Shown in pieces: positions 1 to 64,000 of a stretch of DNA of 64,000 nucleotides. The notes beneath the pieces are model-generated. The model searched no databases. It saw only the letters and a program-made list of their open reading frames with translations, and was not told the origin of the DNA. Both the position numbers and the translations under genes were made by a program. Within the stretch, counting starts at the first letter, position 1. Each line of letters begins with the position of its first letter. The DNA is from Bdellovibrio sp. CG22_combo_CG10-13_8_21_14_all_39_27 (GTDB lineage Bacteria; Bdellovibrionota; Bacteriovoracia; Bacteriovoracales; Bacteriovoracaceae): positions 241,641 through 305,640 of the forward strand of contig PCTW01000061.1 of the NCBI GenBank assembly GCA_002786715.1, in the 5' to 3' direction.

Positions 1-1005
1 AAATTCATCAATCAGTTTAAAGATGTGTTGATTTTCTACAGTTAAAATAAGCCCACGTTTTTGACATGCTGTTTTGTCAGCTTCAAGTTTAAGAAAGTGA
101 TAACCACAAGCTGATTCAACTGGAGCAACGGCTGCGGCAGTGACGGGATTTGAAAGACAAAGTCCTGATGATGCTTTTACTCCAGCCATTTGTGCTTCGA
201 GTTGAATCCCTTTTTCGATTGAATCAATTGGTGCCGTTTCCCAAAATGTATTCATTTCCGTTAACTTCGCCAAGCCTTCCCCGAGTGAAACTTTACACTT
301 TTCAACTTCAGCAATGCAAACTCCGGCTCCTAAAGTCGTTCCAGCGCATAAGGTTTCAGCAGAAGAGAGCCCTGCGATAGCAGTACTGAAGCCTGAAACG
401 CACTGACTTGATGAAATTTTTTCTTCTGTAGATTTTAAAAAGGCCCATCCGGCAGCAGCGGTCAATCCTGCGGCTGCGGCCATTTGTATATCGCGCTTAA
501 CTTTTGCCGTTTTCTCCATATTTTCGTAAGCATTTCGTTGGGCCATAAGAGAGGCGAACTGAGCATCGTTTTTTTCTTTTTCTTTTTTGTAATCGACTTC
601 AATTCGCTCTTTGATATTGCGATTTTTAATAGATGAATAAACTTCTCCGGCCATATAAACAACAGAAGAAGCGCCTGCGATCATAACGTCCGCAGGAGTT
701 GGCTTACAAGCAGTTAATAAAGATGATCCAATCCAGCCAATCGCCACAGCATTAAGTAAGGCGTGCCATTCTTGGAATTTAATTTTATCTAAACCAAGGG
801 CATCGTGAACGTCGCCTAGGTTCTCTTTGTCTGATTTTGCAGTCTGAACCTTTTTAATCTCGTTATATTCAGTTTGCTTCTTCTCTGGTTCTTCATGAGT
901 AACATTTTTATCTGATTCGGAAACAGGTATTTCCTCAGTTGCGAAAGTGAATCCTCCAAACCAAAGAGAAGTCACTAGGACGATGTTAAATAATCGCTTA
1001 AACAT
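1..1005 (-). CDS. exported protein of unknown function, C-terminus cut by window edge
   Basis: The frame stays open from an ATG at 1005 to the left window edge, so 335 residues are visible and the C-terminus is missing. The first ~22 residues are a typical signal peptide (MFKRLFNIVLVTSLWFGGFTF). A Lys/Glu-rich stretch follows, then two hydrophobic segments near residues 85-120 and 185-205, separated by a charged, probably coiled-coil region. The last ~130 residues hold several Cys, suggesting periplasmic disulfides. I do not recognise the family. It is divergent from the exported-protein cluster that starts at 1284. Confidence 0.75.
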   Translation of the reverse strand, partial: MFKRLFNIVLVTSLWFGGFTFATEEIPVSESDKNVTHEEPEKKQTEYNEIKKVQTAKSDKENLGDVHDALGLDKIKFQEWHALLNAVAIGWIGSSLLTACKPTPADVMIAGASSVVYMAGEVYSSIKNRNIKERIEVDYKKEKEKNDAQFASLMAQRNAYENMEKTAKVKRDIQMAAAAGLTAAAGWAFLKSTEEKISSSQCVSGFSTAIAGLSSAETLCAGTTLGAGVCIAEVEKCKVSLGEGLAKLTEMNTFWETAPIDSIEKGIQLEAQMAGVKASSGLCLSNPVTAAAVAPVESACGYHFLKLEADKTACQKRGLILTVENQHIFKLIDEF

Positions 1006-1283
1006 ATAAATCCTTGGAAATCACATTTCTCAATATTATATGTTCATCGGTCTTTTCTAATTCAATTTTATCCATTTTCAATAGGTTAAGAAGAATTTAA
1101 CCCTACAGGGGTGGCAATTAATTGAGTAAGGATTGAGTCAATCACTAGTGTTAGAAAATCGCAATTGTACAAATTCCAACCTTTCATTTGATCGTTTGTC
1201 TTAATTTTGATGTTTTCGGACAACTGCAGGTTTCTGGATAGGAGAAAGTCCTTTCTTGTTCATAATCTCAAAAAGGAGCACTT
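1006..1283. promoter_or_regulatory. divergent intergenic region
   Basis: These 278 bases separate two divergently transcribed genes for exported proteins, so promoters in both directions must lie here. I see AT-rich stretches but no box I would assign with confidence. A strong Shine-Dalgarno (AAAAGGAGCACTT) precedes the ATG at 1284. Confidence 0.4.
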
Positions 1284-2294
1284 ATGAAAAACCTTCTACT
1301 CGTAACTTTGATTTTGTCTTTCCCCGCGTTTGCTGAATCTAGTTTAGAAGAGATTCCAAAGCAATGGGATGAAATTCAAAGCAAAGTAAGCAAGGTTGGC
1401 GAAGTCCAGGGTGGGCGTTGTCATCAAGTTGGCCAGGATCAAGGGGAGTCACTCGATAAAGGAATTGGACTTCAACAAAGGGCCCGCACGGGAGGAGTAC
1501 TTGACCAAGCAAGAGTTAAAGATAAATTGGTCATTGCCAGTATTCTAAATACTCAAGAAGCACGAGATGAATTTGTAAAGTACGCTTTAAGAGTTGGTGA
1601 GAAACAGGCAAATGAAGATTTGTATGCTCTTTATGATCTTTTGGTTAAGGGGCAATTGCAAAATAGTGAATTGGCAAAAATGGTGGAGCTCATAGGAGGA
1701 GCTGATAAAGTTCGTCAAGAGGTCCTACCTTTGCTTTTAAAAGATACAGCTTCAATATTTAAGCAAATGAATGCAAATTATGATGAAGCAGTCACGCAGA
1801 AAGTGGATCCTGTTACTACTACTTTATTCGTTATAACTGTGACTTCAAAAATTGCTTCTGCAACGAAAGATGTTTTAAAGCATGAATATGAGTCTTCACT
1901 TGAAGAGGCGATAAGAACAAATAACCTTGAGAAGCTCAACCATGCACGTAAAGTTGGTAAGCTTTATCTTGTCTCAAGTGCATTATCGATAGGTATAAAG
2001 AGTATTGATATCATTGGAGGAATTCGCAGCTTGGGTGAACTTATTGTGGAAGCAATTAGAGGCGCCTTTACTGGAGGTTTGAGTATGCCGATGTCACAGA
2101 CTCAGCAAGATAAAGTGATAGCTGAAGCTGAAGAAAAAATTCAAGCTGAACTTAAGCGTGAGCGCGATGCTAACTATCAACGTGAAATGGCCGAAGCACA
2201 AAGAGCACAAGAGCGAGAAATTGGTCGCCATATGGAGCATCCTGAGACGTATCGTGACTATAATCCTGGTTCAGAGACTGGAAGAACTTGTTAG
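1284..2294 (+). CDS. exported coiled-coil protein of unknown function
   Basis: 336 residues with a clear signal peptide (MKNLLLVTLILSFPAFA, cut before ESS). The body is largely helical. A hydrophobic, Gly-rich segment lies near residues 225-265, and a charged coiled-coil tail rich in Glu, Arg and Gln lies near 270-315. The Shine-Dalgarno is AAAAGGAGC. The stop is followed within 16 bases by the first copy of the palindromic repeat found in the immunity array about 10 kb downstream. Family not recognised. Confidence 0.75.
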   Translation: MKNLLLVTLILSFPAFAESSLEEIPKQWDEIQSKVSKVGEVQGGRCHQVGQDQGESLDKGIGLQQRARTGGVLDQARVKDKLVIASILNTQEARDEFVKYALRVGEKQANEDLYALYDLLVKGQLQNSELAKMVELIGGADKVRQEVLPLLLKDTASIFKQMNANYDEAVTQKVDPVTTTLFVITVTSKIASATKDVLKHEYESSLEEAIRTNNLEKLNHARKVGKLYLVSSALSIGIKSIDIIGGIRSLGELIVEAIRGAFTGGLSMPMSQTQQDKVIAEAEEKIQAELKRERDANYQREMAEAQRAQEREIGRHMEHPETYRDYNPGSETGRTC

Positions 2295-2309
2295 TCGCAT
2301 AAGGAACCC

Positions 2310-2354
2310 TCCTGGATCAAATCGTTGAAAAAGTGTTTAAACTAACTCATCCAG
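2310..2354. repeat. palindromic cassette-boundary repeat, copy A (diverged)
   Basis: The left arm TCCTGGATCAAATCGTTGAA and centre GTGTTTAAAC match copies B-D at 12972, 13423 and 13899. The right arm is degenerate (CTAACTCATCCAG instead of GAATTCATCCAGGA). It sits 15 bases after the stop at 2294, isolated from the main array by 10.6 kb. No cassette gene starts directly after it, so it looks like a relic. Confidence 0.8.
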
Positions 2355-2514
2355 TAGGCTTCAACGTAAGTTATTAATTTAATGGAACTTAAAAATTCTA
2401 TTTAAATCAGAAAACACCATTTTTTTTACAGTGTATGTAGTAAGTTCAATTTATAGATAGATGCTTGAAATTCGAGTCATTTTTAGGCATAAAGGACGTG
2501 CTGTGGAGGCTTTT

Positions 2515-3246
2515 ATGAAACTCGCCCTATTATTTTCTATTCTCTTTTCAATTTCAGCATTTGGAGCAGGGAGATGTCCGACATGGGATGAAGGCGTTGC
2601 AATGGCAAAATTGGAAAGAGCATATGATTTCAAAGCACTAAAGAAAAGTTTTTTAAGGCTAAATCTCAATGTTGATTTGTGTGAAAAATACGGAACAAGT
2701 CTCGGTTGGGCAACTCAAATCTACGGCAAAATGTGGGACGAAGACAGACTTGATGAACTCAAAGACTATATTGATTTTCTATTAAAAAATGGTGCTAATC
2801 CCAATATCCCATTGGCAAAAGAAAGCGAGAGACCGATCGATGAACTCACGAATGTTTGTGCGACTGATACGGTCTATAAACTCATCGCCTATGGAGCAGA
2901 GTTTAAAAAGCCATATTTTAAAGCACCATTTTTAACATACACAATCCTTAAGCATACTCAGCACTGTGCAGAGTTGGCGGATTTTTTTATTAATAAACAA
3001 AACATGCCTGTCATCGAGCAAGATGCATGCCTTGCCTTTAGATATTCAAAAAAGGAATGGAATGCTCAATATGATCGCGATCTGCGTGAAGCTGGATTTA
3101 GTGGTCAAGCTTTGCCTGTATTCATCAAAAAGATTAAAGAGCAGTACGGTTGGGACGTGCCCTTAAATAACAGTACTTATGGACCAGACCTTGATAAATA
3201 CTGCGATGAACTTCGCGAGCGAGATATGCCAGCTCCAAGAAACTAA
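2515..3246 (+). CDS. exported ankyrin-like protein
   Basis: 243 residues from the ATG at 2515, chosen because GTGGAGG lies 6 bases upstream and a signal peptide follows at once (MKLALLFSILFSISAFGA). The segment around IDFLLKNGANPNIPL has the loop signature of an ankyrin repeat (LLxxGAxPN), and YKLIAYGAEF resembles a second one, so the protein is probably a short helical-repeat scaffold in the periplasm. Several Cys may form disulfides. Partner and function are unknown. Confidence 0.7.
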   Translation: MKLALLFSILFSISAFGAGRCPTWDEGVAMAKLERAYDFKALKKSFLRLNLNVDLCEKYGTSLGWATQIYGKMWDEDRLDELKDYIDFLLKNGANPNIPLAKESERPIDELTNVCATDTVYKLIAYGAEFKKPYFKAPFLTYTILKHTQHCAELADFFINKQNMPVIEQDACLAFRYSKKEWNAQYDRDLREAGFSGQALPVFIKKIKEQYGWDVPLNNSTYGPDLDKYCDELRERDMPAPRN

Positions 3247-3369
3247 ATTCAATAGTTTGTCTTAATTGCCAACTAATCGGGTAGGTTGAACTGGTTAAAA
3301 TAAATTTAACCCCTTAAATTTACGTGAAGCACTTAATTTAAATCCTTAATATGACGATAATAGTCAGAC

Positions 3370-6300
3370 ATGATTGTCGGATTTATTTTTCTTATTCAAG
3401 TTGTTTTCGCAGACGATCTCGTTTGCCCTGCTCATATTCAGGGAAAGAGTGGCGGTAATTTATCAATAATCACAAAAGACTTTGGACCGTTTGATTCAAA
3501 GAAATGTCTTTTGGAGCAAGTGGGCGAACCTCAAAACTGCAAGTGTGAAGGACAAGAAAAAGTTTTTGCAGAAAGCTCTCTTATTGATGCTGATAATCTC
3601 TATAAGCAAGCGATTGAAGAAGCGACAGAAGACGCCTATATAAAATCATATCAAAGTGCGATTAAGAGAATTTTTCAGGGGGCACTTGCAGCAGATGTTT
3701 ACCTCAAAGATAAGAAACTCAAGGAAGAAGATTTAATCCGATTAAATAGCTGTCGTCCCAATGCTGTTTTTGAAACAATTAAAGAATTAGAAAGCGACTT
3801 CTCGTGCGGAAACAATCCAATCTTCAAACGGCGTCTTGCTAAGTTTGTGGGTTCGAGAAAGATGAATCTCATCGAGGCAGAAGCTGATAAGAAAGATCTC
3901 GCAAAAAAGAGTATTAATGAAATTATTGAAAGTGGTAAAAACGCCTTTTATGGGCAGATTATTGCCGTAGCTCAAAACGTACCGACAGATCCTAAATACT
4001 GCGTTCCCTATAAGGCCTATCTTGAATTTACGAAAGGCGATTCTCCTGCGGGTGAGAGTTGGCAAGATTTAACTCATCCTACCAATCAGAGTGACTACGA
4101 AGCGCCAGAGGGTTTTCCCTTTAAAGGTTCACTCTACCAAATGGATCTCTATAATTCAGAAGATCAAATCATTAAGGACTACTTATCAAAAGGCGACGCC
4201 CCTAGTGATGATTTTGGATTCATGAAAGGGATGGATTTTGACGAACCCAAGGCTGATCCAAAAGAATTAATAGATAATCAGATTAAGCGCGAAATGAGAC
4301 GAATCAGGGCCATTGAGAGGCATCCGTTTTTGGCGACGATTCTCAGTGAGTCAAAATTAAAAGAAGAATATGAAAAGTTTGTAGGCAATGAGGATACCGA
4401 AATTGCAAGCGAAAATGGAATCATTAAAGATACAGCCTTTATGAAAAAAATCATGGAAGTTCAGAATGATAATTGTAAAAAAACATTGCACCCAACCCTC
4501 ATTAGAAAACTTCTCTGTGATGAACTCCCAAAACCGTCAAAAGAAGTTTATGCGGCCAAGATTTTACCTTCGCTTTATCGGGATCGAGAAAACTATCCAT
4601 TACCGGGCCTGAGTTATGCCTTGGTTAAAAAATACAATGATAATTACTGCCCAAGAAAACCTTCCAGACCAGGCGCACCAATTAAAACTAATACGGATGA
4701 AGAAAATCAAATTGAAAAAGTTCTCTCTCCACTCACTAGTGAAATGAGTGGTCTGGAACTTATTGACTCGCCGTTTGCCAATGAGAGTGGATATGCAAAA
4801 TTCAATGAGAAGATGTGTTCGAGCATGAAAAAATGTGGAAAAAGTGGCAAATGTGACAGCGGTGAGTTTTGGGGAGAGGATTTAGCATCACAATTTCTAG
4901 ATAAGATTTCAAAAGAGAAGTTGGAAGAATTGGCCAAAGAGAGAGGAATAGATTTAGAGACTCTCAAAAAACAGTTAGTAGAAGCTCTGAATAAATCACT
5001 AAAGTCTAGAATCGATGACGATGAAGATGAGCTTTTGGCCGAAGTGAAAGACCTTGTTGAAGAAGAGGACGAAGACCTCGTTGAACAGGTTGATACTTTT
5101 GTAAGGTATAATCAGCGACAAAATATGAAATTTCCAAAAGAATCTGTCGCGACAATATTGGCAACTTGTAAGGATGGAGACAAATGTAATGACCCAAATT
5201 ATTGGGGGGATCGAACCGGAAGAGAAATATTTCAAAAACTATCTGATCAAGACAAATCATATCTCGCTAAGCAATTTAACATTCCACCGGAAAAACTTGA
5301 AGCGGAACTTGTTAAAAGTATGCAGGGCAAATTCAGTAGCGTTGTTGTGGGTAAGGTGTCGATAAGCGACAGTATTAGCGATTTAGGACTTCAAGCTTTG
5401 GGAGCACTAGAGGTTCGAGATGAAAAAGCAACTCAAGATATTCGCGATCTTTTGACTCACGCTCAAGATAAAACATCACAAGGTCTAAAGATAACGGACA
5501 TACCTCAAAGAGATCCCGAAAGAGATACAGTATCTCTGACAGGATTTCTTATTCCCGAATCTGATAAAACTGAAGGGCGTTCTATTAATCTCGATTATGC
5601 AATTAATGGTGACAAAAAAGATCAAACTGCGCTCGAAGAGTTAGCGCCTATACTTGCTGAAAGAGATCGTAATCCAATTGGTGTAAGTTCTTCAATTGAA
5701 CTCCCGTATCGAAGACGAATTGAACCAGCTCCAAACGTTGAGCCGAATACTATTCCTGTGCCACAAAATGAATCTGTTCCTGCGCCTAAAGTGAATGAGC
5801 TTGCAGCTAATCAAAGAAGTATTGAGAGAGGCTCAAAAAATTCTTCAGAGTCGAGTTCAGAATATATAAGTACCACTAAGAATACAATTGCCGTGGAAGT
5901 TGATACTAGACCAATTAAAACGACTTCGCAGATTAAACCGGAGACTGAACCTGAAACGATTAAACCAGCGTCTACTGCGAATTCAGATCTTAATGACTCT
6001 ATTTCACGCGCACAGAAAGCTTTGAAAGATTATGAACGACTCAAAAATCAAGCACCCAAAGATGATCCGATGGCCCAAGCTGAAGTTGATCGCTTAAGAC
6101 GAGAACTTGATAGTGCTCGCCAAAATATCGAAGATACAAAACGCGCTATAAGTGATGTTCGCAATTCTAGAAATCGCGCTCCTTCTAGCTCTTATGATTA
6201 CGGTAGTCCATTCGGAGGAGCTTCAAGTGGATCAGGTGGAGCTCGGACCCTTGCTGATCCGTATGATCCTGTCAGTATTCCCACGGCCCAAGCAAGCATT

Positions 6301-6969
6301 TCAGCACCTGAGAAAGAAGGGGGCATCACTTCTGGTTCTGTTGGCAAATCAGGCGGACTAAGTTCAGATGAATCTTCAGGTTCAGTTGCACCCAAGGGAA
6401 GCTTAACTCCAAGTCAGGCCCTTTCATCTTTGCAAGGCAAGGGAGTTGTTGGTGGGAAACAAGGCTTACTGGCCTATATGTTTGAAGACGTTATTTCACA
6501 TCGATTATTAATGGGGCCTCCTGAAGATGTTTTGAATATGATAAAGATTTTGGGTCTTGAAGGGATGAATTTTAAGACGGTAGAAGCCTTAAGAGATCAA
6601 ACTGGAGATATCAAATATTTGGTGAGATTCTTTTCGTTAGAATCAGCTGATGCTGATGGAGTAATTAAAGGGACTTCTTCAAATCCTTTAAAAATGTGTA
6701 AAAAGCCATTTGATGATGCCAAAGAGCGAATGAAAGCTTTTGAGCAAATCCAAAGTTATCGTGAAAAATCACAAGATATGTTTCTCACTCTCGTCGCAAA
6801 AAATATGTGCATCGAAAAAGAAGTGATGATTGGTTATGATGAGTATCAAGCTCTTGCAAGCCACTTATTAGATCAAGATAAAATGCGCCAGAGAGTTTAT
6901 GCAATTGCAAAATTTCGTTCAAAGCATAATGGTAAAGTAAAAAGAGGGATTGCCAGTGAAGCGGAATAG
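3370..6969 (+). CDS. large exported protein with internal duplication
   Basis: 1199 residues with an N-terminal signal peptide (MIVGFIFLIQVVFA). Two related blocks, near residues 485-550 and 595-660, share the pattern C-x2-G-x2-C ... WG ... K/DxS/L ... LA ... I ... LxxxLV, so part of the protein arose by duplication. An acidic stretch (DDDEDELL, EEEDEDL) lies between them. Residues ~780-920 are low-complexity (Pro/Asn/Glu/Thr), followed by a coiled coil and a Ser/Gly-rich linker. A compact folded segment of ~170 residues ends the protein. Its last 14 bases overlap the next gene, so it probably heads an operon with the protease and the toxin. No known family recognised. Confidence 0.75.
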   Translation: MIVGFIFLIQVVFADDLVCPAHIQGKSGGNLSIITKDFGPFDSKKCLLEQVGEPQNCKCEGQEKVFAESSLIDADNLYKQAIEEATEDAYIKSYQSAIKRIFQGALAADVYLKDKKLKEEDLIRLNSCRPNAVFETIKELESDFSCGNNPIFKRRLAKFVGSRKMNLIEAEADKKDLAKKSINEIIESGKNAFYGQIIAVAQNVPTDPKYCVPYKAYLEFTKGDSPAGESWQDLTHPTNQSDYEAPEGFPFKGSLYQMDLYNSEDQIIKDYLSKGDAPSDDFGFMKGMDFDEPKADPKELIDNQIKREMRRIRAIERHPFLATILSESKLKEEYEKFVGNEDTEIASENGIIKDTAFMKKIMEVQNDNCKKTLHPTLIRKLLCDELPKPSKEVYAAKILPSLYRDRENYPLPGLSYALVKKYNDNYCPRKPSRPGAPIKTNTDEENQIEKVLSPLTSEMSGLELIDSPFANESGYAKFNEKMCSSMKKCGKSGKCDSGEFWGEDLASQFLDKISKEKLEELAKERGIDLETLKKQLVEALNKSLKSRIDDDEDELLAEVKDLVEEEDEDLVEQVDTFVRYNQRQNMKFPKESVATILATCKDGDKCNDPNYWGDRTGREIFQKLSDQDKSYLAKQFNIPPEKLEAELVKSMQGKFSSVVVGKVSISDSISDLGLQALGALEVRDEKATQDIRDLLTHAQDKTSQGLKITDIPQRDPERDTVSLTGFLIPESDKTEGRSINLDYAINGDKKDQTALEELAPILAERDRNPIGVSSSIELPYRRRIEPAPNVEPNTIPVPQNESVPAPKVNELAANQRSIERGSKNSSESSSEYISTTKNTIAVEVDTRPIKTTSQIKPETEPETIKPASTANSDLNDSISRAQKALKDYERLKNQAPKDDPMAQAEVDRLRRELDSARQNIEDTKRAISDVRNSRNRAPSSSYDYGSPFGGASSGSGGARTLADPYDPVSIPTAQASISAPEKEGGITSGSVGKSGGLSSDESSGSVAPKGSLTPSQALSSLQGKGVVGGKQGLLAYMFEDVISHRLLMGPPEDVLNMIKILGLEGMNFKTVEALRDQTGDIKYLVRFFSLESADADGVIKGTSSNPLKMCKKPFDDAKERMKAFEQIQSYREKSQDMFLTLVAKNMCIEKEVMIGYDEYQALASHLLDQDKMRQRVYAIAKFRSKHNGKVKRGIASEAE

Positions 6970-7777
6970 ATCTCTCTTCATATTAATCTTTTTGATTGCG
7001 AGCTCTTTGTGGGCCCAAGATAAAATGCCGTCTTATGGTGACGAAAAAGCGATTATCGCTTCTAAGAAGAAGGCCGTGGTCAAAATTGAAAGCTTAATGA
7101 TTGATGGCAATGAAGAAGTAGGCTCTGGGTCCTATATTGGCAATGGTATTATCGTGACTAATTTTCACGTCATGAAGCCCTATCTTGAAGGCAAAGTAAA
7201 GAGTTTGAGAATTCTTGATTGGCGCGGTGGAGCTGCAACAAAGGTGTCCATAGGTGTTTGTGGCGGTGAAAATCAGGACGTAGATCTGTGTTCTTTAAAA
7301 GTCGAAGGCCTAGATTTGCATTATCCATTCAAGCTTATGAGTAAAGTATTTAAATCTAATTATACGGTGAATGGGTACGGATATTGTGCAAATGGGGGCC
7401 CGCTGAGAGCGTTTAATGGGCCTATTTTGGAGTATATCGATGGAGTTGGGCAACATATGGGGGCTTATAGCAAGAAGCTAGATAAGAACTCCAAGGCCTA
7501 TAAGATTGGTGTTGCTAATTGCAAGGGAAGCTCTGGTGGTCCCATCTTTGATCCAGTATCTGGAGAGTTGATTGCCGTTTTTACCAGATATTATTTTGAT
7601 AAAACGTCTGAACAGAAAAGTTTTGAAGAAGTGAAGAAGACGGCAGACTTTATTGCAAATTCATCGCTTCAAATCTTAGAGCTTTTTAAAGATAATTCCA
7701 ATTTTAGAGAAATATCCAGTGAGAAAATCAATAAAGAAAGGAAATTGGCAAGCCCGTATGAAGTTATACCTCGTTAG
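6956..7777 (+). CDS. exported trypsin-like serine protease
   Basis: 273 residues, starting with GTG at 6956. AGAGGGA lies six bases before this GTG, whereas the in-frame TTG at 6950 would leave no spacing. The signal peptide is MKRNRSLFILIFLIASSLWAQ. A chymotrypsin-fold triad can be read: His in IVTNFHVM (about residue 70), Asp in QDVDLCSL (~109), Ser in CKGSSGGPIF (~191). This matches S1/S46-like secreted peptidases. It overlaps the upstream 1199-residue gene by 14 bases and the downstream gene by 20, so all are probably co-transcribed. A role in maturing or releasing the neighbouring large exported proteins is inference. Confidence 0.85.
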   Translation: MKRNRSLFILIFLIASSLWAQDKMPSYGDEKAIIASKKKAVVKIESLMIDGNEEVGSGSYIGNGIIVTNFHVMKPYLEGKVKSLRILDWRGGAATKVSIGVCGGENQDVDLCSLKVEGLDLHYPFKLMSKVFKSNYTVNGYGYCANGGPLRAFNGPILEYIDGVGQHMGAYSKKLDKNSKAYKIGVANCKGSSGGPIFDPVSGELIAVFTRYYFDKTSEQKSFEEVKKTADFIANSSLQILELFKDNSNFREISSEKINKERKLASPYEVIPR

Positions 7778-8552
7778 TCTATTAAGCATTTTTAGTTTTT
7801 CGCTTTTGGCCCAAGATGTTGACTATTACTACAAGTCAGACAAGGCCAAGATGAGTATTAGTGAAACAAGCATCAATGTTGAGGCTATGTATGACTGTGC
7901 CGTTCAAATGGGACGCCGATTTACCAATAATAAATACCTCGTCAACAGTTTTGGACTAAGCTCAGTCAATGGCATCGTCTATTTTCAAGGAGCCTCAGGA
8001 TCAGAGAATGGGATTTATTTTGTACGAGAAGGTCAAATGTACTTCGTGGCCTATTCGTCCCAAGCTGAAGGCGAAATCAGAGTGTTTGAAGAAAATGATC
8101 CCGTTTCCATTGGCATAAGAAAGACTGGCACTGGTCATACAGTAGGTACAAAGAAATCTTTTGAAAATGGTGGCCTAAGGTATCCAACATCGAGATATGT
8201 CTCGAAACCAAAAAAAGTAGAAGCTGGGGGCCAGTTTGTTACTTCATTTGCATCTGGTCTTGATAATTGCCTCGATCAATTTTGTCCCATGTTCACAAGT
8301 CGAAAGAAAAAATTTGAAGATGAATCCTTCGCAGAAGGTGAGGGTATGCAGTTTATGGATATGAACGAGTATTCAGCACTCCAAACTTGTCGCCATGTTT
8401 TGAAGTCCATGGGGCAAACAACTCTTGCTTCAAAGGTCGAAGGGCTTATTAAAAATTGCCTTGGTGCAGAACTTGATCCTAAGAAGGGAATGATTGATGA
8501 AAAATCAAATACAAAACCAACTAAAACTCAGGATGAAGGCATAACAAAGTAA
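7758..8552 (+). CDS. exported protein of unknown function in toxin operon
   Basis: 264 residues from the ATG at 7758, picked because a signal peptide begins there (MKLYLVSLLSIFSFSLLAQ). The start lies inside the end of the protease gene, and a weak AAAGGAAA lies about 15 bases upstream. The mature part has four or five Cys and alternates beta-like and helical segments. It is followed after 48 bases by the toxin-like gene. Not recognised. Confidence 0.7.
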   Translation: MKLYLVSLLSIFSFSLLAQDVDYYYKSDKAKMSISETSINVEAMYDCAVQMGRRFTNNKYLVNSFGLSSVNGIVYFQGASGSENGIYFVREGQMYFVAYSSQAEGEIRVFEENDPVSIGIRKTGTGHTVGTKKSFENGGLRYPTSRYVSKPKKVEAGGQFVTSFASGLDNCLDQFCPMFTSRKKKFEDESFAEGEGMQFMDMNEYSALQTCRHVLKSMGQTTLASKVEGLIKNCLGAELDPKKGMIDEKSNTKPTKTQDEGITK

Positions 8553-8600
8553 AGAAAATTAACCTTTAGCCACCATTTAAACTTGTCGATACTATAGTCT

Positions 8601-11600
8601 ATGATTAAATATTTATTCGGATTCTTGGCCTATATTTCTTTAAATTTGAATTTCGTTTACGCATGTAATTCACAAGAATTGATATCATTATCAAGCAGTA
8701 TAAATAAAGAGCTTGAACCCCCCTTTAAAGTTGTCTTAGAAAAGAATTCGAAAGGCTTGGTTGGTACTGTCATAGGCTATAAGAGTCCACTTTTTAAGCC
8801 TCAGAAAGGCCATATTGAAAAAGTCATGTCAAAATTTGGGACAAAAGAAGGGGATGGCTGGGTTCTTTCGATAAGCTGCTCAAAGAATTTTATGCAATCT
8901 CCAGTTAATCGAATGCGTATATGCGGTGAACCCATTAGGAGGAATAGCTTCGGAGAATTTGTAAGAAAAGAAAGCTCACAAATAAAAGATGATTCTCAAT
9001 GGATGATTGAGATTCAAGAACCTACAAAAAAAAATCAATCACAAATAAAGCTTTTTCGCGATTTTAAAGAAATAAAAAAACAAAAAATCCTAAATGAAAT
9101 AAGTTGGCAAATTCAAGGTGGAAAAAAAGGAAAAGGCACTCTCGCAAAATGGGGAAGTAATGAACACCCACAAGGGATAATTGCCTGGTATAAAGATAAA
9201 GCAGATCATTTTATTGAACTTGCATCAGATAATTTAATAAGTGAAAAGAGTGATAAATTGCTCAACTTAGGCCAAATAGGTGGGCTACCTCAGAGTAATG
9301 GAGGATTGAATCCAAATTTACCAAGAAAGCTACCAATGCCAGGCCGTTTGAATGATATCGACTTTAATTTAAATCATTCCATAAATACAAATGAAAGTCT
9401 TGAAATTGCTAAATGTTTAGGAAAAGCTGGCGCGATAACGGCCATGAAAGAAGAAGTGATTGGACCTGAGGTCATTGATCATCCCTATAAAGAAAATCTT
9501 TTAAAGTTACAAGTCTATGAGCTGATTGAACGTGGGGAATATGATACGCTGTTAAAAAAAATAATTGCTGAAAAAGTAGAGCTTACGTCAATGAGTGTCG
9601 CTAGTCTCATTGAAAAGCTACCAAGTGCTCAAATTGAAAATATCTTAAAATTTTCTCAACATAAAACCCATCAGAACTATCTTGATTCACAAAGCTTTTA
9701 TATTCCAGGTGAGAATAGGAAAAATGAAAAGAATAGAATTTTAAATGAAATTAGTAATTCATGTAATAACAAAGAAACTTTTATTTATAGTTACCCTAAA
9801 CTCGACATTGAAAATCCAGATATGGATTATGTCATTTTGAGGAGTCTATATAAGAGTAAGGATGAGTATGCGAAAGAACTTTTAAAGAAATTTGAATCGA
9901 CTATAACTGAAAGTAAAAAAATATTTCAAGCGTCATTTAAGAAGTTTTCAAGTCAGCAAGTTAAAATGAAAGAATTGGAAAAATATTTAAATCAGTCATC
10001 AAACTTAGAAGACTATATTGTATGTCGGGTAATGCTTAAAGAATATCCTAGCTATGCTGGAAATGAAAAGTTATGGCCATCGAATTTGGATCACGAAGGA
10101 TGTGAAAAGATTAAATTATCCTATGAATCTGCAGTTACTCAATTAAGTGGATTAAATAGAGACATTAGAAAAAGTTATGATAAGTATCAATCTTCACTCT
10201 CTCATTATTTCAGCCTGTTGAAGGTAAAGAATAATACTTCGGGGCTACCTCCTTTAGATGAGATTTCATCAGAACTTAAATATCATTTAAAAGAATTTGG
10301 TGAATTAATTATTGAGAATAAAGATGACTTTAATAAAGCAGTTGATGCACTGTTTAGTTCTTATGAACCTTCTCAATTTGCGAATCTTCTCGCAATGACC
10401 AAAAAGACTCAATCGAATCTATTAACTTCAAGTTTGAAGCAAAAAGAAAAGCAAGAATCAGCGCGAGTTAATTCTTTGAAAAAATATTTGGATGTTGTGA
10501 ATTCGGTTCCGATTGCTGAAATTGAACTTGAAGGCGCAAAAAATGGTAATAAAGCCTTTTTGGGTGATTTTGGAAGACTCTTTGAAAAAATTGGCAAGAA
10601 GATAGAAGCTGAAATAAGAAGAGTTCGGGATCGAATCAAAAATGATGGAATCTTTAAAGAATTAGAGCATCAATTTAAAGGAGCCATTGATTTAGTTGGA
10701 GATTGGTCTGTTGACATCGTAGAAGGGACATTTTGTCCAAAAACTAAGATTGGTAGTGGTTGGTGTATAGAAACTGGAGACAAGGGAGTTTCCTGCAAAT
10801 ATTCTCAGGCAGGTGATGGTTCTTACTCTTGCGAAATAATCGATCGTTCAGGACGCGGCTCGGGGCCTGGACGACAAGTTAAGAAAATGGATTGGAGTGC
10901 TGCTCTTGCTTGGCTTAGAAAAAACGAGATGCAAGATTTTTTAAAAAATATGAGCTCCCAAATGTCGCTCAATCTGCAGAGAGCGATGTTTAATTCACCA
11001 GAGCAAAGAGAACAATTTCAGCGAATACTAGCCTATAACCAACAGGACATTTTAGATTTAACTCAGAATGGAACAAAAATACCTGAAGACCCCTATGAAA
11101 GAAGCATTCTTCTTGAAAGAATTAATTCTTCAAATCAAATTCTTGGTTTCCTAGAAGGAGTGGGGAATGGAAGTTTTAATAGTATCAAAGATTCTACTTT
11201 AGGTTTGATTCACTTTGCTTCAAATCTTCAGAATACTGCTGCAGGAATCAGTGCAATTATAAATATGATTTATGATCAAGGATTTGAACAATTTGGCTCT
11301 GCTCTCTATGCAACGATTGGAGAGCATTACAATGACTTTCTCCAAGCCTCGCCTGAGGGCAAAGGAGAAATCGTTGGGTATGCGATGACTGAGGTCTTAA
11401 CTCTTATTTATGGTGGGGCCATTGGCAAGACCGCCTTAGAAGCTATCAAAGTGGCTAGCGCAGGAACTAAGGGAGCGCTTTTATTTGAGAAAATTGCTGT
11501 TTCCTCTGGAAAGTTAGGGTTAAAGCTCAAGGAGGAGATCGTTAATTTTGCGAACTTTACGGAGAGAGTATGGAAAAATGAAGTTGGTGGGATTGGCAAA

Positions 11601-11960
11601 GTTGAAGGTCTGATTGATTCGGTTCAAAATGGTGTAGTCAAACTTGATAAATATTCAGTTAATACTCCAAATAAACTTGATGATCTTAGAAAAGTTGTAG
11701 ATACAGGTCCTCTAAGCAAGACCAAGTACTCACCGAAAGTGGAAGAGCAAATGCGACTCGGCGATTATCACGCATTCCCAAAAGAAGTTGATAATTGGGC
11801 AGGAGTTGGTAAGAAATCTCCATTAATTGGGGGCGATGGCATAACAAGGACTAAAATTGAATTATCTGGAGGATATAATGGTAAAGAGGGACACTTTGAG
11901 TGGATTATCGAAGCAGATAACGTAACTGTTCGACATAGACTTTTTGTACCAAAACAATGA
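8601..11960 (+). CDS. polymorphic-toxin-like exported protein
   Basis: 1119 residues with a signal peptide (MIKYLFGFLAYISLNLNFVYA). Residues ~30-690 are Lys/Glu/Ser-rich and mostly helical. A Cys-bearing beta segment follows at ~700-760. A hydrophobic pretoxin-like region at ~880-965 (GEIVGYAMTEVLTLIYGGAI) resembles the region before variable C-terminal toxin domains. The last ~85 residues form a compact tip with GGDGITRTKIEL, KEGHFEWIIE and VRHRLFVP, a pattern I associate with nuclease-type tips, though I cannot name the domain. An immunity-like gene starts 13 bases after the stop. The DNA is more A-rich than the housekeeping part of the window. Route to the target is unknown; no T6SS, CdiB or Rhs features are present. 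Confidence 0.65.
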   Translation: MIKYLFGFLAYISLNLNFVYACNSQELISLSSSINKELEPPFKVVLEKNSKGLVGTVIGYKSPLFKPQKGHIEKVMSKFGTKEGDGWVLSISCSKNFMQSPVNRMRICGEPIRRNSFGEFVRKESSQIKDDSQWMIEIQEPTKKNQSQIKLFRDFKEIKKQKILNEISWQIQGGKKGKGTLAKWGSNEHPQGIIAWYKDKADHFIELASDNLISEKSDKLLNLGQIGGLPQSNGGLNPNLPRKLPMPGRLNDIDFNLNHSINTNESLEIAKCLGKAGAITAMKEEVIGPEVIDHPYKENLLKLQVYELIERGEYDTLLKKIIAEKVELTSMSVASLIEKLPSAQIENILKFSQHKTHQNYLDSQSFYIPGENRKNEKNRILNEISNSCNNKETFIYSYPKLDIENPDMDYVILRSLYKSKDEYAKELLKKFESTITESKKIFQASFKKFSSQQVKMKELEKYLNQSSNLEDYIVCRVMLKEYPSYAGNEKLWPSNLDHEGCEKIKLSYESAVTQLSGLNRDIRKSYDKYQSSLSHYFSLLKVKNNTSGLPPLDEISSELKYHLKEFGELIIENKDDFNKAVDALFSSYEPSQFANLLAMTKKTQSNLLTSSLKQKEKQESARVNSLKKYLDVVNSVPIAEIELEGAKNGNKAFLGDFGRLFEKIGKKIEAEIRRVRDRIKNDGIFKELEHQFKGAIDLVGDWSVDIVEGTFCPKTKIGSGWCIETGDKGVSCKYSQAGDGSYSCEIIDRSGRGSGPGRQVKKMDWSAALAWLRKNEMQDFLKNMSSQMSLNLQRAMFNSPEQREQFQRILAYNQQDILDLTQNGTKIPEDPYERSILLERINSSNQILGFLEGVGNGSFNSIKDSTLGLIHFASNLQNTAAGISAIINMIYDQGFEQFGSALYATIGEHYNDFLQASPEGKGEIVGYAMTEVLTLIYGGAIGKTALEAIKVASAGTKGALLFEKIAVSSGKLGLKLKEEIVNFANFTERVWKNEVGGIGKVEGLIDSVQNGVVKLDKYSVNTPNKLDDLRKVVDTGPLSKTKYSPKVEEQMRLGDYHAFPKEVDNWAGVGKKSPLIGGDGITRTKIELSGGYNGKEGHFEWIIEADNVTVRHRLFVPKQ

Positions 11961-11972
11961 TAGGTGGTTAAT

Positions 11973-12320
11973 ATGGAAAAGAAGATACCTGATAAATATC
12001 AACAGGAATTGCTTGAGTTGAACATGCCAGGAGTCGAAGGCAAAGCATGGAGCAAAGAACTCTTGTTAAAATTTCTTGATGATAACTCTAGCAAAGACTT
12101 TGCCATAGTAGGTGGAGATGTTATTGAAATAGATGAAAATGGAAAAATGAAGTATACCTATGACAATTGGGGAATTGATGGTCGAAATATTGGTGAATCG
12201 TTTCATGAATATTCTGGTAGATGTGCTGTACTAACACGTGAATACATTTTGAACTATCCTGCTAAAGAAAATACCCGATTTGTTCCAGTGATGAGCAGTG
12301 AGGTCACGACAGGAATGTAG
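11973..12320 (+). CDS. Imm40-like immunity protein
   Basis: 115 residues from the ATG at 11973, which has AGGTGG six bases upstream. The core KDFAIVGGDVIEIDENGKMK followed by YTYDNWGID resembles the Imm40 family of immunity proteins, in which a GGDV motif precedes a short beta hairpin and a YDNW motif. No signal peptide, as expected for an immunity protein that meets its toxin in the cytoplasm. The position directly behind the toxin tip is the standard arrangement for a cognate pair. The family call is from memory of the motif. Confidence 0.65.
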   Translation: MEKKIPDKYQQELLELNMPGVEGKAWSKELLLKFLDDNSSKDFAIVGGDVIEIDENGKMKYTYDNWGIDGRNIGESFHEYSGRCAVLTREYILNYPAKENTRFVPVMSSEVTTGM

Positions 12321-12337
12321 TGATTTTAGTGGTATGA

Positions 12338-12451
12338 ATACTCCTGGCCGGTCATGAGTCCTTAATTTCTGGAAGGAATGGTCATCTCAAAGTCGAGTCT
12401 ATTTGGGATGGCAACAAGCTAATTACAGTAAAGCTAAAAGGAGGTCTCTAA
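12338..12451 (+). pseudogene. remnant of a toxin C-terminal tip
   Basis: An open stretch of 37 codons with no start codon ends at TAA 12449. It reads GHESLISGRNGHLKVES then IWDGNKLITVKLKGGL. A short beta-rich end placed directly before an immunity-like gene with a strong Shine-Dalgarno fits an orphan toxin tip, as left by recombination at polymorphic-toxin loci. It is too short to identify the toxin. Confidence 0.4.
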
Positions 12452-12453
12452 GA

Positions 12454-12951
12454 ATGTCTAATTTTCCTATAATAAAATTTTTTGAAAGAGATATTTGAAA
12501 TAAGCGACTGAGTAATTATAAGTCGAAATTACTTTTAGAGTCCGGAAGTGAAAATTTAATTTCATTTGCAATTATTGAAACTCCTCATGTCGCAATAGGA
12601 ATTTCGTATGAGGAAGATAGTGTCTATCCTAAAGTTAAGTCTCTAGATAGTGTGAATGAGTGTTTCATTGGTGTAGATAATCGACTATTTATAGTTAATA
12701 CCGTAGAAATGAAAGTAATTTCTGAAATTGATTTACAATCTTTTTTTGTGGATGTTGTAGAATTAGCGAACAAAGGAATTATTGTAATCGAAGAAATTGG
12801 TGTTGGTCTTTACGAGTCGACTGGTGGACGCATATGGTTTACTCCGACAGATCTTATTGAAAATTACTTGGTCGAAAACGATACGATAATAGTAACTACC
12901 GATACTGGAAAGATTAAACTTTCAATATTAACGGGGAAAGAGTTGATTTGA
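12454..12951 (+). pseudogene. immunity-like gene broken by an in-frame TGA
   Basis: The ATG at 12454 follows AAAAGGAGG at ideal spacing and starts a frame of 165 coding positions interrupted only by TGA at 12496-12498 (codon 15). The frame is otherwise open to the stop at 12949. The only ATG after the TGA is at 12652 with no Shine-Dalgarno, so the full frame was probably the gene. The product would be soluble and beta-rich (repeated ISF, IVNT, IIVTTD strands), typical of immunity proteins. A TGG-to-TGA change or a sequencing error would both explain it. Confidence 0.6.
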
Positions 12952-12971
12952 TGCTTTATCTCTGCTTTATC

Positions 12972-13018
12972 TCCTGGATCAAATCGTTTAAGCATTGTTT
13001 AAACGAATTCATCCAGGA
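12972..13018. repeat. palindromic cassette-boundary repeat, copy B
   Basis: A 47-bp near-palindrome. The left arm TCCTGGATCAAATCGTTTAA pairs with the right arm TTAAACGAATTCATCCAGGA with two mismatches around a 7-base centre (GCATTGT). The 13 bases that follow (GAGAATGGTTTA and one more) are the same as after copy C, but here they give ATG-GTT-TAA, an aborted reading frame. The arm end supplies the Shine-Dalgarno AGGAGA. Confidence 0.9.
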
Positions 13019-13031
13019 GAGAATGGTTTAA

Positions 13032-13160
13032 AGAGACAGTCTAAGAAGTGGGCAGAGTCTGGGTGTTGCTCGAGATGCACAAACAGGAGTAGTAAAAAAC
13101 ATTATGAAAATGAATAACTTTAGCCCTGGAAGACTATGTTACAAGGTACTAATATACTAA
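13032..13160 (+). pseudogene. possible degenerate cassette content
   Basis: An open frame directly after the aborted ATG-GTT-TAA of copy B reads SLRSGQSLGVARDAQTGVV and ends after about 40 codons. It has no start codon or Shine-Dalgarno of its own. It may be the remains of a toxin tip or cassette gene; this is a weak call from position only. Confidence 0.2.
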
Positions 13161-13188
13161 GATATGAATTATTACCATAGGAACGACG

Positions 13189-13407
13189 ATGACTTGTATT
13201 AGAATAACAGAATTGATTGAACTATTAAATCAAAATGGGATCTCAGGTATGGATGATTTTTCAATCGTGTTTGTTGACAAAAAAGAGCATCAAGAAAAAT
13301 ATGAAGAGACAAGAGATTTTCGAATTGCAGATGGTACTACGTTAAATATAGATCTTGATAAAAATGAAAATGTTTTATCCATAGAAATTATCAAGTTTAC
13401 TAAATAG
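13189..13407 (+). CDS. small cassette protein, immunity-like
   Basis: 72 residues, with AGGAACGACG before the ATG. It is acidic, with no signal peptide or membrane segment. The C-terminus LNIDLDKNENVLSIEII looks like the paired strands of DUF2283-type small proteins. It fills the interval between repeat copies B and C, so it belongs to the array. The assignment as an immunity protein rests on position. Confidence 0.55.
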   Translation: MTCIRITELIELLNQNGISGMDDFSIVFVDKKEHQEKYEETRDFRIADGTTLNIDLDKNENVLSIEIIKFTK

Positions 13408-13422
13408 ACGAAAAACGGTGTA

Positions 13423-13469
13423 TCCTGGATCAAATCGTGGAAGTAGTGTTTAAACGAATTCATCCAGGA
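13423..13469. repeat. palindromic cassette-boundary repeat, copy C, with embedded RBS
   Basis: The 47-bp sequence matches copy B at all but a few bases near the centre (GTGGAAGTAGTG). Its right end (CATCCAGGA) runs into GAGAATGGTTTA, so AGGAGA becomes the Shine-Dalgarno and ATG 13474 the start codon of the next gene. Identity with copy B continues through this start codon and ends right after GTTTA. Confidence 0.9.
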
Positions 13470-13473
13470 GAGA

Positions 13474-13836
13474 ATGGTTTACTCCACTCTAGATGAGGTA
13501 TTAGTGCACAAAAATGACTATATAGAAAAAGTTAGGTTGGAATTACGAGAATTTGCAATGAAGCTTCTCAATGATGATATTTATTTTATTGAGGGGATTA
13601 GGGAGATAAAAGATAGATTAGACGTAGTTTCACTCGATGATGAGGATTGCAATTTATTTCGAGCAATTGATTCTGACACTGATGATGTACCAGTAGGAGC
13701 TTCTAGAAGCTTGTGGAACAAAGAAGCTTTACAGAAAATTGATGATAAAATTTATAACTACATAACTTCTGTTAAGCCTCAAGTTAAGGTTGTCTGTAAG
13801 AAAATTATAAAGGAAATTGACGAGTCTTTGTTATAG
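13474..13836 (+). CDS. DUF2489-like immunity-array protein
   Basis: 120 residues, soluble and helical. The motif FRAIDSDTDDVPVGASRSLW followed by NKEAL resembles a family seen beside polymorphic toxins (F-AIDSETD--P-G---W), which I associate with DUF2489. The ATG is part of the conserved right flank of repeat copy C and uses its AGGAGA as Shine-Dalgarno, so expression of this cassette depends on the repeat. It ends 62 bases before copy D. Confidence 0.65.
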   Translation: MVYSTLDEVLVHKNDYIEKVRLELREFAMKLLNDDIYFIEGIREIKDRLDVVSLDDEDCNLFRAIDSDTDDVPVGASRSLWNKEALQKIDDKIYNYITSVKPQVKVVCKKIIKEIDESLL

Positions 13837-13898
13837 CTAATTACATCGATATAAAAATGTTTACGATAGAAGATGAGAAAAAAGTATCCAAAAAAGTA

Positions 13899-13945
13899 TC
13901 CTGGATCAAATCGTTGAAGCAGTGTTTAAACGGATTCGTCCAGGT
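13899..13945. repeat. palindromic cassette-boundary repeat, copy D
   Basis: Same left arm TCCTGGATCAAATCGTTGAA and centre GTGTTTAAAC; the right arm has G for A twice (CGGATTCGTCCAGGT). A short duplication AAAAAGTATCC lies just before it (13883-13902). The minus-strand gene of the next cassette reads into this copy and takes its stop codon (13926-13928) and last seven residues from it. Confidence 0.88.
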
Positions 13946-14288
13946 GAGTTTTGTTGCTTCTAAATTTTTCAGTATAATACAAAAGAAGAAGTGAAACGAG
14001 CATCGAGATAAAGAAATAGGCAAAGATCGTGTAATTTTCAATTTTAAATGACTCATAGGCCATAATTGAATAGAAAAAGTTTTGAATTGATATTGTGAAC
14101 CATAATAACTTCAGAAGAATGGGGTTTCTTTTATGTCTCGTTAGAATAATAAAAAAGAGCAGGAACAGGGGAAAGATAAAGAACGAAAAATTGAGAAATG
14201 AAGATAAGTTCATGGATGAAGCTTTGAGGCTGAAAGAAATGAGGAACGCCACTGAAAATGGAATTAAAAGAGACTTAACTTTTTTCAT
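13926..14288 (-). CDS. small membrane protein in an inverted cassette
   Basis: 120 residues from ATG 14288 with three or four hydrophobic spans (LLIPFSVAFLISFSL, FSFFIFPLFLLFFIIL, the region around LLWFTISIQNFFYSI, and FAYFFISMLVSLLLLYY). It runs opposite to the other array genes. Its Shine-Dalgarno (AGGAA, seven bases before the ATG) is the inverted arm of repeat copy E, and its C-terminus THLDESV is encoded by copy D. The gene thus fills one cassette in inverted orientation. Membrane immunity proteins are known for pore-forming toxins; that role here is inference. Confidence 0.6.
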   Translation of the reverse strand: MKKVKSLLIPFSVAFLISFSLKASSMNLSSFLNFSFFIFPLFLLFFIILTRHKRNPILLKLLWFTISIQNFFYSIMAYESFKIENYTIFAYFFISMLVSLLLLYYTEKFRSNKTHLDESV

Positions 14289-14295
14289 ACATATT

Positions 14296-14313
14296 TCCTG
14301 GATCAAATCGTTG
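14296..14313. repeat. palindromic cassette-boundary repeat, copy E (half)
   Basis: Only the left arm TCCTGGATCAAATCGTTG remains; the sequence then changes to unrelated DNA that carries the end of the gene at 14319. It marks the right edge of the array. In reverse it supplies AGGA to the minus-strand membrane protein gene. Confidence 0.75.
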
Positions 14314-14318
14314 GGAAT

Positions 14319-14597
14319 CTATTTTGAACCACCGCCACTTTTAATTGAGGCAATTTGAACGAGCTCGGATTCCGAGACGTTTCTGAGAATTTTCATTCCC
14401 ACTCTCAAATCATGTTCTTTTAAAAGTTGTTTTGGAACTAGTAACTCCGAGTTGGATTTTTCCATTTTCAGGACAACTGACTTATTGTTCACTTTTGTGA
14501 TTGTCCCATCAATGTACCATTCGCCATGTGCCGCTCGCGCGATGAGGGGAAAGATCAGGATGATTACTTTTGCAATTTTTTGAGCGCTTCTAAACAT
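14319..14597 (-). CDS. small exported protein with beta-barrel-like core
   Basis: 92 residues from ATG 14597, chosen because CAGGAG lies nine bases upstream and a signal peptide follows (MFRSAQKIAKVIILIFPLIA). The mature part (WYIDGTITKVNNKSVVLKME) looks like a small OB- or SH3-like beta protein. Its start overlaps the end of the upstream gene by 34 bases. Third gene of a three-gene operon of tiny exported proteins. Unknown function. Confidence 0.65.
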   Translation of the reverse strand: MFRSAQKIAKVIILIFPLIARAAHGEWYIDGTITKVNNKSVVLKMEKSNSELLVPKQLLKEHDLRVGMKILRNVSESELVQIASIKSGGGSK

Positions 14598-14767
14598 TGA
14601 GGATACTCCTGACATTGGTCTTTTAGGGCACATGCGATTAATTCACCTTGGTCATCAACAACCATGCAGAATTTTTCGTTCTTAGTTTCAAAAAGGCGAG
14701 GGTAGGTTTCCTCTGCATAAGTAAGTGATGATGAGAGGGTAAGCAGGGCCAGTAGAAGGACTTTCAC
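14564..14767 (-). CDS. small exported Cys protein
   Basis: 67 residues with a GTG start. The GTGA overlaps the stop of the upstream gene, and AAGGAG lies seven bases before it. Signal peptide MKVLLLALLTLSSSLTYA. The mature part is ~49 residues with four Cys (KFCMVV, IACALKDQCQEYPQC), so probably two disulfides. Not recognised. Confidence 0.65.
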   Translation of the reverse strand: MKVLLLALLTLSSSLTYAEETYPRLFETKNEKFCMVVDDQGELIACALKDQCQEYPQCLEALKKLQK

Positions 14768-15069
14768 TTTGTTACTCCTTCGCTGTTGTCTATTGGTTTC
14801 TGAGTATTCTCTAGGGTGCTCATTTTTAAGCTTAGAAAGGTGACATTTTTATCGTTTAAGCACGCTGTGGCGCTGGGGCACTTGCCTTCCGAATTCTCTA
14901 GGCAAGCGACAGAATTAAAGGCTTCAACGCCATATAATTGGCATTTAACCTCTGCATAGCAAAGCTTTGAATAGCTCGACTTTATGACTTTTGGATTTTT
15001 AAGATAGCTGCAATTGGGAGACATCGCTGCAAATAATTGAGAAACAAACAATATTATGATCATATTCAT
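14764..15069 (-). CDS. small exported Cys-rich protein
   Basis: 101 residues with a short signal peptide (MNMIIILFVSQLFAAMS) and six Cys in the mature part (NCSYL, KLCYAEVKCQLYG, VACLEN, KCPSATACL). First gene of the operon of three small exported proteins, divergent from the HTH gene at 15120 by only 50 bases. Its stop overlaps the next start by four bases. Not recognised. Confidence 0.65.
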   Translation of the reverse strand: MNMIIILFVSQLFAAMSPNCSYLKNPKVIKSSYSKLCYAEVKCQLYGVEAFNSVACLENSEGKCPSATACLNDKNVTFLSLKMSTLENTQKPIDNSEGVTK

Positions 15070-15119
15070 ATCAACATTTTCACAAAAATGGACGAAGAGC
15101 GTAAGAAGGAAAAATATAC

Positions 15120-15917
15120 ATGAGCAAGACCGAGCAATATGATCAGACTAAGCTGGAGCTTATTAAGCTCTACATTAGTGCGGTGATTGAAAAAAAAGAC
15201 GAAAGGTATTCGGAACTTTCGATTGAGGAGCTTGCGCATAAAATTGGCCTCTCTAGAACGGGTTTTTATAATATTCAGAAACACAGTGTCTCTGATAACG
15301 TCTGCCATAAAATGGCCCTTATGCTTTTTCACGAAGGGACTTGGTTAACAGCTTCGGAAAAAGGCGTCGTCACTAAATACTTGAACTCAGCTGGGTTTAA
15401 TATTGGCCCAAGTTCAGCTAATCCACAGCATGGACTTAATTGGTATCTTGAGCGTTTTACTAATACTGAAGCTATTTTAGAGCTCTATATTTTTCTCTTT
15501 TCAGAGTACGGACTTGCTGATGAATCTGTATTATCAATTGACCAGCAAGATATTTTAAAAGAGATGATTTCATTAGGTTTTGTTGAATTGAATCTCCTTG
15601 GTAACTATAAATTTAAAAAAGAGTTCGGAGAGCAATTTGAACTTCGAAACTCCTATAACAAATCTCTTTGGAATATTGCTTTTGGCTACGCCGAATACTA
15701 CAAAAAAGATCAGAGAATGGTTCAAAACTTTATCAATAGTGATGAAATTAAAATAGAGTTTATAGATGAAGCTAAGAAAATCTATAATGATTTTCAAAAC
15801 AAAATGAATAAGCTCATCGAAAAAACTCGCGGAAGTGCCAAAAAAGATCGCGAGCTTATTCTTTGGGGCGCTCTTTTTACAACCATGAATGGAAAATACA
15901 ACTCCAATCAAGATTAA
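15120..15917 (+). CDS. HTH transcriptional regulator
   Basis: 265 residues. The N-terminal segment LSIEELAHKIGLSRTGFYNI is a helix-turn-helix, with a helical effector region of ~200 residues after it. AAGGAAAAA precedes the ATG. It is divergent from the small exported proteins and overlaps the end of the convergent gene at 15914 by four bases. The layout (N-terminal HTH plus long helical part) resembles the second regulator at 19311; the two flank the three-gene operon at 15914-19024, so one or both may control it. Confidence 0.7.
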   Translation: MSKTEQYDQTKLELIKLYISAVIEKKDERYSELSIEELAHKIGLSRTGFYNIQKHSVSDNVCHKMALMLFHEGTWLTASEKGVVTKYLNSAGFNIGPSSANPQHGLNWYLERFTNTEAILELYIFLFSEYGLADESVLSIDQQDILKEMISLGFVELNLLGNYKFKKEFGEQFELRNSYNKSLWNIAFGYAEYYKKDQRMVQNFINSDEIKIEFIDEAKKIYNDFQNKMNKLIEKTRGSAKKDRELILWGALFTTMNGKYNSNQD

Positions 15918-16702
15918 TTAAGTTTTATTAGAATTTGGTCGTCATTTATATCCGCAACCTCTCTATCAATCATTTTTTTCAACATAAATATTACGAGCGA
16001 TTTTGCAGGGATGATGGATGCAATGGATGCCTTTTCAAGATTTATCAGTAATCCATGTGAGTTTAGTTGAGCAAAACCTGAAACCTTAAAACTTATTTTC
16101 GTTAACAATTTTATTTTTCCTTTGAACTGAAATTGTCCATTGGTCATCTTCAGTTCAAGTTGTGAAAGATCATTAATTTCAATGAGTGACTTATCTTCAC
16201 CAACTAAAATCATTTTTTGATCATAGGTATCCAAGCGATCAATGTTAATCTGCATTGAACTGATTAAATGTGCCAGCTTATTATGATCCTCTAAAAGAGA
16301 AGGTGAAGTGTGAAATGTCATGGACTTTAGCTTTATTTCTTTTAGATCAACACTTTCTGCATTTAATGTAAATTGACTTCGAGTTGATAAAAACTGACCT
16401 TGTAACATTTTTAAGTCAAGGGTACTTGGTCCGTCCATTTCAAAAGGAGTGGAAAGTAGGAACGAATCAGATTTGAAAAAGAGTCTGTTCCTTTCATGAA
16501 CGAGTTCAGAATCATAGGGTTTGTGTTCTTGGTTAATAAGAACATGGTCGCCATCAGCATCAATGAAAAATTTTCTTGCAATAAGCCTTCCTGTCATCTT
16601 CGAACTCTGACCCTGGAGAGAAAGAAAGTCAAAATCGATAGAGACCTCTTTGGCTTGTGCAGAGAAACTTATTATGATTAAAATTGATAGCAACCAGTTC
16701 AT
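15914..16702 (-). CDS. exported protein of unknown function
   Basis: 262 residues from ATG 16702, with AAAGGGAAAATC before it and signal peptide MNWLLSILIIISFSAQA. The mature part is a long succession of beta strands with repeated L-x-L-x-M patterns. It looks like an AsmA/DUF2993-like lipid-binding or beta-sheet periplasmic protein; the LmeA/DUF2993 likeness is only by pattern. Last gene of an operon with the lipoprotein at 17126. Confidence 0.65.
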   Translation of the reverse strand: MNWLLSILIIISFSAQAKEVSIDFDFLSLQGQSSKMTGRLIARKFFIDADGDHVLINQEHKPYDSELVHERNRLFFKSDSFLLSTPFEMDGPSTLDLKMLQGQFLSTRSQFTLNAESVDLKEIKLKSMTFHTSPSLLEDHNKLAHLISSMQINIDRLDTYDQKMILVGEDKSLIEINDLSQLELKMTNGQFQFKGKIKLLTKISFKVSGFAQLNSHGLLINLEKASIASIIPAKSLVIFMLKKMIDREVADINDDQILIKLN

Positions 16703-16724
16703 GATTTTCCCTTTAGTTAAATTC

Positions 16725-17081
16725 TTATTTCTCAAAACCTAAATAGATATCTTCAAGCTCGACCTTTCGATCAAGTTCTACTTCAATAACTTTTGCACCA
16801 TCAGTTACGCAGAGGATATCTTTATTCTCAAATTCTGCTTCCGCAGAGACGGTGATAAAAGCTTTTTCATTTTCATAATAGGTGAAAACGTTAGCTTCTC
16901 CTTTTAGTTGCGCATGACAAACAGGCATTTCAATTTTGAGCTTGAGATGAGTTTTTCCATCCTTTAACTGACTACTCACGATTGAACCTGATGTTACTGG
17001 ACCCTCTGTCGTATTGGCATAAGCGAGTCCGGCCGTTAATAAACTTAGTGTCGTGATAATTGTTGTTAAGTACATTTTCAT
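16725..17081 (-). CDS. small exported protein
   Basis: 118 residues, signal peptide MKMYLTTIITTLSLLTAGLAYA, strong Shine-Dalgarno AAAGGAGCAATT. The mature part is a ~95-residue beta protein with two Cys (MPVCHAQ, DILCVTD) placed to form one disulfide. Middle gene of the operon; 22 bases to the next start. Not recognised. Confidence 0.7.
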   Translation of the reverse strand: MKMYLTTIITTLSLLTAGLAYANTTEGPVTSGSIVSSQLKDGKTHLKLKIEMPVCHAQLKGEANVFTYYENEKAFITVSAEAEFENKDILCVTDGAKVIEVELDRKVELEDIYLGFEK

Positions 17082-17125
17082 AATTGCTCCTTTATATTTG
17101 AGGATTTATTTATCCTCTTTTTAAG

Positions 17126-19024
17126 TTAATCTCTAGTTACTGTATTTCCTAAACCGCTGAATCCTAGACTTTTGACAGTTACAATCCCTTTGAAAAATAT
17201 TTCAGGATTGTATACTTGCATCTGAGTATGATCTTCATTCGCTCCATTCCATCTTTGAATCGTGCGACCACTTCTGTAAGTGATAGGGTAGTTAATATTA
17301 TTGACGAGATGAATGGATGGAAGATTTCTTTTCTTTGAGAAAATGTCACAACCTTCCACATTTTGAAATCTTAGTTGGATAGCATTTCCATTGGCCACTC
17401 TTTCAAAAAGATTGATTGGACATGTGACAGATCTGTTGATTCCTGCTTCAGTAAAGTCAGCTTTAATGGCTAATCCATTGATGATTTCAGGGACTTCTCC
17501 AGCTATGTCTGTTAGCTCACGAAATAGAGATCCTTGTAGTCCATAGTCATTATATTGCGTCCACTGATTCTGAGTTTCCGCGCAGACAGTACGACAAATT
17601 GGACGATCAATGCGCGGACGGTCTGGGTCAAACGCTTTTCTGTCTTCACAGCGACGTTCAGTCCTCACACAAACATTGTTATCATGTCTTTGAGAAGAGT
17701 TTGAAAATTCTCGATATTCTCTATAAAGCGAAGTCGGAAGGATTTCGATAATGTCGCCATCCTGTGCAGTTTGCAGAAGCTCGACAGAACGCTCACGTGG
17801 AATTCCACGGCCTTCATTATCGGCACCACTTATCTCAACACGATTTTCAGTCGGTCTAAGTGTTGCACTAGTACGATAATGTTGACCTGTGAGAGTGTTC
17901 TCAGATTGAGCAAAGGTAACATCGAGATCACTTGCTTCTTCGAATTTAGTTGAAGAGAGTTGTAAGCATAATCCAGAGTCGCATTTATCATGATCAGGTG
18001 TATTCGGATCAGCTCTAAAAGGTGCGAAGAACTTATCGATAGCTTGATTGATAATTAATTGGGTTACGGATGAGTCAGCTCCATGCATGCTAATGTTGAG
18101 AGACTGCGATTCAATAACTTTTCGAATATGAACATCAAGCTCACCCTTGAACCATCCCTTTTTAAAACCAATGCTTGCTTTCAGGTCACTGAATATTTTT
18201 TTCTTGTCGAAATGAATTTTTAAATTAGCAACTTGATAACGAGCACGTGTTTCAAAGAGGACTTCAACCATGACTTGGTTATCGTAAATAAATCGCTCCA
18301 TTATATCTTTAGCTTTGGTCTTTGATATACTTTTGATTACTACATTGAATGGTCTATCAATTTCACAGTAATCGGCACCAAGCTGAGTTAGAACATTGGC
18401 ATCGTATTCTTCACCAACGACATTCATGACTATTCTTTTTGGGCAACCCGGAAGGGCAGCTAGGACAGTATCACTTCCAAAGCTACGTCTTACTTCATCA
18501 AAAAGTTGAGCTTGATGTTGAACAAGAGAATTATCAGGAACATTAATTTCAGAAGTACCATTTGGAGAAATGATACGATTCTTAAGTCCAGAAATAACTG
18601 CGATATTAAAACCTAAGTTAACCGTACCATTTTCATTATCTTTAATGGTAATTCTACCATTTTCACCACCCCCATAGACGTAGACCTTAGGACCGACAAA
18701 CAATCTATTTGCAAATTCAGCTTCATTTTTTATTTTAAAAAACTTGGCATTGTAGATAGGATTCATTGGAATTTCGATGAGATCAGTTGCACGATACTGA
18801 TCTCTGTTTCTAATAATGTCTGTTTCAGGCAGAGAGTATCTTACGATCTTGCCTGTCCCGTCTGCAGTAACAGCTAACACTTCTCCTGCTGATTGATTTT
18901 GTGTGGATGATACTTGTTGCTCATTTTGTAATTCTTTTTCTTGAACATCCTTTCCACAAGAATTGAGACTTGATAAGCATAAGGTAAGACCAAGTAGCGA
19001 GATTAATTTTTTTGTTGTTTTCAA
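17126..19024 (-). CDS. large lipoprotein of unknown function
   Basis: 632 residues. The N-terminus MKTTKKLISLLGLTLCLSSL ends in a lipobox-like NSC before GKD, so it is a lipoprotein. Contains a Gly-rich strand (VYVYGGGENGRITI), a middle region of alternating amphipathic strands, and a Cys cluster near residues 470-500 (NVCVRTERRCEDR, ICRTVC). No catalytic motif seen. It heads an operon with two smaller exported proteins and is divergent from the HTH gene at 19311. An envelope role is likely; nothing more specific can be supported. Confidence 0.75.
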   Translation of the reverse strand: MKTTKKLISLLGLTLCLSSLNSCGKDVQEKELQNEQQVSSTQNQSAGEVLAVTADGTGKIVRYSLPETDIIRNRDQYRATDLIEIPMNPIYNAKFFKIKNEAEFANRLFVGPKVYVYGGGENGRITIKDNENGTVNLGFNIAVISGLKNRIISPNGTSEINVPDNSLVQHQAQLFDEVRRSFGSDTVLAALPGCPKRIVMNVVGEEYDANVLTQLGADYCEIDRPFNVVIKSISKTKAKDIMERFIYDNQVMVEVLFETRARYQVANLKIHFDKKKIFSDLKASIGFKKGWFKGELDVHIRKVIESQSLNISMHGADSSVTQLIINQAIDKFFAPFRADPNTPDHDKCDSGLCLQLSSTKFEEASDLDVTFAQSENTLTGQHYRTSATLRPTENRVEISGADNEGRGIPRERSVELLQTAQDGDIIEILPTSLYREYREFSNSSQRHDNNVCVRTERRCEDRKAFDPDRPRIDRPICRTVCAETQNQWTQYNDYGLQGSLFRELTDIAGEVPEIINGLAIKADFTEAGINRSVTCPINLFERVANGNAIQLRFQNVEGCDIFSKKRNLPSIHLVNNINYPITYRSGRTIQRWNGANEDHTQMQVYNPEIFFKGIVTVKSLGFSGLGNTVTRD

Positions 19025-19214
19025 TTTTCACTCCTTTTTAAATTCTGCACAAGGTCATTATCAACACGCCTTTGCACAAAAAGGGAAATAAAGTGAAGTG
19101 AAATCAAGTTAGCTTTGATTAAAGTGACCGTGCGGTCTTATCCGTTTTGAATCGAGGGGACAATCTAAGCCTTTGGTCTTGGTTTGGACATTTCAAGTCA
19201 GGATATTCTATGAA

Positions 19215-19242
19215 CTGTCCAAAAAGGGTAGCCCTTGGACAG
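19215..19242. promoter_or_regulatory. palindrome, candidate operator
   Basis: Perfect 8-base arms CTGTCCAA and TTGGACAG enclose an inner GGG/CCC pair, in the 286-base gap between the divergent lipoprotein and HTH genes. A half-site-like TTTGGACA lies nearby at about 19183. The position between a regulator gene and its divergent neighbour suggests an operator. Confidence 0.45.
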
Positions 19243-19310
19243 ATGGTAGAAATGGCTCCTAAAGACCTCAAATTTCATGCAATATGAGCAAGAAGAGAGT
19301 GAGGTTTTGT

Positions 19311-20054
19311 ATGCAAAATGAAATTTGGAAAGAAGATTTTTTAGGACTCATTCGAAAAATGATCGTAAGTCAAAATCTGACATATACCAAGACCGCTGAG
19401 ATCTTAGGGATCTCATCTAAGACGCTAAATCGATACTTCATGGGGGAACGAGCCCCTAAGGAAAAATTTGTTCTCCATTGTTTAGAGAACATCTTTTTTC
19501 CTAATAGCACAGTCAGTGAAATAGTTGAGATTTATCCCCATTTTGAAAGTCTTTTGGCCCATAAGTTTTTTGAGAAAAACAAAAATGTGAATAACGATGA
19601 AATTATTTTGAAAGCTATGGAAGTTAATCATGATCTCTTCATTAAAATTGCTTTTAAGAAAGTCACGACGTCTAAAGATGTCATGGCAGAATATGGGAAA
19701 CAGGGACTCCGTGATTTAGACAAATTTCAGCGCCTTGGACTTTTGAAGATAATAAAAGAAGAGATTGAATTAGAGCTTCAACTCCGTTTTTCCAACCCTA
19801 AGATTCTAAAAAACTTGTCTAATCAATTGCTGAACTCTGCTTACAGTGTTGAAAAAGCAGGAATTAGTAATAATTTTATATCCTGCCAAATTGGAAAAGT
19901 GAACCGTCAAAAAGCGCAAGTTGAAATTGTGAAAATCTTGAGAAAGGCCCATTTGGAGATTCAAAAGGTTTTTAATGGGAGTGAATTTGCTGGAGATGAC
20001 ATAGTATTCGTAAATTTTTGTAGTGATCATCTGAATCAGGAATTTTACCAATAA
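19311..20054 (+). CDS. HTH transcriptional regulator
   Basis: 247 residues from ATG 19311, preferred over ATG 19284 because GTGAGG lies six bases before it and 19284 has none. Residues ~20-50 (TYTKTAEILGISSKTLNRYF) are a helix-turn-helix close in layout to Fis/XRE-type domains. The rest is helical with no recognised ligand domain. It is divergent from the lipoprotein operon, the probable target. Its stop overlaps a copy of the AAGTATCACG repeat. Confidence 0.65.
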   Translation: MQNEIWKEDFLGLIRKMIVSQNLTYTKTAEILGISSKTLNRYFMGERAPKEKFVLHCLENIFFPNSTVSEIVEIYPHFESLLAHKFFEKNKNVNNDEIILKAMEVNHDLFIKIAFKKVTTSKDVMAEYGKQGLRDLDKFQRLGLLKIIKEEIELELQLRFSNPKILKNLSNQLLNSAYSVEKAGISNNFISCQIGKVNRQKAQVEIVKILRKAHLEIQKVFNGSEFAGDDIVFVNFCSDHLNQEFYQ

Positions 20055-20074
20055 GTATCACGTACCTTTTAGGT
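20053..20074. repeat. AAGTATCACGTACCT repeat copy
   Basis: AAGTATCACGTACCTTTT followed by AGGT; the first 15 bases match the right arm of the hairpin at 21548-21608 except for one base (T/C). ACCT and AGGT can pair over TTTT. It starts on the stop codon of the HTH gene. Confidence 0.5.
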
Positions 20075-20091
20075 AAATTGATGAGTAATCA

Positions 20092-20655
20092 TTATTCTTC
20101 ATCTAAGATTAATTTTTTAAAATTTTTTGAAAAGAAATCAATCTCAGGTTCAACCTCTTTAGGTTTCATCGCATTTAGTTTTAAACTTATGCCCGTGCTA
20201 AAAGTGAGAATCATTGAAACAAATTGGTCGAGGTCATTGCGATTGCTCACTGCTTTAAGATTCATCAATAAAAGTTCGGCAACTGACGCTACATTTTCCA
20301 AGATAAGTTTTTTTACTTGATGAGGTAAGAACGAGAGTTCTCTCATCGTATTCGCAAGGTAACAGCCTTTCTCTCCACTGCAATTGAGAGATGACTTGAG
20401 AAAGTTTTCAACATTTTCATAACCTAAAGGTTGCTTCGTTAGAATTTCTGCTACTAAGTTTGTCTCTTTATATCTTTTTATACTTTGACAAAAGAGGTCT
20501 TCCTTGTCTTTGAATTCAGAGTAGAGACCAGATTTATTCACGCCCGTGGCCTGTTCGAGATCATGTAATGAAGTGTTGGCAAAGCCCTGCCTCCAAAAGA
20601 CTTGGATAGCACGATCTAGGACTTCTTCTCTGTTGAAACACTTTGTTCTTCCCAT
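20092..20655 (-). CDS. TetR-family repressor
   Basis: 187 residues from ATG 20655 (MGRTKCFNREEVLDRAIQVF). The N-terminal TetR HTH is plain: FANTSLHDLEQATGVNKSGL followed by YSEFKDKEDLF. The C-terminal half is the helical ligand domain. The divergent SDR gene and two operator palindromes between them mark it as a local autoregulating repressor of the SDR gene, responding to an unknown small molecule. Upstream in-frame codons lie inside the operator, so the shorter start is used. Confidence 0.9.
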   Translation of the reverse strand: MGRTKCFNREEVLDRAIQVFWRQGFANTSLHDLEQATGVNKSGLYSEFKDKEDLFCQSIKRYKETNLVAEILTKQPLGYENVENFLKSSLNCSGEKGCYLANTMRELSFLPHQVKKLILENVASVAELLLMNLKAVSNRNDLDQFVSMILTFSTGISLKLNAMKPKEVEPEIDFFSKNFKKLILDEE

Positions 20656-20675
20656 AAGTATAAGAATTTTATCAT

Positions 20676-20695
20676 ATTGAACCAAATAGTTCAAT
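20676..20695. promoter_or_regulatory. TetR operator 1
   Basis: ATTGAACCAAATAGTTCAAT, a palindrome with TTGAAC/GTTCAA arms, 20 bases upstream of the TetR start. A second copy with two changes lies 32 bases further on. Confidence 0.8.
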
Positions 20696-20727
20696 ATTTT
20701 ATTGCTTTAAGAATGGGGCTCAATTAT

Positions 20728-20746
20728 ATTGAACCAAACAGTTCAT
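20728..20746. promoter_or_regulatory. TetR operator 2
   Basis: ATTGAACCAAACAGTTCAT, nearly identical to operator 1, 38 bases before the SDR start. Two sites 52 bases apart (five helical turns) would let one repressor control both promoters. Confidence 0.8.
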
Positions 20747-20784
20747 TAAACCGAGTGAAATATTATAAAACAAAGGAAACTGAG

Positions 20785-21534
20785 ATGAAAAAATTAGAAG
20801 GAAAGGTCGCTCTTGTAACAGGTGGAAATTCGGGAATTGGTTTGGCCACCGCCAAGCTCTACAGAGACCAAGGGGCAAAAGTCGTTATTACAGCAAGCTC
20901 AAATGAAACTTTTGAAAAAGCAAAAGCTGAGCTCGGCCATGCTTTTGATATCGTTAAAACAAATGTAGGCCAATTATCAGAACTGGATCGCTTGTATGCC
21001 CATATAAAAGAAAAATATGGGAAGATAGATGTTCTCTTCGCCAATGCAGGGATTGCTCATTTTTTACCTACCCCGAATGTTGATGAAGAATTTTTTGATA
21101 AGCATTTCAATACCAATGTGAAAGGCCTCTATTTTACAATTCAAAAGGCATTGCCCGTGTTGAATCAGGGCAGTTCTGTTATTTTAAACGCTTCAGTTGT
21201 TTCAGTAAAAGGCATCGCCGGTGCTAGCGTGTACTCTGCCACAAAGGCTGCAGTTAGAAGTCTTGCAAGGTCTTGGACTGCGGAAATTCCTGTAAGCGAT
21301 GTACGATTTAATGTTTTATCACCAGGCCCAGTTGAGAGTCCAATTTATAGCAAAATGGGAATGTCAGAAGCCGAGCTCAAGGGCTTTGCTGATGGCATTT
21401 TGACTAATCTCCCTGCCAAGCGTTTTGGTTCCACTGATGAAATGGCGAACGTGGCGCTCTTTTTAGCTTCTAGTGATTCAAGCTATATTGCAGGTGCAGA
21501 TATCATGGCCGATGGTGGACTTGGACAAATCTAA
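20785..21534 (+). CDS. short-chain dehydrogenase/reductase
   Basis: 249 residues from ATG 20785 (AAAGGAAACTGAG upstream). Classical SDR: cofactor loop TGGNSGIG near residue 12, NAG in FANAGIAH near 88, catalytic Ser in ILNASVVS, and YSATK (Tyr/Lys) near 151. The C-terminal GADIMADGGLGQI is typical. Predicted to reduce or oxidise a small hydroxyl/keto substrate with NAD(P)H in the cytoplasm. Under control of the divergent TetR gene, so probably a detoxification enzyme; substrate unknown. Confidence 0.93.
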   Translation: MKKLEGKVALVTGGNSGIGLATAKLYRDQGAKVVITASSNETFEKAKAELGHAFDIVKTNVGQLSELDRLYAHIKEKYGKIDVLFANAGIAHFLPTPNVDEEFFDKHFNTNVKGLYFTIQKALPVLNQGSSVILNASVVSVKGIAGASVYSATKAAVRSLARSWTAEIPVSDVRFNVLSPGPVESPIYSKMGMSEAELKGFADGILTNLPAKRFGSTDEMANVALFLASSDSSYIAGADIMADGGLGQI

Positions 21535-21547
21535 TTAAATTAATAGA

Positions 21548-21608
21548 GCGTGATACTTTTTTTATGGGCCTTGCAGTCGTTGCATGAGCCCATAAAAAAG
21601 TATCACGC
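21548..21608. repeat. long hairpin with GCGTGATAC arms
   Basis: The arm GCGTGATAC-T7-ATGGGC and its complement GCCCAT-A6-GTATCACGC flank an 18-base loop, about 21 pairs with one bulge. It lies after the SDR stop and could end transcription, but the absence of a following T-run and the partial second copy at 20053 suggest a dispersed REP-like element. Confidence 0.7.
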
Positions 21609-21701
21609 ACCTACAAAAGTGGGCACTTTTGAGGATATTTTTTCCTACGCGGTAAAAATCTCTCCCAGTCATTTAATCATTAAATCTCTGATATATTTAA
21701 T

Positions 21702-21742
21702 CTAACAAATTTATTTTCCTTATAATTAACTAAATTTGTTAG
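21702..21742. repeat. 12-base perfect inverted repeat
   Basis: CTAACAAATTTA and TAAATTTGTTAG are exact complements, separated by 17 bases, and end 31 bases before the ATG at 21774. The position fits an operator or 5'-leader hairpin for that gene. Confidence 0.55.
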
Positions 21743-21773
21743 TCTCTCGAGAAATTCATTTAAAGGACAAAAG

Positions 21774-22607
21774 ATGTCTGGGCAAACCAAGAAATGGGTC
21801 GAGGATTGGTACGAAGGTTTTCTAGGAACTGGTCAAATTGACGAGACCTTTTGGTTTGAGAATAAGAATCAATTGGGAATTCATTGGGCCAATTCGCCAG
21901 AAGGTAGAGTATGGGTCCGAGAGTGGGTTAAAACACCACAAGGTAAAATCGCTTACCAAGAGCTTGAAGACAAATTAGAGAGTTTAAAGCAAACGACCAT
22001 CTGGTTGTCGCGCAATCGCGATTTTATCAAGTGCAATCTTTATGAGCTCTATCAATTTTATCTCGATCCACGCATTCGAACGACTTGGATGCAGGGGAGT
22101 GTTAAGACGATGGTTTCTTTCATGTCTGAAGCAGGACCTTTTGTGGAACTGAGATCACTGAGATGGCTCGATCGCGATATTTTGAAAAACTTTTTTTTAC
22201 TGAAGCTTATTAATGGTCAAGCCCAAGAAAGAGACTGCCGTTTTTCGACTAATTTGAAAATCGAAGCTCAGCAGGAGGATTACGATATTAAATCTTATGA
22301 ATTATCGGTTCATCAAGTTTCCCAAAAAGGAATCTTACTTAAGGTGGAAGGGTCTCACGTCTTTGAAAAGCTGATGAGAGGCAAGAATTGGACGATCTTA
22401 AGCAATAAAAAGCTGGGACAGTACGATTGCTTCAATGGAAGAGTTCATTTCAAATTCAGCCAACCTTCCTTTGGAGGGTCCCTAGATCAGCACTTTCTTT
22501 TTATGAATTATCAGCAATTCGAAAACGCTGATAAGCTCAAAACGATAGTGCATACTATAGAAGAATGGACGAAATACTCAAAGCAATTCATAAAAAAGGC
22601 CGCTTAA
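21774..22607 (+). CDS. cytoplasmic protein of unknown function
   Basis: 277 residues, no signal peptide or membrane span, rich in Trp, Phe and Tyr. Residues 1-70 are helical and acidic (KKWVEDWYEGFLGTGQIDET); the rest looks like an alpha/beta domain. AAAGGACAAAAG precedes the ATG. Its stop lies in the stem of the terminator behind it. No family recognised; the inverted repeat upstream suggests its own regulation. Confidence 0.7.
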   Translation: MSGQTKKWVEDWYEGFLGTGQIDETFWFENKNQLGIHWANSPEGRVWVREWVKTPQGKIAYQELEDKLESLKQTTIWLSRNRDFIKCNLYELYQFYLDPRIRTTWMQGSVKTMVSFMSEAGPFVELRSLRWLDRDILKNFFLLKLINGQAQERDCRFSTNLKIEAQQEDYDIKSYELSVHQVSQKGILLKVEGSHVFEKLMRGKNWTILSNKKLGQYDCFNGRVHFKFSQPSFGGSLDQHFLFMNYQQFENADKLKTIVHTIEEWTKYSKQFIKKAA

Positions 22608-22622
22608 TAAGCGGCCTTTCTT
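22594..22622 (+). terminator. intrinsic terminator
   Basis: The stem AAAGGCCGCT/AGCGGCCTTT with a 5-base loop overlaps the stop of the preceding gene and is followed by CTTTG. The poor T-tract makes it a moderate terminator, possibly used from both sides. Confidence 0.7.
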
Positions 22623-22641
22623 TGACAAAGTTTGAGGGAAA

Positions 22642-23151
22642 CTATTTTACGACAATATCTTTAATCCCGATCGTGCCTATGAGAAATGCCTTATTCGAAA
22701 TTAAGTGTACTGTAGAAACTTTTTTATCTTTATAGAGTAATTTCCAGTCGTCTCCAAGACGTTGCAGTTCAAATTGGTATGATTTTCTTTTGTCGCTAAC
22801 GCCACTGTAGAGGGTATCAATTTCAATATCGCCACCATTATGAGGAGCAAAGTTGCTACTGCGAAGAATGACGATGTCACGATCTTTTCTATTTTCCATA
22901 ACCAGACCATCTTCTACTTGTTCACCTTTATATGTTTCTTCATTGATCTTTTTACCTTTGTTATCAAAAGTTCTCTTGATAAAGGCAATCGCATCGTGAG
23001 TGGCATCATCTGTTTTAAGAATGAAATGAGTAATGTCCTTGTCCTCTTGATTGGTCATCAAAACGAGTTTGATCTCTGCTGCGAATGCATTTTGTTTGAA
23101 CGCAGCGAGAGTTAAAAGCAAAAAGAAAAACACAGCTAGGTTACGCTTCAT
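22642..23151 (-). CDS. exported protein of unknown function
   Basis: 169 residues from ATG 23151, chosen for GGAGGGATCATT and the signal peptide MKRNLAVFFFLLLTLAAF then KQNAFAA. The mature 145 residues are beta-rich (EIKLVLMTNQEDKDITHFIL) and have the look of a lipocalin or DUF4833-like domain, but the match is not firm. Monocistronic, convergent with the gene at 21774. Confidence 0.7.
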   Translation of the reverse strand: MKRNLAVFFFLLLTLAAFKQNAFAAEIKLVLMTNQEDKDITHFILKTDDATHDAIAFIKRTFDNKGKKINEETYKGEQVEDGLVMENRKDRDIVILRSSNFAPHNGGDIEIDTLYSGVSDKRKSYQFELQRLGDDWKLLYKDKKVSTVHLISNKAFLIGTIGIKDIVVK

Positions 23152-23282
23152 AATGATCCCTCCAAGGAAACTCTTCACGATGGAGAGGCTTTGTGCAGGT
23201 TTCATGCCGAAGTTCATTTTCGAGATTTTAAGAGGTTGCACTTTTAAGCTAGGCCCACAAAGACTCCATTAAGTGGCCATTT

Positions 23283-23309
23283 GGCACCATGAAAAAAGTA
23301 TAAGGTGCC
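23283..23309. repeat. small hairpin near AAAAAAGTAT motif
   Basis: GGCACC and GGTGCC flank ATGAAAAAAGTATAA. The loop carries AAAAAAGTAT, as in the hairpin at 21548-21608, so it may be a degenerate member of the same element. It lies in the 254-base gap before rplY, where I see nothing else firm. Confidence 0.35.
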
Positions 23310-23405
23310 GAAAAGACGACTTTTTATCATTACCCGACAAAAAAGGTTAATGGAATTCCTGATTGCGCCGATCAGATATATGCAAGTTTGAGGAGGAGAT
23401 CATTT

Positions 23406-24047
23406 ATGGAAATGACATTAAATGCAAAAAAGCGCAACGAAGGTTCTAAGGCCCGTCAATTAATCAAAGAAGGTTGGGTACCTGGATGTGTATATGCCAA
23501 GGGCATGAATCACAGCATCCAAATTCCTCTGAAGGACATGAAAGCATGCTTAAAAGCACATGCTCACATCATCAATCTAAAAATTGAAAATGTGGGAACA
23601 TACATGGTTGGCTTGGAAGAGATTCAGAAAGATACAATTTCTCACACGGTAAACCACGTTTCTTTTCATGCTCTCAACAAGAATGAGAAGACAACTTTGG
23701 ATATCGAGATTGAACTCACTGGTAAGTCAAAAGGTGAAACTTCTGGCGCCATGATGTATCACTTGTTGAGATCAGTTACAGTAAAAGGGTATCCTCAAGA
23801 TATTCCTGACAAGATCACAGTAGATGTCGCTTCATTGGACGTCGGAGATGTGTTTCATGTGAGTGATATTGCCAAAGGATACAAGTTTGAATTCTTAAGT
23901 GATGATCTTGAAAAAGTAGTTGCTAAGTGTTCATTCGCTAAAGTTGTCGAGCTTCCAGAAGCAGCACCAGAGACTACAGTTGTGGAATCTATTGCTCCAG
24001 TGGAAGAGGCCGCACAACCGCAAGAAGAATACAAAAAGGCTGCTTAA
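23406..24047 (+). CDS. rplY: 50S ribosomal protein L25 (CTC form)
   Basis: 213 residues from ATG 23406, with AGGAGGAGATCATTT before it. The N-terminal half is the L25 5S-rRNA-binding domain (AKKRNEGSKARQLIKEGWVP then GCVYAKG). The second half is the TL5/CTC C-terminal domain (VKGYPQDIPDKITVDVASLD), followed by an acidic tail. Length fits the long CTC form rather than the 94-residue E. coli L25. Binds 5S rRNA in the large subunit. pth, which often follows it, is not next to it here. Confidence 0.93.
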   Translation: MEMTLNAKKRNEGSKARQLIKEGWVPGCVYAKGMNHSIQIPLKDMKACLKAHAHIINLKIENVGTYMVGLEEIQKDTISHTVNHVSFHALNKNEKTTLDIEIELTGKSKGETSGAMMYHLLRSVTVKGYPQDIPDKITVDVASLDVGDVFHVSDIAKGYKFEFLSDDLEKVVAKCSFAKVVELPEAAPETTVVESIAPVEEAAQPQEEYKKAA

Positions 24048-24087
24048 TCCCCAACTTGCAGCTTAACCTTGAATTAATACCCCCGCA

Positions 24088-24123
24088 GCAAGGGCCCGAG
24101 TAATCGGGCCCTTGCCTGTTTTT
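24088..24123. terminator. bidirectional terminator between rplY and dppF-like gene
   Basis: A 12-base GC-rich stem (GCAAGGGCCCGA/TCGGGCCCTTGC, loop GTAA) followed by CTGTTTTT. It sits between convergent genes and serves the plus strand best. Confidence 0.85.
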
Positions 24124-24125
24124 AA

Positions 24126-25058
24126 TCAATGAACTTCGTGACAAGCTGTAAAGCGACCATGAACTTTTTTAAGTTCGGGACGAGTCTTGTGGCATTGATC
24201 AACAGCGATCGGGCATCTTTTATGAAAAGCACAACCTTCAGGTGGATTGAGCGGAGAAGGGAGTTCTCCTTTTAGTGGTGTGTGCTGAGTTTTTGGATCG
24301 AGAGAGGGACAACTGGTCAGAAGCGCTTTTGTGTAGGGATGTACCGCTTCTTCAAAAATTTGTTTGCGTGGGCCCATCTCAACAACTTTTCCTAAATACA
24401 TGACCGCTATTTGATCGCACAGGTGATTAACAACTGATAGATCATGAGAGATGAAGAGATAGGTGAGTTTGAGTTCATCTTGAAGCTTGATGAGGAGATT
24501 GAGAACTTGCGCTTGAATGGAAACATCAAGGGCCGATACGGGTTCATCAAGGATGAGAACTTTAGGATCGAGAACGAGTGCGCGAGCAATGCCAATACGC
24601 TGACGTTGGCCACCACTCATCATATGAGGATAGCGTTCAGCATGCTCTGGTCGAAGACCAACCAACGCCATAACAGAATCCACTTTTTCTCTAATTTCAT
24701 TTGTTTTAAGTTTTGTATTGATGAGCAACGGCTCAGCAATGAGTTGCCAACATTTCTTTCTTGGATTGAGTGAAGAGTAGGGATCTTGAAAAACCATTTG
24801 GATTGTCTTGTGACGATCTTGGGGTTTGAGTTCATCAATCGATTTTCCATCAATCAGAATATCGCCAAAAGTTCTTTTTTCAAGTCCCAGAAGTGTTTTG
24901 GCCAGAGTACTTTTTCCACAGCCAGATTCTCCAACGATACCAAGCGCGCGTCCTTTCTCAAGTTTGAAAGAGACTCCATCAAGTGCCTTAACTGTTCCCG
25001 CTTTTCCAAATAGACTTTTTAATTGGTAGTGTTTTCCGAGATCAACAATTTCAATCAT
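24126..25058 (-). CDS. peptide ABC transporter ATP-binding protein (DppF/OppF-like)
   Basis: 310 residues from ATG 25058, which follows AGGAGGACAAC and overlaps the stop of the upstream ATPase gene by four bases. Walker [11 protein letters not shown]-loop MVFQDPYSSLNP, signature MSGGQRQRIGIARAL, Walker B VLILDEPVSALDVS, and the C-terminal oligopeptide-transporter extension with Cys (GCAFHKRCPIAVDQC). Second ATPase of the heterodimer that powers uptake. Last gene of the five-gene operon. Confidence 0.93.
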   Translation of the reverse strand: MIEIVDLGKHYQLKSLFGKAGTVKALDGVSFKLEKGRALGIVGESGCGKSTLAKTLLGLEKRTFGDILIDGKSIDELKPQDRHKTIQMVFQDPYSSLNPRKKCWQLIAEPLLINTKLKTNEIREKVDSVMALVGLRPEHAERYPHMMSGGQRQRIGIARALVLDPKVLILDEPVSALDVSIQAQVLNLLIKLQDELKLTYLFISHDLSVVNHLCDQIAVMYLGKVVEMGPRKQIFEEAVHPYTKALLTSCPSLDPKTQHTPLKGELPSPLNPPEGCAFHKRCPIAVDQCHKTRPELKKVHGRFTACHEVH

Positions 25059-26026
25059 TGTTGTCCTCCTAATGAACCAGTGACTTTTAAACAACGAACA
25101 CAATCGATCATTTGCGGTTGTTCCAATTCACATTCTTTAACCGCGATATCACATCTCGGTTTAAATTGGCAGCCTTTAGGACGGTGAAAGAGATCAGGAA
25201 CAAGGCCAGAAATACTTGGCAGTGGTGATCTAAAAGGGTGACCATGTCCGGCATGGGAATTAAGTAAGCCGCGTGTGTAAGGATGACGAGGACTATGGAT
25301 CAGAGATTGAGTATCTCCTGTCTCTACGATTTCACCGGCATACATGACTTGTAGTTTTGAAGTATTTTGGGCAACGACACCAAGATCGTGAGTCACGAGA
25401 ATTAAGGCCATTCCCGTTTGCTTTTGAAGATCGAGAAGAAGATTTAAAATTTGATCTTGAATGGTTACATCAAGCGCCGTTGTTGGCTCATCGGCAATGA
25501 GGAGCTCAGGATCACAGGCCATACTCATCGCGATCATCACTCGTTGATTCATACCCCCCGACATTTCGTGAGGATACTGAGAGAGTCTTCGAGCTGGGTC
25601 AGGAATTCCAACCATATCAAAAAGTTCAAGTAGTCTTTTCTTTCTTTGGACTTTATTAAGTTCTGAACGATGAAGTTTTAATGTTTCTTCTATTTGATAG
25701 CCGACAGTAAATGAAGGATTCAACGAAGTCATGGGATCTTGAAAGATCATACTCATTCTATTGCCACGAATTTTTTGCCATTCATTATTACTCAATGACT
25801 TTAGATCATTTCCATCAAAGGACATTTTTTCTGCTTTGACTGTGGCGTTGTCTGGAAGCAATCCCATTAAGGCGAGATTAGTTAAGCTTTTTCCGCATCC
25901 CGATTCACCGACGACTCCCAAGCTTTGACCTTTTTCAATGACAAAAGAGATATCGCGAACGGGGGTAATCGGCCCTTTTTTGGTATCAAATGTAATAGAT
26001 AAGTTTTTAACTTCTAAAAGCGCCAT
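25055..26026 (-). CDS. peptide ABC transporter ATP-binding protein (DppD/OppD-like)
   Basis: 323 residues. Walker [24 protein letters not shown], signature [15 protein letters not shown], Walker [15 protein letters not shown], and the Cys-containing C-terminal tail ([15 protein letters not shown]). Pairs with the downstream DppF-like ATPase. It starts two bases after the DppC-like gene. Confidence 0.93.
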
Positions 26027-26028
26027 GT

Positions 26029-26874
26029 TTACCTCTTCAACCTTGGATCGAGAGCATCACGCAAACCATCTCCGAAAAGATTAAACCCTAGAACGACAAT
26101 TAAAATACAAAGACCTGGAAGAGTCACCATCCAAGGAGAACTCTCAATAAAAGAGCGAGCATCAGAGAGCATAACTCCCCATTCAGGCGTTGGTGGTTGC
26201 GTGCCGAGACCTAAAAAACCTAACGCCGCGGCATTGAGAATACCATCACTAAAACCGAGAGTCGCTTGAACGATGAGAGGCGCCATACAGTTAGGGAGGA
26301 TTTCTAAAAACATAATTCGATAGGATGAAGCTCCGAAAGACTGTGAGGCCATGACATATTGCTTTTTCTTTTCGGCCAAAACGGAAGCCCGAACAATTCG
26401 GGTAAAGCCGGGAATGGAAAAAAGTGAAACAGCGATAATGGCATTTTTAATTCCAGGTCCAATGACGGCGACGACAACAATGGCCAAAAGTATAGAGGGC
26501 AAGGCCATGAGAATATCCATGATTCTCATAATCAAAGTATCAATCCAACCGCCGTAGTAGCCAGCAAAGAGACCAGTGACAACTCCAATAATGAGGGAGA
26601 GGACAACCACAAAGAATCCAATCATCATGGAAATACGGGCTCCATAAATGAGGCGCGAAAGGAGATCGCGTCCAACATCGTCGGTTCCTAAAACAAAATG
26701 TGAAATCCCTCCATCCCAGAGAGGAGGAAGTCTTAAGTATTCGGGATATATTTGAGAAGGGTCTTTAGGCGCAAGAAAAGGGGCAAAGATCGCAATAAAA
26801 GTAAAGAGTAGTACCAGCGCAAGGCCGATGACAGCTCCCTTATTATCCTTAAAATGACTCCAAAACTCTTTCAT
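26029..26874 (-). CDS. peptide ABC transporter permease (DppC/OppC-like)
   Basis: 281 residues with about six membrane spans. The N-terminal OppC-type segment FIAIFAPFLAPKDPSQIYP and the EAA-like loop near SFGASSYRIMFLEILPN mark it as the C-type permease. The 4-base overlap (ATGA) with the upstream permease implies coupled translation. Confidence 0.93.
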   Translation of the reverse strand: MKEFWSHFKDNKGAVIGLALVLLFTFIAIFAPFLAPKDPSQIYPEYLRLPPLWDGGISHFVLGTDDVGRDLLSRLIYGARISMMIGFFVVVLSLIIGVVTGLFAGYYGGWIDTLIMRIMDILMALPSILLAIVVVAVIGPGIKNAIIAVSLFSIPGFTRIVRASVLAEKKKQYVMASQSFGASSYRIMFLEILPNCMAPLIVQATLGFSDGILNAAALGFLGLGTQPPTPEWGVMLSDARSFIESSPWMVTLPGLCILIVVLGFNLFGDGLRDALDPRLKR

Positions 26875-27887
26875 CTCATCCTCGGATTAATGAGGGCATA
26901 GATCATATCAACGGCCATGTTGATAAAGATGATCATACCAGCGATAAAAAGAATACCACCTTGAATGACGGGATAATCTCTTGCTGTGATACTCGCGACA
27001 ATCCACTTGCCAATGCCGGGCCAGCTGAAAATGGTCTCTGTCAAAATGGCGCCAGTAATAATTGAACCAAATAAAAGTCCGATCACTGTGATGATAGGAA
27101 CCATCGCATTGCGGAGAGCATGAAGCCCTACGATTCGTCTCCAAGGAAGGCCTTTGGCCTTTGCGGTTCTAATATAATCTTCGCCCAAAACTTCTAGCAT
27201 TGAAGAGCGAGTCATTCTGGCAATCACGGCAAGCGGAATAGTTCCCATTGCTATTGAAGGAAGGAGAAGATGTTTAAAGGCACTCCAAAAAGGAGCGAAT
27301 CCATACTCTGATGTAATTTCATTCTTTAAAGTATCAATCAACATCAGGCCACTCCACATTTCGATGTCATAATTAATCGAAATGCGACCGGAGACAGGAG
27401 TCCATCCCAGTTTGACTGAGAAGATAAGTATGAGCACCAGGCCCCACCAAAAAATAGGCATGGAATAACCAATTAAAGAGCTGGTCATCAGGGCGTAGTC
27501 AAAAAAACTATTGCGCTTTAAGGCCGCAAAAATTCCCATCGGAATTCCAATGATCACGGCAAAGAAAAGGGCAACAATTCCAAGTTCCAAAGTCGCGGGA
27601 AAGCGATCTGAAAATTCTTCAATCACAGTTCTTTTAGAAACGATCGACTGACCAAAGTCTCCCTTGACGGCATTCTTTAGAAAATACCAATACTGCTCGT
27701 GCATAGGTCGATCGAGCATTAGTTTGCTTTTCATTTCAGCATAAACTTCGGGGTTCGCTCCACGTTCTCCCAGCATGATTAAAACGGGATCACCAGGAAT
27801 AAAGCGAATGACGGCGAAGCTTAAAATCGAAATCCCCACAAGAGTGGGGATGACGTGAAAGAATTTCTTAAAAAAATATCTCAGCAT
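26871..27887 (-). CDS. peptide ABC transporter permease (DppB/OppB-like)
   Basis: 338 residues. The N-terminal OppB signature (IRFIPGDPVLIMLGERGANP) and a permease domain with the EAA loop (TAKAKGLPWRRIVGLHALRN) are present, with six spans. Its ATG shares one base with the stop of the substrate-binding protein gene (TAATG). Confidence 0.93.
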   Translation of the reverse strand: MLRYFFKKFFHVIPTLVGISILSFAVIRFIPGDPVLIMLGERGANPEVYAEMKSKLMLDRPMHEQYWYFLKNAVKGDFGQSIVSKRTVIEEFSDRFPATLELGIVALFFAVIIGIPMGIFAALKRNSFFDYALMTSSLIGYSMPIFWWGLVLILIFSVKLGWTPVSGRISINYDIEMWSGLMLIDTLKNEITSEYGFAPFWSAFKHLLLPSIAMGTIPLAVIARMTRSSMLEVLGEDYIRTAKAKGLPWRRIVGLHALRNAMVPIITVIGLLFGSIITGAILTETIFSWPGIGKWIVASITARDYPVIQGGILFIAGMIIFINMAVDMIYALINPRMR

Positions 27888-29461
27888 TATTTAATATCTA
27901 CAGTTTTAAAAATGTCTCCACCCAATGGATCCATAACATAACCAGAGACATTTGAATTCATCGCTCTAAAGACGATTGAGTGAGCAATGGGAACCCAAGG
28001 AACTTCTTTGTTAAAAATTTCTTGAGCATTGAGGTAATAAGCAGTTCTTTTTTTAATATCGGGATTGCTTTTTGCAATTTTGATATTGCGATTGAATTCT
28101 TTATTGCACCAGCGTGAATAATTTGAACCCGATTGAACTCCTGAACAACCTAGCAAAACATTGAGGAAGTTGTCAGGATCGCCATTGTCGCCAGTCCAAC
28201 CCATTTGGATCATGCTATGATCTCCAACCTTTGACTTTGATAAATATGTTGGCCAATCAAATGTGACGAGTTTGACTTTTATCCCTACTGCGGCGAGATC
28301 AGCTTGCATCATCTCTCCCATCTTTTTCCCGTTTGGATTATAAGGACGAGTAACGGGGAGAGTCCACATTTCTGTTTCGAAGCCTTTTGCAAGTCCTGCT
28401 TTCTTTAAGTATTTCTTAGCAAGCTCTGGATTGTAATCATAGCCTTTGATCTTTTTGTTATAACCCCAAATGGTAGGAGGCATTGGATTAACGGCCTTTA
28501 CTGCATGTCCTTGATAAATCGCTTGAATATAAGCGTCTTTATTTAAGGCGTGATTGATGGCTTTTCTGACCCAAATATTTTGAAAAGGTTTCTTCGTTAC
28601 GTTCATGGCAAGGTAACCGACGTTAAAGCCAGGAGCTTCCATTACTGAAATGGTTTCACTTGCTTTCATCGCTTCGATATCGTTAGGAGAGGGCTCGATG
28701 ATCAAGTGACATTCGCCAGTTTTAAGTTTTTGGTATCTGACAGAGGCATCAGGAGTAATTGAAAAAACGAGCTTCTCAATTTTTGGTGCGCCTTCGAAAT
28801 AATTCTCATTTCTTTCATAACGGATCAAAGTGTCTTTTTGATATTTTTGGAAAACAAAGGGACCTGTTCCTATTGGATATTGATCGATTTCATCTTTGCG
28901 ATTTTCTTTGGCCAACATATCTGCGTACTCTTTTGAAAGAACGCTCATGAAAGACATCGCCATGTTCGCTAAGAAGGGAGCATCTGCTTCAGTTAAAGTA
29001 ATTTTGACTGAATAATCATCAACTTTTGCCACGGCCTTGATGATTTTATCCATTTCCATACCCGTAAAGTATTCATAAGAACCGCCTCCAACCATATGGT
29101 AGGGGTGATCTTTTAAAAGCTGGCGATTGATTGAAAAAAGTACGTCGTCAGCATTAAATTCACGAGTAGGGCTAAAATATTTGGTGGTGTGAAACTTAAC
29201 TCCCTTGCGAAGTTTGAAGGTATAAGTTTTTTTATCTTTAGAAATTTTCCAAGATTCAGCAAGAGCAGGAACGATCTCAGTTGTACCAAGCTTAAATTCT
29301 ACTAAGCGATTGTAGATGGTTAAACCAGCAGCATTATGTGAAGTCCCATCAGTCGTGATTTGAGGATTAAAGGCTGAAGGAGAACCCTCAGAGCAATAAA
29401 CAAATGTCTTTGCTTGAGCAGCAGACATAAGAAAGAAAAAGGCAGTGATCATGAATTTCAA
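27887..29461 (-). CDS. peptide ABC transporter substrate-binding protein (DppA-like)
   Basis: A TTG start at 29461 is chosen because CAGGAG lies seven bases upstream and the signal peptide (KFMITAFFFLMSAAQA) follows. 524 residues. SBP family 5: the N-terminal part (SPSAFNPQITTDGTSHNAAG) and KDKKTYTFKLRKGVKFHTT are typical of DppA/SapA. Periplasmic receptor for di/oligopeptides or, as in other DppA, haem. No lipobox, so soluble. First gene of the operon with all five subunits, fitting a proteolytic lifestyle with many secreted proteases nearby. Confidence 0.92.
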   Translation of the reverse strand: MKFMITAFFFLMSAAQAKTFVYCSEGSPSAFNPQITTDGTSHNAAGLTIYNRLVEFKLGTTEIVPALAESWKISKDKKTYTFKLRKGVKFHTTKYFSPTREFNADDVLFSINRQLLKDHPYHMVGGGSYEYFTGMEMDKIIKAVAKVDDYSVKITLTEADAPFLANMAMSFMSVLSKEYADMLAKENRKDEIDQYPIGTGPFVFQKYQKDTLIRYERNENYFEGAPKIEKLVFSITPDASVRYQKLKTGECHLIIEPSPNDIEAMKASETISVMEAPGFNVGYLAMNVTKKPFQNIWVRKAINHALNKDAYIQAIYQGHAVKAVNPMPPTIWGYNKKIKGYDYNPELAKKYLKKAGLAKGFETEMWTLPVTRPYNPNGKKMGEMMQADLAAVGIKVKLVTFDWPTYLSKSKVGDHSMIQMGWTGDNGDPDNFLNVLLGCSGVQSGSNYSRWCNKEFNRNIKIAKSNPDIKKRTAYYLNAQEIFNKEVPWVPIAHSIVFRAMNSNVSGYVMDPLGGDIFKTVDIK

Positions 29462-29657
29462 AATAAACTCCTGAGCCAAAGAATAAGGCATTTAATATAG
29501 TGATTATTTTTTGCTTATTTCACTAATATGACAACAGTTTCTGGACTCATGTTGCAGCGCAAATGCGATAATTTAAGATTATAATCCCATGGACTCTGCG
29601 TGTTGAGCGGTGAAGAAGAGAGCTCAGTCCAATCTCTACCAAAAATAGCTTTCGCAA

Positions 29658-30425
29658 TTAATAGCTTTTAAGACCTATGATTAATCCTTCGGTGTTTAAA
29701 AATTGAAAAAGTTCAGAGACGAGATTCTCTTCTCCTGCAGAAAAATGCTCAGTGCCTAATTCCATCGCCTTCAAGAAAGGGTGAGTCTTGAGTAATTCGA
29801 GTAAGGCCAGTTGGGCCGGCCTTAATAGATGAGTTTTAATTTTTTCCGATTTATTTTTATAAAGAACAAAATGATTATCAAGCCATTCAATTTCGTTCAG
29901 ATTTTTCGAGTCATGGTTTGGTAAATCCCAAATCTCAAGTAACGGATGGGAAGATTGATAAGGCCTGAGTAGGGGACTAAGTTTTAAACCGAGATCAGAG
30001 TTCGTTTGAATCTGAGTTAACAATTCTGGCGCGATCGCCTCAGGAACTGCGGCATGAAAAAAGTCCTGAAAATGGTATTCAATATCGGCCAGCTCTGGTA
30101 GAAAGGGAAATTCTTCACTGACTTCTTGGTCTCGCAAATAAACTGAAAACTTTTCACCATAAAGCCCAAGATCATAAAAAGGACTGGGGTGTGTTTGAAT
30201 ATATTTTTTTCCAACTTCGAAGAAAAGATCATCTCCCAAAATCTTCCAAACAGAGACAAAATGTTCGTTCAGAACACTTTGAAGTCTAATGTGGTAATCA
30301 TTGTAATAGACCCACATGACTTCATCCGCGCGAAGCTTTCCGGCAGGGATGAGCAAATCTGAGAGCTCATTTTTTTGATTGGGATTCATCAGGAGTGAGA
30401 AGAAGCTCTCTTGGAATTTCTTCAT
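29658..30425 (-). CDS. DUF2063 protein, MNIO partner (HvfC/BufC-like)
   Basis: 255 residues. The N-terminal ~90 residues (FQESFFSLLMN ... YYNDYHIRLQSVLNEHF) match the DUF2063 helical domain; a variable C-terminal domain follows. Such proteins act with DUF692/MNIO enzymes, holding the precursor peptide for modification. Its ATG overlaps the stop of the DUF692 gene (ATGA), so the two are co-translated. GAGGAG precedes it. Confidence 0.85.
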   Translation of the reverse strand: MKKFQESFFSLLMNPNQKNELSDLLIPAGKLRADEVMWVYYNDYHIRLQSVLNEHFVSVWKILGDDLFFEVGKKYIQTHPSPFYDLGLYGEKFSVYLRDQEVSEEFPFLPELADIEYHFQDFFHAAVPEAIAPELLTQIQTNSDLGLKLSPLLRPYQSSHPLLEIWDLPNHDSKNLNEIEWLDNHFVLYKNKSEKIKTHLLRPAQLALLELLKTHPFLKAMELGTEHFSAGEENLVSELFQFLNTEGLIIGLKSY

Positions 30426-31231
30426 TGATACTCCTCGATAATGGCCTGTGCTTTCTTGGCCTCTGCGACTACTACCGAGAGTTCAGGAATATCTTCATCC
30501 CATTCAATAATAGTAGGAACTGCTCCCACTCTTTTTATTAAATGATGATAGAGAGTCCAGACCTCAGGATAAACAGGCTTTGAGTGGGTATCGAGTAGAA
30601 ACTTCCCCGTATCGGTGAAGCCGGCCAAGTGAACTTGGGCGATTTTATGTTGAGGAATGGCATCAAGGTAAATTTTAGGATCGAAGCCATGATTTTGAGC
30701 GTTCACAAAGACGTTGTTCACATCCAACATCATCATGGCGTCAGTTTCAGCGAGCAACTTTTTCCAAAATTCCCATTCAGTCATGGTTGAAGTTTTAAAG
30801 TCGACGTAAGCTGATAAGTTCTCAAGAGCAATGGGTCTCTTTAAATAATCTTGAACTTCTATAATGCGATCTTTTAAAAAAAGAAAACTCTCTTCGTTAT
30901 AGGGAACCGGTAACAGATTATGAGCGTTACTATGGGGAAGTCCGGTCCAGCACAAATGATCACTCACTACTGAAGGTTCAAAAACATCGATAAATTCTTT
31001 GAGAGTCTTAAGATAATCCTCGCGAGGGCCTTGATGACTCGCAATCGACAATGAAACGCCATGAAAGGAGAATTGATAGTTCTCTCGAAGCTTCTCAAGA
31101 ATAGACCAAGGACGACCCTTAGATGTCATATGATTTTCGCTTAGGGCTTCTAGGTAATTGATTTCCTGTGGAGGAGATTCCTCCCATTCATTGTAGTGTG
31201 ATGTTCTAAGTCCAATTCCAACTAAATTCAT
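30422..31231 (-). CDS. DUF692 / MNIO enzyme (HvfB/BufB-like)
   Basis: 269 residues, full length for the family. Metal-binding and family motifs in order: SENHM (~32), FHGVSLSIAS (~57), VSDHLCW (~89), ALENLSAY (~134), MMMLDVNNVFVNAQNHG (~167), QVHLAGF (~194), DTHSKPVYPEVW (~208), IIEWDEDIPE (~236). MNIO enzymes use two or three iron atoms and O2 to convert Cys residues of RiPP precursors, for example to thiooxazoles in copper-binding bufferins. The likely substrate is the Cys-rich peptide encoded at 32217-32507. Confidence 0.93.
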   Translation of the reverse strand: MNLVGIGLRTSHYNEWEESPPQEINYLEALSENHMTSKGRPWSILEKLRENYQFSFHGVSLSIASHQGPREDYLKTLKEFIDVFEPSVVSDHLCWTGLPHSNAHNLLPVPYNEESFLFLKDRIIEVQDYLKRPIALENLSAYVDFKTSTMTEWEFWKKLLAETDAMMMLDVNNVFVNAQNHGFDPKIYLDAIPQHKIAQVHLAGFTDTGKFLLDTHSKPVYPEVWTLYHHLIKRVGAVPTIIEWDEDIPELSVVVAEAKKAQAIIEEYQ

Positions 31232-31311
31232 AGTGCCTCATAGTGAAAGATTACACTCTATGAGTCAATCTCGAGGCCTTTTTGTGACAAAAAAGTTATA
31301 CTTCACTCATT

Positions 31312-32220
31312 ATGACGATTGCTTACCTGGCCCCAGAAGACCGACTCAATGATCTTTTGTTCGAACTTGAACAAAAGGGCGTTACTGAACCCAAAATCAT
31401 CGAGCGTTTAGTCATTTGTGAATCTGGCCCCGAGACTTCAGTTTGGGCGCAAAATATTTGGTATGATGTTGAAACTCATCACTTTGAATCCATTAAACAA
31501 GCCTCAACCCTTTTGCGTGAGCGCGGTCGAAATTGGGCGTTGTATCCGACGGCCAATGTGAGGAGGGCGCGTTTAATTGAAGATCAATTACCACACTTTA
31601 GGCCAAAGCTTTTAACTTTTCCTACCTCTCTACCATCAGCACCTGTGGGAGCATGGACTCTGCTCGATGATAAAACTCTTTTATGTGCCGCCAAAACGGA
31701 TTCTCCAATGGCCTTGGGTGAATACAAGTTTGTTGAAGATAAAATTTCTCCTCCCTCTCGCGCCTATTTAAAACTTTGGGAAGCACTTACTCGCTTACAA
31801 AAATACCCTAATGAGAAATCGCGTAGTATGGATTTAGGGGCCTGCCCCGGAGGATGGAGTTGGGTTCTTTTGAATTTAGGATCGCAACTTCAAAGTATCG
31901 ACAAAGCTCCCCTTGATCCCAAAATCATGAAACATCCGAATCTTATTTATCGTCAAGAGAGTGCTTTTGGAATTGAACCTAAGAATGAAGAAAAAGTGGA
32001 TTGGTTATTTTCTGATATCATTTGTTATCCTCCGCGCTTATTGAACCTGGTTCAGAGGTGGATCGAGGCAGAAAAAAATACTAATTTTGTTTTCACGATT
32101 AAGTTTCAAGGAGAAACGGACACAAAAACTCTCAATGATTTTTTAAGCATTGAGGGCTCTTATGCCCGTCATCTTTATAATAATAAACACGAAGTCACTT
32201 GGTTTTTAATTCGCGATTAA
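31312..32220 (+). CDS. RlmM-like 2'-O-ribose methyltransferase
   Basis: 302 residues. The C-terminal half is an FtsJ-type SAM methyltransferase: motif I DLGACPGGWSWVLL near residue 177, then IDKAPL and the acidic DWLFSDIICYPPRLL; the K-D-K-E-like residues can be traced (Lys in FVFTIKFQG). The N-terminal half resembles the THUMP-like part of RlmM, which modifies C2498 of 23S rRNA. It lies on the opposite strand between the MNIO gene pair and their precursor gene, overlapping the precursor stop by four bases. Confidence 0.8.
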   Translation: MTIAYLAPEDRLNDLLFELEQKGVTEPKIIERLVICESGPETSVWAQNIWYDVETHHFESIKQASTLLRERGRNWALYPTANVRRARLIEDQLPHFRPKLLTFPTSLPSAPVGAWTLLDDKTLLCAAKTDSPMALGEYKFVEDKISPPSRAYLKLWEALTRLQKYPNEKSRSMDLGACPGGWSWVLLNLGSQLQSIDKAPLDPKIMKHPNLIYRQESAFGIEPKNEEKVDWLFSDIICYPPRLLNLVQRWIEAEKNTNFVFTIKFQGETDTKTLNDFLSIEGSYARHLYNNKHEVTWFLIRD

Positions 32221-32507
32221 GCTTCGAACTTGCCACCTTTTTTCTCGCAAGATGCTTTATCCATTTTATTCCATCCCATGCCTTTGCAAGCATTGTGGGC
32301 CTTACACTCGTTGCCTTTTGAATCACAACCATTTTTACTATCACAGCCATGGCCTTTGGTGCTGCAATCTCCATGTCCCTTGCAAGCATTTACACCGTAG
32401 CATTTCCCGGTCTTAACATCTGAAGTTTGCGAATTGGTAGTAGCGGCACAGCTGGCAAGAGTTAATCCCGCAAAAGCGGCAGTGACGAGTAGTTTTTTAG
32501 CGTCCAT
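32217..32507 (-). CDS. bufferin-like (HvfA/BufA) Cys-rich RiPP precursor, possible lipoprotein
   Basis: 96 residues. The signal peptide ends in LTLASC, which fits a lipobox (LASC), so the precursor may be lipid-anchored. The mature part has eight further Cys in the family pattern: KCYGVNACKGHGDC, HGCDSKNGC, ECKAHNACKGMGW, then ASCEKKGG. These match precursors modified by DUF692/DUF2063 pairs and shown in other bacteria to bind copper. AAGGAG precedes the ATG. The enzyme genes lie 985 bases further left on the same strand with an opposing gene between, so this is a split operon. Confidence 0.85.
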   Translation of the reverse strand: MDAKKLLVTAAFAGLTLASCAATTNSQTSDVKTGKCYGVNACKGHGDCSTKGHGCDSKNGCDSKGNECKAHNACKGMGWNKMDKASCEKKGGKFEA

Positions 32508-32687
32508 GGGTATCTCCTTTTTAATAAAATGAACGAGAGTATTTTCACTCCCTTTTTATAAAGATTGGTGAATATCTTTGAAGTTTTGTGACAACTAAAT
32601 TCATTCCATCGCAAATTCAATGATTTATACCCTGTAATTTGTTTCACGATCATTGCGTCAAATAAGGAGTTATGAGATTGTCCGGCC

Positions 32688-33647
32688 ATGAAATTCCTAA
32701 GTATTCTGATTTGTCTTTTATCGTTGCAAACAAGTTTTGCCGCTCGCATAAATCGCAGTGATGACTATCAAATGATGGGGAATGACTTTGAACTTGCCAA
32801 TGGAGATTTGGTCTCTCAGATTGGCGTAGTTCGTGAACTCGAAATTGATTCACAAGATGTGAATACTTCTCTTCAAAATCCAAGTCTCGCCAATGAGCTT
32901 TTTCCGAGAGAGAGTGATCCCGGTTATTATATTGGTATTGACGGAGGCACGGCCACTCTTGCTGTTGCAGGAAGTTTGATGGCGGTTATTGCCTTTGAGA
33001 ATGATCGTCAGATTATGGATTTTGTCCAGGCCCACCGTAACGATGTGACTTCTACTTTGTCCACGATTGGTGAACATATTGGAAGTGATATTCCCATCAT
33101 TACCGCAGGCGTAGGATATGTTTTGGGAGTTATTATAAAGAACGATAGAGTTAAATTAGTGTCAATTAAACTATCGAAAGCGCTTATTTACTCTGGCTTA
33201 ATTACCAGGGCCTTAAAAATGAGTTTTTCACGTTCGCGGCCCAGCAGCACAGATGATCCCTATGTTTTTGGTGGCTTTGATATCTCAAATAGTAATGTGA
33301 GTTTTCCCTCTGGCCATACCACTACGGCCTTTGCGTTTGCTACTGTGATTGCGGAAGAATTTAAAGATCACAAATGGGTTCCTTATGTTGCTTATAGTGC
33401 TGCCGCACTCGCTGGTTGGTCCAGAGTTCATGGAGCAGGAGATGGGCGTCCTGCGCATTGGGCCAGTGACGTCATTGTTGGCGCTTTAATTGGCCATATT
33501 GTCGCTAAAAAAGTCATGAACCCTTCAAAACGTGAAGGTCGGAATTATATTTTTGCGCCATCTATCGATGCTACAGGGCAAATTCACGTCAATTACTTCT
33601 ATCAACAACCTAATGTTGAAATCCCTGAAAATTTTCTTTTCGATTAA
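32688..33647 (+). CDS. exported PAP2-family phosphatase
   Basis: 319 residues, signal peptide MKFLSILICLLSLQTSFA. All three phosphatidic-acid-phosphatase motifs are visible: KMSFSRSRP near residue 179, PSGHTT near 207, and SRVHGAGDGRPAHWASD near 243. Hydrophobic spans flank them. Acts on lipid phosphates or undecaprenyl pyrophosphate at the periplasmic face; substrate not resolvable from sequence. Confidence 0.88.
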   Translation: MKFLSILICLLSLQTSFAARINRSDDYQMMGNDFELANGDLVSQIGVVRELEIDSQDVNTSLQNPSLANELFPRESDPGYYIGIDGGTATLAVAGSLMAVIAFENDRQIMDFVQAHRNDVTSTLSTIGEHIGSDIPIITAGVGYVLGVIIKNDRVKLVSIKLSKALIYSGLITRALKMSFSRSRPSSTDDPYVFGGFDISNSNVSFPSGHTTTAFAFATVIAEEFKDHKWVPYVAYSAAALAGWSRVHGAGDGRPAHWASDVIVGALIGHIVAKKVMNPSKREGRNYIFAPSIDATGQIHVNYFYQQPNVEIPENFLFD

Positions 33648-33699
33648 CAACTCTTTCGTCACAATTAAACCATTCTAAATTCACTCTTAAAGGCAAGTT

Positions 33700-34752
33700 A
33701 TGACACTTCATTTTGATCCCAATTCTAAAGCCTCTGCAAATGATGGAATTTTTGGATTACCTTTTAGTGAAAAAGACTCTCAAGTTATTTATCTGCCTAT
33801 TCCTTGGGATGTGACGACTTCATATGGAAAGGGAACGCATAAAGGTCCTGATGCTGTTTTAAAGGCCAGCGAACAAATTGATTTCTTTGATCTTGAATAT
33901 GGCATGGCCTACGAAGTTGGGCTGCATATGAAAAAGCAATCCGCTGCTATTAAAAAGGCCAATCTCCAACTTCGCCTGCATGCTGAGAAAATCATGGATG
34001 CAGATTCTGATTCAATTAAAAAAAGTAAAACGCTGTCGGCTTCACTATCGAAAGTAAATGAAGGCTCTGATCAATTGAATGAAAGCATATATCTTGATTG
34101 TAAAAAAATATTGGCCCAAAAAAAGACACCCATTATTTTAGGTGGGGATCACTCAGTTCCCTTTGGTGCTCTTAAGGCTTATGCAGAAACTTATCCTAAC
34201 CTTGGCATTTTGCATTTTGATGCCCACTCAGACACACGCAAAGCATATATGGGATTCGAACATTCGCATGCTTCAATTATGTACAATGCGATGACAAAAA
34301 TTCCTAAAATTGGCAAACTCGTTCAGGTGGGAATCCGCGACTTTTGTGAGGAGGAATACTCCTACACAGAAAAGCATAATAAAATTGAAGTCCATTTTGA
34401 TGTCGATCTTCAGAGAAGAAAGCAGGCCGGTGAGAAATGGCTCGATATTGCGAAAGAAATTGTTTCTTCTCTTCCGAAACAAATTTACATCTCTTTTGAT
34501 ATAGACGGACTTGATCCTCGATACTGTCCGCACACAGGAACTCCTGTTCCCGGTGGATTAGAGTATCATGAAGTGACAGCTATCCTTGCGGAGATTGTAA
34601 AGAGCGGGAAAACCATCGTCGGATTCGATTTAGTTGAAGTTGCACCTGGACCAAAGGGTGATGAATGGGATGCTAATGTCGGTATGAGATTATTATATAA
34701 AATGACAGCAGCAATGCTTGCTTCTCAAAAAAAGATAAGGTCAAAATTATGA
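33700..34752 (+). CDS. agmatinase/arginase-family ureohydrolase
   Basis: 350 residues. The binuclear manganese site is complete: GGDHSVPFG (~148), DAHSDTR (~173), and SFDIDGLDPRYCPHTGTPVP (~264). Length exceeds typical SpeB (~305) because of a ~55-residue Lys/Ser-rich helical insertion near residues 82-135 (KKQSAAIKKANLQLRLHAEK). Hydrolyses a guanidino substrate such as agmatine; the insertion is shared by a subset of 'agmatinase family' proteins. Overlaps the GNAT gene by four bases. Confidence 0.88.
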   Translation: MTLHFDPNSKASANDGIFGLPFSEKDSQVIYLPIPWDVTTSYGKGTHKGPDAVLKASEQIDFFDLEYGMAYEVGLHMKKQSAAIKKANLQLRLHAEKIMDADSDSIKKSKTLSASLSKVNEGSDQLNESIYLDCKKILAQKKTPIILGGDHSVPFGALKAYAETYPNLGILHFDAHSDTRKAYMGFEHSHASIMYNAMTKIPKIGKLVQVGIRDFCEEEYSYTEKHNKIEVHFDVDLQRRKQAGEKWLDIAKEIVSSLPKQIYISFDIDGLDPRYCPHTGTPVPGGLEYHEVTAILAEIVKSGKTIVGFDLVEVAPGPKGDEWDANVGMRLLYKMTAAMLASQKKIRSKL

Positions 34753-35303
34753 ATCCTCTCCACCTAGACGAAGAACTCGAAACGGAACGTCTCATTATCA
34801 AGAAGCACTCTCTGGATGAAGCAGAGATGATGTACAAAGCTATTGATTCTGATCGGGGACGATTGGCAGCCTTTATGCCATGGCCTGAAAAAATCAATAG
34901 TGTAGAAGATGAGCTTGAGTTTTTAAGGGATTGTCAGGAATGGTGGAAAGTTTGTCAGCAGTTTGATTATTCAATTTATGCAAAAGAAAAGTTGGTTTTT
35001 TTAGGAAATGTCGGAGTTCATACTATTCGTTGGGGTCATGATTGCTGCGAAATTGGTTATTGGTTATTGGCCGGACATGAGGGCCAGGGTTATATGAGAG
35101 AGGCCGTCACCGAGGTTGAAAATCATTTGTTTGCAAAGGGCTTTAATCGAGTTGAAATTCGCTGTGATCCTAACAATACCAGGTCGACAAAAGTTCCAGC
35201 GGCATTAGGTTATTCTTACGAAGGATTATTGCGTGAGCAAACCAAGCATGGTGATTATTTTAGAGATACTTTAGTTTATTCAAAAATCAAGAAAGACAGG
35301 TAA
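34749..35303 (+). CDS. GNAT acetyltransferase, RimJ/RimL type
   Basis: 184 residues. Typical features: ETERLIIKKHSLDEAEMMYK at the start, EIGYWLLAGHEGQGYMREAV (acetyl-CoA loop) near residue 98, RCDPNNTRSTKVPAALGY near 137, and a C-terminal DTLVYSKIK. Acetylates the N-terminus of a ribosomal protein or another amine. Co-translated with the agmatinase-like gene; the last 24 bases overlap the convergent sfsA gene. Confidence 0.9.
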   Translation: MNPLHLDEELETERLIIKKHSLDEAEMMYKAIDSDRGRLAAFMPWPEKINSVEDELEFLRDCQEWWKVCQQFDYSIYAKEKLVFLGNVGVHTIRWGHDCCEIGYWLLAGHEGQGYMREAVTEVENHLFAKGFNRVEIRCDPNNTRSTKVPAALGYSYEGLLREQTKHGDYFRDTLVYSKIKKDR

Positions 35304-35984
35304 AGCACAGTCGATTTCCACTGCTTTTATAGAAACTTTACAACGGTAAGCTAGAATCTCGACGCCTTCAGCATGGACCCTCTTTAAGGCGTGAGCGTAG
35401 GCTGGATCAATTTCAATGGCCGGTCTAAATTCTGAAACATCTTCTCTTTGAATAATATAGAGCATGACCGCCCTCATTCCTTCTCTTTTAATACCGGCCA
35501 GTTCTTCAAGATGCTTCAAGCCTCTGTCACTGACAGCATCTGGAAAGACAGCTCTTCCATCCTCTGCTTTCATGCTGACATTTTTAATTTCAACATAGCA
35601 ATCTGGTTTGTCTGAAGATTTCAGTAAAAGATCAATTCTACTTTTGCCAATCGTTGCTTCTGGTTTTATTGATTCGTAACCCATGAGTTCTGGGATTTTA
35701 TTTTCTTGGATTGATTTATAGGCCAATTTATTTGGTATCGAAGTATTCACTCCAATCCATGTTTCTCCATTATGAGTAAGTTCGAGGCTGTATTTTAATT
35801 TTCTTTTGGGATCATCATGATAGCTAACGGCAACTTTCCAGCCTGGTTCCCAACACGTCTTCATGCTACCTGTATTCGCAGTATGAGCAGTTACGACTTC
35901 TCCATTTTCAAGAGTGACATCAGCTAGAAAGCGTTTGTATCTTTTTATGATTGTTGCTGTTTCTAATTTTTTTTCAAATTTCAT
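35280..35984 (-). CDS. sfsA: SfsA family protein
   Basis: 234 residues, the normal length. Conserved stretches: KRYKRFLADVTLENGEVV, HTANTGSMKTCWEPG, YSLELT, GKSRIDLLL, CYVEIKNVSMK, FPDAVSDRGLKHLEEL. The D-ExK nuclease motif (SRIDLLL then EIKN) is intact. Named for sugar fermentation stimulation; later work describes a nuclease-type fold. Its ATG overlaps the stop of the FMN reductase gene by four bases. Confidence 0.93.
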   Translation of the reverse strand: MKFEKKLETATIIKRYKRFLADVTLENGEVVTAHTANTGSMKTCWEPGWKVAVSYHDDPKRKLKYSLELTHNGETWIGVNTSIPNKLAYKSIQENKIPELMGYESIKPEATIGKSRIDLLLKSSDKPDCYVEIKNVSMKAEDGRAVFPDAVSDRGLKHLEELAGIKREGMRAVMLYIIQREDVSEFRPAIEIDPAYAHALKRVHAEGVEILAYRCKVSIKAVEIDCALPVFLDF

Positions 35985-36484
35985 GAAAGGTGAGAGTGTT
36001 TGATCAGTTGATTAATACAAGCTTTAACGCTTTCTGGATTGGCAGGTTTAAAAGAAGTACCTAACACCGAACGTCCCAAGACATTGACGCCAATAAAAGA
36101 CAATTGATGCCTCATGGCCATGAGAACATGATGTCCACCACCGCCACTCATGGTTGCAATCATTGCTGGCTTTTCATTAAAACAAATTCGCCAATCTTTG
36201 TTCGTTCTCGAGATCCAGGCCAAAGCATTGTTAAATGTTGGAGGAACTGAACCATTATATTCAGGAGCTACGAAAATGAGTCCTTTTGATTTACTTAACT
36301 TTTGTGCAAGATCGTGGGCCGGCTGAGGAATTCCATTCTTTTCTAATTCAGTATCATATAAAGGAAGTTTGAGATCTACTATATTGATAAGTTCACAAGG
36401 AAGATTGTGTGACTCAACTTCAGTTTTTATTTCTTTGGCAAGCTTGAGATTGTTTTGAGAGCTAAAAACAAGAAGTGAGATCAT
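35981..36484 (-). CDS. NADPH-dependent FMN reductase family protein
   Basis: 167 residues, a flavodoxin-fold reductase of the ArsH/ChrR/YieF group: LLVFSSQNNLKLAKE (P-loop-like FMN contact), VAPEYNGSVPPTFNNALAWI (near 87), and MSGGGGHHVLMAMRHQL (near 117). Reduces flavin, quinone or metal with NAD(P)H. Starts on the stop of the upstream exported protein gene (TAATG). Confidence 0.9.
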   Translation of the reverse strand: MISLLVFSSQNNLKLAKEIKTEVESHNLPCELINIVDLKLPLYDTELEKNGIPQPAHDLAQKLSKSKGLIFVAPEYNGSVPPTFNNALAWISRTNKDWRICFNEKPAMIATMSGGGGHHVLMAMRHQLSFIGVNVLGRSVLGTSFKPANPESVKACINQLIKHSHLS

Positions 36485-36984
36485 TACTTCTCATCCTCGA
36501 ATAAGCACTTCGTTCTTTTCTTATTAGTATTAGAAAAACATGAGTAAGCAAGTCTACCCAAGCCTGCATTGAAATAACAAACGACAATTCTTTCATCTAT
36601 TTCATCAAGAACTTTACAGTTGATACCATTGCCATAGGGATTGGTAGGAAAGTTAAGACCTTCTTCCTTTAATGGAATAAAAACATTTTGAGCTTCGTAG
36701 GATAGAAAAAGCCCTTCGGGATTGATGCTCGTAACTGCTACTTTATAAAAGCCATCAGTACCACAGTTCATATCTTGAAATGTAGCATCTGGTTTCGACA
36801 TCCAAAAACTACGAAGCAAAGTCTTGCCTGGAATTTCATTCACTTTGACCACAACATGTGAGCGTTCATAAAGACGCTGCAAAACCCCCTTAAGTTCACT
36901 ATTAGGAACTGGGCATTGCTCCGATTGAGCAAAGGCAGATACTGAAGTTAGCGCCATGAGAAAAAGCCCTAAAATCGTAGGCAT
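36484..36984 (-). CDS. exported protein of unknown function
   Basis: 166 residues from ATG 36984, chosen for GTGGAGACC upstream and the signal peptide MPTILGLFLMALTSVSAFAQ. The mature part has six Cys and a beta-rich look (RLYERSHVVVKVNEIPGKTL). It heads the operon with the FMN reductase and sfsA. Not recognised. Confidence 0.7.
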   Translation of the reverse strand: MPTILGLFLMALTSVSAFAQSEQCPVPNSELKGVLQRLYERSHVVVKVNEIPGKTLLRSFWMSKPDATFQDMNCGTDGFYKVAVTSINPEGLFLSYEAQNVFIPLKEEGLNFPTNPYGNGINCKVLDEIDERIVVCYFNAGLGRLAYSCFSNTNKKRTKCLFEDEK

Positions 36985-37183
36985 AAATGGTCTCCACTGT
37001 AGTTTGGGGCGTATTATGCCTAAATTTCCTGACATGTGAAGCCAAAGTTAATACATGTAGATAAATTCGACATGTGTCAAAAAAGATGTCCCAAGGTGTG
37101 AGGTAAGTCGCTGAAAACACGATACTCTTTTTGGCGCATAACTTGCTCTTATTTAGTCAAAATGTCCTTAATTGGAGAATGTT

Positions 37184-37798
37184 ATGAACAAGAGAGTCTT
37201 ATTTATTGCCCTCGTCGGATCTATGCTTGTGAGCTTTGGCTGCGGAAAAGACACCAAAAAAAGCGATGAAGCTGGTGCGGAGTACTTTTCACAGTTTGCA
37301 ACCGCAAGTAATGGAATTCCTCTTCAATCAGATCTTCAAGTTTCCTCTGTCACCAATGCTCAAGGTGGTTCTGGATATTATGGGTACTATACAAATACAT
37401 CAACAGTAACGAACGATATTCACTTAAGACTTGATACTGATGGTTCTTTCTTTCTTTACAGAAAGCCTGTGAGTAACTTTTTTTCGAGCCAAGTAGATCA
37501 AGACAACTTTAGATACAATGGTCTCGTTGGAACTTGGAAAATTGAAGCTACGAAATTAGTTCTTGAGGGTGTAGGTTCAACTCTTGATTACAATATCAAT
37601 ACTAATTTAAACAATTCTTTGAATGGCGGTTATTACAACAGTACTCCTGTTGGCCAGTATGAGTATAGCGACAAGTGTTTTACTGTAGAGATTCGTTCAA
37701 CTATCAAACTTGATACAAACGTCTCTTATGATAATGGTGCACGTCAGGAAACAGATGCTCTGATGTCAGGACAGATTGCAAAATTTTGTCATCCTTAA
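37184..37798 (+). CDS. lipoprotein of unknown function
   Basis: 204 residues from ATG 37184 (TTGGAGAATGTT upstream). Signal peptide MNKRVLFIALVGSMLVSFGC followed by GKD, a probable lipobox. The mature part is Gly, Tyr, Asn and Ser-rich (GGSGYYGYYTNTSTV) with a beta pattern; two Cys near the end (DKCFTVE, KFCHP) could pair. Single gene with its own terminator. Confidence 0.75.
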   Translation: MNKRVLFIALVGSMLVSFGCGKDTKKSDEAGAEYFSQFATASNGIPLQSDLQVSSVTNAQGGSGYYGYYTNTSTVTNDIHLRLDTDGSFFLYRKPVSNFFSSQVDQDNFRYNGLVGTWKIEATKLVLEGVGSTLDYNINTNLNNSLNGGYYNSTPVGQYEYSDKCFTVEIRSTIKLDTNVSYDNGARQETDALMSGQIAKFCHP

Positions 37799-37823
37799 TC
37801 AAAAAAAGTCATTTTTTAAATGT

Positions 37824-37853
37824 AGCAGCTCCGATGGGAGCTGCTTTTTTTTT
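37824..37853 (+). terminator. intrinsic terminator
   Basis: AGCAGCTCC/GGGAGCTGCT stem followed by nine T, 25 bases after the lipoprotein stop. Confidence 0.9.
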
Positions 37854-37902
37854 ATGGGGAGAGAGGTTACAATAAAAGCTGATATACATTAAGGAGAATT
37901 TT

Positions 37903-38838
37903 ATGAAGTATTGAGCTTTTGCACTTTTTGCTGTAGCACCTCAAGTTTTTGCGAGTAGCTCATTACAGGACCTGATGTATTTTCCAGAAAGCGGTACTCT
38001 TTGGGGAGATTCTCAACTTTCACATATCGGCCAATCTTCCAATTTAGTCTTGCGCTCAAATAAAGTTAAGCAATCAGAAGAAGACAAATCGGCGTGGGCC
38101 TTACGCCAGCAATTAAGTGTTGGAATTCTTCCTGAACTTGAAATGGGATTAAAGCTTGGATTAGTTTTTGGTGGAAAGATTGAAACTAAAACCATGAGTA
38201 CTTCATCAACAACTGAAAAAAAATTCTCAGGACTTGAAGATATTGAAATCAACTCTCGCTATCGCTTAGCAAAAGAAGGAGACATTGGTATTACTTGGGA
38301 TGTTCGCGCTGCCTTTTCACCTTCTTTGTCAAATTATAAACCAGGCACAACAAGTGAAAGCGGTAATGCGCAAAGAGGGGGGCACCAATTTGCAGTTGGT
38401 ACGAGTGCAGGAAACCACGTGCAAAACTTTAGCTGGAAGTCTTATCTTGATCTCATGTTCAATTTTGAAAGCACTGAGGAAAATGCACAAACAGGAATTG
38501 AGCAAGGAACTTATAGTTCGCATATGGACTTTGAATTGGGAACTCGTGCGCAAATGGAATTTGATCCTGTCACTTTCGGAGCGAGGTTGGCCTTTCATCA
38601 CTATGGAGCAAACGACTATACGCTTAAAGCAACTAGCGCTAAAATTAATTATGATTCGTATGGAGATTTAATTTTGGGGCTCGATGCCTCAATGGCGGTT
38701 TTGGATAACCTTGTTGGCTACGGTGGTTTTGATTATTCTTTTACCTCAGATCAAGGCTTCAAATCTTCAAATACGGATTATGATATTTCTGATCGTAGTG
38801 TTTTTGGTTTTAATCTTGGTGCGAAGTATAGTTTTTAA
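37903..38838 (+). pseudogene. outer-membrane beta-barrel gene with TGA at codon 4
   Basis: AAGGAGAATTTT precedes ATG 37903, the natural start. It gives MKY, then TGA (37912-37914), then a perfect rest of a signal peptide (AFALFAVAPQVFA) and 287 further residues in the same frame. The mature part (YFPESGTLWGDSQLSHIG ... FGFNLGAKYSF) has alternating amphipathic strands and a terminal Phe, the mark of a BamA-inserted barrel. The only other in-frame start is ATG 37975, beyond the signal peptide and without Shine-Dalgarno. So the gene is inactivated, read through, or mis-sequenced at one base. Confidence 0.75.
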
Positions 38839-38860
38839 GAATATTAAAAAAGAAGAATGT

Positions 38861-38890
38861 AAAAGGGCGGATGAATTCCGCCCTTTTTTT
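38861..38890. terminator. bidirectional terminator
   Basis: AAAAGGGCGG/CCGCCCTTTT stem (loop ATGAATT) with T-runs on both strands, between the convergent barrel and hydrolase genes; it overlaps the hydrolase stop. Confidence 0.88.
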
Positions 38891-39668
38891 ATTTAAAACT
38901 TTTGAGTAAGAAGTCATTTAACTTGGCCCATGAATCTGTGTCAGCTTTTTCATTATAGGCGAGCGGTAGACCGAATTTCTTTCCGACTTCAGTTGCATCC
39001 GGATTCGTGAATCCATGCTTAGCCCCTTCGTAGCTGAATAATTCATACTTAACTTTTGCTTTTTTCATTTCTTTTTCAAAGGTGGCAACATCTTTTTCTC
39101 CGACCATTGGATCTTCTTTTCCTGTAAAAACCATGATGTCAGCTTTCACATGTCCCTTTTCTGCTGGAGTTTGTGTCGCTAGGGAGCCATGAAAACTCGC
39201 GACAGCTTTCAGGTCTTCTCCCATTCTCGCCATATTGAGAACGATGCCTCCTCCAAAACAATAACCGATGGCCGCTATTTTGGTTGAATCTACTCCAGGC
39301 ATTGACTTAAGGGTTGCCATGGCCGCTTCAAAACGTTTTTTAGCTTCAGGCATATTGCTCATTACCATTCCGGAGAATTCTCCAGCTTGTTTTGGATGAT
39401 TTGCCGTTTTGCCATCACCATACATATCAACTGCAAAGGCATGGTAGCCCATATCTGCTAACATCTCTGCGCGTTTGCGAGTATATTCATTGTGTCCCCA
39501 CCATTCGTGAACAACAATCACTCCCGGACGCAATCCGCTTCCAGATTTAGGTGCAACATAATAACCTTTCATTTCTGTCGAGCCAGCTTTGTAACTCACT
39601 TCCTTCTTATTGCCATGGGCACAAGAAACGAAGACTAAAGCTAACATCAAGAGAGAGAGTCTTCTCAT
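38889..39668 (-). CDS. exported dienelactone hydrolase family protein
   Basis: 259 residues. The N-terminus MRRLSLLMLALVFVSC then AHG looks like a lipoprotein signal. Alpha/beta hydrolase: the nucleophile Cys in AIGYCFGGG (~133), Asp in TGKEDPMVG (~184), His in AKHGFTNP (~214) form the Cys-Asp-His triad of the DLH family. WWGHNEYTRKRAEMLADMGY is also typical. Acts on lactones or esters in the periplasm; substrate unknown. Confidence 0.9.
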   Translation of the reverse strand: MRRLSLLMLALVFVSCAHGNKKEVSYKAGSTEMKGYYVAPKSGSGLRPGVIVVHEWWGHNEYTRKRAEMLADMGYHAFAVDMYGDGKTANHPKQAGEFSGMVMSNMPEAKKRFEAAMATLKSMPGVDSTKIAAIGYCFGGGIVLNMARMGEDLKAVASFHGSLATQTPAEKGHVKADIMVFTGKEDPMVGEKDVATFEKEMKKAKVKYELFSYEGAKHGFTNPDATEVGKKFGLPLAYNEKADTDSWAKLNDFLLKSFK

Positions 39669-39793
39669 CTAGAACTCCTTTTTTAAAATAATAAAATGGA
39701 AGCTCATTATGCCTGTCTTTTTAAGATTTGAGGAGGAAGGAAAAGTTGAACAAAAGAACGACGGGAAGAGAGCCTTCCCGTCGGATTTTTAAA

Positions 39794-42373
39794 TTACTTA
39801 ATTGGTGAAAAACGTTTCTTTTCAATAACAAGCCAATCGTAAAGCTGATCTGAAAGATCATCTATAGCACCGCCGTTAAGAAGAATTGACTCTTCTGCGT
39901 TATGACGCTTAAGAAGATCAGCTCTGGCATGGGCAAGCTTGCGTTGAAAGCTTGGTGACTCTTTTAAGAATCCGCCGTCTTTAAGAAGGGCGATCATCGA
40001 ACCTCTAAGATCACCTTGCTCATTTTTATAATCATAAAGATGAGACTGAACAGAGCCTAATTCATTAGTTGTAATGAGTTCCGATCCTTTGGCAAAAACA
40101 ATTTGCTCTACTCTTGCAAGAAGAGAATTCACAAATGTTTCAGACGATTGATTCAAATTAACTTTAGCTAAAGTCTGAGCAGCTTGAATCAAATACTCTC
40201 GTTCAAAATAGCCAAAGTATTCAGTGATTTTCTTTTCCAATGCAGCTCTTTCAAGATCGGTTAAATCTTTGAAATAGTTTCCAAAATAAACGTTCATCTT
40301 AGCGGTGATTTGATCAATTAAGACTAATTGCTCTACATCAACTTGTGAGCTCATTTTAAAAGTTGAAAAGAGAACATTATCCATTCCACCCAAATGCTTA
40401 ACACTTAATTGCTTGAAGTTCTCAATCGCTTCAGCATAATTGCGAGCATCAAACATTCCGAGATTTGCAGGAAATTCATTTCTAATGGCAATGAATTGAG
40501 CTTTGCTATCGAGCATTTCAAAGAGTGGTTTGATTCCATCTGTCACAAATGCAGTTGCATCTTTTCTTGGATCAAGATTCACTTTTTTAATTTTTGCGCT
40601 TAAGTCTTGCCCTGCTGTTTTCTTACTCAAGAAATCAAAACTCAATGCAAGTTTGTAAGCAGTTGATTCAATCATGAGACGAACATCATCCCAAGCGGCA
40701 TCAATGGGATTTGAGAATTGATCCCAGATCTTACAATCATGGAAAATTCCTTTCCCTTTATGGCCGTCAGTACAGAAAGGGACAAAAGTATCAGGATCAA
40801 CTTCTTCGTCACTATAGCCAAAATCGATCGCTTGCTTATCGTAAACAAGTGTACCTTGTCCCTGACGAATAAAAGCACCAATCATACTTGAAATCATTGA
40901 AGGAGTATAATCCATCACTGTGGCCGAAGGAATCATTCCCGGAAGCAATTTTCCAGTCATGAAATAAACTTTTGAAACAGTTTCAAAAATCGAAGGATCG
41001 ATTGTTGTTGTTAAAGAACCTGCAAAGTTGTGACGAAGTCCAAGAGTGTGTCCCACTTCATGAGCAACAACTTGTCTTACGTAATCTTGAGCATAACGAT
41101 TGAAGATAATTTCTTTTTCTTCATCAGTGAGAGCAACATTTTTTTGCTCTTTATTTTCTTGATCGAGCTTTTCGATTTTGGCCAAAACCGCACCAATATC
41201 TTTCATGAAACTTTGGTGATCGTGGTAGTTACAAACTTGTGCGTTTGTAAATCCTTTGACTCCAATATTTCCAGCATCTGTTGGAAGAGGTCTTTCACCT
41301 AAGTATTTCTTAAACAAACGAACAGCGCGAGCATATCCACCAAGGCCAAAAACAGAAGTCATGTAAACGTGGGACTGGAGAGTTTCACCAGTAAGCGGAT
41401 CACCCATCATGTTGGCATAAGCAAAACCAGCAGTGTCCCACTCAAGCCATTGAACAATATTATAACCTGGCTCATGAACACTGATACCTTCAGGAAGCAT
41501 TTCTGCTTTCATGACTTCTTTTCCAAAAACTCTGTTCCAGTAAAGAACTCCATCTATTACCGCTTGCTTGAAAGTTTCTGGAACATTGCGAGTGTAGTAA
41601 TAAGTTACAGGCTTAGAAATATCAAATTTCATGATTGGAGTAATACTTGCTCCAGAGCCTGGAGTTAGGACCGGATAAGTTTCAAAGTAACCAACTCTCT
41701 GCTGGCCATTGGTCGCTCTTGGTTCGAAGTTGTCATTCTTTTTGTAAGTCGAAAAAGTATATTTGATCTCAGTTGATAAATTAGGAATGTTTCCTTCTTC
41801 ATCTGCTTGTCCATCTAGTCTTACAAATTGATCAATAAAAAGGTAATTGCCACGAATTTCGACTTTATGAATAAAGCTATTTGTTACTTTGAAAACGATA
41901 TCGCTTGGAACATCGCCACCGCTTTCGCTTGAGTACATGCTACGCTTGTAAAAGAGGTGATTCATGCCCGTTTTAAAATCGACGGTAACGCTGTCAAATG
42001 TTTGAGAAACGATTGGAAACTCAGCAAGTAGAGCGCGAGTTTGGATTGTGTTGGTTGAAAGCTTCCCATCTAAACTTTCAAACATAAACATTGAATTTCC
42101 TTTGATCTCAAAGAAAACAATTTTAGGAGCCCATGCAGATCCAGTCGGAGTTGGTGCTCCTTCAATTTCGGCCATGGTCATAAGGAAGAGTTGCTCTAGG
42201 GCTTCTCTTTTAAATGACAAATGGTAACTCGTTTTTTCTGAACTTTTATCAATTGAACCTGTAATGATGGCATTGGATTCAGATAAGGGGACAAGGACAG
42301 TTTCTTTCTTCCCACAAGAAAAGAGAATTGCAGCTGACAGTAACAGGGCTAATGCACTTTTTTTGATAATCAT
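39794..42373 (-). CDS. large zinc metalloprotease lipoprotein (DUF5117-like)
   Basis: 859 residues from ATG 42373 (GGAGAGAGTC upstream). Signal MIIKKSALALLLSAAILFSC then GKK, a lipobox-like Cys. The catalytic zinc motif VAHEVGHTLGLRHNF is at about residue 438 with the Met-turn-like VMDYTPSM about 55 residues later; this HExGHxLGLxH pattern is that of metzincins. Large N-terminal beta region and C-terminal helical part. Probably a surface- or periplasm-anchored protease. Confidence 0.88.
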   Translation of the reverse strand: MIIKKSALALLLSAAILFSCGKKETVLVPLSESNAIITGSIDKSSEKTSYHLSFKREALEQLFLMTMAEIEGAPTPTGSAWAPKIVFFEIKGNSMFMFESLDGKLSTNTIQTRALLAEFPIVSQTFDSVTVDFKTGMNHLFYKRSMYSSESGGDVPSDIVFKVTNSFIHKVEIRGNYLFIDQFVRLDGQADEEGNIPNLSTEIKYTFSTYKKNDNFEPRATNGQQRVGYFETYPVLTPGSGASITPIMKFDISKPVTYYYTRNVPETFKQAVIDGVLYWNRVFGKEVMKAEMLPEGISVHEPGYNIVQWLEWDTAGFAYANMMGDPLTGETLQSHVYMTSVFGLGGYARAVRLFKKYLGERPLPTDAGNIGVKGFTNAQVCNYHDHQSFMKDIGAVLAKIEKLDQENKEQKNVALTDEEKEIIFNRYAQDYVRQVVAHEVGHTLGLRHNFAGSLTTTIDPSIFETVSKVYFMTGKLLPGMIPSATVMDYTPSMISSMIGAFIRQGQGTLVYDKQAIDFGYSDEEVDPDTFVPFCTDGHKGKGIFHDCKIWDQFSNPIDAAWDDVRLMIESTAYKLALSFDFLSKKTAGQDLSAKIKKVNLDPRKDATAFVTDGIKPLFEMLDSKAQFIAIRNEFPANLGMFDARNYAEAIENFKQLSVKHLGGMDNVLFSTFKMSSQVDVEQLVLIDQITAKMNVYFGNYFKDLTDLERAALEKKITEYFGYFEREYLIQAAQTLAKVNLNQSSETFVNSLLARVEQIVFAKGSELITTNELGSVQSHLYDYKNEQGDLRGSMIALLKDGGFLKESPSFQRKLAHARADLLKRHNAEESILLNGGAIDDLSDQLYDWLVIEKKRFSPIK

Positions 42374-42493
42374 GACTCTCTCCAAAATCAATTTAATGCC
42401 TATAACTCATTGGCATTTAAAGATGGCCGACTATAATAGACCGATCTCATACGAGTCAACTTTATTGGCCTATATTAGTCATAAGGATATGTT

Positions 42494-43120
42494 ATGGATG
42501 GAAACAAAATTGCTAAACTTCTGATATCCCATAACTGCGTTTCTTTTGCGCCGCACAATCCTTTCACTTATGCCTCTGGATTGAAAGGTCCAATTTACTG
42601 CGACAATCGACAATTACTTTCACACCCAATGGCCCGCAATGAAGTGATTTTGGCCTTTCTTAAAATGATTGGTGAAGTCGCACCCCAAGTTGAATTATTG
42701 GCGGGACTAGCGACAGCTGGAATTGCGCATGCCGCTTTAATTGCTGATCGACTTGCTCTGCCCATGGTCTATATTCGTTCAAAAGCTAAAGAGCATGGAA
42801 AACAAAATTTAATTGAAGGCCACTTTACTCATGGGCAAAAAACTTTACTGGTCGAAGATCTCGTCAATCAAGCTTCGAGTATGGAAAGTGCGGTTGTCGC
42901 ATCACGTGAAGCAGGCTTGAAACTTATTGGTGCTGTATCTATTGTTGATTATCAAATGGAGACTGCGAAGCAGCGTTTTGAGTCTTGGAAAATTCCTTTA
43001 TTTGCACTCACCACTTTTGAACAATTGGTTGAACAAGCATTGCGACAAAATTTGATTGATCAGAAAGGTAGGGATCTCTTGTTCCGATGGCAACAAGATC
43101 CTAAAAATTGGCAAAGCTGA
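42494..43120 (+). CDS. pyrE: orotate phosphoribosyltransferase
   Basis: 208 residues. OPRT features: FTYASGLKGPIYCDNRQLLS near residue 23, LAGLATAGIAHAALIADRL near 72, YIRSKAKEHGKQNLIEG (flexible loop with Lys-x-His-Gly) near 95, and the PRPP motif LLVEDLVNQASS near 117. Converts orotate and PRPP to OMP in pyrimidine synthesis. Divergent from the metalloprotease gene; no other pyr gene in view. Confidence 0.92.
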   Translation: MDGNKIAKLLISHNCVSFAPHNPFTYASGLKGPIYCDNRQLLSHPMARNEVILAFLKMIGEVAPQVELLAGLATAGIAHAALIADRLALPMVYIRSKAKEHGKQNLIEGHFTHGQKTLLVEDLVNQASSMESAVVASREAGLKLIGAVSIVDYQMETAKQRFESWKIPLFALTTFEQLVEQALRQNLIDQKGRDLLFRWQQDPKNWQS

Positions 43121-43235
43121 TTAAGATCATAGGCAAACAAGTCTAGCCTTGGCTTCATTGTAGCAACGTCATTTAAGCAGTAGAATAGATTAATTTCTAA
43201 TTCATTTTTAGTGATATTTTTTTGGAGGTAACTTT

Positions 43236-44519
43236 ATGTCTAAGCAGGCAGTGCTTGAACTTGATGGTAAAAAATTTGAACTCCCAGTGATCGAAGGAAC
43301 GGAAGGGGAGTTGGCCATCGACATTCGTGAGTTGAGAGCAAAAACAGGCTACATAACTTTAGATAATGGTTACATGAATACTGGTTCATGTGAGTCAAAA
43401 ATTACTTTTCTCGACGGAGAAAATGGCATTTTACGCTATCGTGGCTATCCGATTGAGCAACTCGCAGAGAAGTCGACATTTATGGAAACTTCTTATTTGC
43501 TAACTTTTGGAGAGTTGCCCACAAAGCAACAACTGGAAAATTTTAAAGGTGATATTTCAAGCTACTCTTCAATTCCTCACGGAGTAAAAAAAATTCTTGA
43601 TCAATTCCCGACAACTGCTCACCCAATGGGTGTTGTTGCTTCTGCGACAGCCTCTCTATCAGGTTTTAACCCTGAATTTTTAAATATGCCATTGCCTCCT
43701 GAAACTCGAATTAAAGCGATCGCTCAAGTTATCTCTCAGATTAAAATTATTGCAGCCTATTTTTATCGCAGAACAGTTCACAAAGATTTTATCGAGTCTA
43801 AACCTGAACTTGGTTGGTCTGGAGACTTTCTCAATATGATGTTTGGTGGAGACGGATACAAAGTTGATCCCGAAATTGCAAAAGCACTGGATACCTTACT
43901 TATTCTTCACGCTGATCATGAACAAAACTGTTCAACATCTGCGGTGAGATTAGTTGGTTCAAGTCAGGCCAATATTTTTGCAGTGATTGTTGGTGGTATT
44001 GATGCTCTTTGGGGGCAACTCCACGGAGGAGCAAATCAAGCCGTGCTTGAAATGTTAGAACTCATTAAGAAAGATGGTGGAGATTATAAGAAATTCTTGG
44101 CCAAGGCCAAAGATAAGAACGATCCTTTCAAGTTGATGGGCTTCGGACACAGAGTTTATAAAAACTTTGATCCAAGAGCCACTATCATTAAAAAAGCATG
44201 TGATACGATTTTGGCCAAATTAGGAGTGGTTGACCCACTTCTCGATATAGCTAGGGGCTTAGAAGAGGCAGCTCTTTCTGATGACTACTTTAAAGAGAGA
44301 AATCTCTATCCTAACGTCGATTTTTATTCGGGAATCATTTATCGCGCTCTGGGAATTCCTACAAACATGTTTACGGTTATGTTTGTCTTAGGAAGAATTC
44401 CAGGCTGGCTTTCTCAATGGAAAGAAATGCGCGAAGATCCAGCTCAGAAAATTGCAAGACCTCGTCAAATTTACACAGGTGCCAATGCTCGCGACTATGT
44501 TTCAATTGATAAAAGATAA
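43236..44519 (+). CDS. gltA: citrate synthase
   Basis: 427 residues, the length of type II GltA. Catalytic residues are visible: HADHEQNCST (His near 227), GFGHRVYKNFDPRA (His near 308) and Asp in VDFYSGI near 365. Condenses acetyl-CoA and oxaloacetate. GGAGGTAAC lies before the ATG and a good terminator follows, so it is monocistronic. Confidence 0.96.
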   Translation: MSKQAVLELDGKKFELPVIEGTEGELAIDIRELRAKTGYITLDNGYMNTGSCESKITFLDGENGILRYRGYPIEQLAEKSTFMETSYLLTFGELPTKQQLENFKGDISSYSSIPHGVKKILDQFPTTAHPMGVVASATASLSGFNPEFLNMPLPPETRIKAIAQVISQIKIIAAYFYRRTVHKDFIESKPELGWSGDFLNMMFGGDGYKVDPEIAKALDTLLILHADHEQNCSTSAVRLVGSSQANIFAVIVGGIDALWGQLHGGANQAVLEMLELIKKDGGDYKKFLAKAKDKNDPFKLMGFGHRVYKNFDPRATIIKKACDTILAKLGVVDPLLDIARGLEEAALSDDYFKERNLYPNVDFYSGIIYRALGIPTNMFTVMFVLGRIPGWLSQWKEMREDPAQKIARPRQIYTGANARDYVSIDKR

Positions 44520-44526
44520 TAAGAAT

Positions 44527-44552
44527 GGCCCTCTTTACGAGGGCCTTTTTTT
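44527..44552 (+). terminator. intrinsic terminator of gltA
   Basis: GGCCCTC/GAGGGCC stem and seven T. The T-run ends immediately at the ATG of the next gene (44553), so the terminator occupies the place where that gene's leader would lie. Confidence 0.9.
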
Positions 44553-45602
44553 ATGAATTTTCATCAAGCTTATAAATCCACATTAATTCCAGAAATGACT
44601 GATCATCAAATAGTGAGCGGCTTAAATGATTTGCATAACCTTTACACAACTCAAAGAAAAGATCTAAAAGAAGATCTGTTAACCGAGCAAATGGTATCAA
44701 GCTACAGTTTGTTTTATTTGTTAACAAATATGCCAAAACTTGATTTTGTTTTTCAAAAATTACCTAGCTTTCTACAGCAAAAACTTCTTGAATTGCCTCT
44801 GATGGATATTGGAACTGGCCCTGGTACTTATCTCTGGCCACTTTTTGATTTAGGCAGAAATGGCCAAACTTGTGGAGTTGATCGCTCTCGATTGATGTTA
44901 TCTCAAGCTGAGAAATTGCGAAGCGATCATTACCCAGATCATGAAATCATTTGGAGCCAAAATATACCGAAGACATTTCCGCAAAATGGCATTTTATTGT
45001 TTGGGAATAGCATAAACGAAATCGGGGTATCAAAAGTCATCAATCTTGTGGAGAAGTTTCAACCAGAGATTGTTTTGTGGATTGAACCTGGAACACGAGA
45101 GCTCTCTTTTGATCTTTTAAAGATACGTGATTTTCTAGGAACTCAAAATTTTAAAATTGCTTATCCCTGCGCTACCATTAATGGTCAGTGCCCAATGCTC
45201 AAGAGGGGCGAAGAAGCTTGGTGCCACCAGATCATTAGAATGACACATGAGCCAGAAGTTGAGCGAATCTCACAAATCGCTAAACTTGATAGAAAAAGTA
45301 TGCCCATGAACGCCCATATTTATTTTAGAAAAAATGGAACGGAAAACACCACGCAAGACACAGCGACCATGGTTCGATTTTTAACTGAGACAAAGCATTC
45401 ATTTGAGTGGGAAGTTTGCTTGGAAAAAGATCAAACAAATCAACTTTTAGTATTCGAAATTCCAAAACGTGATTTATCCAAGTCCCAGCTTAAAAATCTC
45501 CAAAAAGAATCAGTTGGGATAAAGTTTTCTTATCAATCGAGTAAGATTTTGTCTGAGCATAAATGGCGCATCAAGCTTATAGATTATCCCCATTCATCTT
45601 GA
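44553..45602 (+). CDS. Rsm22-like SAM methyltransferase
   Basis: 349 residues. Residues ~85-200 are a Rossmann methyltransferase (MDIGTGPGTYLWPLF, then CGVDRSRLML). The pattern FGNSINEIG, VLWIEPGTRELSFDLLKIRD, then PCATINGQCPM and EEAWCHQII is that of the Rsm22 family, whose Cys residues bind an iron-sulfur cluster. Linked to small ribosomal subunit assembly in mitochondria. The ATG directly follows the gltA terminator without a clear Shine-Dalgarno, so the start could be later, for example Met at 44595. Confidence 0.8.
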   Translation: MNFHQAYKSTLIPEMTDHQIVSGLNDLHNLYTTQRKDLKEDLLTEQMVSSYSLFYLLTNMPKLDFVFQKLPSFLQQKLLELPLMDIGTGPGTYLWPLFDLGRNGQTCGVDRSRLMLSQAEKLRSDHYPDHEIIWSQNIPKTFPQNGILLFGNSINEIGVSKVINLVEKFQPEIVLWIEPGTRELSFDLLKIRDFLGTQNFKIAYPCATINGQCPMLKRGEEAWCHQIIRMTHEPEVERISQIAKLDRKSMPMNAHIYFRKNGTENTTQDTATMVRFLTETKHSFEWEVCLEKDQTNQLLVFEIPKRDLSKSQLKNLQKESVGIKFSYQSSKILSEHKWRIKLIDYPHSS

Positions 45603-45618
45603 ATTACGTTATAATTTA

Positions 45619-46875
45619 TTGATGAATTTAAATGAATCCCACAATGATTATTCTCGAAAAAGTAGAAATATTGCCATTTTTACACTTCTTACTATTGCGA
45701 CCTCTTTTTTATGGGGTCTTTATTTTGAATATAATTTTTTAAATCAACAAACTTCTAATATATTGTTTGGGCTTACTTTGAGCTCTCTTTCTCTTTGGAT
45801 ATTTGGAAAGAAGTTCGGACTCAACTTGTTCATTATTCATCTCAATATTTTTTTAGTTTTTTTTGCAATCGCTTTTATTTCTTTAGAACTTGGAGGAGGT
45901 GTAAATATAGCCACTTCTTTCTTAGTCGTTATCCCCATTATTTGTCTTCTCATTTTAAATTTAAAAGAATTGTTCATTTGGATTGCTATTTCTTTTATTG
46001 CTTCAATATTACTCACTTTCTTAGATTGGCATTCATATCAGAGAATTTGGTTAGAACAAAATTGGTACGAAGTTTACTTCTTGGCCATTCTTTCTATTTT
46101 TTTAATCTACTTGATAGTCATGAATTCAAACTATAATCAACGATTATTGACGATTCAAGAAATTGAAGAACAAAAGGCTAATGCCTCAAGAAATACAAAT
46201 CTCGCGGCAATTGGAAGAATTGCTGGAGGATTTGCGCAAGAAATAAAAAGTCCAATAACGATAATCAATGGAAATGTTTCTAATATTAAAAAGAAGTTAA
46301 ATGAGGAAGATGCAGACTATGGAAATAAGTATAAATCCTTGGAGACGGTATTAAAAACGACGGATAGGATTTTGACTATCACGCAGTCTTTGGAACAACT
46401 ATCAATCGGAGATGTCGAAACTGATCTGTCAGTAATGAGAGTCGATCAAGTGATGAAAATGATAGAGTCAGATACTCAAACGTTAAGAAGTGAAAATATA
46501 AAATTTATTTTTTCTAATTTAGATATTGAGGACAGTTCTTTCTATTTGAATGAAACAACTTTCTTTCAAATCATTTTAAACTTAATTTCTAATGCAAAAG
46601 ATGCGATCGGTGCCAATTCGGATTCCTGGATTAAAATAGAATGTTCTGTTCAAAAAAAAATTGTCTCTTTCTCTGTTACTGACTCAGGAAAAGGAATCGA
46701 CTCTCAATCACTGGGGAAGATCTTTTCGCCATTTTATACAACAAAGGAATTGGGCAAAGGAACGGGGCTCGGATTATCTCTTTCTCTTAGCTTCGCAAAA
46801 AAAATGAAGGGCCAATTAATCTATAATCAAAAAAGTTTAAATACCCAATTTCAACTTATTTTGAGACGAGCGTAG
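45619..46875 (+). CDS. membrane histidine kinase-like protein lacking the phospho-accepting His
   Basis: 418 residues. Six hydrophobic spans fill residues ~18-170. The HisKA helix reads AAIGRIAGGFAQEIKSPITI: codon 207 (CAA, 46237-46239) encodes Gln where His is required. The ATPase part looks intact: N-box NLISNAKDAIG, G1 VTDSGKGIDS, G2 GKGTGLGLSLS. So it can probably bind ATP but cannot be phosphorylated on the usual residue. The next gene, two bases later, is a paralog with the His present; the two may form a heterodimer, or this one acts as a pseudokinase. Input signal unknown. Confidence 0.85.
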   Translation: MMNLNESHNDYSRKSRNIAIFTLLTIATSFLWGLYFEYNFLNQQTSNILFGLTLSSLSLWIFGKKFGLNLFIIHLNIFLVFFAIAFISLELGGGVNIATSFLVVIPIICLLILNLKELFIWIAISFIASILLTFLDWHSYQRIWLEQNWYEVYFLAILSIFLIYLIVMNSNYNQRLLTIQEIEEQKANASRNTNLAAIGRIAGGFAQEIKSPITIINGNVSNIKKKLNEEDADYGNKYKSLETVLKTTDRILTITQSLEQLSIGDVETDLSVMRVDQVMKMIESDTQTLRSENIKFIFSNLDIEDSSFYLNETTFFQIILNLISNAKDAIGANSDSWIKIECSVQKKIVSFSVTDSGKGIDSQSLGKIFSPFYTTKELGKGTGLGLSLSLSFAKKMKGQLIYNQKSLNTQFQLILRRA

Positions 46876-46877
46876 CG

Positions 46878-48140
46878 ATGCTAGATTCTAACAATGTAAA
46901 TATTGAGCGATCGAAAATATTACCCTTTATTGCTTTAATTTCTGCTGTCGCTTTTTTCACTTGGACTTTTAACTATTATTACTTTTTTCAAGCATATATT
47001 GCAGGACAAATATGCTTTATATCTGGAGTGTTGAGCCTAATAAGCTTCGTTTGGACATACAAATGGCCATCATTATTTGCAACTCATATTTTTACTCTGA
47101 ATATTTGGTTAAACCTCGTTATTAGTGGCTTTTATGGGGGAGGATTTAGTTCTTCGGCCATGCAACACTTGGTTTTATTTCCACTCGGTGCGTTTATTAT
47201 TTTTAATAGGAGACAAGCTTTTGTGTGGAGTTTTCTGGCTTTGATAGGTCTACTTTATTTTAGTGGTCTTTCTTATTTTAATATTCCGCTCCCGCATAAT
47301 CTCACCCATTCGCAATGGAATTTAATGTATCGGATTACTTTCTTTTCAATTTTTTCGGTAACAGGAATAGTTATTTTTATTTTGAAAAAAACTGAAGAAA
47401 AGCATGATGATATCTACTTCGATGCTCTCCGAATTAATATTGATCTCGAAAAGAAAAATCAATTAGGGCAAATGGCAGGACAAATTGCCCATGAAATTAA
47501 TAATCCATTGGCGATTATTAAGGGACATATTTCAAATTTAAAACGTAAGTTTATGAATGTCGAGTCAGAGGGAAGTGAGTTTGATCGCTACATTGTTCCA
47601 GTCGAAAGAAATATTGATAGGATCGAAAAAGTTGTGCGTTCTTTGAAATATATGTCTAGGGATTCTTCAAATGATCCTATCGCTAAAGTCAAAGTAGATG
47701 AAATTTTAGAAGAGGCACTGATTCTTTGTAGTGAGAAATTTAGACTTGAAAATATTAAGTTAGAACTTGAAGATAATGACGATATCAGATCGCTTCAAAT
47801 TGAAACAAGAAGAGTTTTAATCTCACAAGTTCTTTTGGCTTTGCTCGATAATAGTTTTGATGAAGTCGTAAATCTTGAAAACAGAGTGATCACAATAAAA
47901 TTAATTAAAGATAACAAGCTAATAAAAATACAAGTCGTCGATAGTGGGCTTGGAATTGATTTGAAAAGTAAGGATGAAGTCTTTAATGCTTTTTATTCTA
48001 CAAAATCTAAAGATATTCACATCGGTCTGGGACTGGCACAGGCAAAAGACTTGATCTTGAAATCAAATGGCAACTTAAAATTTATCGGAAACAATCCAAC
48101 AACATTCGAAATTGCCATTCCATTAAATAACGAAATTTAA
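46878..48140 (+). CDS. membrane sensor histidine kinase
   Basis: 420 residues, paralogous to the preceding gene: six N-terminal spans (~18-175), H-box GQMAGQIAHEINNPLAIIKG with His205, N-box LLALLDNSFDEV, G1 VVDSGLGIDL and G2 HIGLGLAQAKD. No response regulator adjoins; the HD-GYP protein at 49169 has a receiver but lacks its Asp. One base separates its stop from the stop of the convergent rpmE gene. Confidence 0.9.
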   Translation: MLDSNNVNIERSKILPFIALISAVAFFTWTFNYYYFFQAYIAGQICFISGVLSLISFVWTYKWPSLFATHIFTLNIWLNLVISGFYGGGFSSSAMQHLVLFPLGAFIIFNRRQAFVWSFLALIGLLYFSGLSYFNIPLPHNLTHSQWNLMYRITFFSIFSVTGIVIFILKKTEEKHDDIYFDALRINIDLEKKNQLGQMAGQIAHEINNPLAIIKGHISNLKRKFMNVESEGSEFDRYIVPVERNIDRIEKVVRSLKYMSRDSSNDPIAKVKVDEILEEALILCSEKFRLENIKLELEDNDDIRSLQIETRRVLISQVLLALLDNSFDEVVNLENRVITIKLIKDNKLIKIQVVDSGLGIDLKSKDEVFNAFYSTKSKDIHIGLGLAQAKDLILKSNGNLKFIGNNPTTFEIAIPLNNEI

Positions 48141-48141
48141 A

Positions 48142-48357
48142 TTATTTTTTACCAGCGTATGCGCCACCAAATTTCTTACGGAATTTTTCAATTCTTCCTT
48201 CCGTATCAAGAACTTTTTGCTTACCTGTGTAGAATGGGTGGCAAGCGGCACAAATATCGATCTTTGAAATTTCGATTGTTGAGCGAGTGTCATAAACAGC
48301 TCCGCAAACGCATTCAACTTTTACTTCATTATACTTTGGGTGGATATCAGCTTTCAT
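48142..48357 (-). CDS. rpmE: 50S ribosomal protein L31, zinc-binding form
   Basis: 71 residues: [20 protein letters not shown], then [13 protein letters not shown]. The four Cys (CxC and CxxC) make this the zinc-binding form. Binds at the central protuberance of the large subunit. Convergent with the kinase gene. Confidence 0.95.
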
Positions 48358-48456
48358 AAGGACCTCTTCAAAGGTTATTGCTCTAATACAATAACAGGTT
48401 AATCAATTCGGGAGGTTATAAATGCCAAATAACGATGATTTCGTCAAGGGCTGAGT

Positions 48457-48741
48457 TTAGTGGGCTTCACAGCTTCCACAGCCAGAAGCTGTTTTGTTTT
48501 CAGGATCAATAAAAGTCCAATGGCTGTATTTTTGATTTAAAGAAGTCATGGCATCTTCTAAGTCACTGAAAGTTTGTTGAAAGTACTCTTCGTCTCGGTC
48601 AAAATTGGTCAAGCTTACAAAGTAGAGTTCTTTAAATCCATTATCATTGCTTGCGGGCTCGGCTCCAAAGCTAATAAAAGCTATTTTGGCTTGTTGGTCA
48701 TTTCGGTAAAAACACGAATCCCAATTGTTTTGATTAATCAC
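48457..48741 (-). CDS. small protein with C-terminal CGSC motif
   Basis: 94 residues, soluble, no signal peptide. Central part acidic (NFDRDEEYFQQTFSDLEDAM); the C-terminus ends SGCGSCEAH, a compact thiol or metal site after a Pro/Asn/Lys-rich linker. Not recognised. Divergent from rpmG. Confidence 0.6.
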   Translation of the reverse strand: MINQNNWDSCFYRNDQQAKIAFISFGAEPASNDNGFKELYFVSLTNFDRDEEYFQQTFSDLEDAMTSLNQKYSHWTFIDPENKTASGCGSCEAH

Positions 48742-48844
48742 GACTTGGCCCTCATTTTGAACTTAACCTACCAATTTACGCTTTACAGGACAAGCCGGTA
48801 AGTGTAAAAAACCAGCCTGAACTATTTTAACGTTGGAGGCCGTT

Positions 48845-49021
48845 GTGGCAAAAGGTGTAAATGTAATTGTAACTTTGGAGTGTACTGAAGCTCGTAAAGA
48901 GGGAAAATCTCCTTCTCGTTACACAACAAAGAAGAACAAGAAAACAACTCCAGATCGTCTTGAAAAAATGAAGTACAATCCTTCAATGAGAAAGCATACA
49001 CTTCACAAAGAAATCAAATAG
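48845..49021 (+). CDS. rpmG: 50S ribosomal protein L33, zinc-free form
   Basis: 58 residues from GTG 48845 (GGAGGCCGTT upstream). L33 consensus [46 protein letters not shown]. Only one Cys remains, so the four-Cys zinc ribbon is lost, as in other C-minus L33 proteins. Confidence 0.93.
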
Positions 49022-49049
49022 TTAGCTTTTAAAGCGTTTTCAATACAAG

Positions 49050-49077
49050 AAGGGAAGTCATCGGCTTCCCTTTTTTT
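49050..49077 (+). terminator. intrinsic terminator of rpmG
   Basis: AAGGGAAG/CTTCCCTT stem followed by a T-run, 28 bases after the rpmG stop. Confidence 0.85.
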
Positions 49078-49168
49078 ATGTTATTTCAATAACTTACCAA
49101 ATATTTCCTTTCAAGTTTGACCAAAGAAATTCCGAAAAAGAAGTGTGAAAAACTAACGAGGACTTTTT

Positions 49169-50626
49169 TTGGCCTTAAAATTATTACTCATTGATCCCAG
49201 TGAAGACTGGCTATTCAATACCAAGCAAGAGCTTGAGAAAGAATTGTATTCCGTTGATGTCGTCAGCAATGGAAAAGAAGCGCAACTTGCGCTTTATAAT
49301 AATAAATATTTTGCCGTGGTTTTAAACGTTGAAACAAAAAATCACTCTGGTCTTCAAGTTTTGAAATTCATCAAAACAAATTATACCAGCCAACGCGTAG
49401 TCATGATTATTGAAAAGCTTGCGGAAGATCCAGGAGATGAAGAGGCGATAACTCCTGATCGTTTAGTAAAGCTAGGAGCGACTGAAGTACTTGTTAAACC
49501 TTTTGAGCTATCAGCACTTTTTACGACACTTGAAGGACATCAAAGTTTAGGTGATATGGTTGCCAATCTTCCTCGCAATAAGAGCGACTCGAAAGAAGAA
49601 GAAGTCGATTTGAAAGACGAGAAATTTACCTCTGTCAAAATCGATGAGTTCTATTCAACTCAACCCGTTCTTTTTGATGTTTTTATTAAGCTCAAGAGTG
49701 ATCGCTACATAAAAATTCTCCATGCAGGAGATAGTTTTTCCCCAGAGAGACTTGATAAATACAAGACAGAAAAAAAAGTGGAAATGCTCTTCTTTCAAAA
49801 GAAAGATCTAAGTAAGTTTATCAAATTTAATAATTATCTCGCAGGGAAAATGATTGAAAATAACAAAGTTCAGTCGCTTACCAAAGTGAAGATGATTAAA
49901 AATGTTGCCGAAAAATTTATGGAACAATCATTCTCAGAAGGTTTGAAACCACAGATCATTGATCAAGGTAAGGATATTTGTGAGAACATCTTTAAGTTGG
50001 TTGAAAAACAAAAAGATTTACACAAAGTCCTGAGAAGTTTTCAAGAATTTGATACCAGTGCTTACAGTCATGCTTTTATAGTCACTCTTTTTACGACATC
50101 GATTATAAAGCAATTTGAATGGCAGTCGAAAGTGACTATTGAAACGTCTGCCTTTGCCTGCTTGTTTCATGATATTGGAAAGATGAAGTTGCCTGCTGGG
50201 ATTTTGAATAAGAGACCTGAAGACATGAGCGATGACGAAAAAATAGAGTACTTCAAACATCCTGAGTATGGTGTCCAGATGATTGAAGGCAATAATATGA
50301 TCAATAATTCTATTAAGCAGATCATTCTTCAGCATCACGAAAATTACGATGGCACTGGTTTTCCTGAGAGCAAAAGAGGAAGCAAGATTTTAACTTTGGC
50401 CAATATTGTTCATTTGGCAGATGAATTTGCTCATATCATTGTAGATAAAGAAATGAAGCCTCTGGATGCTTTAAAGCACCTTCTAAGCCAAAGAGAAAAG
50501 CTCATCTGGTTTAATAGTGCGATCGTAGAAAACCTCATTAAAGTTTTCACAGACCCTGATAAAATCAAGAAAGATTTTATTCTTCCTTCAAATTCTAATA
50601 TTATTCCTAGTAAAAAAGCTTCTTGA
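49169..50626 (+). CDS. HD-GYP protein with degenerate receiver domain
   Basis: 485 residues with a TTG start at 49169 (GAGGAC upstream). Residues 1-125 fold like a response-regulator receiver, but the phospho-accepting Asp is Asn53 (VVLNVETKNHSG), and the acidic pair is reduced to LLLIDPS; the Lys in LVKPFE is kept. A middle PilZ/linker-like region follows. The HD-GYP domain has HDIGKMKLP (H334/D335), HPEYG and HHENYDGTGFP (from ~389), where the GYP is GFP. HD-GYP enzymes degrade cyclic di-GMP. The receiver is probably not phosphorylated. Confidence 0.88.
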   Translation: MALKLLLIDPSEDWLFNTKQELEKELYSVDVVSNGKEAQLALYNNKYFAVVLNVETKNHSGLQVLKFIKTNYTSQRVVMIIEKLAEDPGDEEAITPDRLVKLGATEVLVKPFELSALFTTLEGHQSLGDMVANLPRNKSDSKEEEVDLKDEKFTSVKIDEFYSTQPVLFDVFIKLKSDRYIKILHAGDSFSPERLDKYKTEKKVEMLFFQKKDLSKFIKFNNYLAGKMIENNKVQSLTKVKMIKNVAEKFMEQSFSEGLKPQIIDQGKDICENIFKLVEKQKDLHKVLRSFQEFDTSAYSHAFIVTLFTTSIIKQFEWQSKVTIETSAFACLFHDIGKMKLPAGILNKRPEDMSDDEKIEYFKHPEYGVQMIEGNNMINNSIKQIILQHHENYDGTGFPESKRGSKILTLANIVHLADEFAHIIVDKEMKPLDALKHLLSQREKLIWFNSAIVENLIKVFTDPDKIKKDFILPSNSNIIPSKKAS

Positions 50627-51644
50627 AAGGCAGCTTTTTCAATTTAGATTCATTGTTTTTTGTGAAGAAGCTTAATACTTCTTTGGAAAGAATATAGGGA
50701 AATCTTCTTTCCGGTGAACTCACAATTATGTTTTGATACTTTTCAATTTTAAGATCTGATATCGCCGGCAATAAATTACTAAAGTGGTAGGTAAAAGATT
50801 CACCTTCTTTTCCTTTTAGTTGAATGACATATTGGTCTGTCGCCATGGATTTCGTGAGTAAGTCTTTCGCGCCCTCTGGCATCCTGTCGATGATAATTTG
50901 GCTTCTCATCATCAACATTTCTTCAATGAAAGTTTCTACTTTATCATTTTCCATTGGAGTATCACTTCGTCCAAACCAGTTATCGTCCTTCTTGGATAAT
51001 TGAAGAAGAGTTGAATTGTTGGAGCTTGAAATTTTAATACTACTGATTTGAGTTTTATTAAGATGAAATATGCGCGATTCAACAAAAGATGTAAGATCTA
51101 GTTTTTCGAGAGCATTTTCCAAAGCATTAATATGGTAAATAATCGAAGGTTGGTTACTAATTGAAACGTAAGTTGAAGAATCAACAGGATTAATAAGACC
51201 GAGGTCAAGTGAAACAGTCTCTCCCGTTTTCTCATAAAATTGGATAGACATTAAAGGGTAATCTAAAGAGAAGTTGTTAATATTGATTTTGTCTCGTTCA
51301 TAAATTTTTCTGATACTAATTTTTTTTATAACTTGAAAAATAAGCTCTAACGAATCATGATTGGCCGGGAAGGATCGGGGAGAGACGATATGCCATTCCT
51401 CTCTTCCATTATCATTTTGCAGTTCAAACTTAAAAGTCCCTAGGCGATTTTTAAAGTCGACTTTGACCACTTGCGACAAGGTTTCTTCTGGAATCAGAAT
51501 GCTATACTTACTTAAATCGTAGATATTTTCTTTTGGAGCTTGGAAAAATTCAGAGAGGGCCAGCGCGAGGACCAAAATTGTCAAAAATGAGCCTAAGGCG
51601 ACTTGTGACAAGAGACGGGCATTTATATCTAATTTTAGAAACAT
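50607..51644 (-). CDS. DUF4340 membrane-anchored protein
   Basis: 345 residues. One N-terminal membrane anchor (LLSQVALGSFLTILVLALAL), then a long beta-rich periplasmic part with KYSILIPEE, EEWHIVSPRSFPANHDSLEL and FGRSDTPMENDKVETFIEEM, a repeated DUF4340-type layout. In other bacteria these often follow Gld-type ABC genes for gliding or export; none are next to it here. Convergent overlap of 20 bases with the HD-GYP gene. Confidence 0.75.
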   Translation of the reverse strand: MFLKLDINARLLSQVALGSFLTILVLALALSEFFQAPKENIYDLSKYSILIPEETLSQVVKVDFKNRLGTFKFELQNDNGREEWHIVSPRSFPANHDSLELIFQVIKKISIRKIYERDKININNFSLDYPLMSIQFYEKTGETVSLDLGLINPVDSSTYVSISNQPSIIYHINALENALEKLDLTSFVESRIFHLNKTQISSIKISSSNNSTLLQLSKKDDNWFGRSDTPMENDKVETFIEEMLMMRSQIIIDRMPEGAKDLLTKSMATDQYVIQLKGKEGESFTYHFSNLLPAISDLKIEKYQNIIVSSPERRFPYILSKEVLSFFTKNNESKLKKLPFKKLFY

Positions 51645-51712
51645 GGCCTTATTCTAACTTGCCTAAAGCCCTTCGACTAGTGATGATTAATTGTTGAGTT
51701 GAGGAGAATTTA

Positions 51713-52309
51713 ATGAAGATAATTGAACTTTTTCAAACTGGCGGATTTATCATGTATCCGCTGCTCTTGTGCTCACTTTTGGTTTGGGCCGTCGCCTTTG
51801 AAAAATGGAGATTTTTCAAACTCTTTACAGAACAATACCAGGGGATAGGTCAGAAGATCTTAGATCTCATTCAAGATGGAAAATTTAACGAAGCTAAGGG
51901 ACTCTGTCATGGCGTACATCCTCTCGTTGCTCGACCGTTTCAGCTAGCGCTTAATTCTCGTGAAAAACACAAGAATCAAGATTCTGCTTTGGATCGACGC
52001 CTGCTTGAGACTCAATTGGGTTTAAAACGTTTACTGTGGATCTTGGGAACGATTGGAACTTCAGCTCCTTTTATCGGGCTTTTTGGAACTGTTGTCGGAA
52101 TTATTAGATCTTTTGAATCTATTGCTCAAACAGGAAAGAGTGGGTTTGCCGTGGTTGCTGCAGGCATTGCAGAGGCCTTGATTGCTACCGCTTCAGGAAT
52201 CATCGTCGCCGTTATGGCAGTTGTTCTCTACAATTATTTTCAGACGAGACTCTCGCATATGTTTCAAGAATATCGCATCAAGGTTCTCGATATTTTGGAT
52301 GAGCTTTAA
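51713..52309 (+). CDS. exbB: MotA/TolQ/ExbB proton channel protein
   Basis: 198 residues, about three membrane spans. MYPLLLCSLLVWAVAFEKW at the start; GTIGTSAPFIGLFGTVVGI and AGIAEALIATASGIIVAVMA are the channel helices of the family. Forms a proton-driven complex with ExbD/TolR. GAGGAGAATTTA precedes the ATG. ExbB versus TolQ cannot be decided from sequence alone; no TonB, TolA or Pal gene adjoins. Confidence 0.88.
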   Translation: MKIIELFQTGGFIMYPLLLCSLLVWAVAFEKWRFFKLFTEQYQGIGQKILDLIQDGKFNEAKGLCHGVHPLVARPFQLALNSREKHKNQDSALDRRLLETQLGLKRLLWILGTIGTSAPFIGLFGTVVGIIRSFESIAQTGKSGFAVVAAGIAEALIATASGIIVAVMAVVLYNYFQTRLSHMFQEYRIKVLDILDEL

Positions 52310-52311
52310 TA

Positions 52312-52731
52312 ATGTCATTTAGTAATAAAAATAATGATGAAGATATTGTTGCTGAAATCAACATGACTCCATTAATTGATATTATGCTCGTGCTGTTGAT
52401 CATTTTTATGGTGACATCCTCTTTGTCTCTCGAATCAGGTCTTACTATTGATGTTCCAAAGGTAGAAAAGACGGAGACATCATCTGACAGCAATGCTGTC
52501 ATGATCTCTTTAACTGCAGATGGAAAAATTGCGGTGCAGGGAAAACTCACAACTTTAGAAGATTTAAAAATGGAAGTGGCCAATGCTCTTCAAAAAGAGG
52601 GGACAGAGCTCGTGGTTCTTGAAGGGGATAAAGCCTCACAATTAGGAAATGCCGTAGAGATAATTGATATCGCAAAATCAGCGGGAGCAAAAAAGTTTGC
52701 CATTGCAGCTGAAGCAGAATCTAAAAAATAA
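52312..52731 (+). CDS. exbD: ExbD/TolR biopolymer transport protein
   Basis: 139 residues. One membrane span with the essential Asp: EINMTPLIDIMLVLLIIFMV, followed by a periplasmic domain (ISLTADGKIAVQGKLTTLED). Starts two bases after the ExbB stop. Together they make a motor that couples proton flow to an outer-membrane process. Confidence 0.92.
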   Translation: MSFSNKNNDEDIVAEINMTPLIDIMLVLLIIFMVTSSLSLESGLTIDVPKVEKTETSSDSNAVMISLTADGKIAVQGKLTTLEDLKMEVANALQKEGTELVVLEGDKASQLGNAVEIIDIAKSAGAKKFAIAAEAESKK

Positions 52732-52739
52732 TTATCAAT

Positions 52740-53459
52740 TTAGAGATCGAGACCATCGAGCTCATCAAAGCCGTCTCCAGCTCCGCCTTCGCCCTCTCCA
52801 CCAGCTTGAGGCTTGCTCATATCTTTTGATTTCTTATGAGCTTCAACTTTCGGCTCTACAGAAGCGATAAAATCTCTCAATAGAGTTCTTTCTCCTGGCT
52901 TGAGAAAACTAAATTTAACAGCAACTCGATAAGGCAATTTATCTGAACTGATAATACGACTTCTGATATTAAAAGCTCTACAGTAAGCGATTTCAGCATT
53001 TATAACAAAACGATTAGGTACTTGAAACTCAATCACGATAGATTGTCCTTCCACAAATTTGTGATTACAGAAAAAATACATGTGATCCATTCCCAGTTCA
53101 CCGAGAACAGTCATTCCACGATATTGTTTTTCAGTAGGGATATTTTGAGATCCTCTTTGAACGACAAATGTTGCTTCTTCATTTTCACTTTCTGCTGTTT
53201 CTTCAACTTCAGCAACGGCTTCCAGAGAAGGAGCCTCTTCTGATGGAGCAGCTTCCTCGCCACCACCTTCGAGAAGTTCAAGTTGAGCACCTTTTTGTTT
53301 ATAAGAGTATTCTTCAGCGATTTGTTTAGGGTCAACAGTTTCACCGTTGGCCGTTCTTTGTTCAATCACTGATTCAACTTCATCGCGTAAGCGCCAAAGC
53401 TTCAAAAAGATTTTTTTAATAAAAACTGGGTCTGTCGATTGATGATAAATCAAGGTCAT
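52740..53459 (-). CDS. PilZ-like domain protein
   Basis: 239 residues from ATG 53459 (AGGGAAGG upstream; an in-frame TTG at 53480 is possible). N-terminal helix, a Glu/Ala-rich low-complexity linker (~65-100), then a beta domain (MTVLGELGMDHMYFFCNHKF, GQSIVIEFQVPNRFVINAEI) and a Gly/Asp tail. The beta part resembles PilZ, but the c-di-GMP-binding RxxxR and DxSxxG are not visible, so binding is doubtful. Convergent with exbD. Confidence 0.55.
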   Translation of the reverse strand: MTLIYHQSTDPVFIKKIFLKLWRLRDEVESVIEQRTANGETVDPKQIAEEYSYKQKGAQLELLEGGGEEAAPSEEAPSLEAVAEVEETAESENEEATFVVQRGSQNIPTEKQYRGMTVLGELGMDHMYFFCNHKFVEGQSIVIEFQVPNRFVINAEIAYCRAFNIRSRIISSDKLPYRVAVKFSFLKPGERTLLRDFIASVEPKVEAHKKSKDMSKPQAGGEGEGGAGDGFDELDGLDL

Positions 53460-53640
53460 CCTTCCCTGAAAAGTGTCCAATTCCTATTATGCCGCAAATT
53501 CCATTGCGCGCCAAGTCGAGCACGGTTTTGGCAAATAATGCCCATATCGGTGAGCGCCGCATCAACAGCTTAGCCTTTAAAGATAGAAATATTTAAGGAA
53601 TTTCAGCCGTTTTAGCGGATTTTCCCTTGAGGAGGAATAA

Positions 53641-55332
53641 ATGAAGAGAGTCGTTCGTCAATTAGCACTGTTGGCCTCATTGGCACCTTTAGTGGCCAGT
53701 GCTGAGCTTGCCCCACACGTCCCTGGGGAATTAATCGTAAAACTGAAAAGCGGCAATAAGGCGAGCTTAGAGAAGCAAATCTCTTCACTCGGTCTTCAAA
53801 TGGAAAGAACAATTCCATTGAGCTATGGCGATTTATTTGTCGTTAAAGTTCCAGCACAAAAATCTTTAGAAGGTGCGATTTCTCAACTTCAAGATAGTGA
53901 TGGCATTGAATATGCTGAACCCAATTTTATCTATCAAGTTAATGATCCTTATATGGGAGGAATGTCTGTTGAATTGGATAACTATTCAACAAACTCTTCG
54001 GCGCCGAACGATCCAAGCTTTGGAAGTCTTTGGGGACTTGTTAATAATGGAAGTAATGAACCTCAGCGTTCAGTTCCAGGATTAGCTGGTGCTGATATTG
54101 ATGCACTTAAAGCATGGGACATTACGAAAGGTTCAAGAAAAGTAAAGATTGCGATTATCGATACTGGTATTGATTACAATCACCCAGATCTTAAAGATAA
54201 TATCTGGACCAATCAAGCAGAGGCTAATGGTAAACCTGGCGTTGATGATGATGGTAACGGTTATATCGATGATGTTCACGGATATGACTTTGCTAACGAC
54301 GATGGTGACCCACTTGATGATCATTCACATGGTTCTCATTGTGCCGGAACCATCGGCGCTGTTCATGATAACGGAGTAGGTGTTGCTGGTGTCATGAGTG
54401 AAGTTTCACTGGTTGCCGTAAAGTTTTTAACCGGAAGTGGTTCAGGAACTCTTGAAGCTGCCGTTAAATCAATCGACTATGCTACTAAAATGAATGTGGA
54501 TCTTATGAGTAACTCTTGGGGAGGCGGTGGCTTCACTCAAACTTTAAAAGATGCCATTCAAAGAGCTTCTGATGCTGGGATCATTTTCACCGCTGCTGCT
54601 GGTAATGATTCTGCTAATAATGATAGCTCTCCTCATTATCCGTCAAATTATGATGTTCCTAACGTTGTCTCAGTTGCAGCTTCTACTGCTCAAGATACAT
54701 TAGCGAGTTTCTCGTGCTACGGAAAAAATACCGTTCACATTGCAGCTCCAGGACATCGTATTCTTTCAACTGTTAAAGAAGGTGGATACGCAGTTTATTC
54801 AGGTACATCAATGGCCACTCCTCACGTTTCAGGAGCTCTTGGTCTTTTATTAGCTCAAGAAGGCAGAATGTCTCATCAGGATATGAGAGAAAGAATCATG
54901 GCCACCTCTGAACCTGTTAGTGCTCTTCGTGGAAGAACTATTAACTCTGGTCGTTTGAATGCATTTAACCTCTTGATGGATATTCGTCCAAATCGTCCAG
55001 GTCCAAAGCCTGGTCAATGGCAACGCATTCGTTTAAGTGATGTATGGGAATCTGCTCATCCTTACGTTGACAATGCCAATGTCGAAAAGATTTTCAGCGT
55101 ACCGGGTGCAAAGTTTATTCGCTTGGTTGTAAAAAAATTCGATCTCGAGAAAAACTATGACTTTATTCAAGTGACTGGTGTTAACCGTCAGACAGTTGTT
55201 GAAAAGGTATCTGGAGCAGGAACAGACTATACGACAGATTATGTAGAAGGTGACACACTCGTGGCCAACTTTAAATCTGATAGCTCCGTTAACAAATGGG
55301 GATATTCGGTAGAAGAAATTGAAATTCAATAA
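53641..55332 (+). CDS. exported subtilisin-like serine protease
   Basis: 563 residues, signal peptide MKRVVRQLALLASLAPLVASA, then an I9-type propeptide (PGELIVKLKSGNKASLEKQI). S8 triad: Asp174 (AIIDTGIDYNHP), His230 (HGSHCAGTI) and Ser390 (YSGTSMATPHVSGA); oxyanion Asn in TAAAGNDS. Acidic calcium-type loop DDDGNGYIDDVHGYD. Residues ~455-563 form a beta domain resembling a CUB or P-domain. GAGGAGGAATAA precedes the ATG. A secreted digestive protease. Confidence 0.95.
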   Translation: MKRVVRQLALLASLAPLVASAELAPHVPGELIVKLKSGNKASLEKQISSLGLQMERTIPLSYGDLFVVKVPAQKSLEGAISQLQDSDGIEYAEPNFIYQVNDPYMGGMSVELDNYSTNSSAPNDPSFGSLWGLVNNGSNEPQRSVPGLAGADIDALKAWDITKGSRKVKIAIIDTGIDYNHPDLKDNIWTNQAEANGKPGVDDDGNGYIDDVHGYDFANDDGDPLDDHSHGSHCAGTIGAVHDNGVGVAGVMSEVSLVAVKFLTGSGSGTLEAAVKSIDYATKMNVDLMSNSWGGGGFTQTLKDAIQRASDAGIIFTAAAGNDSANNDSSPHYPSNYDVPNVVSVAASTAQDTLASFSCYGKNTVHIAAPGHRILSTVKEGGYAVYSGTSMATPHVSGALGLLLAQEGRMSHQDMRERIMATSEPVSALRGRTINSGRLNAFNLLMDIRPNRPGPKPGQWQRIRLSDVWESAHPYVDNANVEKIFSVPGAKFIRLVVKKFDLEKNYDFIQVTGVNRQTVVEKVSGAGTDYTTDYVEGDTLVANFKSDSSVNKWGYSVEEIEIQ

Positions 55333-55343
55333 GTAAATGATCT

Positions 55344-55371
55344 AGCCCCTCTTCGGAGGGGCTTTTTTTTT
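55344..55371. terminator. terminator between subtilisin and hybrid kinase genes
   Basis: AGCCCCTC/GAGGGGCT stem with a TTCG loop and nine T on the plus strand; the run ends within the stop of the convergent kinase gene. Confidence 0.92.
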
Positions 55372-57535
55372 AAGCAGATTCTTTTCTTAGTGTTTCTTGT
55401 TCTTTAATAATCCCTTCAATTTCTTCAATCAATTTGGGAGCTTCTTTCTTAAGGGATGTTAAAAGCTCGATTAGCCCGCTATTATCATGCACAGAAGCTT
55501 TTTGTTCTATTGCTAAAGCGCAGTTTCGCAATGGCTCACAAAAGAAATTTGAGATGGCTCCTTTTAAAGAGTGCGCAGACATCCTAATTGTTTCAAAATC
55601 ATCGAGTTCTATCGCTTGATCTAATTCTTCAAAAGCCTGAGAGAATCGTAATTGGAATTGTTCCTTGAGTGTCTGAATGAGCTCAATATCATATTCAAAA
55701 TGTTCAAGAAGCTGCTCTTTATCGACAAAACCAGAAGCATTTTTGTTTGTTACAAGAGTCAGAACTGCATCTTTCTTTTCAAGTTCTTTATAAAGAACTC
55801 TCGGGTCTTGATAATAGCTACAATGTTTTTTAATTGAATTTCTAAGAGAATGAAGAGAAATGGGCTTTGCTAAAAAGTCGATAATTCCAGATTGCATAAG
55901 ATTCTCTTGCTCAATATCAACAACGTTAGCCGAGACTGCAACAATTTTTGGGGCTCTTTCTTTAAGAGTCTCTTTTATTTTTTGAGATGAAGTTATGCCG
56001 TTCATGATAGGCATTTGGATATCCATGAGAATGAGGTCAAAACTTTCTTCAATCGTGGCATTAAATGCTTCTAATCCGTTAGAGACAATTTTAAAACGGT
56101 ACCCCAACTTTTCAAGATGATTAGAAAGAAGCTTTTGATTAATTAAGTTATCTTCTGCAACAAGAATATAGGAGTCTGATCCACGTTGGAGAAGAGGAGC
56201 TTGATGAACGCTGTGTGATTTTTCAGGTGTACTTATCTGAATTGGTTGTGCCTCTAAAACAAAGCTAAAACGGCTTCCTTTACCGACAGAGCTTCTGACG
56301 ATAATTCCTGTTCCCATGAGCATACATAGTCTTTGGCAAATGGCCAAACCTAAACCTGTTCCCCATTGCTGGCCATTATTTTCTGATTTCTGTCTGAAAG
56401 GTATAAAAAGATTACTAAGCTGATCGCGCTCGATTCCATGACCCGTGTCTTCAACTGTAAATCTATATTGATTTTTTTTTTGTTCATGTTCGACAATAAT
56501 TTTAACATGTCCTCTTGAAGTGAATTTAATGGCATTTGAAACGAGGTTTGATAGTACTTGTGACAATCTTTTTTCATCAAGAATCAAGGAATCTGGAATA
56601 TCGTGGTCAGCAATCCAACTGAGTTGTATTCCTTTTGAACTAGCGCTAAAGCTAAAAAGTGAAACGAGTTGATCGAGCATTGTTCGAATTTCAGTAGGGG
56701 ATTTCATGAGTTGAATCTCGCCCTTATCAAGTTGTGAAAAGTCGATAACGTCTCGAAGAATGAGGTTAAGAGCTTCCGCCGAATCCTTTATGTGAGAGAG
56801 ATACTCTCTTTGGTCATTACTTAAACTTGACCCCATCATAACTTCACTAAGACCCAAAATACCATTGAGAGGAGTTTTGATTTCATGAGAAATAGTTGTC
56901 CAGAAAGTATTTTTCTCTTGAATGGCAGCTTCAGCAACATCAGAGGCGCGTTTGAGTTCTTCTTCTGATTTCAGAGATTGTCTTTCATAGAGACGCGCAA
57001 AAACTGTTGAAAAAATGACAAGGCTTAAAGTTGAAATTGCTCTGTAACTATAAGAGTTCGCGAGTTCGGATTGAATCATTGGAATTTGATCATAATTATG
57101 GAGAAGCCCTATAAAAATGAGTTCAACAATTGTCGTAAAGGCAATCCACAGACCAACATTTGGGCCTAAAAAGAAAATACTTACGATTGGAATTATTCCA
57201 AACCAACTTATGCCATTTGAATAGAATCCACCTTCATTGATTGAATTTATAGGAATGAGAATCATTCCCGCTGCAATGAGTATAGAAGCTGAGAAACGAA
57301 AGTTCTTAGAAGCTTTTAATGAAACAGGGACGAATAAAAGTGAGAGTAGTCCAAAAAGGTGAGGGTAGCTGAACTCGCCGGTAACAATTCCTTTTTGTAG
57401 TAGGGAAATAAAAACTAAAATTCCAAAAACGGGAAGCGACTGCAAGAGAAGAATGGATTTTTCGTATTCTCGAATATTCGAAAAGCTACTTTTCGGCGGA
57501 ATAAAAAATTGAAACCATTTATTGTCACGAAACAT
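55370..57535 (-). CDS. BarA-like hybrid histidine kinase
   Basis: 721 residues. About six N-terminal spans (~25-180), a short coiled coil, HisKA FWTTISHEIKTPLNGILGLS (His near 218), HATPase with NLVSNAIKFTS, VEDTGHGIE and GTGLGLAIC, a receiver with LILMDIQMPIMNG (Asp near 513), and an Hpt domain with SAHSLKGAISNFF (His near 647). All four phosphorelay residues are present in one chain. The separate response regulator is not nearby. The membrane input resembles that of the two kinases at 45619-48140. Confidence 0.93.
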   Translation of the reverse strand: MFRDNKWFQFFIPPKSSFSNIREYEKSILLLQSLPVFGILVFISLLQKGIVTGEFSYPHLFGLLSLLFVPVSLKASKNFRFSASILIAAGMILIPINSINEGGFYSNGISWFGIIPIVSIFFLGPNVGLWIAFTTIVELIFIGLLHNYDQIPMIQSELANSYSYRAISTLSLVIFSTVFARLYERQSLKSEEELKRASDVAEAAIQEKNTFWTTISHEIKTPLNGILGLSEVMMGSSLSNDQREYLSHIKDSAEALNLILRDVIDFSQLDKGEIQLMKSPTEIRTMLDQLVSLFSFSASSKGIQLSWIADHDIPDSLILDEKRLSQVLSNLVSNAIKFTSRGHVKIIVEHEQKKNQYRFTVEDTGHGIERDQLSNLFIPFRQKSENNGQQWGTGLGLAICQRLCMLMGTGIIVRSSVGKGSRFSFVLEAQPIQISTPEKSHSVHQAPLLQRGSDSYILVAEDNLINQKLLSNHLEKLGYRFKIVSNGLEAFNATIEESFDLILMDIQMPIMNGITSSQKIKETLKERAPKIVAVSANVVDIEQENLMQSGIIDFLAKPISLHSLRNSIKKHCSYYQDPRVLYKELEKKDAVLTLVTNKNASGFVDKEQLLEHFEYDIELIQTLKEQFQLRFSQAFEELDQAIELDDFETIRMSAHSLKGAISNFFCEPLRNCALAIEQKASVHDNSGLIELLTSLKKEAPKLIEEIEGIIKEQETLRKESA

Positions 57536-57589
57536 TGAGTTTCCCCTTCCGTAACTTATCGGAAAGGAAGGAGATAACGTTAGAACGAC

Positions 57590-57616
57590 AAAAGCCGATC
57601 ATAAAGATCGGCTTTT
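57590..57616 (-). terminator. possible terminator of rpmB
   Basis: AAAAGCCGATC/GATCGGCTTTT stem with loop ATAAA between rpmB and the kinase gene. On the minus strand the T-run is only four bases, so it may be weak. Confidence 0.6.
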
Positions 57617-57647
57617 GCACTATTCAATAACTTGCGTAATTAAAAGA

Positions 57648-57884
57648 TTAAGCTTCGAATAGGTGGCTATACTTTCTTAAAAACTTAGAAAGTGAACCAA
57701 CTTTATCAAGTGTTCTGATCGCTCTTGTAGACAAGCGCAAACGAACAGTTAAGCCTGTTTCTGGGTCAAAAACTTTCTTCGTTTGAAGATTTGGTTTTTG
57801 AGTCATCTTAGTTTTATTGTTAGCATGAGAAACTTTGTTTCCTACTAATCTTCTTTTACCAGTTAAATCACACATGCGTGCCAT
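57648..57884 (-). CDS. rpmB: 50S ribosomal protein L28
   Basis: 78 residues: MARMCDLTGKRRLVGNKVSH, NNKTKMTQKPNLQTKKVF, VRLRLSTRAIRTLDKVG. Normal length. AAGGAATTAGTC precedes the ATG. Separate from rpmG, although the two genes are often neighbours. Confidence 0.96.
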   Translation of the reverse strand: MARMCDLTGKRRLVGNKVSHANNKTKMTQKPNLQTKKVFDPETGLTVRLRLSTRAIRTLDKVGSLSKFLRKYSHLFEA

Positions 57885-57948
57885 GACTAATTCCTTTGCT
57901 TTCTACATCAACAACAGTCAGAGTTTTTATCGCTAAAGATGCCAAAAA

Positions 57949-58434
57949 TCAAGAACTTCTTTCTGTTGCCCAGCCTGCAGCCACTAAACGCTTACCAGCT
58001 TCAACGGCACAGGTTTTATGCTCAAATCCCTGTTTTCCTGTGAGAAAAAGAATAAGTGTTCCCCATTTTTGAGCCGGAATGAGAGTTTCGAGATGAGGCG
58101 AATCTTTTTTGCGCATCGCAAGGTCTCCACCTTTTATACTTTCTGGCAAAGGATTAAGTGAAAGTGAAAAGGCCAAGTCGCGACTTCCGTCATCGTGCCA
58201 GATTCCATCTTCATCTGGGGAAGTTCTGAGCGAGATGATGTGTTCGACCGAATAATTGTTGAGGTAATGAGAAAGTTTTTGACCAATAAGGCCCGTGCTT
58301 TGAACTTGATCAGACAACCATTGATCAAGGGCCACCCAATTCTCTTGCTGAACCCAGGTTTCAACTTCCACTGGTAGTGAAAGTGAAAAGAAGCAATGTC
58401 CAAGAGTTTGGAAATTTGGATCATTAATTGTCAT
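57949..58434 (-). CDS. 2OG-Fe(II) oxygenase-like protein
   Basis: 161 residues. The iron-binding HxD lies in DGIWHDDGSRDLAFSLSLN (His near 79), the distal His in GFEHKTCAVEAGKRLVAAGW (near 138) with the 2-oxoglutarate-binding Arg nine residues later. The double-stranded beta-helix strands between them are visible. Probably hydroxylates a protein or small molecule. GAGGACC precedes the ATG. Divergent from the next gene by 31 bases. Confidence 0.78.
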   Translation of the reverse strand: MTINDPNFQTLGHCFFSLSLPVEVETWVQQENWVALDQWLSDQVQSTGLIGQKLSHYLNNYSVEHIISLRTSPDEDGIWHDDGSRDLAFSLSLNPLPESIKGGDLAMRKKDSPHLETLIPAQKWGTLILFLTGKQGFEHKTCAVEAGKRLVAAGWATERSS

Positions 58435-58465
58435 GAATAGGTCCTCAAGGTTACAATCCTCTTAC

Positions 58466-59389
58466 ATGAATAAAAAAAATATCGCAATCATTTCGTTTCT
58501 TGTTGTGGCCCTCGCAATGGTCTTTTACATGATGAGACCAATTGAATTGAATCAGGTGTCCTCTCAAATCGTCGAGGTCCAAGAAAAACCACAAGCTGAA
58601 GTGATTAATCAAATTGTTATAGAAAAAAACTCACCAGATCAAAAAGAAGCCATTATTAAAGTGGAACAAAAATCATCGCTTACTTCTGAACAGAAAAAAT
58701 CAGAACTACAAAAAATGATGTTGGAGCTATCCAAGTATGATGATCGTTGTGTTGAGAGCGATAAAAAACAATTCCCGGATGATCGTCTGATCGATGTTAA
58801 CGATCCTTTTTACACTAAACCTGAAATGGTTATACAAAAAATGCATGATGGAGTTTGGGAAAATATGAATCGCCCAATCTCAAGAGAAGCTCGTGAATTG
58901 ATGAAAGAAATTGTCAATCAAGACTCGCAAGTCGATACATCCGAACTCTATGCCCAGTTAAATGCAATTGAAATTTGTAGACCAGCGCGGACAATGACTT
59001 ATGTCGAAACAGTATTTGAAGCTTTTAAGCATCACAAATGGAATGACAAAGTTCGCCAAGAAATTCTTTTTGTGACTTATTCGATGTTTGAATTCGTTAT
59101 TAAAAAGGAATTTTCCACTCCTAATTTGCTTTTAATGTTGTCCATGATGAGAACCATGTCAGAAAATGGAGTCATCCCTAAAGAAAATCTTGAAGATATC
59201 AATAGAGTTTTTACCAGAGTGGTCGATCAAGAAAAATATTTTAGGGACACTTTGAGAGACGGCAAAAGCGCTGAAGAGAAAGTGACAACTTTTAAAGAGG
59301 ATTTTCAAGTCAAAGATGAGATGGGGCAAGAGATCATGAATATGATGAGGGAATACCGTCGTCGCTACGCTCCCGATTTTTCAGAATAA
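58466..59389 (+). CDS. membrane-anchored protein of unknown function
   Basis: 307 residues from ATG 58466, where an N-terminal anchor begins (NIAIISFLVVALAMVFYMM). A linker with Lys/Glu-rich helix follows to ~residue 85; the rest (~90-307) is helical with two Cys (DDRCVESD, AIEICRPA). The periplasmic part has no recognised domain. Weak Shine-Dalgarno. Confidence 0.65.
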   Translation: MNKKNIAIISFLVVALAMVFYMMRPIELNQVSSQIVEVQEKPQAEVINQIVIEKNSPDQKEAIIKVEQKSSLTSEQKKSELQKMMLELSKYDDRCVESDKKQFPDDRLIDVNDPFYTKPEMVIQKMHDGVWENMNRPISREARELMKEIVNQDSQVDTSELYAQLNAIEICRPARTMTYVETVFEAFKHHKWNDKVRQEILFVTYSMFEFVIKKEFSTPNLLLMLSMMRTMSENGVIPKENLEDINRVFTRVVDQEKYFRDTLRDGKSAEEKVTTFKEDFQVKDEMGQEIMNMMREYRRRYAPDFSE

Positions 59390-59390
59390 T

Positions 59391-60389
59391 TTATTCCATA
59401 CAGAGGTAAATTTGTTTTTCAATCATTCCTTGATCGAGACAAAGTTGTTTTATTTTTTGTAGCATCCATAGTCTCATCGGGCGAGGATAACGAACTTTTC
59501 CGTCGAGTCCTTTGATAAATTCTTGAGCATGCATGCGACTTTCTGGATAGTTTTTTTGTACTTGGTGATAAACGTCTTTGGTAAAACGTACAACCCCCAA
59601 AGAGAGATAGGCGACTTTTTCTAGAGGAAAATGCTCCTTCATTTGAGAGATGAGTACTTGATACTTTTCAACAAAATCATCACTGTGAATAATTGGGTCT
59701 AAATGGACTGCAATATGAAATCCCTTGGCCACAAGCTCTTGCATGGCCTTGAGGCGATGCGAAGTTCGAGGAGTTAAAAGGTCTATTTCCTGGCTTTCTT
59801 TTTGAGGAGAAAGGGAAAAGCTAATATACATATTGGGCAAGGGAGAAAGTTTTAAAATTTCTTTGATATTTACTGATTTGGTTCTAAGCTCCCATAGGGC
59901 TTGAGGATGATGTTTAAAAAAATTGTGATAAAGCGGAAGCTCTTTGGTTAAATGAGAGAGCGCCAATGAATCGGAGAATTCTCCAGCGTGAAACCATACT
60001 TTTTCTTGGGAAAAATCCTGCAACTTATCACTCATCGCTTGGATGACTTCTTCATGATTGATGAACCACACCAGATCAGGAGAGTCGAAATGCCCTTGGA
60101 GGTAGCAGTACTCACATTCGTAAATGCAATTATAGGCATGAACATAATAAAAATGGGGCTCTCCTGAGAGACCATAAGCAGGAGGAGCGAGCTTGATCAA
60201 TTCTCCACGTTTTTGACCAATATATAAGTTGAGCCCGTCACGTTTTTGGAGATAAGGCTTTTTGACTCTTCCAAAATAATGATCGATGCGATCAATTTTC
60301 TTAAATTCAATTGAACTAAATTTTTCGCGAAGTTGATGAACTTGGGGAGAGTCAAAGCACTCTTCCTCGACAAAAACGCGATTAAACAT
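59391..60389 (-). CDS. spore photoproduct lyase-like radical SAM enzyme
   Basis: 332 residues from ATG 60389. Radical SAM motif CIYECEYCYLQGHF (Cys at ~107, 111, 114) in the SPL setting (YYVHAYNCIYECEYC); also VWFHAGEFSDSLAL and LWELRTKSVNI as in SplB. SPL repairs thymine dimers of spores, but this organism shows no spore genes, so another substrate or a DNA-repair role outside sporulation is likely. Overlaps the upstream nucleosidase-like gene by eight bases. Confidence 0.85.
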   Translation of the reverse strand: MFNRVFVEEECFDSPQVHQLREKFSSIEFKKIDRIDHYFGRVKKPYLQKRDGLNLYIGQKRGELIKLAPPAYGLSGEPHFYYVHAYNCIYECEYCYLQGHFDSPDLVWFINHEEVIQAMSDKLQDFSQEKVWFHAGEFSDSLALSHLTKELPLYHNFFKHHPQALWELRTKSVNIKEILKLSPLPNMYISFSLSPQKESQEIDLLTPRTSHRLKAMQELVAKGFHIAVHLDPIIHSDDFVEKYQVLISQMKEHFPLEKVAYLSLGVVRFTKDVYHQVQKNYPESRMHAQEFIKGLDGKVRYPRPMRLWMLQKIKQLCLDQGMIEKQIYLCME

Positions 60390-61434
60390 CGATGTCACCA
60401 TTTAAAATCTTCTGATATTTTGCAAAGTCAAAAGTTTCCAGAGCTCTTTTTAAATGCTCGAGATGGCGCGGATGTTGGATGATTGCCTGAAGATGAAGCT
60501 CGTCTGTCTCAAGTGTTTTATCATATTTGGTTTTTAAAGTGCCCGAGTTTAATTGTGCGAGCTCTAGTTCAAGCGATTGGTGAATCTTTGTGTGAAAGGG
60601 ATTGATCAGCCCCCACAGCTTTTCCAGGATTACTGATGACTTTTCCTTAGGGCGAGTTTTCTCAAGGGCAAGTTCATTTAAGTTCAAAGTCGATAGTACC
60701 AAATTCCAATCAAGCTGCTTACGTTGCAGGGCTTCGATGGCATTTTTTAACTCTCTTTTCTGACTGACCGTCCAGTGAAATCCCCTGAGCTCAGAGGGAA
60801 TGATGAAATCATGGAGCTCTTTTAAGTATTCTTTTGCTGCTAATGAATCGACGACATCAAAAAGTTGCTCTGACCAAAATTCTGCTTTCTCTTTTACAGC
60901 AACACATATTTCTGAACCATGACCGGCAAAATCGCTAACGATTTTTATCACCGAAAATGGTCTGTGAAATAATTGGCAGACTGAAGCTATTCCCCAGGCT
61001 TCGCGATCAACTAATTGGGCAAAGTTTTCAAGTTTTTCTGCATAATCACTTTTGAGTACTCTTTGATGAGTGGTAATAAGATCGTACTTCGGTAAATCGG
61101 TGAGAGTTTCAGAAGAAAAAGATTTAAACTCCATCGCTCCATCATTTTCTAAGTAGCACGTTCTTGTTTCAACTAGGGAATCGATTTCAATTCCAGCGCG
61201 CAGGGAACCACAAACGCCAAGATTGAGAACAGAACTTATTTCAGTACTAAATACGGCCAAAACGGCGGCCAATTTTTGCGATGCTTGCAAATGGCCCTCG
61301 CCACATATAAGCAACCAATCTTGCTGATCTTTGTAGAGACCTTCGAAAGCAAAGGCGACCGCTTTGAACGCACGATGCTTGAGAAAAGCTTGGGCTTCTC
61401 CTCGATGAGCAAATACATACAAAATTGACTTCAT
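60382..61434 (-). CDS. nucleoside phosphorylase-like protein with C-terminal extension
   Basis: 350 residues from ATG 61434 (Met-Lys-Ser). Residues 1-190 resemble the MTA/SAH nucleosidase and purine phosphorylase fold: LLICGEGHLQASQKLAAVLA, SSVLNLGVCGSLRAG, VDREAWGIASVCQLF (the Met-Glu motif region) and IVSDFAG with the general-acid Asp. A helical extension of ~150 residues has no family I know. Co-transcribed with the SPL-like gene, which makes a shared nucleoside or DNA-lesion pathway plausible. Confidence 0.75.
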   Translation of the reverse strand: MKSILYVFAHRGEAQAFLKHRAFKAVAFAFEGLYKDQQDWLLICGEGHLQASQKLAAVLAVFSTEISSVLNLGVCGSLRAGIEIDSLVETRTCYLENDGAMEFKSFSSETLTDLPKYDLITTHQRVLKSDYAEKLENFAQLVDREAWGIASVCQLFHRPFSVIKIVSDFAGHGSEICVAVKEKAEFWSEQLFDVVDSLAAKEYLKELHDFIIPSELRGFHWTVSQKRELKNAIEALQRKQLDWNLVLSTLNLNELALEKTRPKEKSSVILEKLWGLINPFHTKIHQSLELELAQLNSGTLKTKYDKTLETDELHLQAIIQHPRHLEHLKRALETFDFAKYQKILNGDIDV

Positions 61435-61508
61435 TACTAATGGGTCCTTGAAAGGCAAGTTCACTCACTTTATAGTATTGCCCTTAACCCTCGTCAAATG
61501 GAGTATCT

Positions 61509-62450
61509 ATGACGCGTTTGCTTAAAGATCAATTCACTTTTCCAATCGGCTTTGGTGGAGCGGCCGTGAGTGGAGAGGGGGGCGGATATGGTTTTGGAAA
61601 TATTAGTGAAAACGATTCTCTTCATCTTCTAAAAGAAGCTTATGATTTAGGATTTCGTCTTTTTGATTCGGCTCCCATCTATGGTTTTGGATTGTCAGAG
61701 ATTCGTATCGGTAAGGCCTTTAATCAAATGCGAGATAAAGTTTTTATTACTTCAAAGTCAGGAGTGACTTGGAATTCAAATCGTCGCGTTGACATGACCA
61801 ATGATCCCAAAGTTACTGAAAAAATGCTTGAACAAAGTTTGCGCGATTTAAATTCGGAATATATTGATCTTTTTATGATTCATTGGCCGGATGCTCAAGT
61901 TGACATTCGAAAGCCGCTGGAAATTCTTGCTCGTGCCAAACATCAAGGAAAAATAAAACATATCGGACTTTGTAATACCAATTTATCAGATTTAGAAAAA
62001 GCAGCGGAAGTTGACAACATAGAAGTTGTGCAAGGCCAAATGAATCTCTTTGAGACTGCTGTGGTGGAGCAGCTTTTTGATTATCTTAGAGAAAAAGAAA
62101 TCTCATTTCAAAGTTGGGGAACTCTCGATAAAGGAATTCTCACCGGATCAGTTGATAAGAAACGTGAGCAACAAAAAAAATATGATGAGAGTGATTGTCG
62201 AAAAAATGCGCCTTGGTGGAAACAGTCTGAGGTTATTGAGAAGGCCCAAAAAGTAGAAAAACTTCACCAGCTTTTAAAACAGCGAGAAATTAATCCGCTT
62301 AGTTTTTGTCTGGCCCATAATCTTCACTATCCTGAAGTTGATATGGTGTTGGTTGGAACTCGTAATTCACAACAGTTAAGGTCGCTTTTAGAGGCACATA
62401 AAGCACTTCCAAGTAAGGAACAAGTCTCTGAAATCATGAAAGAAATTTAG
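61509..62450 (+). CDS. aldo/keto reductase
   Basis: 313 residues. Catalytic tetrad: Asp and Tyr in FDSAPIYGFG (~51/56), Lys in FITSKSGVTW (~81), His in FMIHWPDAQ (~119). The barrel ends with the NADPH site VLVGTRNSQQL (~277). Typical cytoplasmic AKR of the YghZ/L-galactose-dehydrogenase-like group. GGAG lies seven bases before the ATG. Confidence 0.92.
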   Translation: MTRLLKDQFTFPIGFGGAAVSGEGGGYGFGNISENDSLHLLKEAYDLGFRLFDSAPIYGFGLSEIRIGKAFNQMRDKVFITSKSGVTWNSNRRVDMTNDPKVTEKMLEQSLRDLNSEYIDLFMIHWPDAQVDIRKPLEILARAKHQGKIKHIGLCNTNLSDLEKAAEVDNIEVVQGQMNLFETAVVEQLFDYLREKEISFQSWGTLDKGILTGSVDKKREQQKKYDESDCRKNAPWWKQSEVIEKAQKVEKLHQLLKQREINPLSFCLAHNLHYPEVDMVLVGTRNSQQLRSLLEAHKALPSKEQVSEIMKEI

Positions 62451-62506
62451 CAAGTTTGGCACTCAAATTGCTTTAAAACTTACAATCAGTTTTAGAGGAG
62501 TTCTCA

Positions 62507-64000
62507 GTGTTGCGACTAACTATTCGATTTGTTTACTTATCTCTCTTGATATTCGCGACCTGCAACGTGTATTCAGCTGACTATCTTTTGGACAATGATA
62601 AACTTTGCCAAGGTTTTCCCCGCGCGCGGATTGGTTCTCTTGATGGGACCTGTGTGGGAGTCGTTGCTCTCAAGCACGAAGGAATGCTTCGGCCTCGAAA
62701 AATTTTAGAAATTGAACCCAATCACTTTTTAATCACAGATATGGGAGGCTGGGTCGCCAACAAGGGTTCTTTGTGGAGTCTCAAAATTTTAGGGCCGGGC
62801 AAAAGTGAATTGGTACAATTAAAAAGTGGACTGGATCAAGTACATGGGCTTGCCATGGATTCAAAGAAAAGAATCTATTTTGGAGAGCGCTCAAGAATTA
62901 CTCGCTTTGAAATTAATTCTGAAGAATTAGTATTTGAAACTGTGGTCAATAATCTTCCTTCAGAAGGTAAGCACGCTCTTACTCATTTTATTATTGATGA
63001 GCAAGATCGATTGATCGTCAATCGAGGAGCGCCTAGCGATCAGTGTCTCAATAGTAAGGGTAAGCCTCAATATCCATGTCCCGAAGTTGAGGGGGAAAAT
63101 CCAGAAGCGGCCCTGTATCGTTTAACTCTAGATGAAAGTGGAAATGTGATAAAGAGCGAGCTTTTGGCGCGAGGGCTCCGCAATTCAATGGGGCTTGCCA
63201 TTCATCCTGAAAGTGGGATTCTTTTGCAAGCTGACAATGGAATGGATTTCAATAAAGAAAGTCTTCCTCATGATGAGCTCAATGTGATTAAACCAGATAA
63301 GCATTATGGTTGGCCGTATTGCTTTGATCAAAATCAGTTGAATCCTAATTATAAAAGAACAATTTTTAATCGCTCTGTTCCCAAAATCAATTGCTCTGGA
63401 TTTGAAAACCCGTCTGTCCTTTTAGGAGCTCATTCCGCACCACTTGATATGTTCTTTTATAAAGGTTCTATGTTTCCAGAGCTCAATCAGAAACTTATTG
63501 TTTCTTATCACGGTTATCAACCTGCCGGACATCGCATCTCCTTTCTTGATCTTAATCTTTCAGGTTTCGCTAAAGATGAAGAAAAAAATATTCTCTTTGA
63601 TTGGGACGCCAAAAGAGGTATTCGACCTCAAGGGTCACCAGTTGGTATAACGGAAGCTCATGATGGAAAAATTTGGTTTGTTGAAGATAAAAATAATTCT
63701 ATTATGTTCATTTCAACAACAAGTGAAATCTTTGATGATACCACGTCAGAAGTCCCACAAGTGAGCCTTGCTCGCTTAGATGAAGCAGGAAGGCGCCATC
63801 TCAATAATCTTTCCACAAAACTATTTCAACCAGTGTGCAGTACCTGTCATGCCGTTTTTGCTGAGAAAGACTTGGAAGTACTTCATCAGAAACTCTTTAC
63901 AGAGAATATGCTCGACCTCGACAATCCTCAGCAAAGTGAATTGTCGAAAAGAGTACACGGTCTTGGAGGCGGAATGATGATGCCACCTGGCGGATCTGTT
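62507..64000 (+). CDS. PQQ-dependent sugar dehydrogenase with cytochrome c domain, cut by window edge
   Basis: The frame opens with GTG 62507, six bases after GAGGAG, and stays open to the window end (498 codons). Signal peptide MLRLTIRFVYLSLLIFATC. Residues ~45-420 form a beta-propeller of the glucose/sorbosone dehydrogenase type (QVHGLAMDSKKRIYFGERSR, GLRNSMGLAIHPESGILLQA, DKHYGWPYCF, APLDMFFYKGSMFPEL). At residue 444 a haem site CSTCH begins a cytochrome c domain that runs off the edge with GGGMMMPPGG. Oxidises a sugar or alcohol in the periplasm and passes electrons to its own haem. Confidence 0.88.
   Translation, partial: MLRLTIRFVYLSLLIFATCNVYSADYLLDNDKLCQGFPRARIGSLDGTCVGVVALKHEGMLRPRKILEIEPNHFLITDMGGWVANKGSLWSLKILGPGKSELVQLKSGLDQVHGLAMDSKKRIYFGERSRITRFEINSEELVFETVVNNLPSEGKHALTHFIIDEQDRLIVNRGAPSDQCLNSKGKPQYPCPEVEGENPEAALYRLTLDESGNVIKSELLARGLRNSMGLAIHPESGILLQADNGMDFNKESLPHDELNVIKPDKHYGWPYCFDQNQLNPNYKRTIFNRSVPKINCSGFENPSVLLGAHSAPLDMFFYKGSMFPELNQKLIVSYHGYQPAGHRISFLDLNLSGFAKDEEKNILFDWDAKRGIRPQGSPVGITEAHDGKIWFVEDKNNSIMFISTTSEIFDDTTSEVPQVSLARLDEAGRRHLNNLSTKLFQPVCSTCHAVFAEKDLEVLHQKLFTENMLDLDNPQQSELSKRVHGLGGGMMMPPGGSV

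Follow-up and report, generated by a model that had tools for sequence, protein, structure and literature searches.

A bufferin locus with an RlmM-like gene between its precursor and maturase genes in a Bacteriovoracaceae genome

How does a bufferin locus come to have an rRNA-methylase-like gene, read in the opposite direction, between its precursor gene and the genes of its modifying enzymes, and does such a locus still work? The question arose in a 64,000-nt stretch (the window; positions 241,641-305,640 of contig PCTW01000061.1) of the genome of Bdellovibrio sp. CG22_combo_CG10-13_8_21_14_all_39_27 (GCA_002786715.1). The host lineage is Bacteriovoracaceae, related to predatory bacteria. The comparison covered 129 genomes of the host's order, among them three of a sister genus with a compact locus. 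We lean towards the reading that insertion of the methylase gene broke an ancestral operon into two separately promoted, co-induced units, with the precursor modified in trans. The system would probably still work, with matching promoters seemingly on both halves.

A Buf2 locus in broken order

The genes concerned are the following.

27887-29491, minus strand: dppA-like peptide-binding protein gene, downstream of bufC
29658-30425, minus strand: bufC, DUF2063 partner of the MNIO enzyme, 255 aa
30422-31231, minus strand: bufB, MNIO/DUF692 (multinuclear non-haem iron) bufferin maturase, 269 aa
31312-32220, plus strand: FtsJ/RlmM-like rRNA 2'-O-methyltransferase gene, 302 aa, presumably inserted
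32217-32507, minus strand: bufA2, bufferin precursor, 96 aa

The product of bufA2 passes the NCBIfam model Cu_RiPP_BufA2 (NF050166; 64.5 bits, cut-off 60) and that of bufB passes MNIO_BufB (NF050167; 324.5 bits, cut-off 310). BufB also matches Pfam PF05114 (9.7e-98), aligns with the MNIO-family structures 3bww and 8hci, and retains the conserved motifs HGVSLS (57), SDHLCW (90), LENLSAY (136), LDVNN (169), VHLAG (200), LDTH (213) and IEWDED (242). In a Pfam search, bufC matches DUF2063 (PF09836) at 5e-12 and 46.4 bits, above the cut-off of 27.2; its match to an HvfC-family model is weak. With a BufA2 precursor, a bufferin-type MNIO maturase and a DUF2063 partner all present, the initial assignment to a bufferin-type RiPP system holds, and the window contains a true Buf2 member with broken gene order: a known system in an unusual layout. 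The dppA-like gene (687 bits against the DppA model, below the cut-off of 1005) is a synteny marker of the locus and stands outside the bufferin system.

The precursor carries a Sec signal and a lipobox (LASC) ending at C20, followed by eight cysteines (36, 42, 48, 55, 61, 68, 74 and 87), and the ribosome-binding-like sequence AGGAG lies upstream of its ATG. Because of the lipobox motif, BufA2 is probably lipidated; predicted lipoproteins account for about 16% of Buf2 (PMC12452194). By analogy, we regard it as a putative copper-binding peptide. Buf2 precursors have six cysteines (90%) or 12 (PMC12452194), a usual count and no curated requirement, from which the eight of the window precursor depart; the eight-cysteine type recurs in about ten related genomes (G004, G005 C30, G012, G031, G059, G080, G086, G092, G093 and G141). 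All reading frames at the locus are intact.

The layout given in the preliminary description proved exact to the base. The precursor gene lies 985 bases from bufB on the same strand, the plus-strand RlmM-like gene fills the gap, and the stops of this gene and bufA2 overlap by four bases. The four-base overlap of bufC and bufB is likewise there; their co-translation, which had been stated outright, is what we infer from that overlap. An Rfam search of the interval from 29 to 34 kb returned zero RNA families.

Ancestral gene order and the intervening methylase gene

Three genomes of the sister genus (G007, G087 and G088) have the order dppA-bufC-bufB-bufA2; the four genes share one orientation, bufB and bufA2 are immediate neighbours, and sfsA comes after the compact locus in G007, as it does in the window. 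A further relative (G091) has a compact cluster that is also dpp-linked, and bufC is still followed by a dppA homologue in G007, G087, G088, G091 and G110. In the BufB tree the window enzyme groups with those of G110, G007, G087 and G088 with a support of 0.90; its pairing with G110 is supported at only 0.55. The gene-order comparison that had been proposed as a check thus reveals the ancestral compact order. It agrees with the expectation that precursor, enzyme and partner usually form one operon, as does the strict bufABC order, which comes from preliminary analyses (PMC12452194). An uninterrupted bufABC order is a usual, non-defining Buf2 trait, which the window lacks through its RlmM-like gene. 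Because three sister-genus genomes carry bufA2 beside bufB at the same locus, we take the methylase gene to be a lineage-specific insertion between the two. The stretch from bufA2 to sfsA holds three plus-strand genes, which were probably also added in the window lineage.

The methylase gene matches FtsJ (PF01728) at 1.5e-8 and is missing from the compact syntenic loci of relatives. It reaches 92 bits against the RlmM equivalog model, under the cut-off of 176, with the C-terminal part alone aligning; for this reason we call it RlmM-like only, RlmM being the 23S rRNA C2498 methylase. Its orthologues in five relatives (L164, L165, L167, L168 and L170) adjoin SpoU-type and/or RlmI-like methylase genes, as identified by Pfam for representative neighbours, and have no bufferin genes beside them. 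This company of other rRNA-methylase genes led us to reject the idea that the gene works as part of the bufferin system. Its convergent overlap with bufA2 is ordinary: of the window's 13 convergent pairs, four overlap, and in a second of these four the overlap is likewise exactly four bases (15914-15917).

A different history would have the original precursor lost, as in G110, and a precursor of the eight-cysteine type settling nearby later. The window BufA2 is indeed closest to the eight-cysteine type of other genera (54% identity to G005 C30), and the nearest relatives of the window BufB are enzymes whose precursors have six cysteines. Against this, identity to the compact syntenic precursors is nearly as high (45-47%), and window and syntenic precursors have in common the start KC.GVNACKG.GDC and the end GW.KM; the sequences are too short to tell the two histories apart. 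We consider such a replacement unlikely.

The genome holds two MNIO genes and two bufA2 genes. The second set, on contig C55, is compact and runs in one direction as yceI-bufA2-bufB-bufC; its BufB is 47% identical to that of the window. It has the same three bufferin genes and differs from the window locus in its unbroken order, in a precursor with six mature cysteines rather than eight, in the YceI gene in front and in an ECF sigma gene at a distance of about 3 kb. A second precursor gene directly beside a DUF692 gene was the finding that, by the preliminary description, would count against its case: the cell also has an unbroken bufferin operon, which removes the idea of a dependence on the split copy, and the split of the window locus stands regardless. 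YceI-family genes also lie directly before bufA2 in several phyla (L035, L042, L048, L053, L098, L105, L123, L176, L177 and L196), and YceI is possibly a recurrent bufferin partner.

Promoter elements of the two units

Upstream of bufA2 and of bufB we found the following elements.

32567-32593, minus strand: putative ECF-type promoter of bufA2, TGTCACA-N15-TCACC
32584-32594, minus strand: copy of TTGTCACAAAA upstream of bufA2
31263-31289, minus strand: putative ECF-type promoter of bufBC, TGTCACA-N15-TGACT, with a weak -10 part
31280-31290, minus strand: copy of TTGTCACAAAA upstream of bufB

The two copies of the 11-mer have the same orientation and lie at -87 (bufA2) and -59 (bufB) from the start codons. 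The 4.08-Mb genome contains ten copies, and seven of the eight outside the locus fall inside reading frames. Sharing as much as this was seen in about 1 of 100 upstream pairs, for an 11-mer spotted after looking.

From the first genes of relatives' bufferin operons, using zero window sequence, we learned a promoter motif de novo. It consists of TGTAACA, 15 bases and [GT]CAC[AT], with a spacer of 15 or 16 overall (TGTAACA-N15/16-CAC), and scores 62.1, compared with at most 41.9 in 15 shuffles. With 15 non-redundant sequences the score is 46.9, against maxima of 34.8 in shuffles and 38.3 for other genes of the same loci. The bufA2 site scores 12.1 with the window-free model, where about 0.005 such sites are expected per 150-nt upstream stretch. 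The bufB site scores 9.8 or 6.6 depending on the training set, and the non-redundant model gives a chance expectation of about 0.13 sites as good as this one in such a stretch. The promoter of yceI on C55 fits as well (0.009 expected by chance). The putative promoter of bufA2 is fairly well supported by these matches; a common sigma factor for bufA2 and bufBC is a tentative proposal, resting mostly on the shared TTGTCACAAAA.

The relatives' motif resembles the tested sigma-F promoter of Caulobacter, GTAACC-N16-CGAA, which drives two DUF2282-DUF692-DUF2063 operons (PMC3511200), in its -35 core and spacer, and three relatives (G004, G012 and G080) carry GTAACA-N16-CGAA. Aligned to the sigma-F promoter, the window sites read GTCACA-N16-CACC at bufA2 and GTCACA-N16-GACT at bufB. 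Nine sigma-70 region 4 genes are present in the genome, three of them of related ECF types (on contigs C55, C36 and C34); a genome search for an NrsF homologue found none, and the window cluster contains no ECF gene. Sigma-factor genes have been reported in Buf1 clusters and none in Buf2 (PMC12452194), and the motif is a testable link of Buf2 bufferins to ECF sigma control. Genome-wide, the full promoter pattern occurs at 7 sites, compared with 5 in a reversed control, and therefore defines no regulon; one further site precedes a phosphate-transporter gene. TGT-N-ACA forms a small palindrome, at which a repressor could bind; a simple palindromic operator is less likely, as the TGTAAGA and TGTAATA of some relatives lose the palindrome with the distance to the second box unchanged.

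Two further loci carry related sequences. In L257 (1501-1527), TGTAACA-N15-TCACT lies just 5' of a PHO4-family phosphate-transporter gene, which is followed by a radical-SAM-like gene. L267 (1-1645) has an ECF sigma gene of the type found near the C55 cluster and a divergent AhpC/TSA gene with the promoter-like TGTAATC-N15-ACACT.

These elements bear on the suggestion that the methylase gene, transcribed convergently, depresses precursor expression or uncouples it from that of the enzymes, the locus being down-regulated or decaying. Because the stops overlap, neither transcript can end before it has entered the opposing gene; in a scan for sigma-70 promoters and terminators, no hit at the convergent junction or at any of the three starts rose clearly over the chance level, and the junction showed no terminator-like site; and the compact C55 cluster could relieve selection on the window locus. 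However, the frames are intact with precursor cysteines and enzyme motifs kept, bufA2 comes with a ribosome-binding site of its own and a sequence that fits the promoter motif well, and overlapping convergent genes are common in the window. The claim that the split reduces or separates precursor expression fares poorly, with both units having their own upstream regions that share a rare element, and with separation, even to unlinked loci, being recurrent and retained in the family. Interference by the opposing gene is thus possible, lacks positive support and, in our estimate, is the least probable account of the locus.

Recurrent separation and likeness to known systems

Across the order we found 43 BufB loci in 39 of the 129 genomes. 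In a tally made by hand from neighbourhood listings, a cysteine-containing precursor-like gene lies directly upstream at 32 of them, the precursor is detached at ten (the window, G006 C4, G110 and seven g15 genomes) and one is unclear (G026). G110 has an sfsA that overlaps bufB, and its two bufA2 copies sit on contigs other than this one. Each of the seven g15 genomes has a single BufB and a single BufA2, which lie on separate contigs; in the best assemblies both contigs are long (73 and 138 kb in G071), so the unlinking there is no contig-end artefact. Among 14 g15 genomes eight have BufA2, including all seven with BufB (hypergeometric 0.0023, kinship ignored). In g15 the surroundings of the lone precursor gene are conserved, and beside it lies a divergent gene that has weak matches to MarR/ArsR/TrmB-type regulators; the promoter motif is not common to the unlinked bufA2 and bufB of g15. 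In G072 (L192 and L213), bufBC belongs to another clade than in the other g15 genomes and the precursor sits in the same g15 neighbourhood, which suggests replacement of the enzymes with the precursor left in place. Because enzymes and precursors co-occur yet are unlinked, bufferin maturases probably act in trans.

Several features of these loci were seen in passing. At G006 C4 (L036, 4817-6422), an orphan bufBC lies in a precursor-free vicinity, and the genome has another complete cluster. The stand-alone g15 bufA2 (L208-L216 except L214) is preceded by a conserved block, TTACAAAAATATAATA. Four g15 loci (L188, L189, L194 and L199) have a conserved, lysine-rich small frame of 54-66 aa (MGDK...KHGKK) on the opposite strand between sfsA and bufB, the slot expected for the precursor.

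In another reading, the window bufBC would serve mainly the C55 precursor, or both precursors, with the window bufA2 a stand-alone precursor served by either pair. Two bufA2 and two bufB genes do occur in one genome, relatives have unlinked precursors and orphan bufBC (G006 C4, G110 and g15), and pairings look loose in G072. Yet the two precursors differ, with eight mature cysteines in one and six in the other, and neither is closer to the other's enzymes than to its own; we think such cross-serving improbable.

We prefer a course that begins with a single operon, bufA2-bufB-bufC followed by dppA. An rRNA-methylase gene would have moved in between bufA2 and bufB in the opposite direction, leaving bufA2 alone as one unit and bufBC as another, expressed from a promoter within the 80 bases that separate bufB from the methylase gene. 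BufB and BufC would still modify the precursor, as the proteins can meet in the cytoplasm and need no common mRNA. The matured peptide would be exported by Sec, would probably be lipid-anchored and would bind excess periplasmic copper, and both units would probably keep their co-induction, under metal stress, through the common ECF sigma-type promoter element. Beyond anatomy, ancestry and promoter resemblance, this mechanism is drawn from the bufferin literature. A broader and more doubtful idea is that precursors and maturases part repeatedly in Bacteriovoracaceae, where an ECF-type promoter (TGTMACA-N15/16-CAC), not the operon, would provide co-induction and one enzyme pair would serve several dispersed precursors; the window would then be an intermediate stage.

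RiPP mining usually seeks precursors beside enzymes, and with repeated separation such neighbourhood rules miss precursors; separated bufferin loci are also natural test cases for enzyme action in trans. Our literature search on bufferins in Bdellovibrio and on orphan DUF692 precursors retrieved nothing relevant. Sizeable proportions of bufferin precursors are not linked to MNIO genes (PMC12452194), so stand-alone precursors are already known, and what we add is the family-level history of separation.

The window locus resembles the described Buf2 clusters, bufA2-bufB-bufC, in precursor family, MNIO maturase, DUF2063 partner, Sec signal and lipobox, and differs from them in the opposing gene that parts precursor from enzymes and in having eight cysteines rather than six or 12 (PMC12452194). 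With stand-alone bufferin precursors (PMC12452194) it has in common a precursor predicted to be transcribed on its own; unlike theirs, its enzymes lie within 1 kb and the order that preceded the break can be seen in its relatives. The sigma-F regulon of Caulobacter crescentus (CC2907-2905 and CC3254-3257; PMC3511200) offers a likeness in promoter form, its bufferin operons being driven from a GTAAC-type -35 with a 16-base spacer; there, in contrast, the precursors are of the Buf1 (DUF2282) type and sigF-nrsF adjoins a cluster, whereas the window genome is without NrsF.
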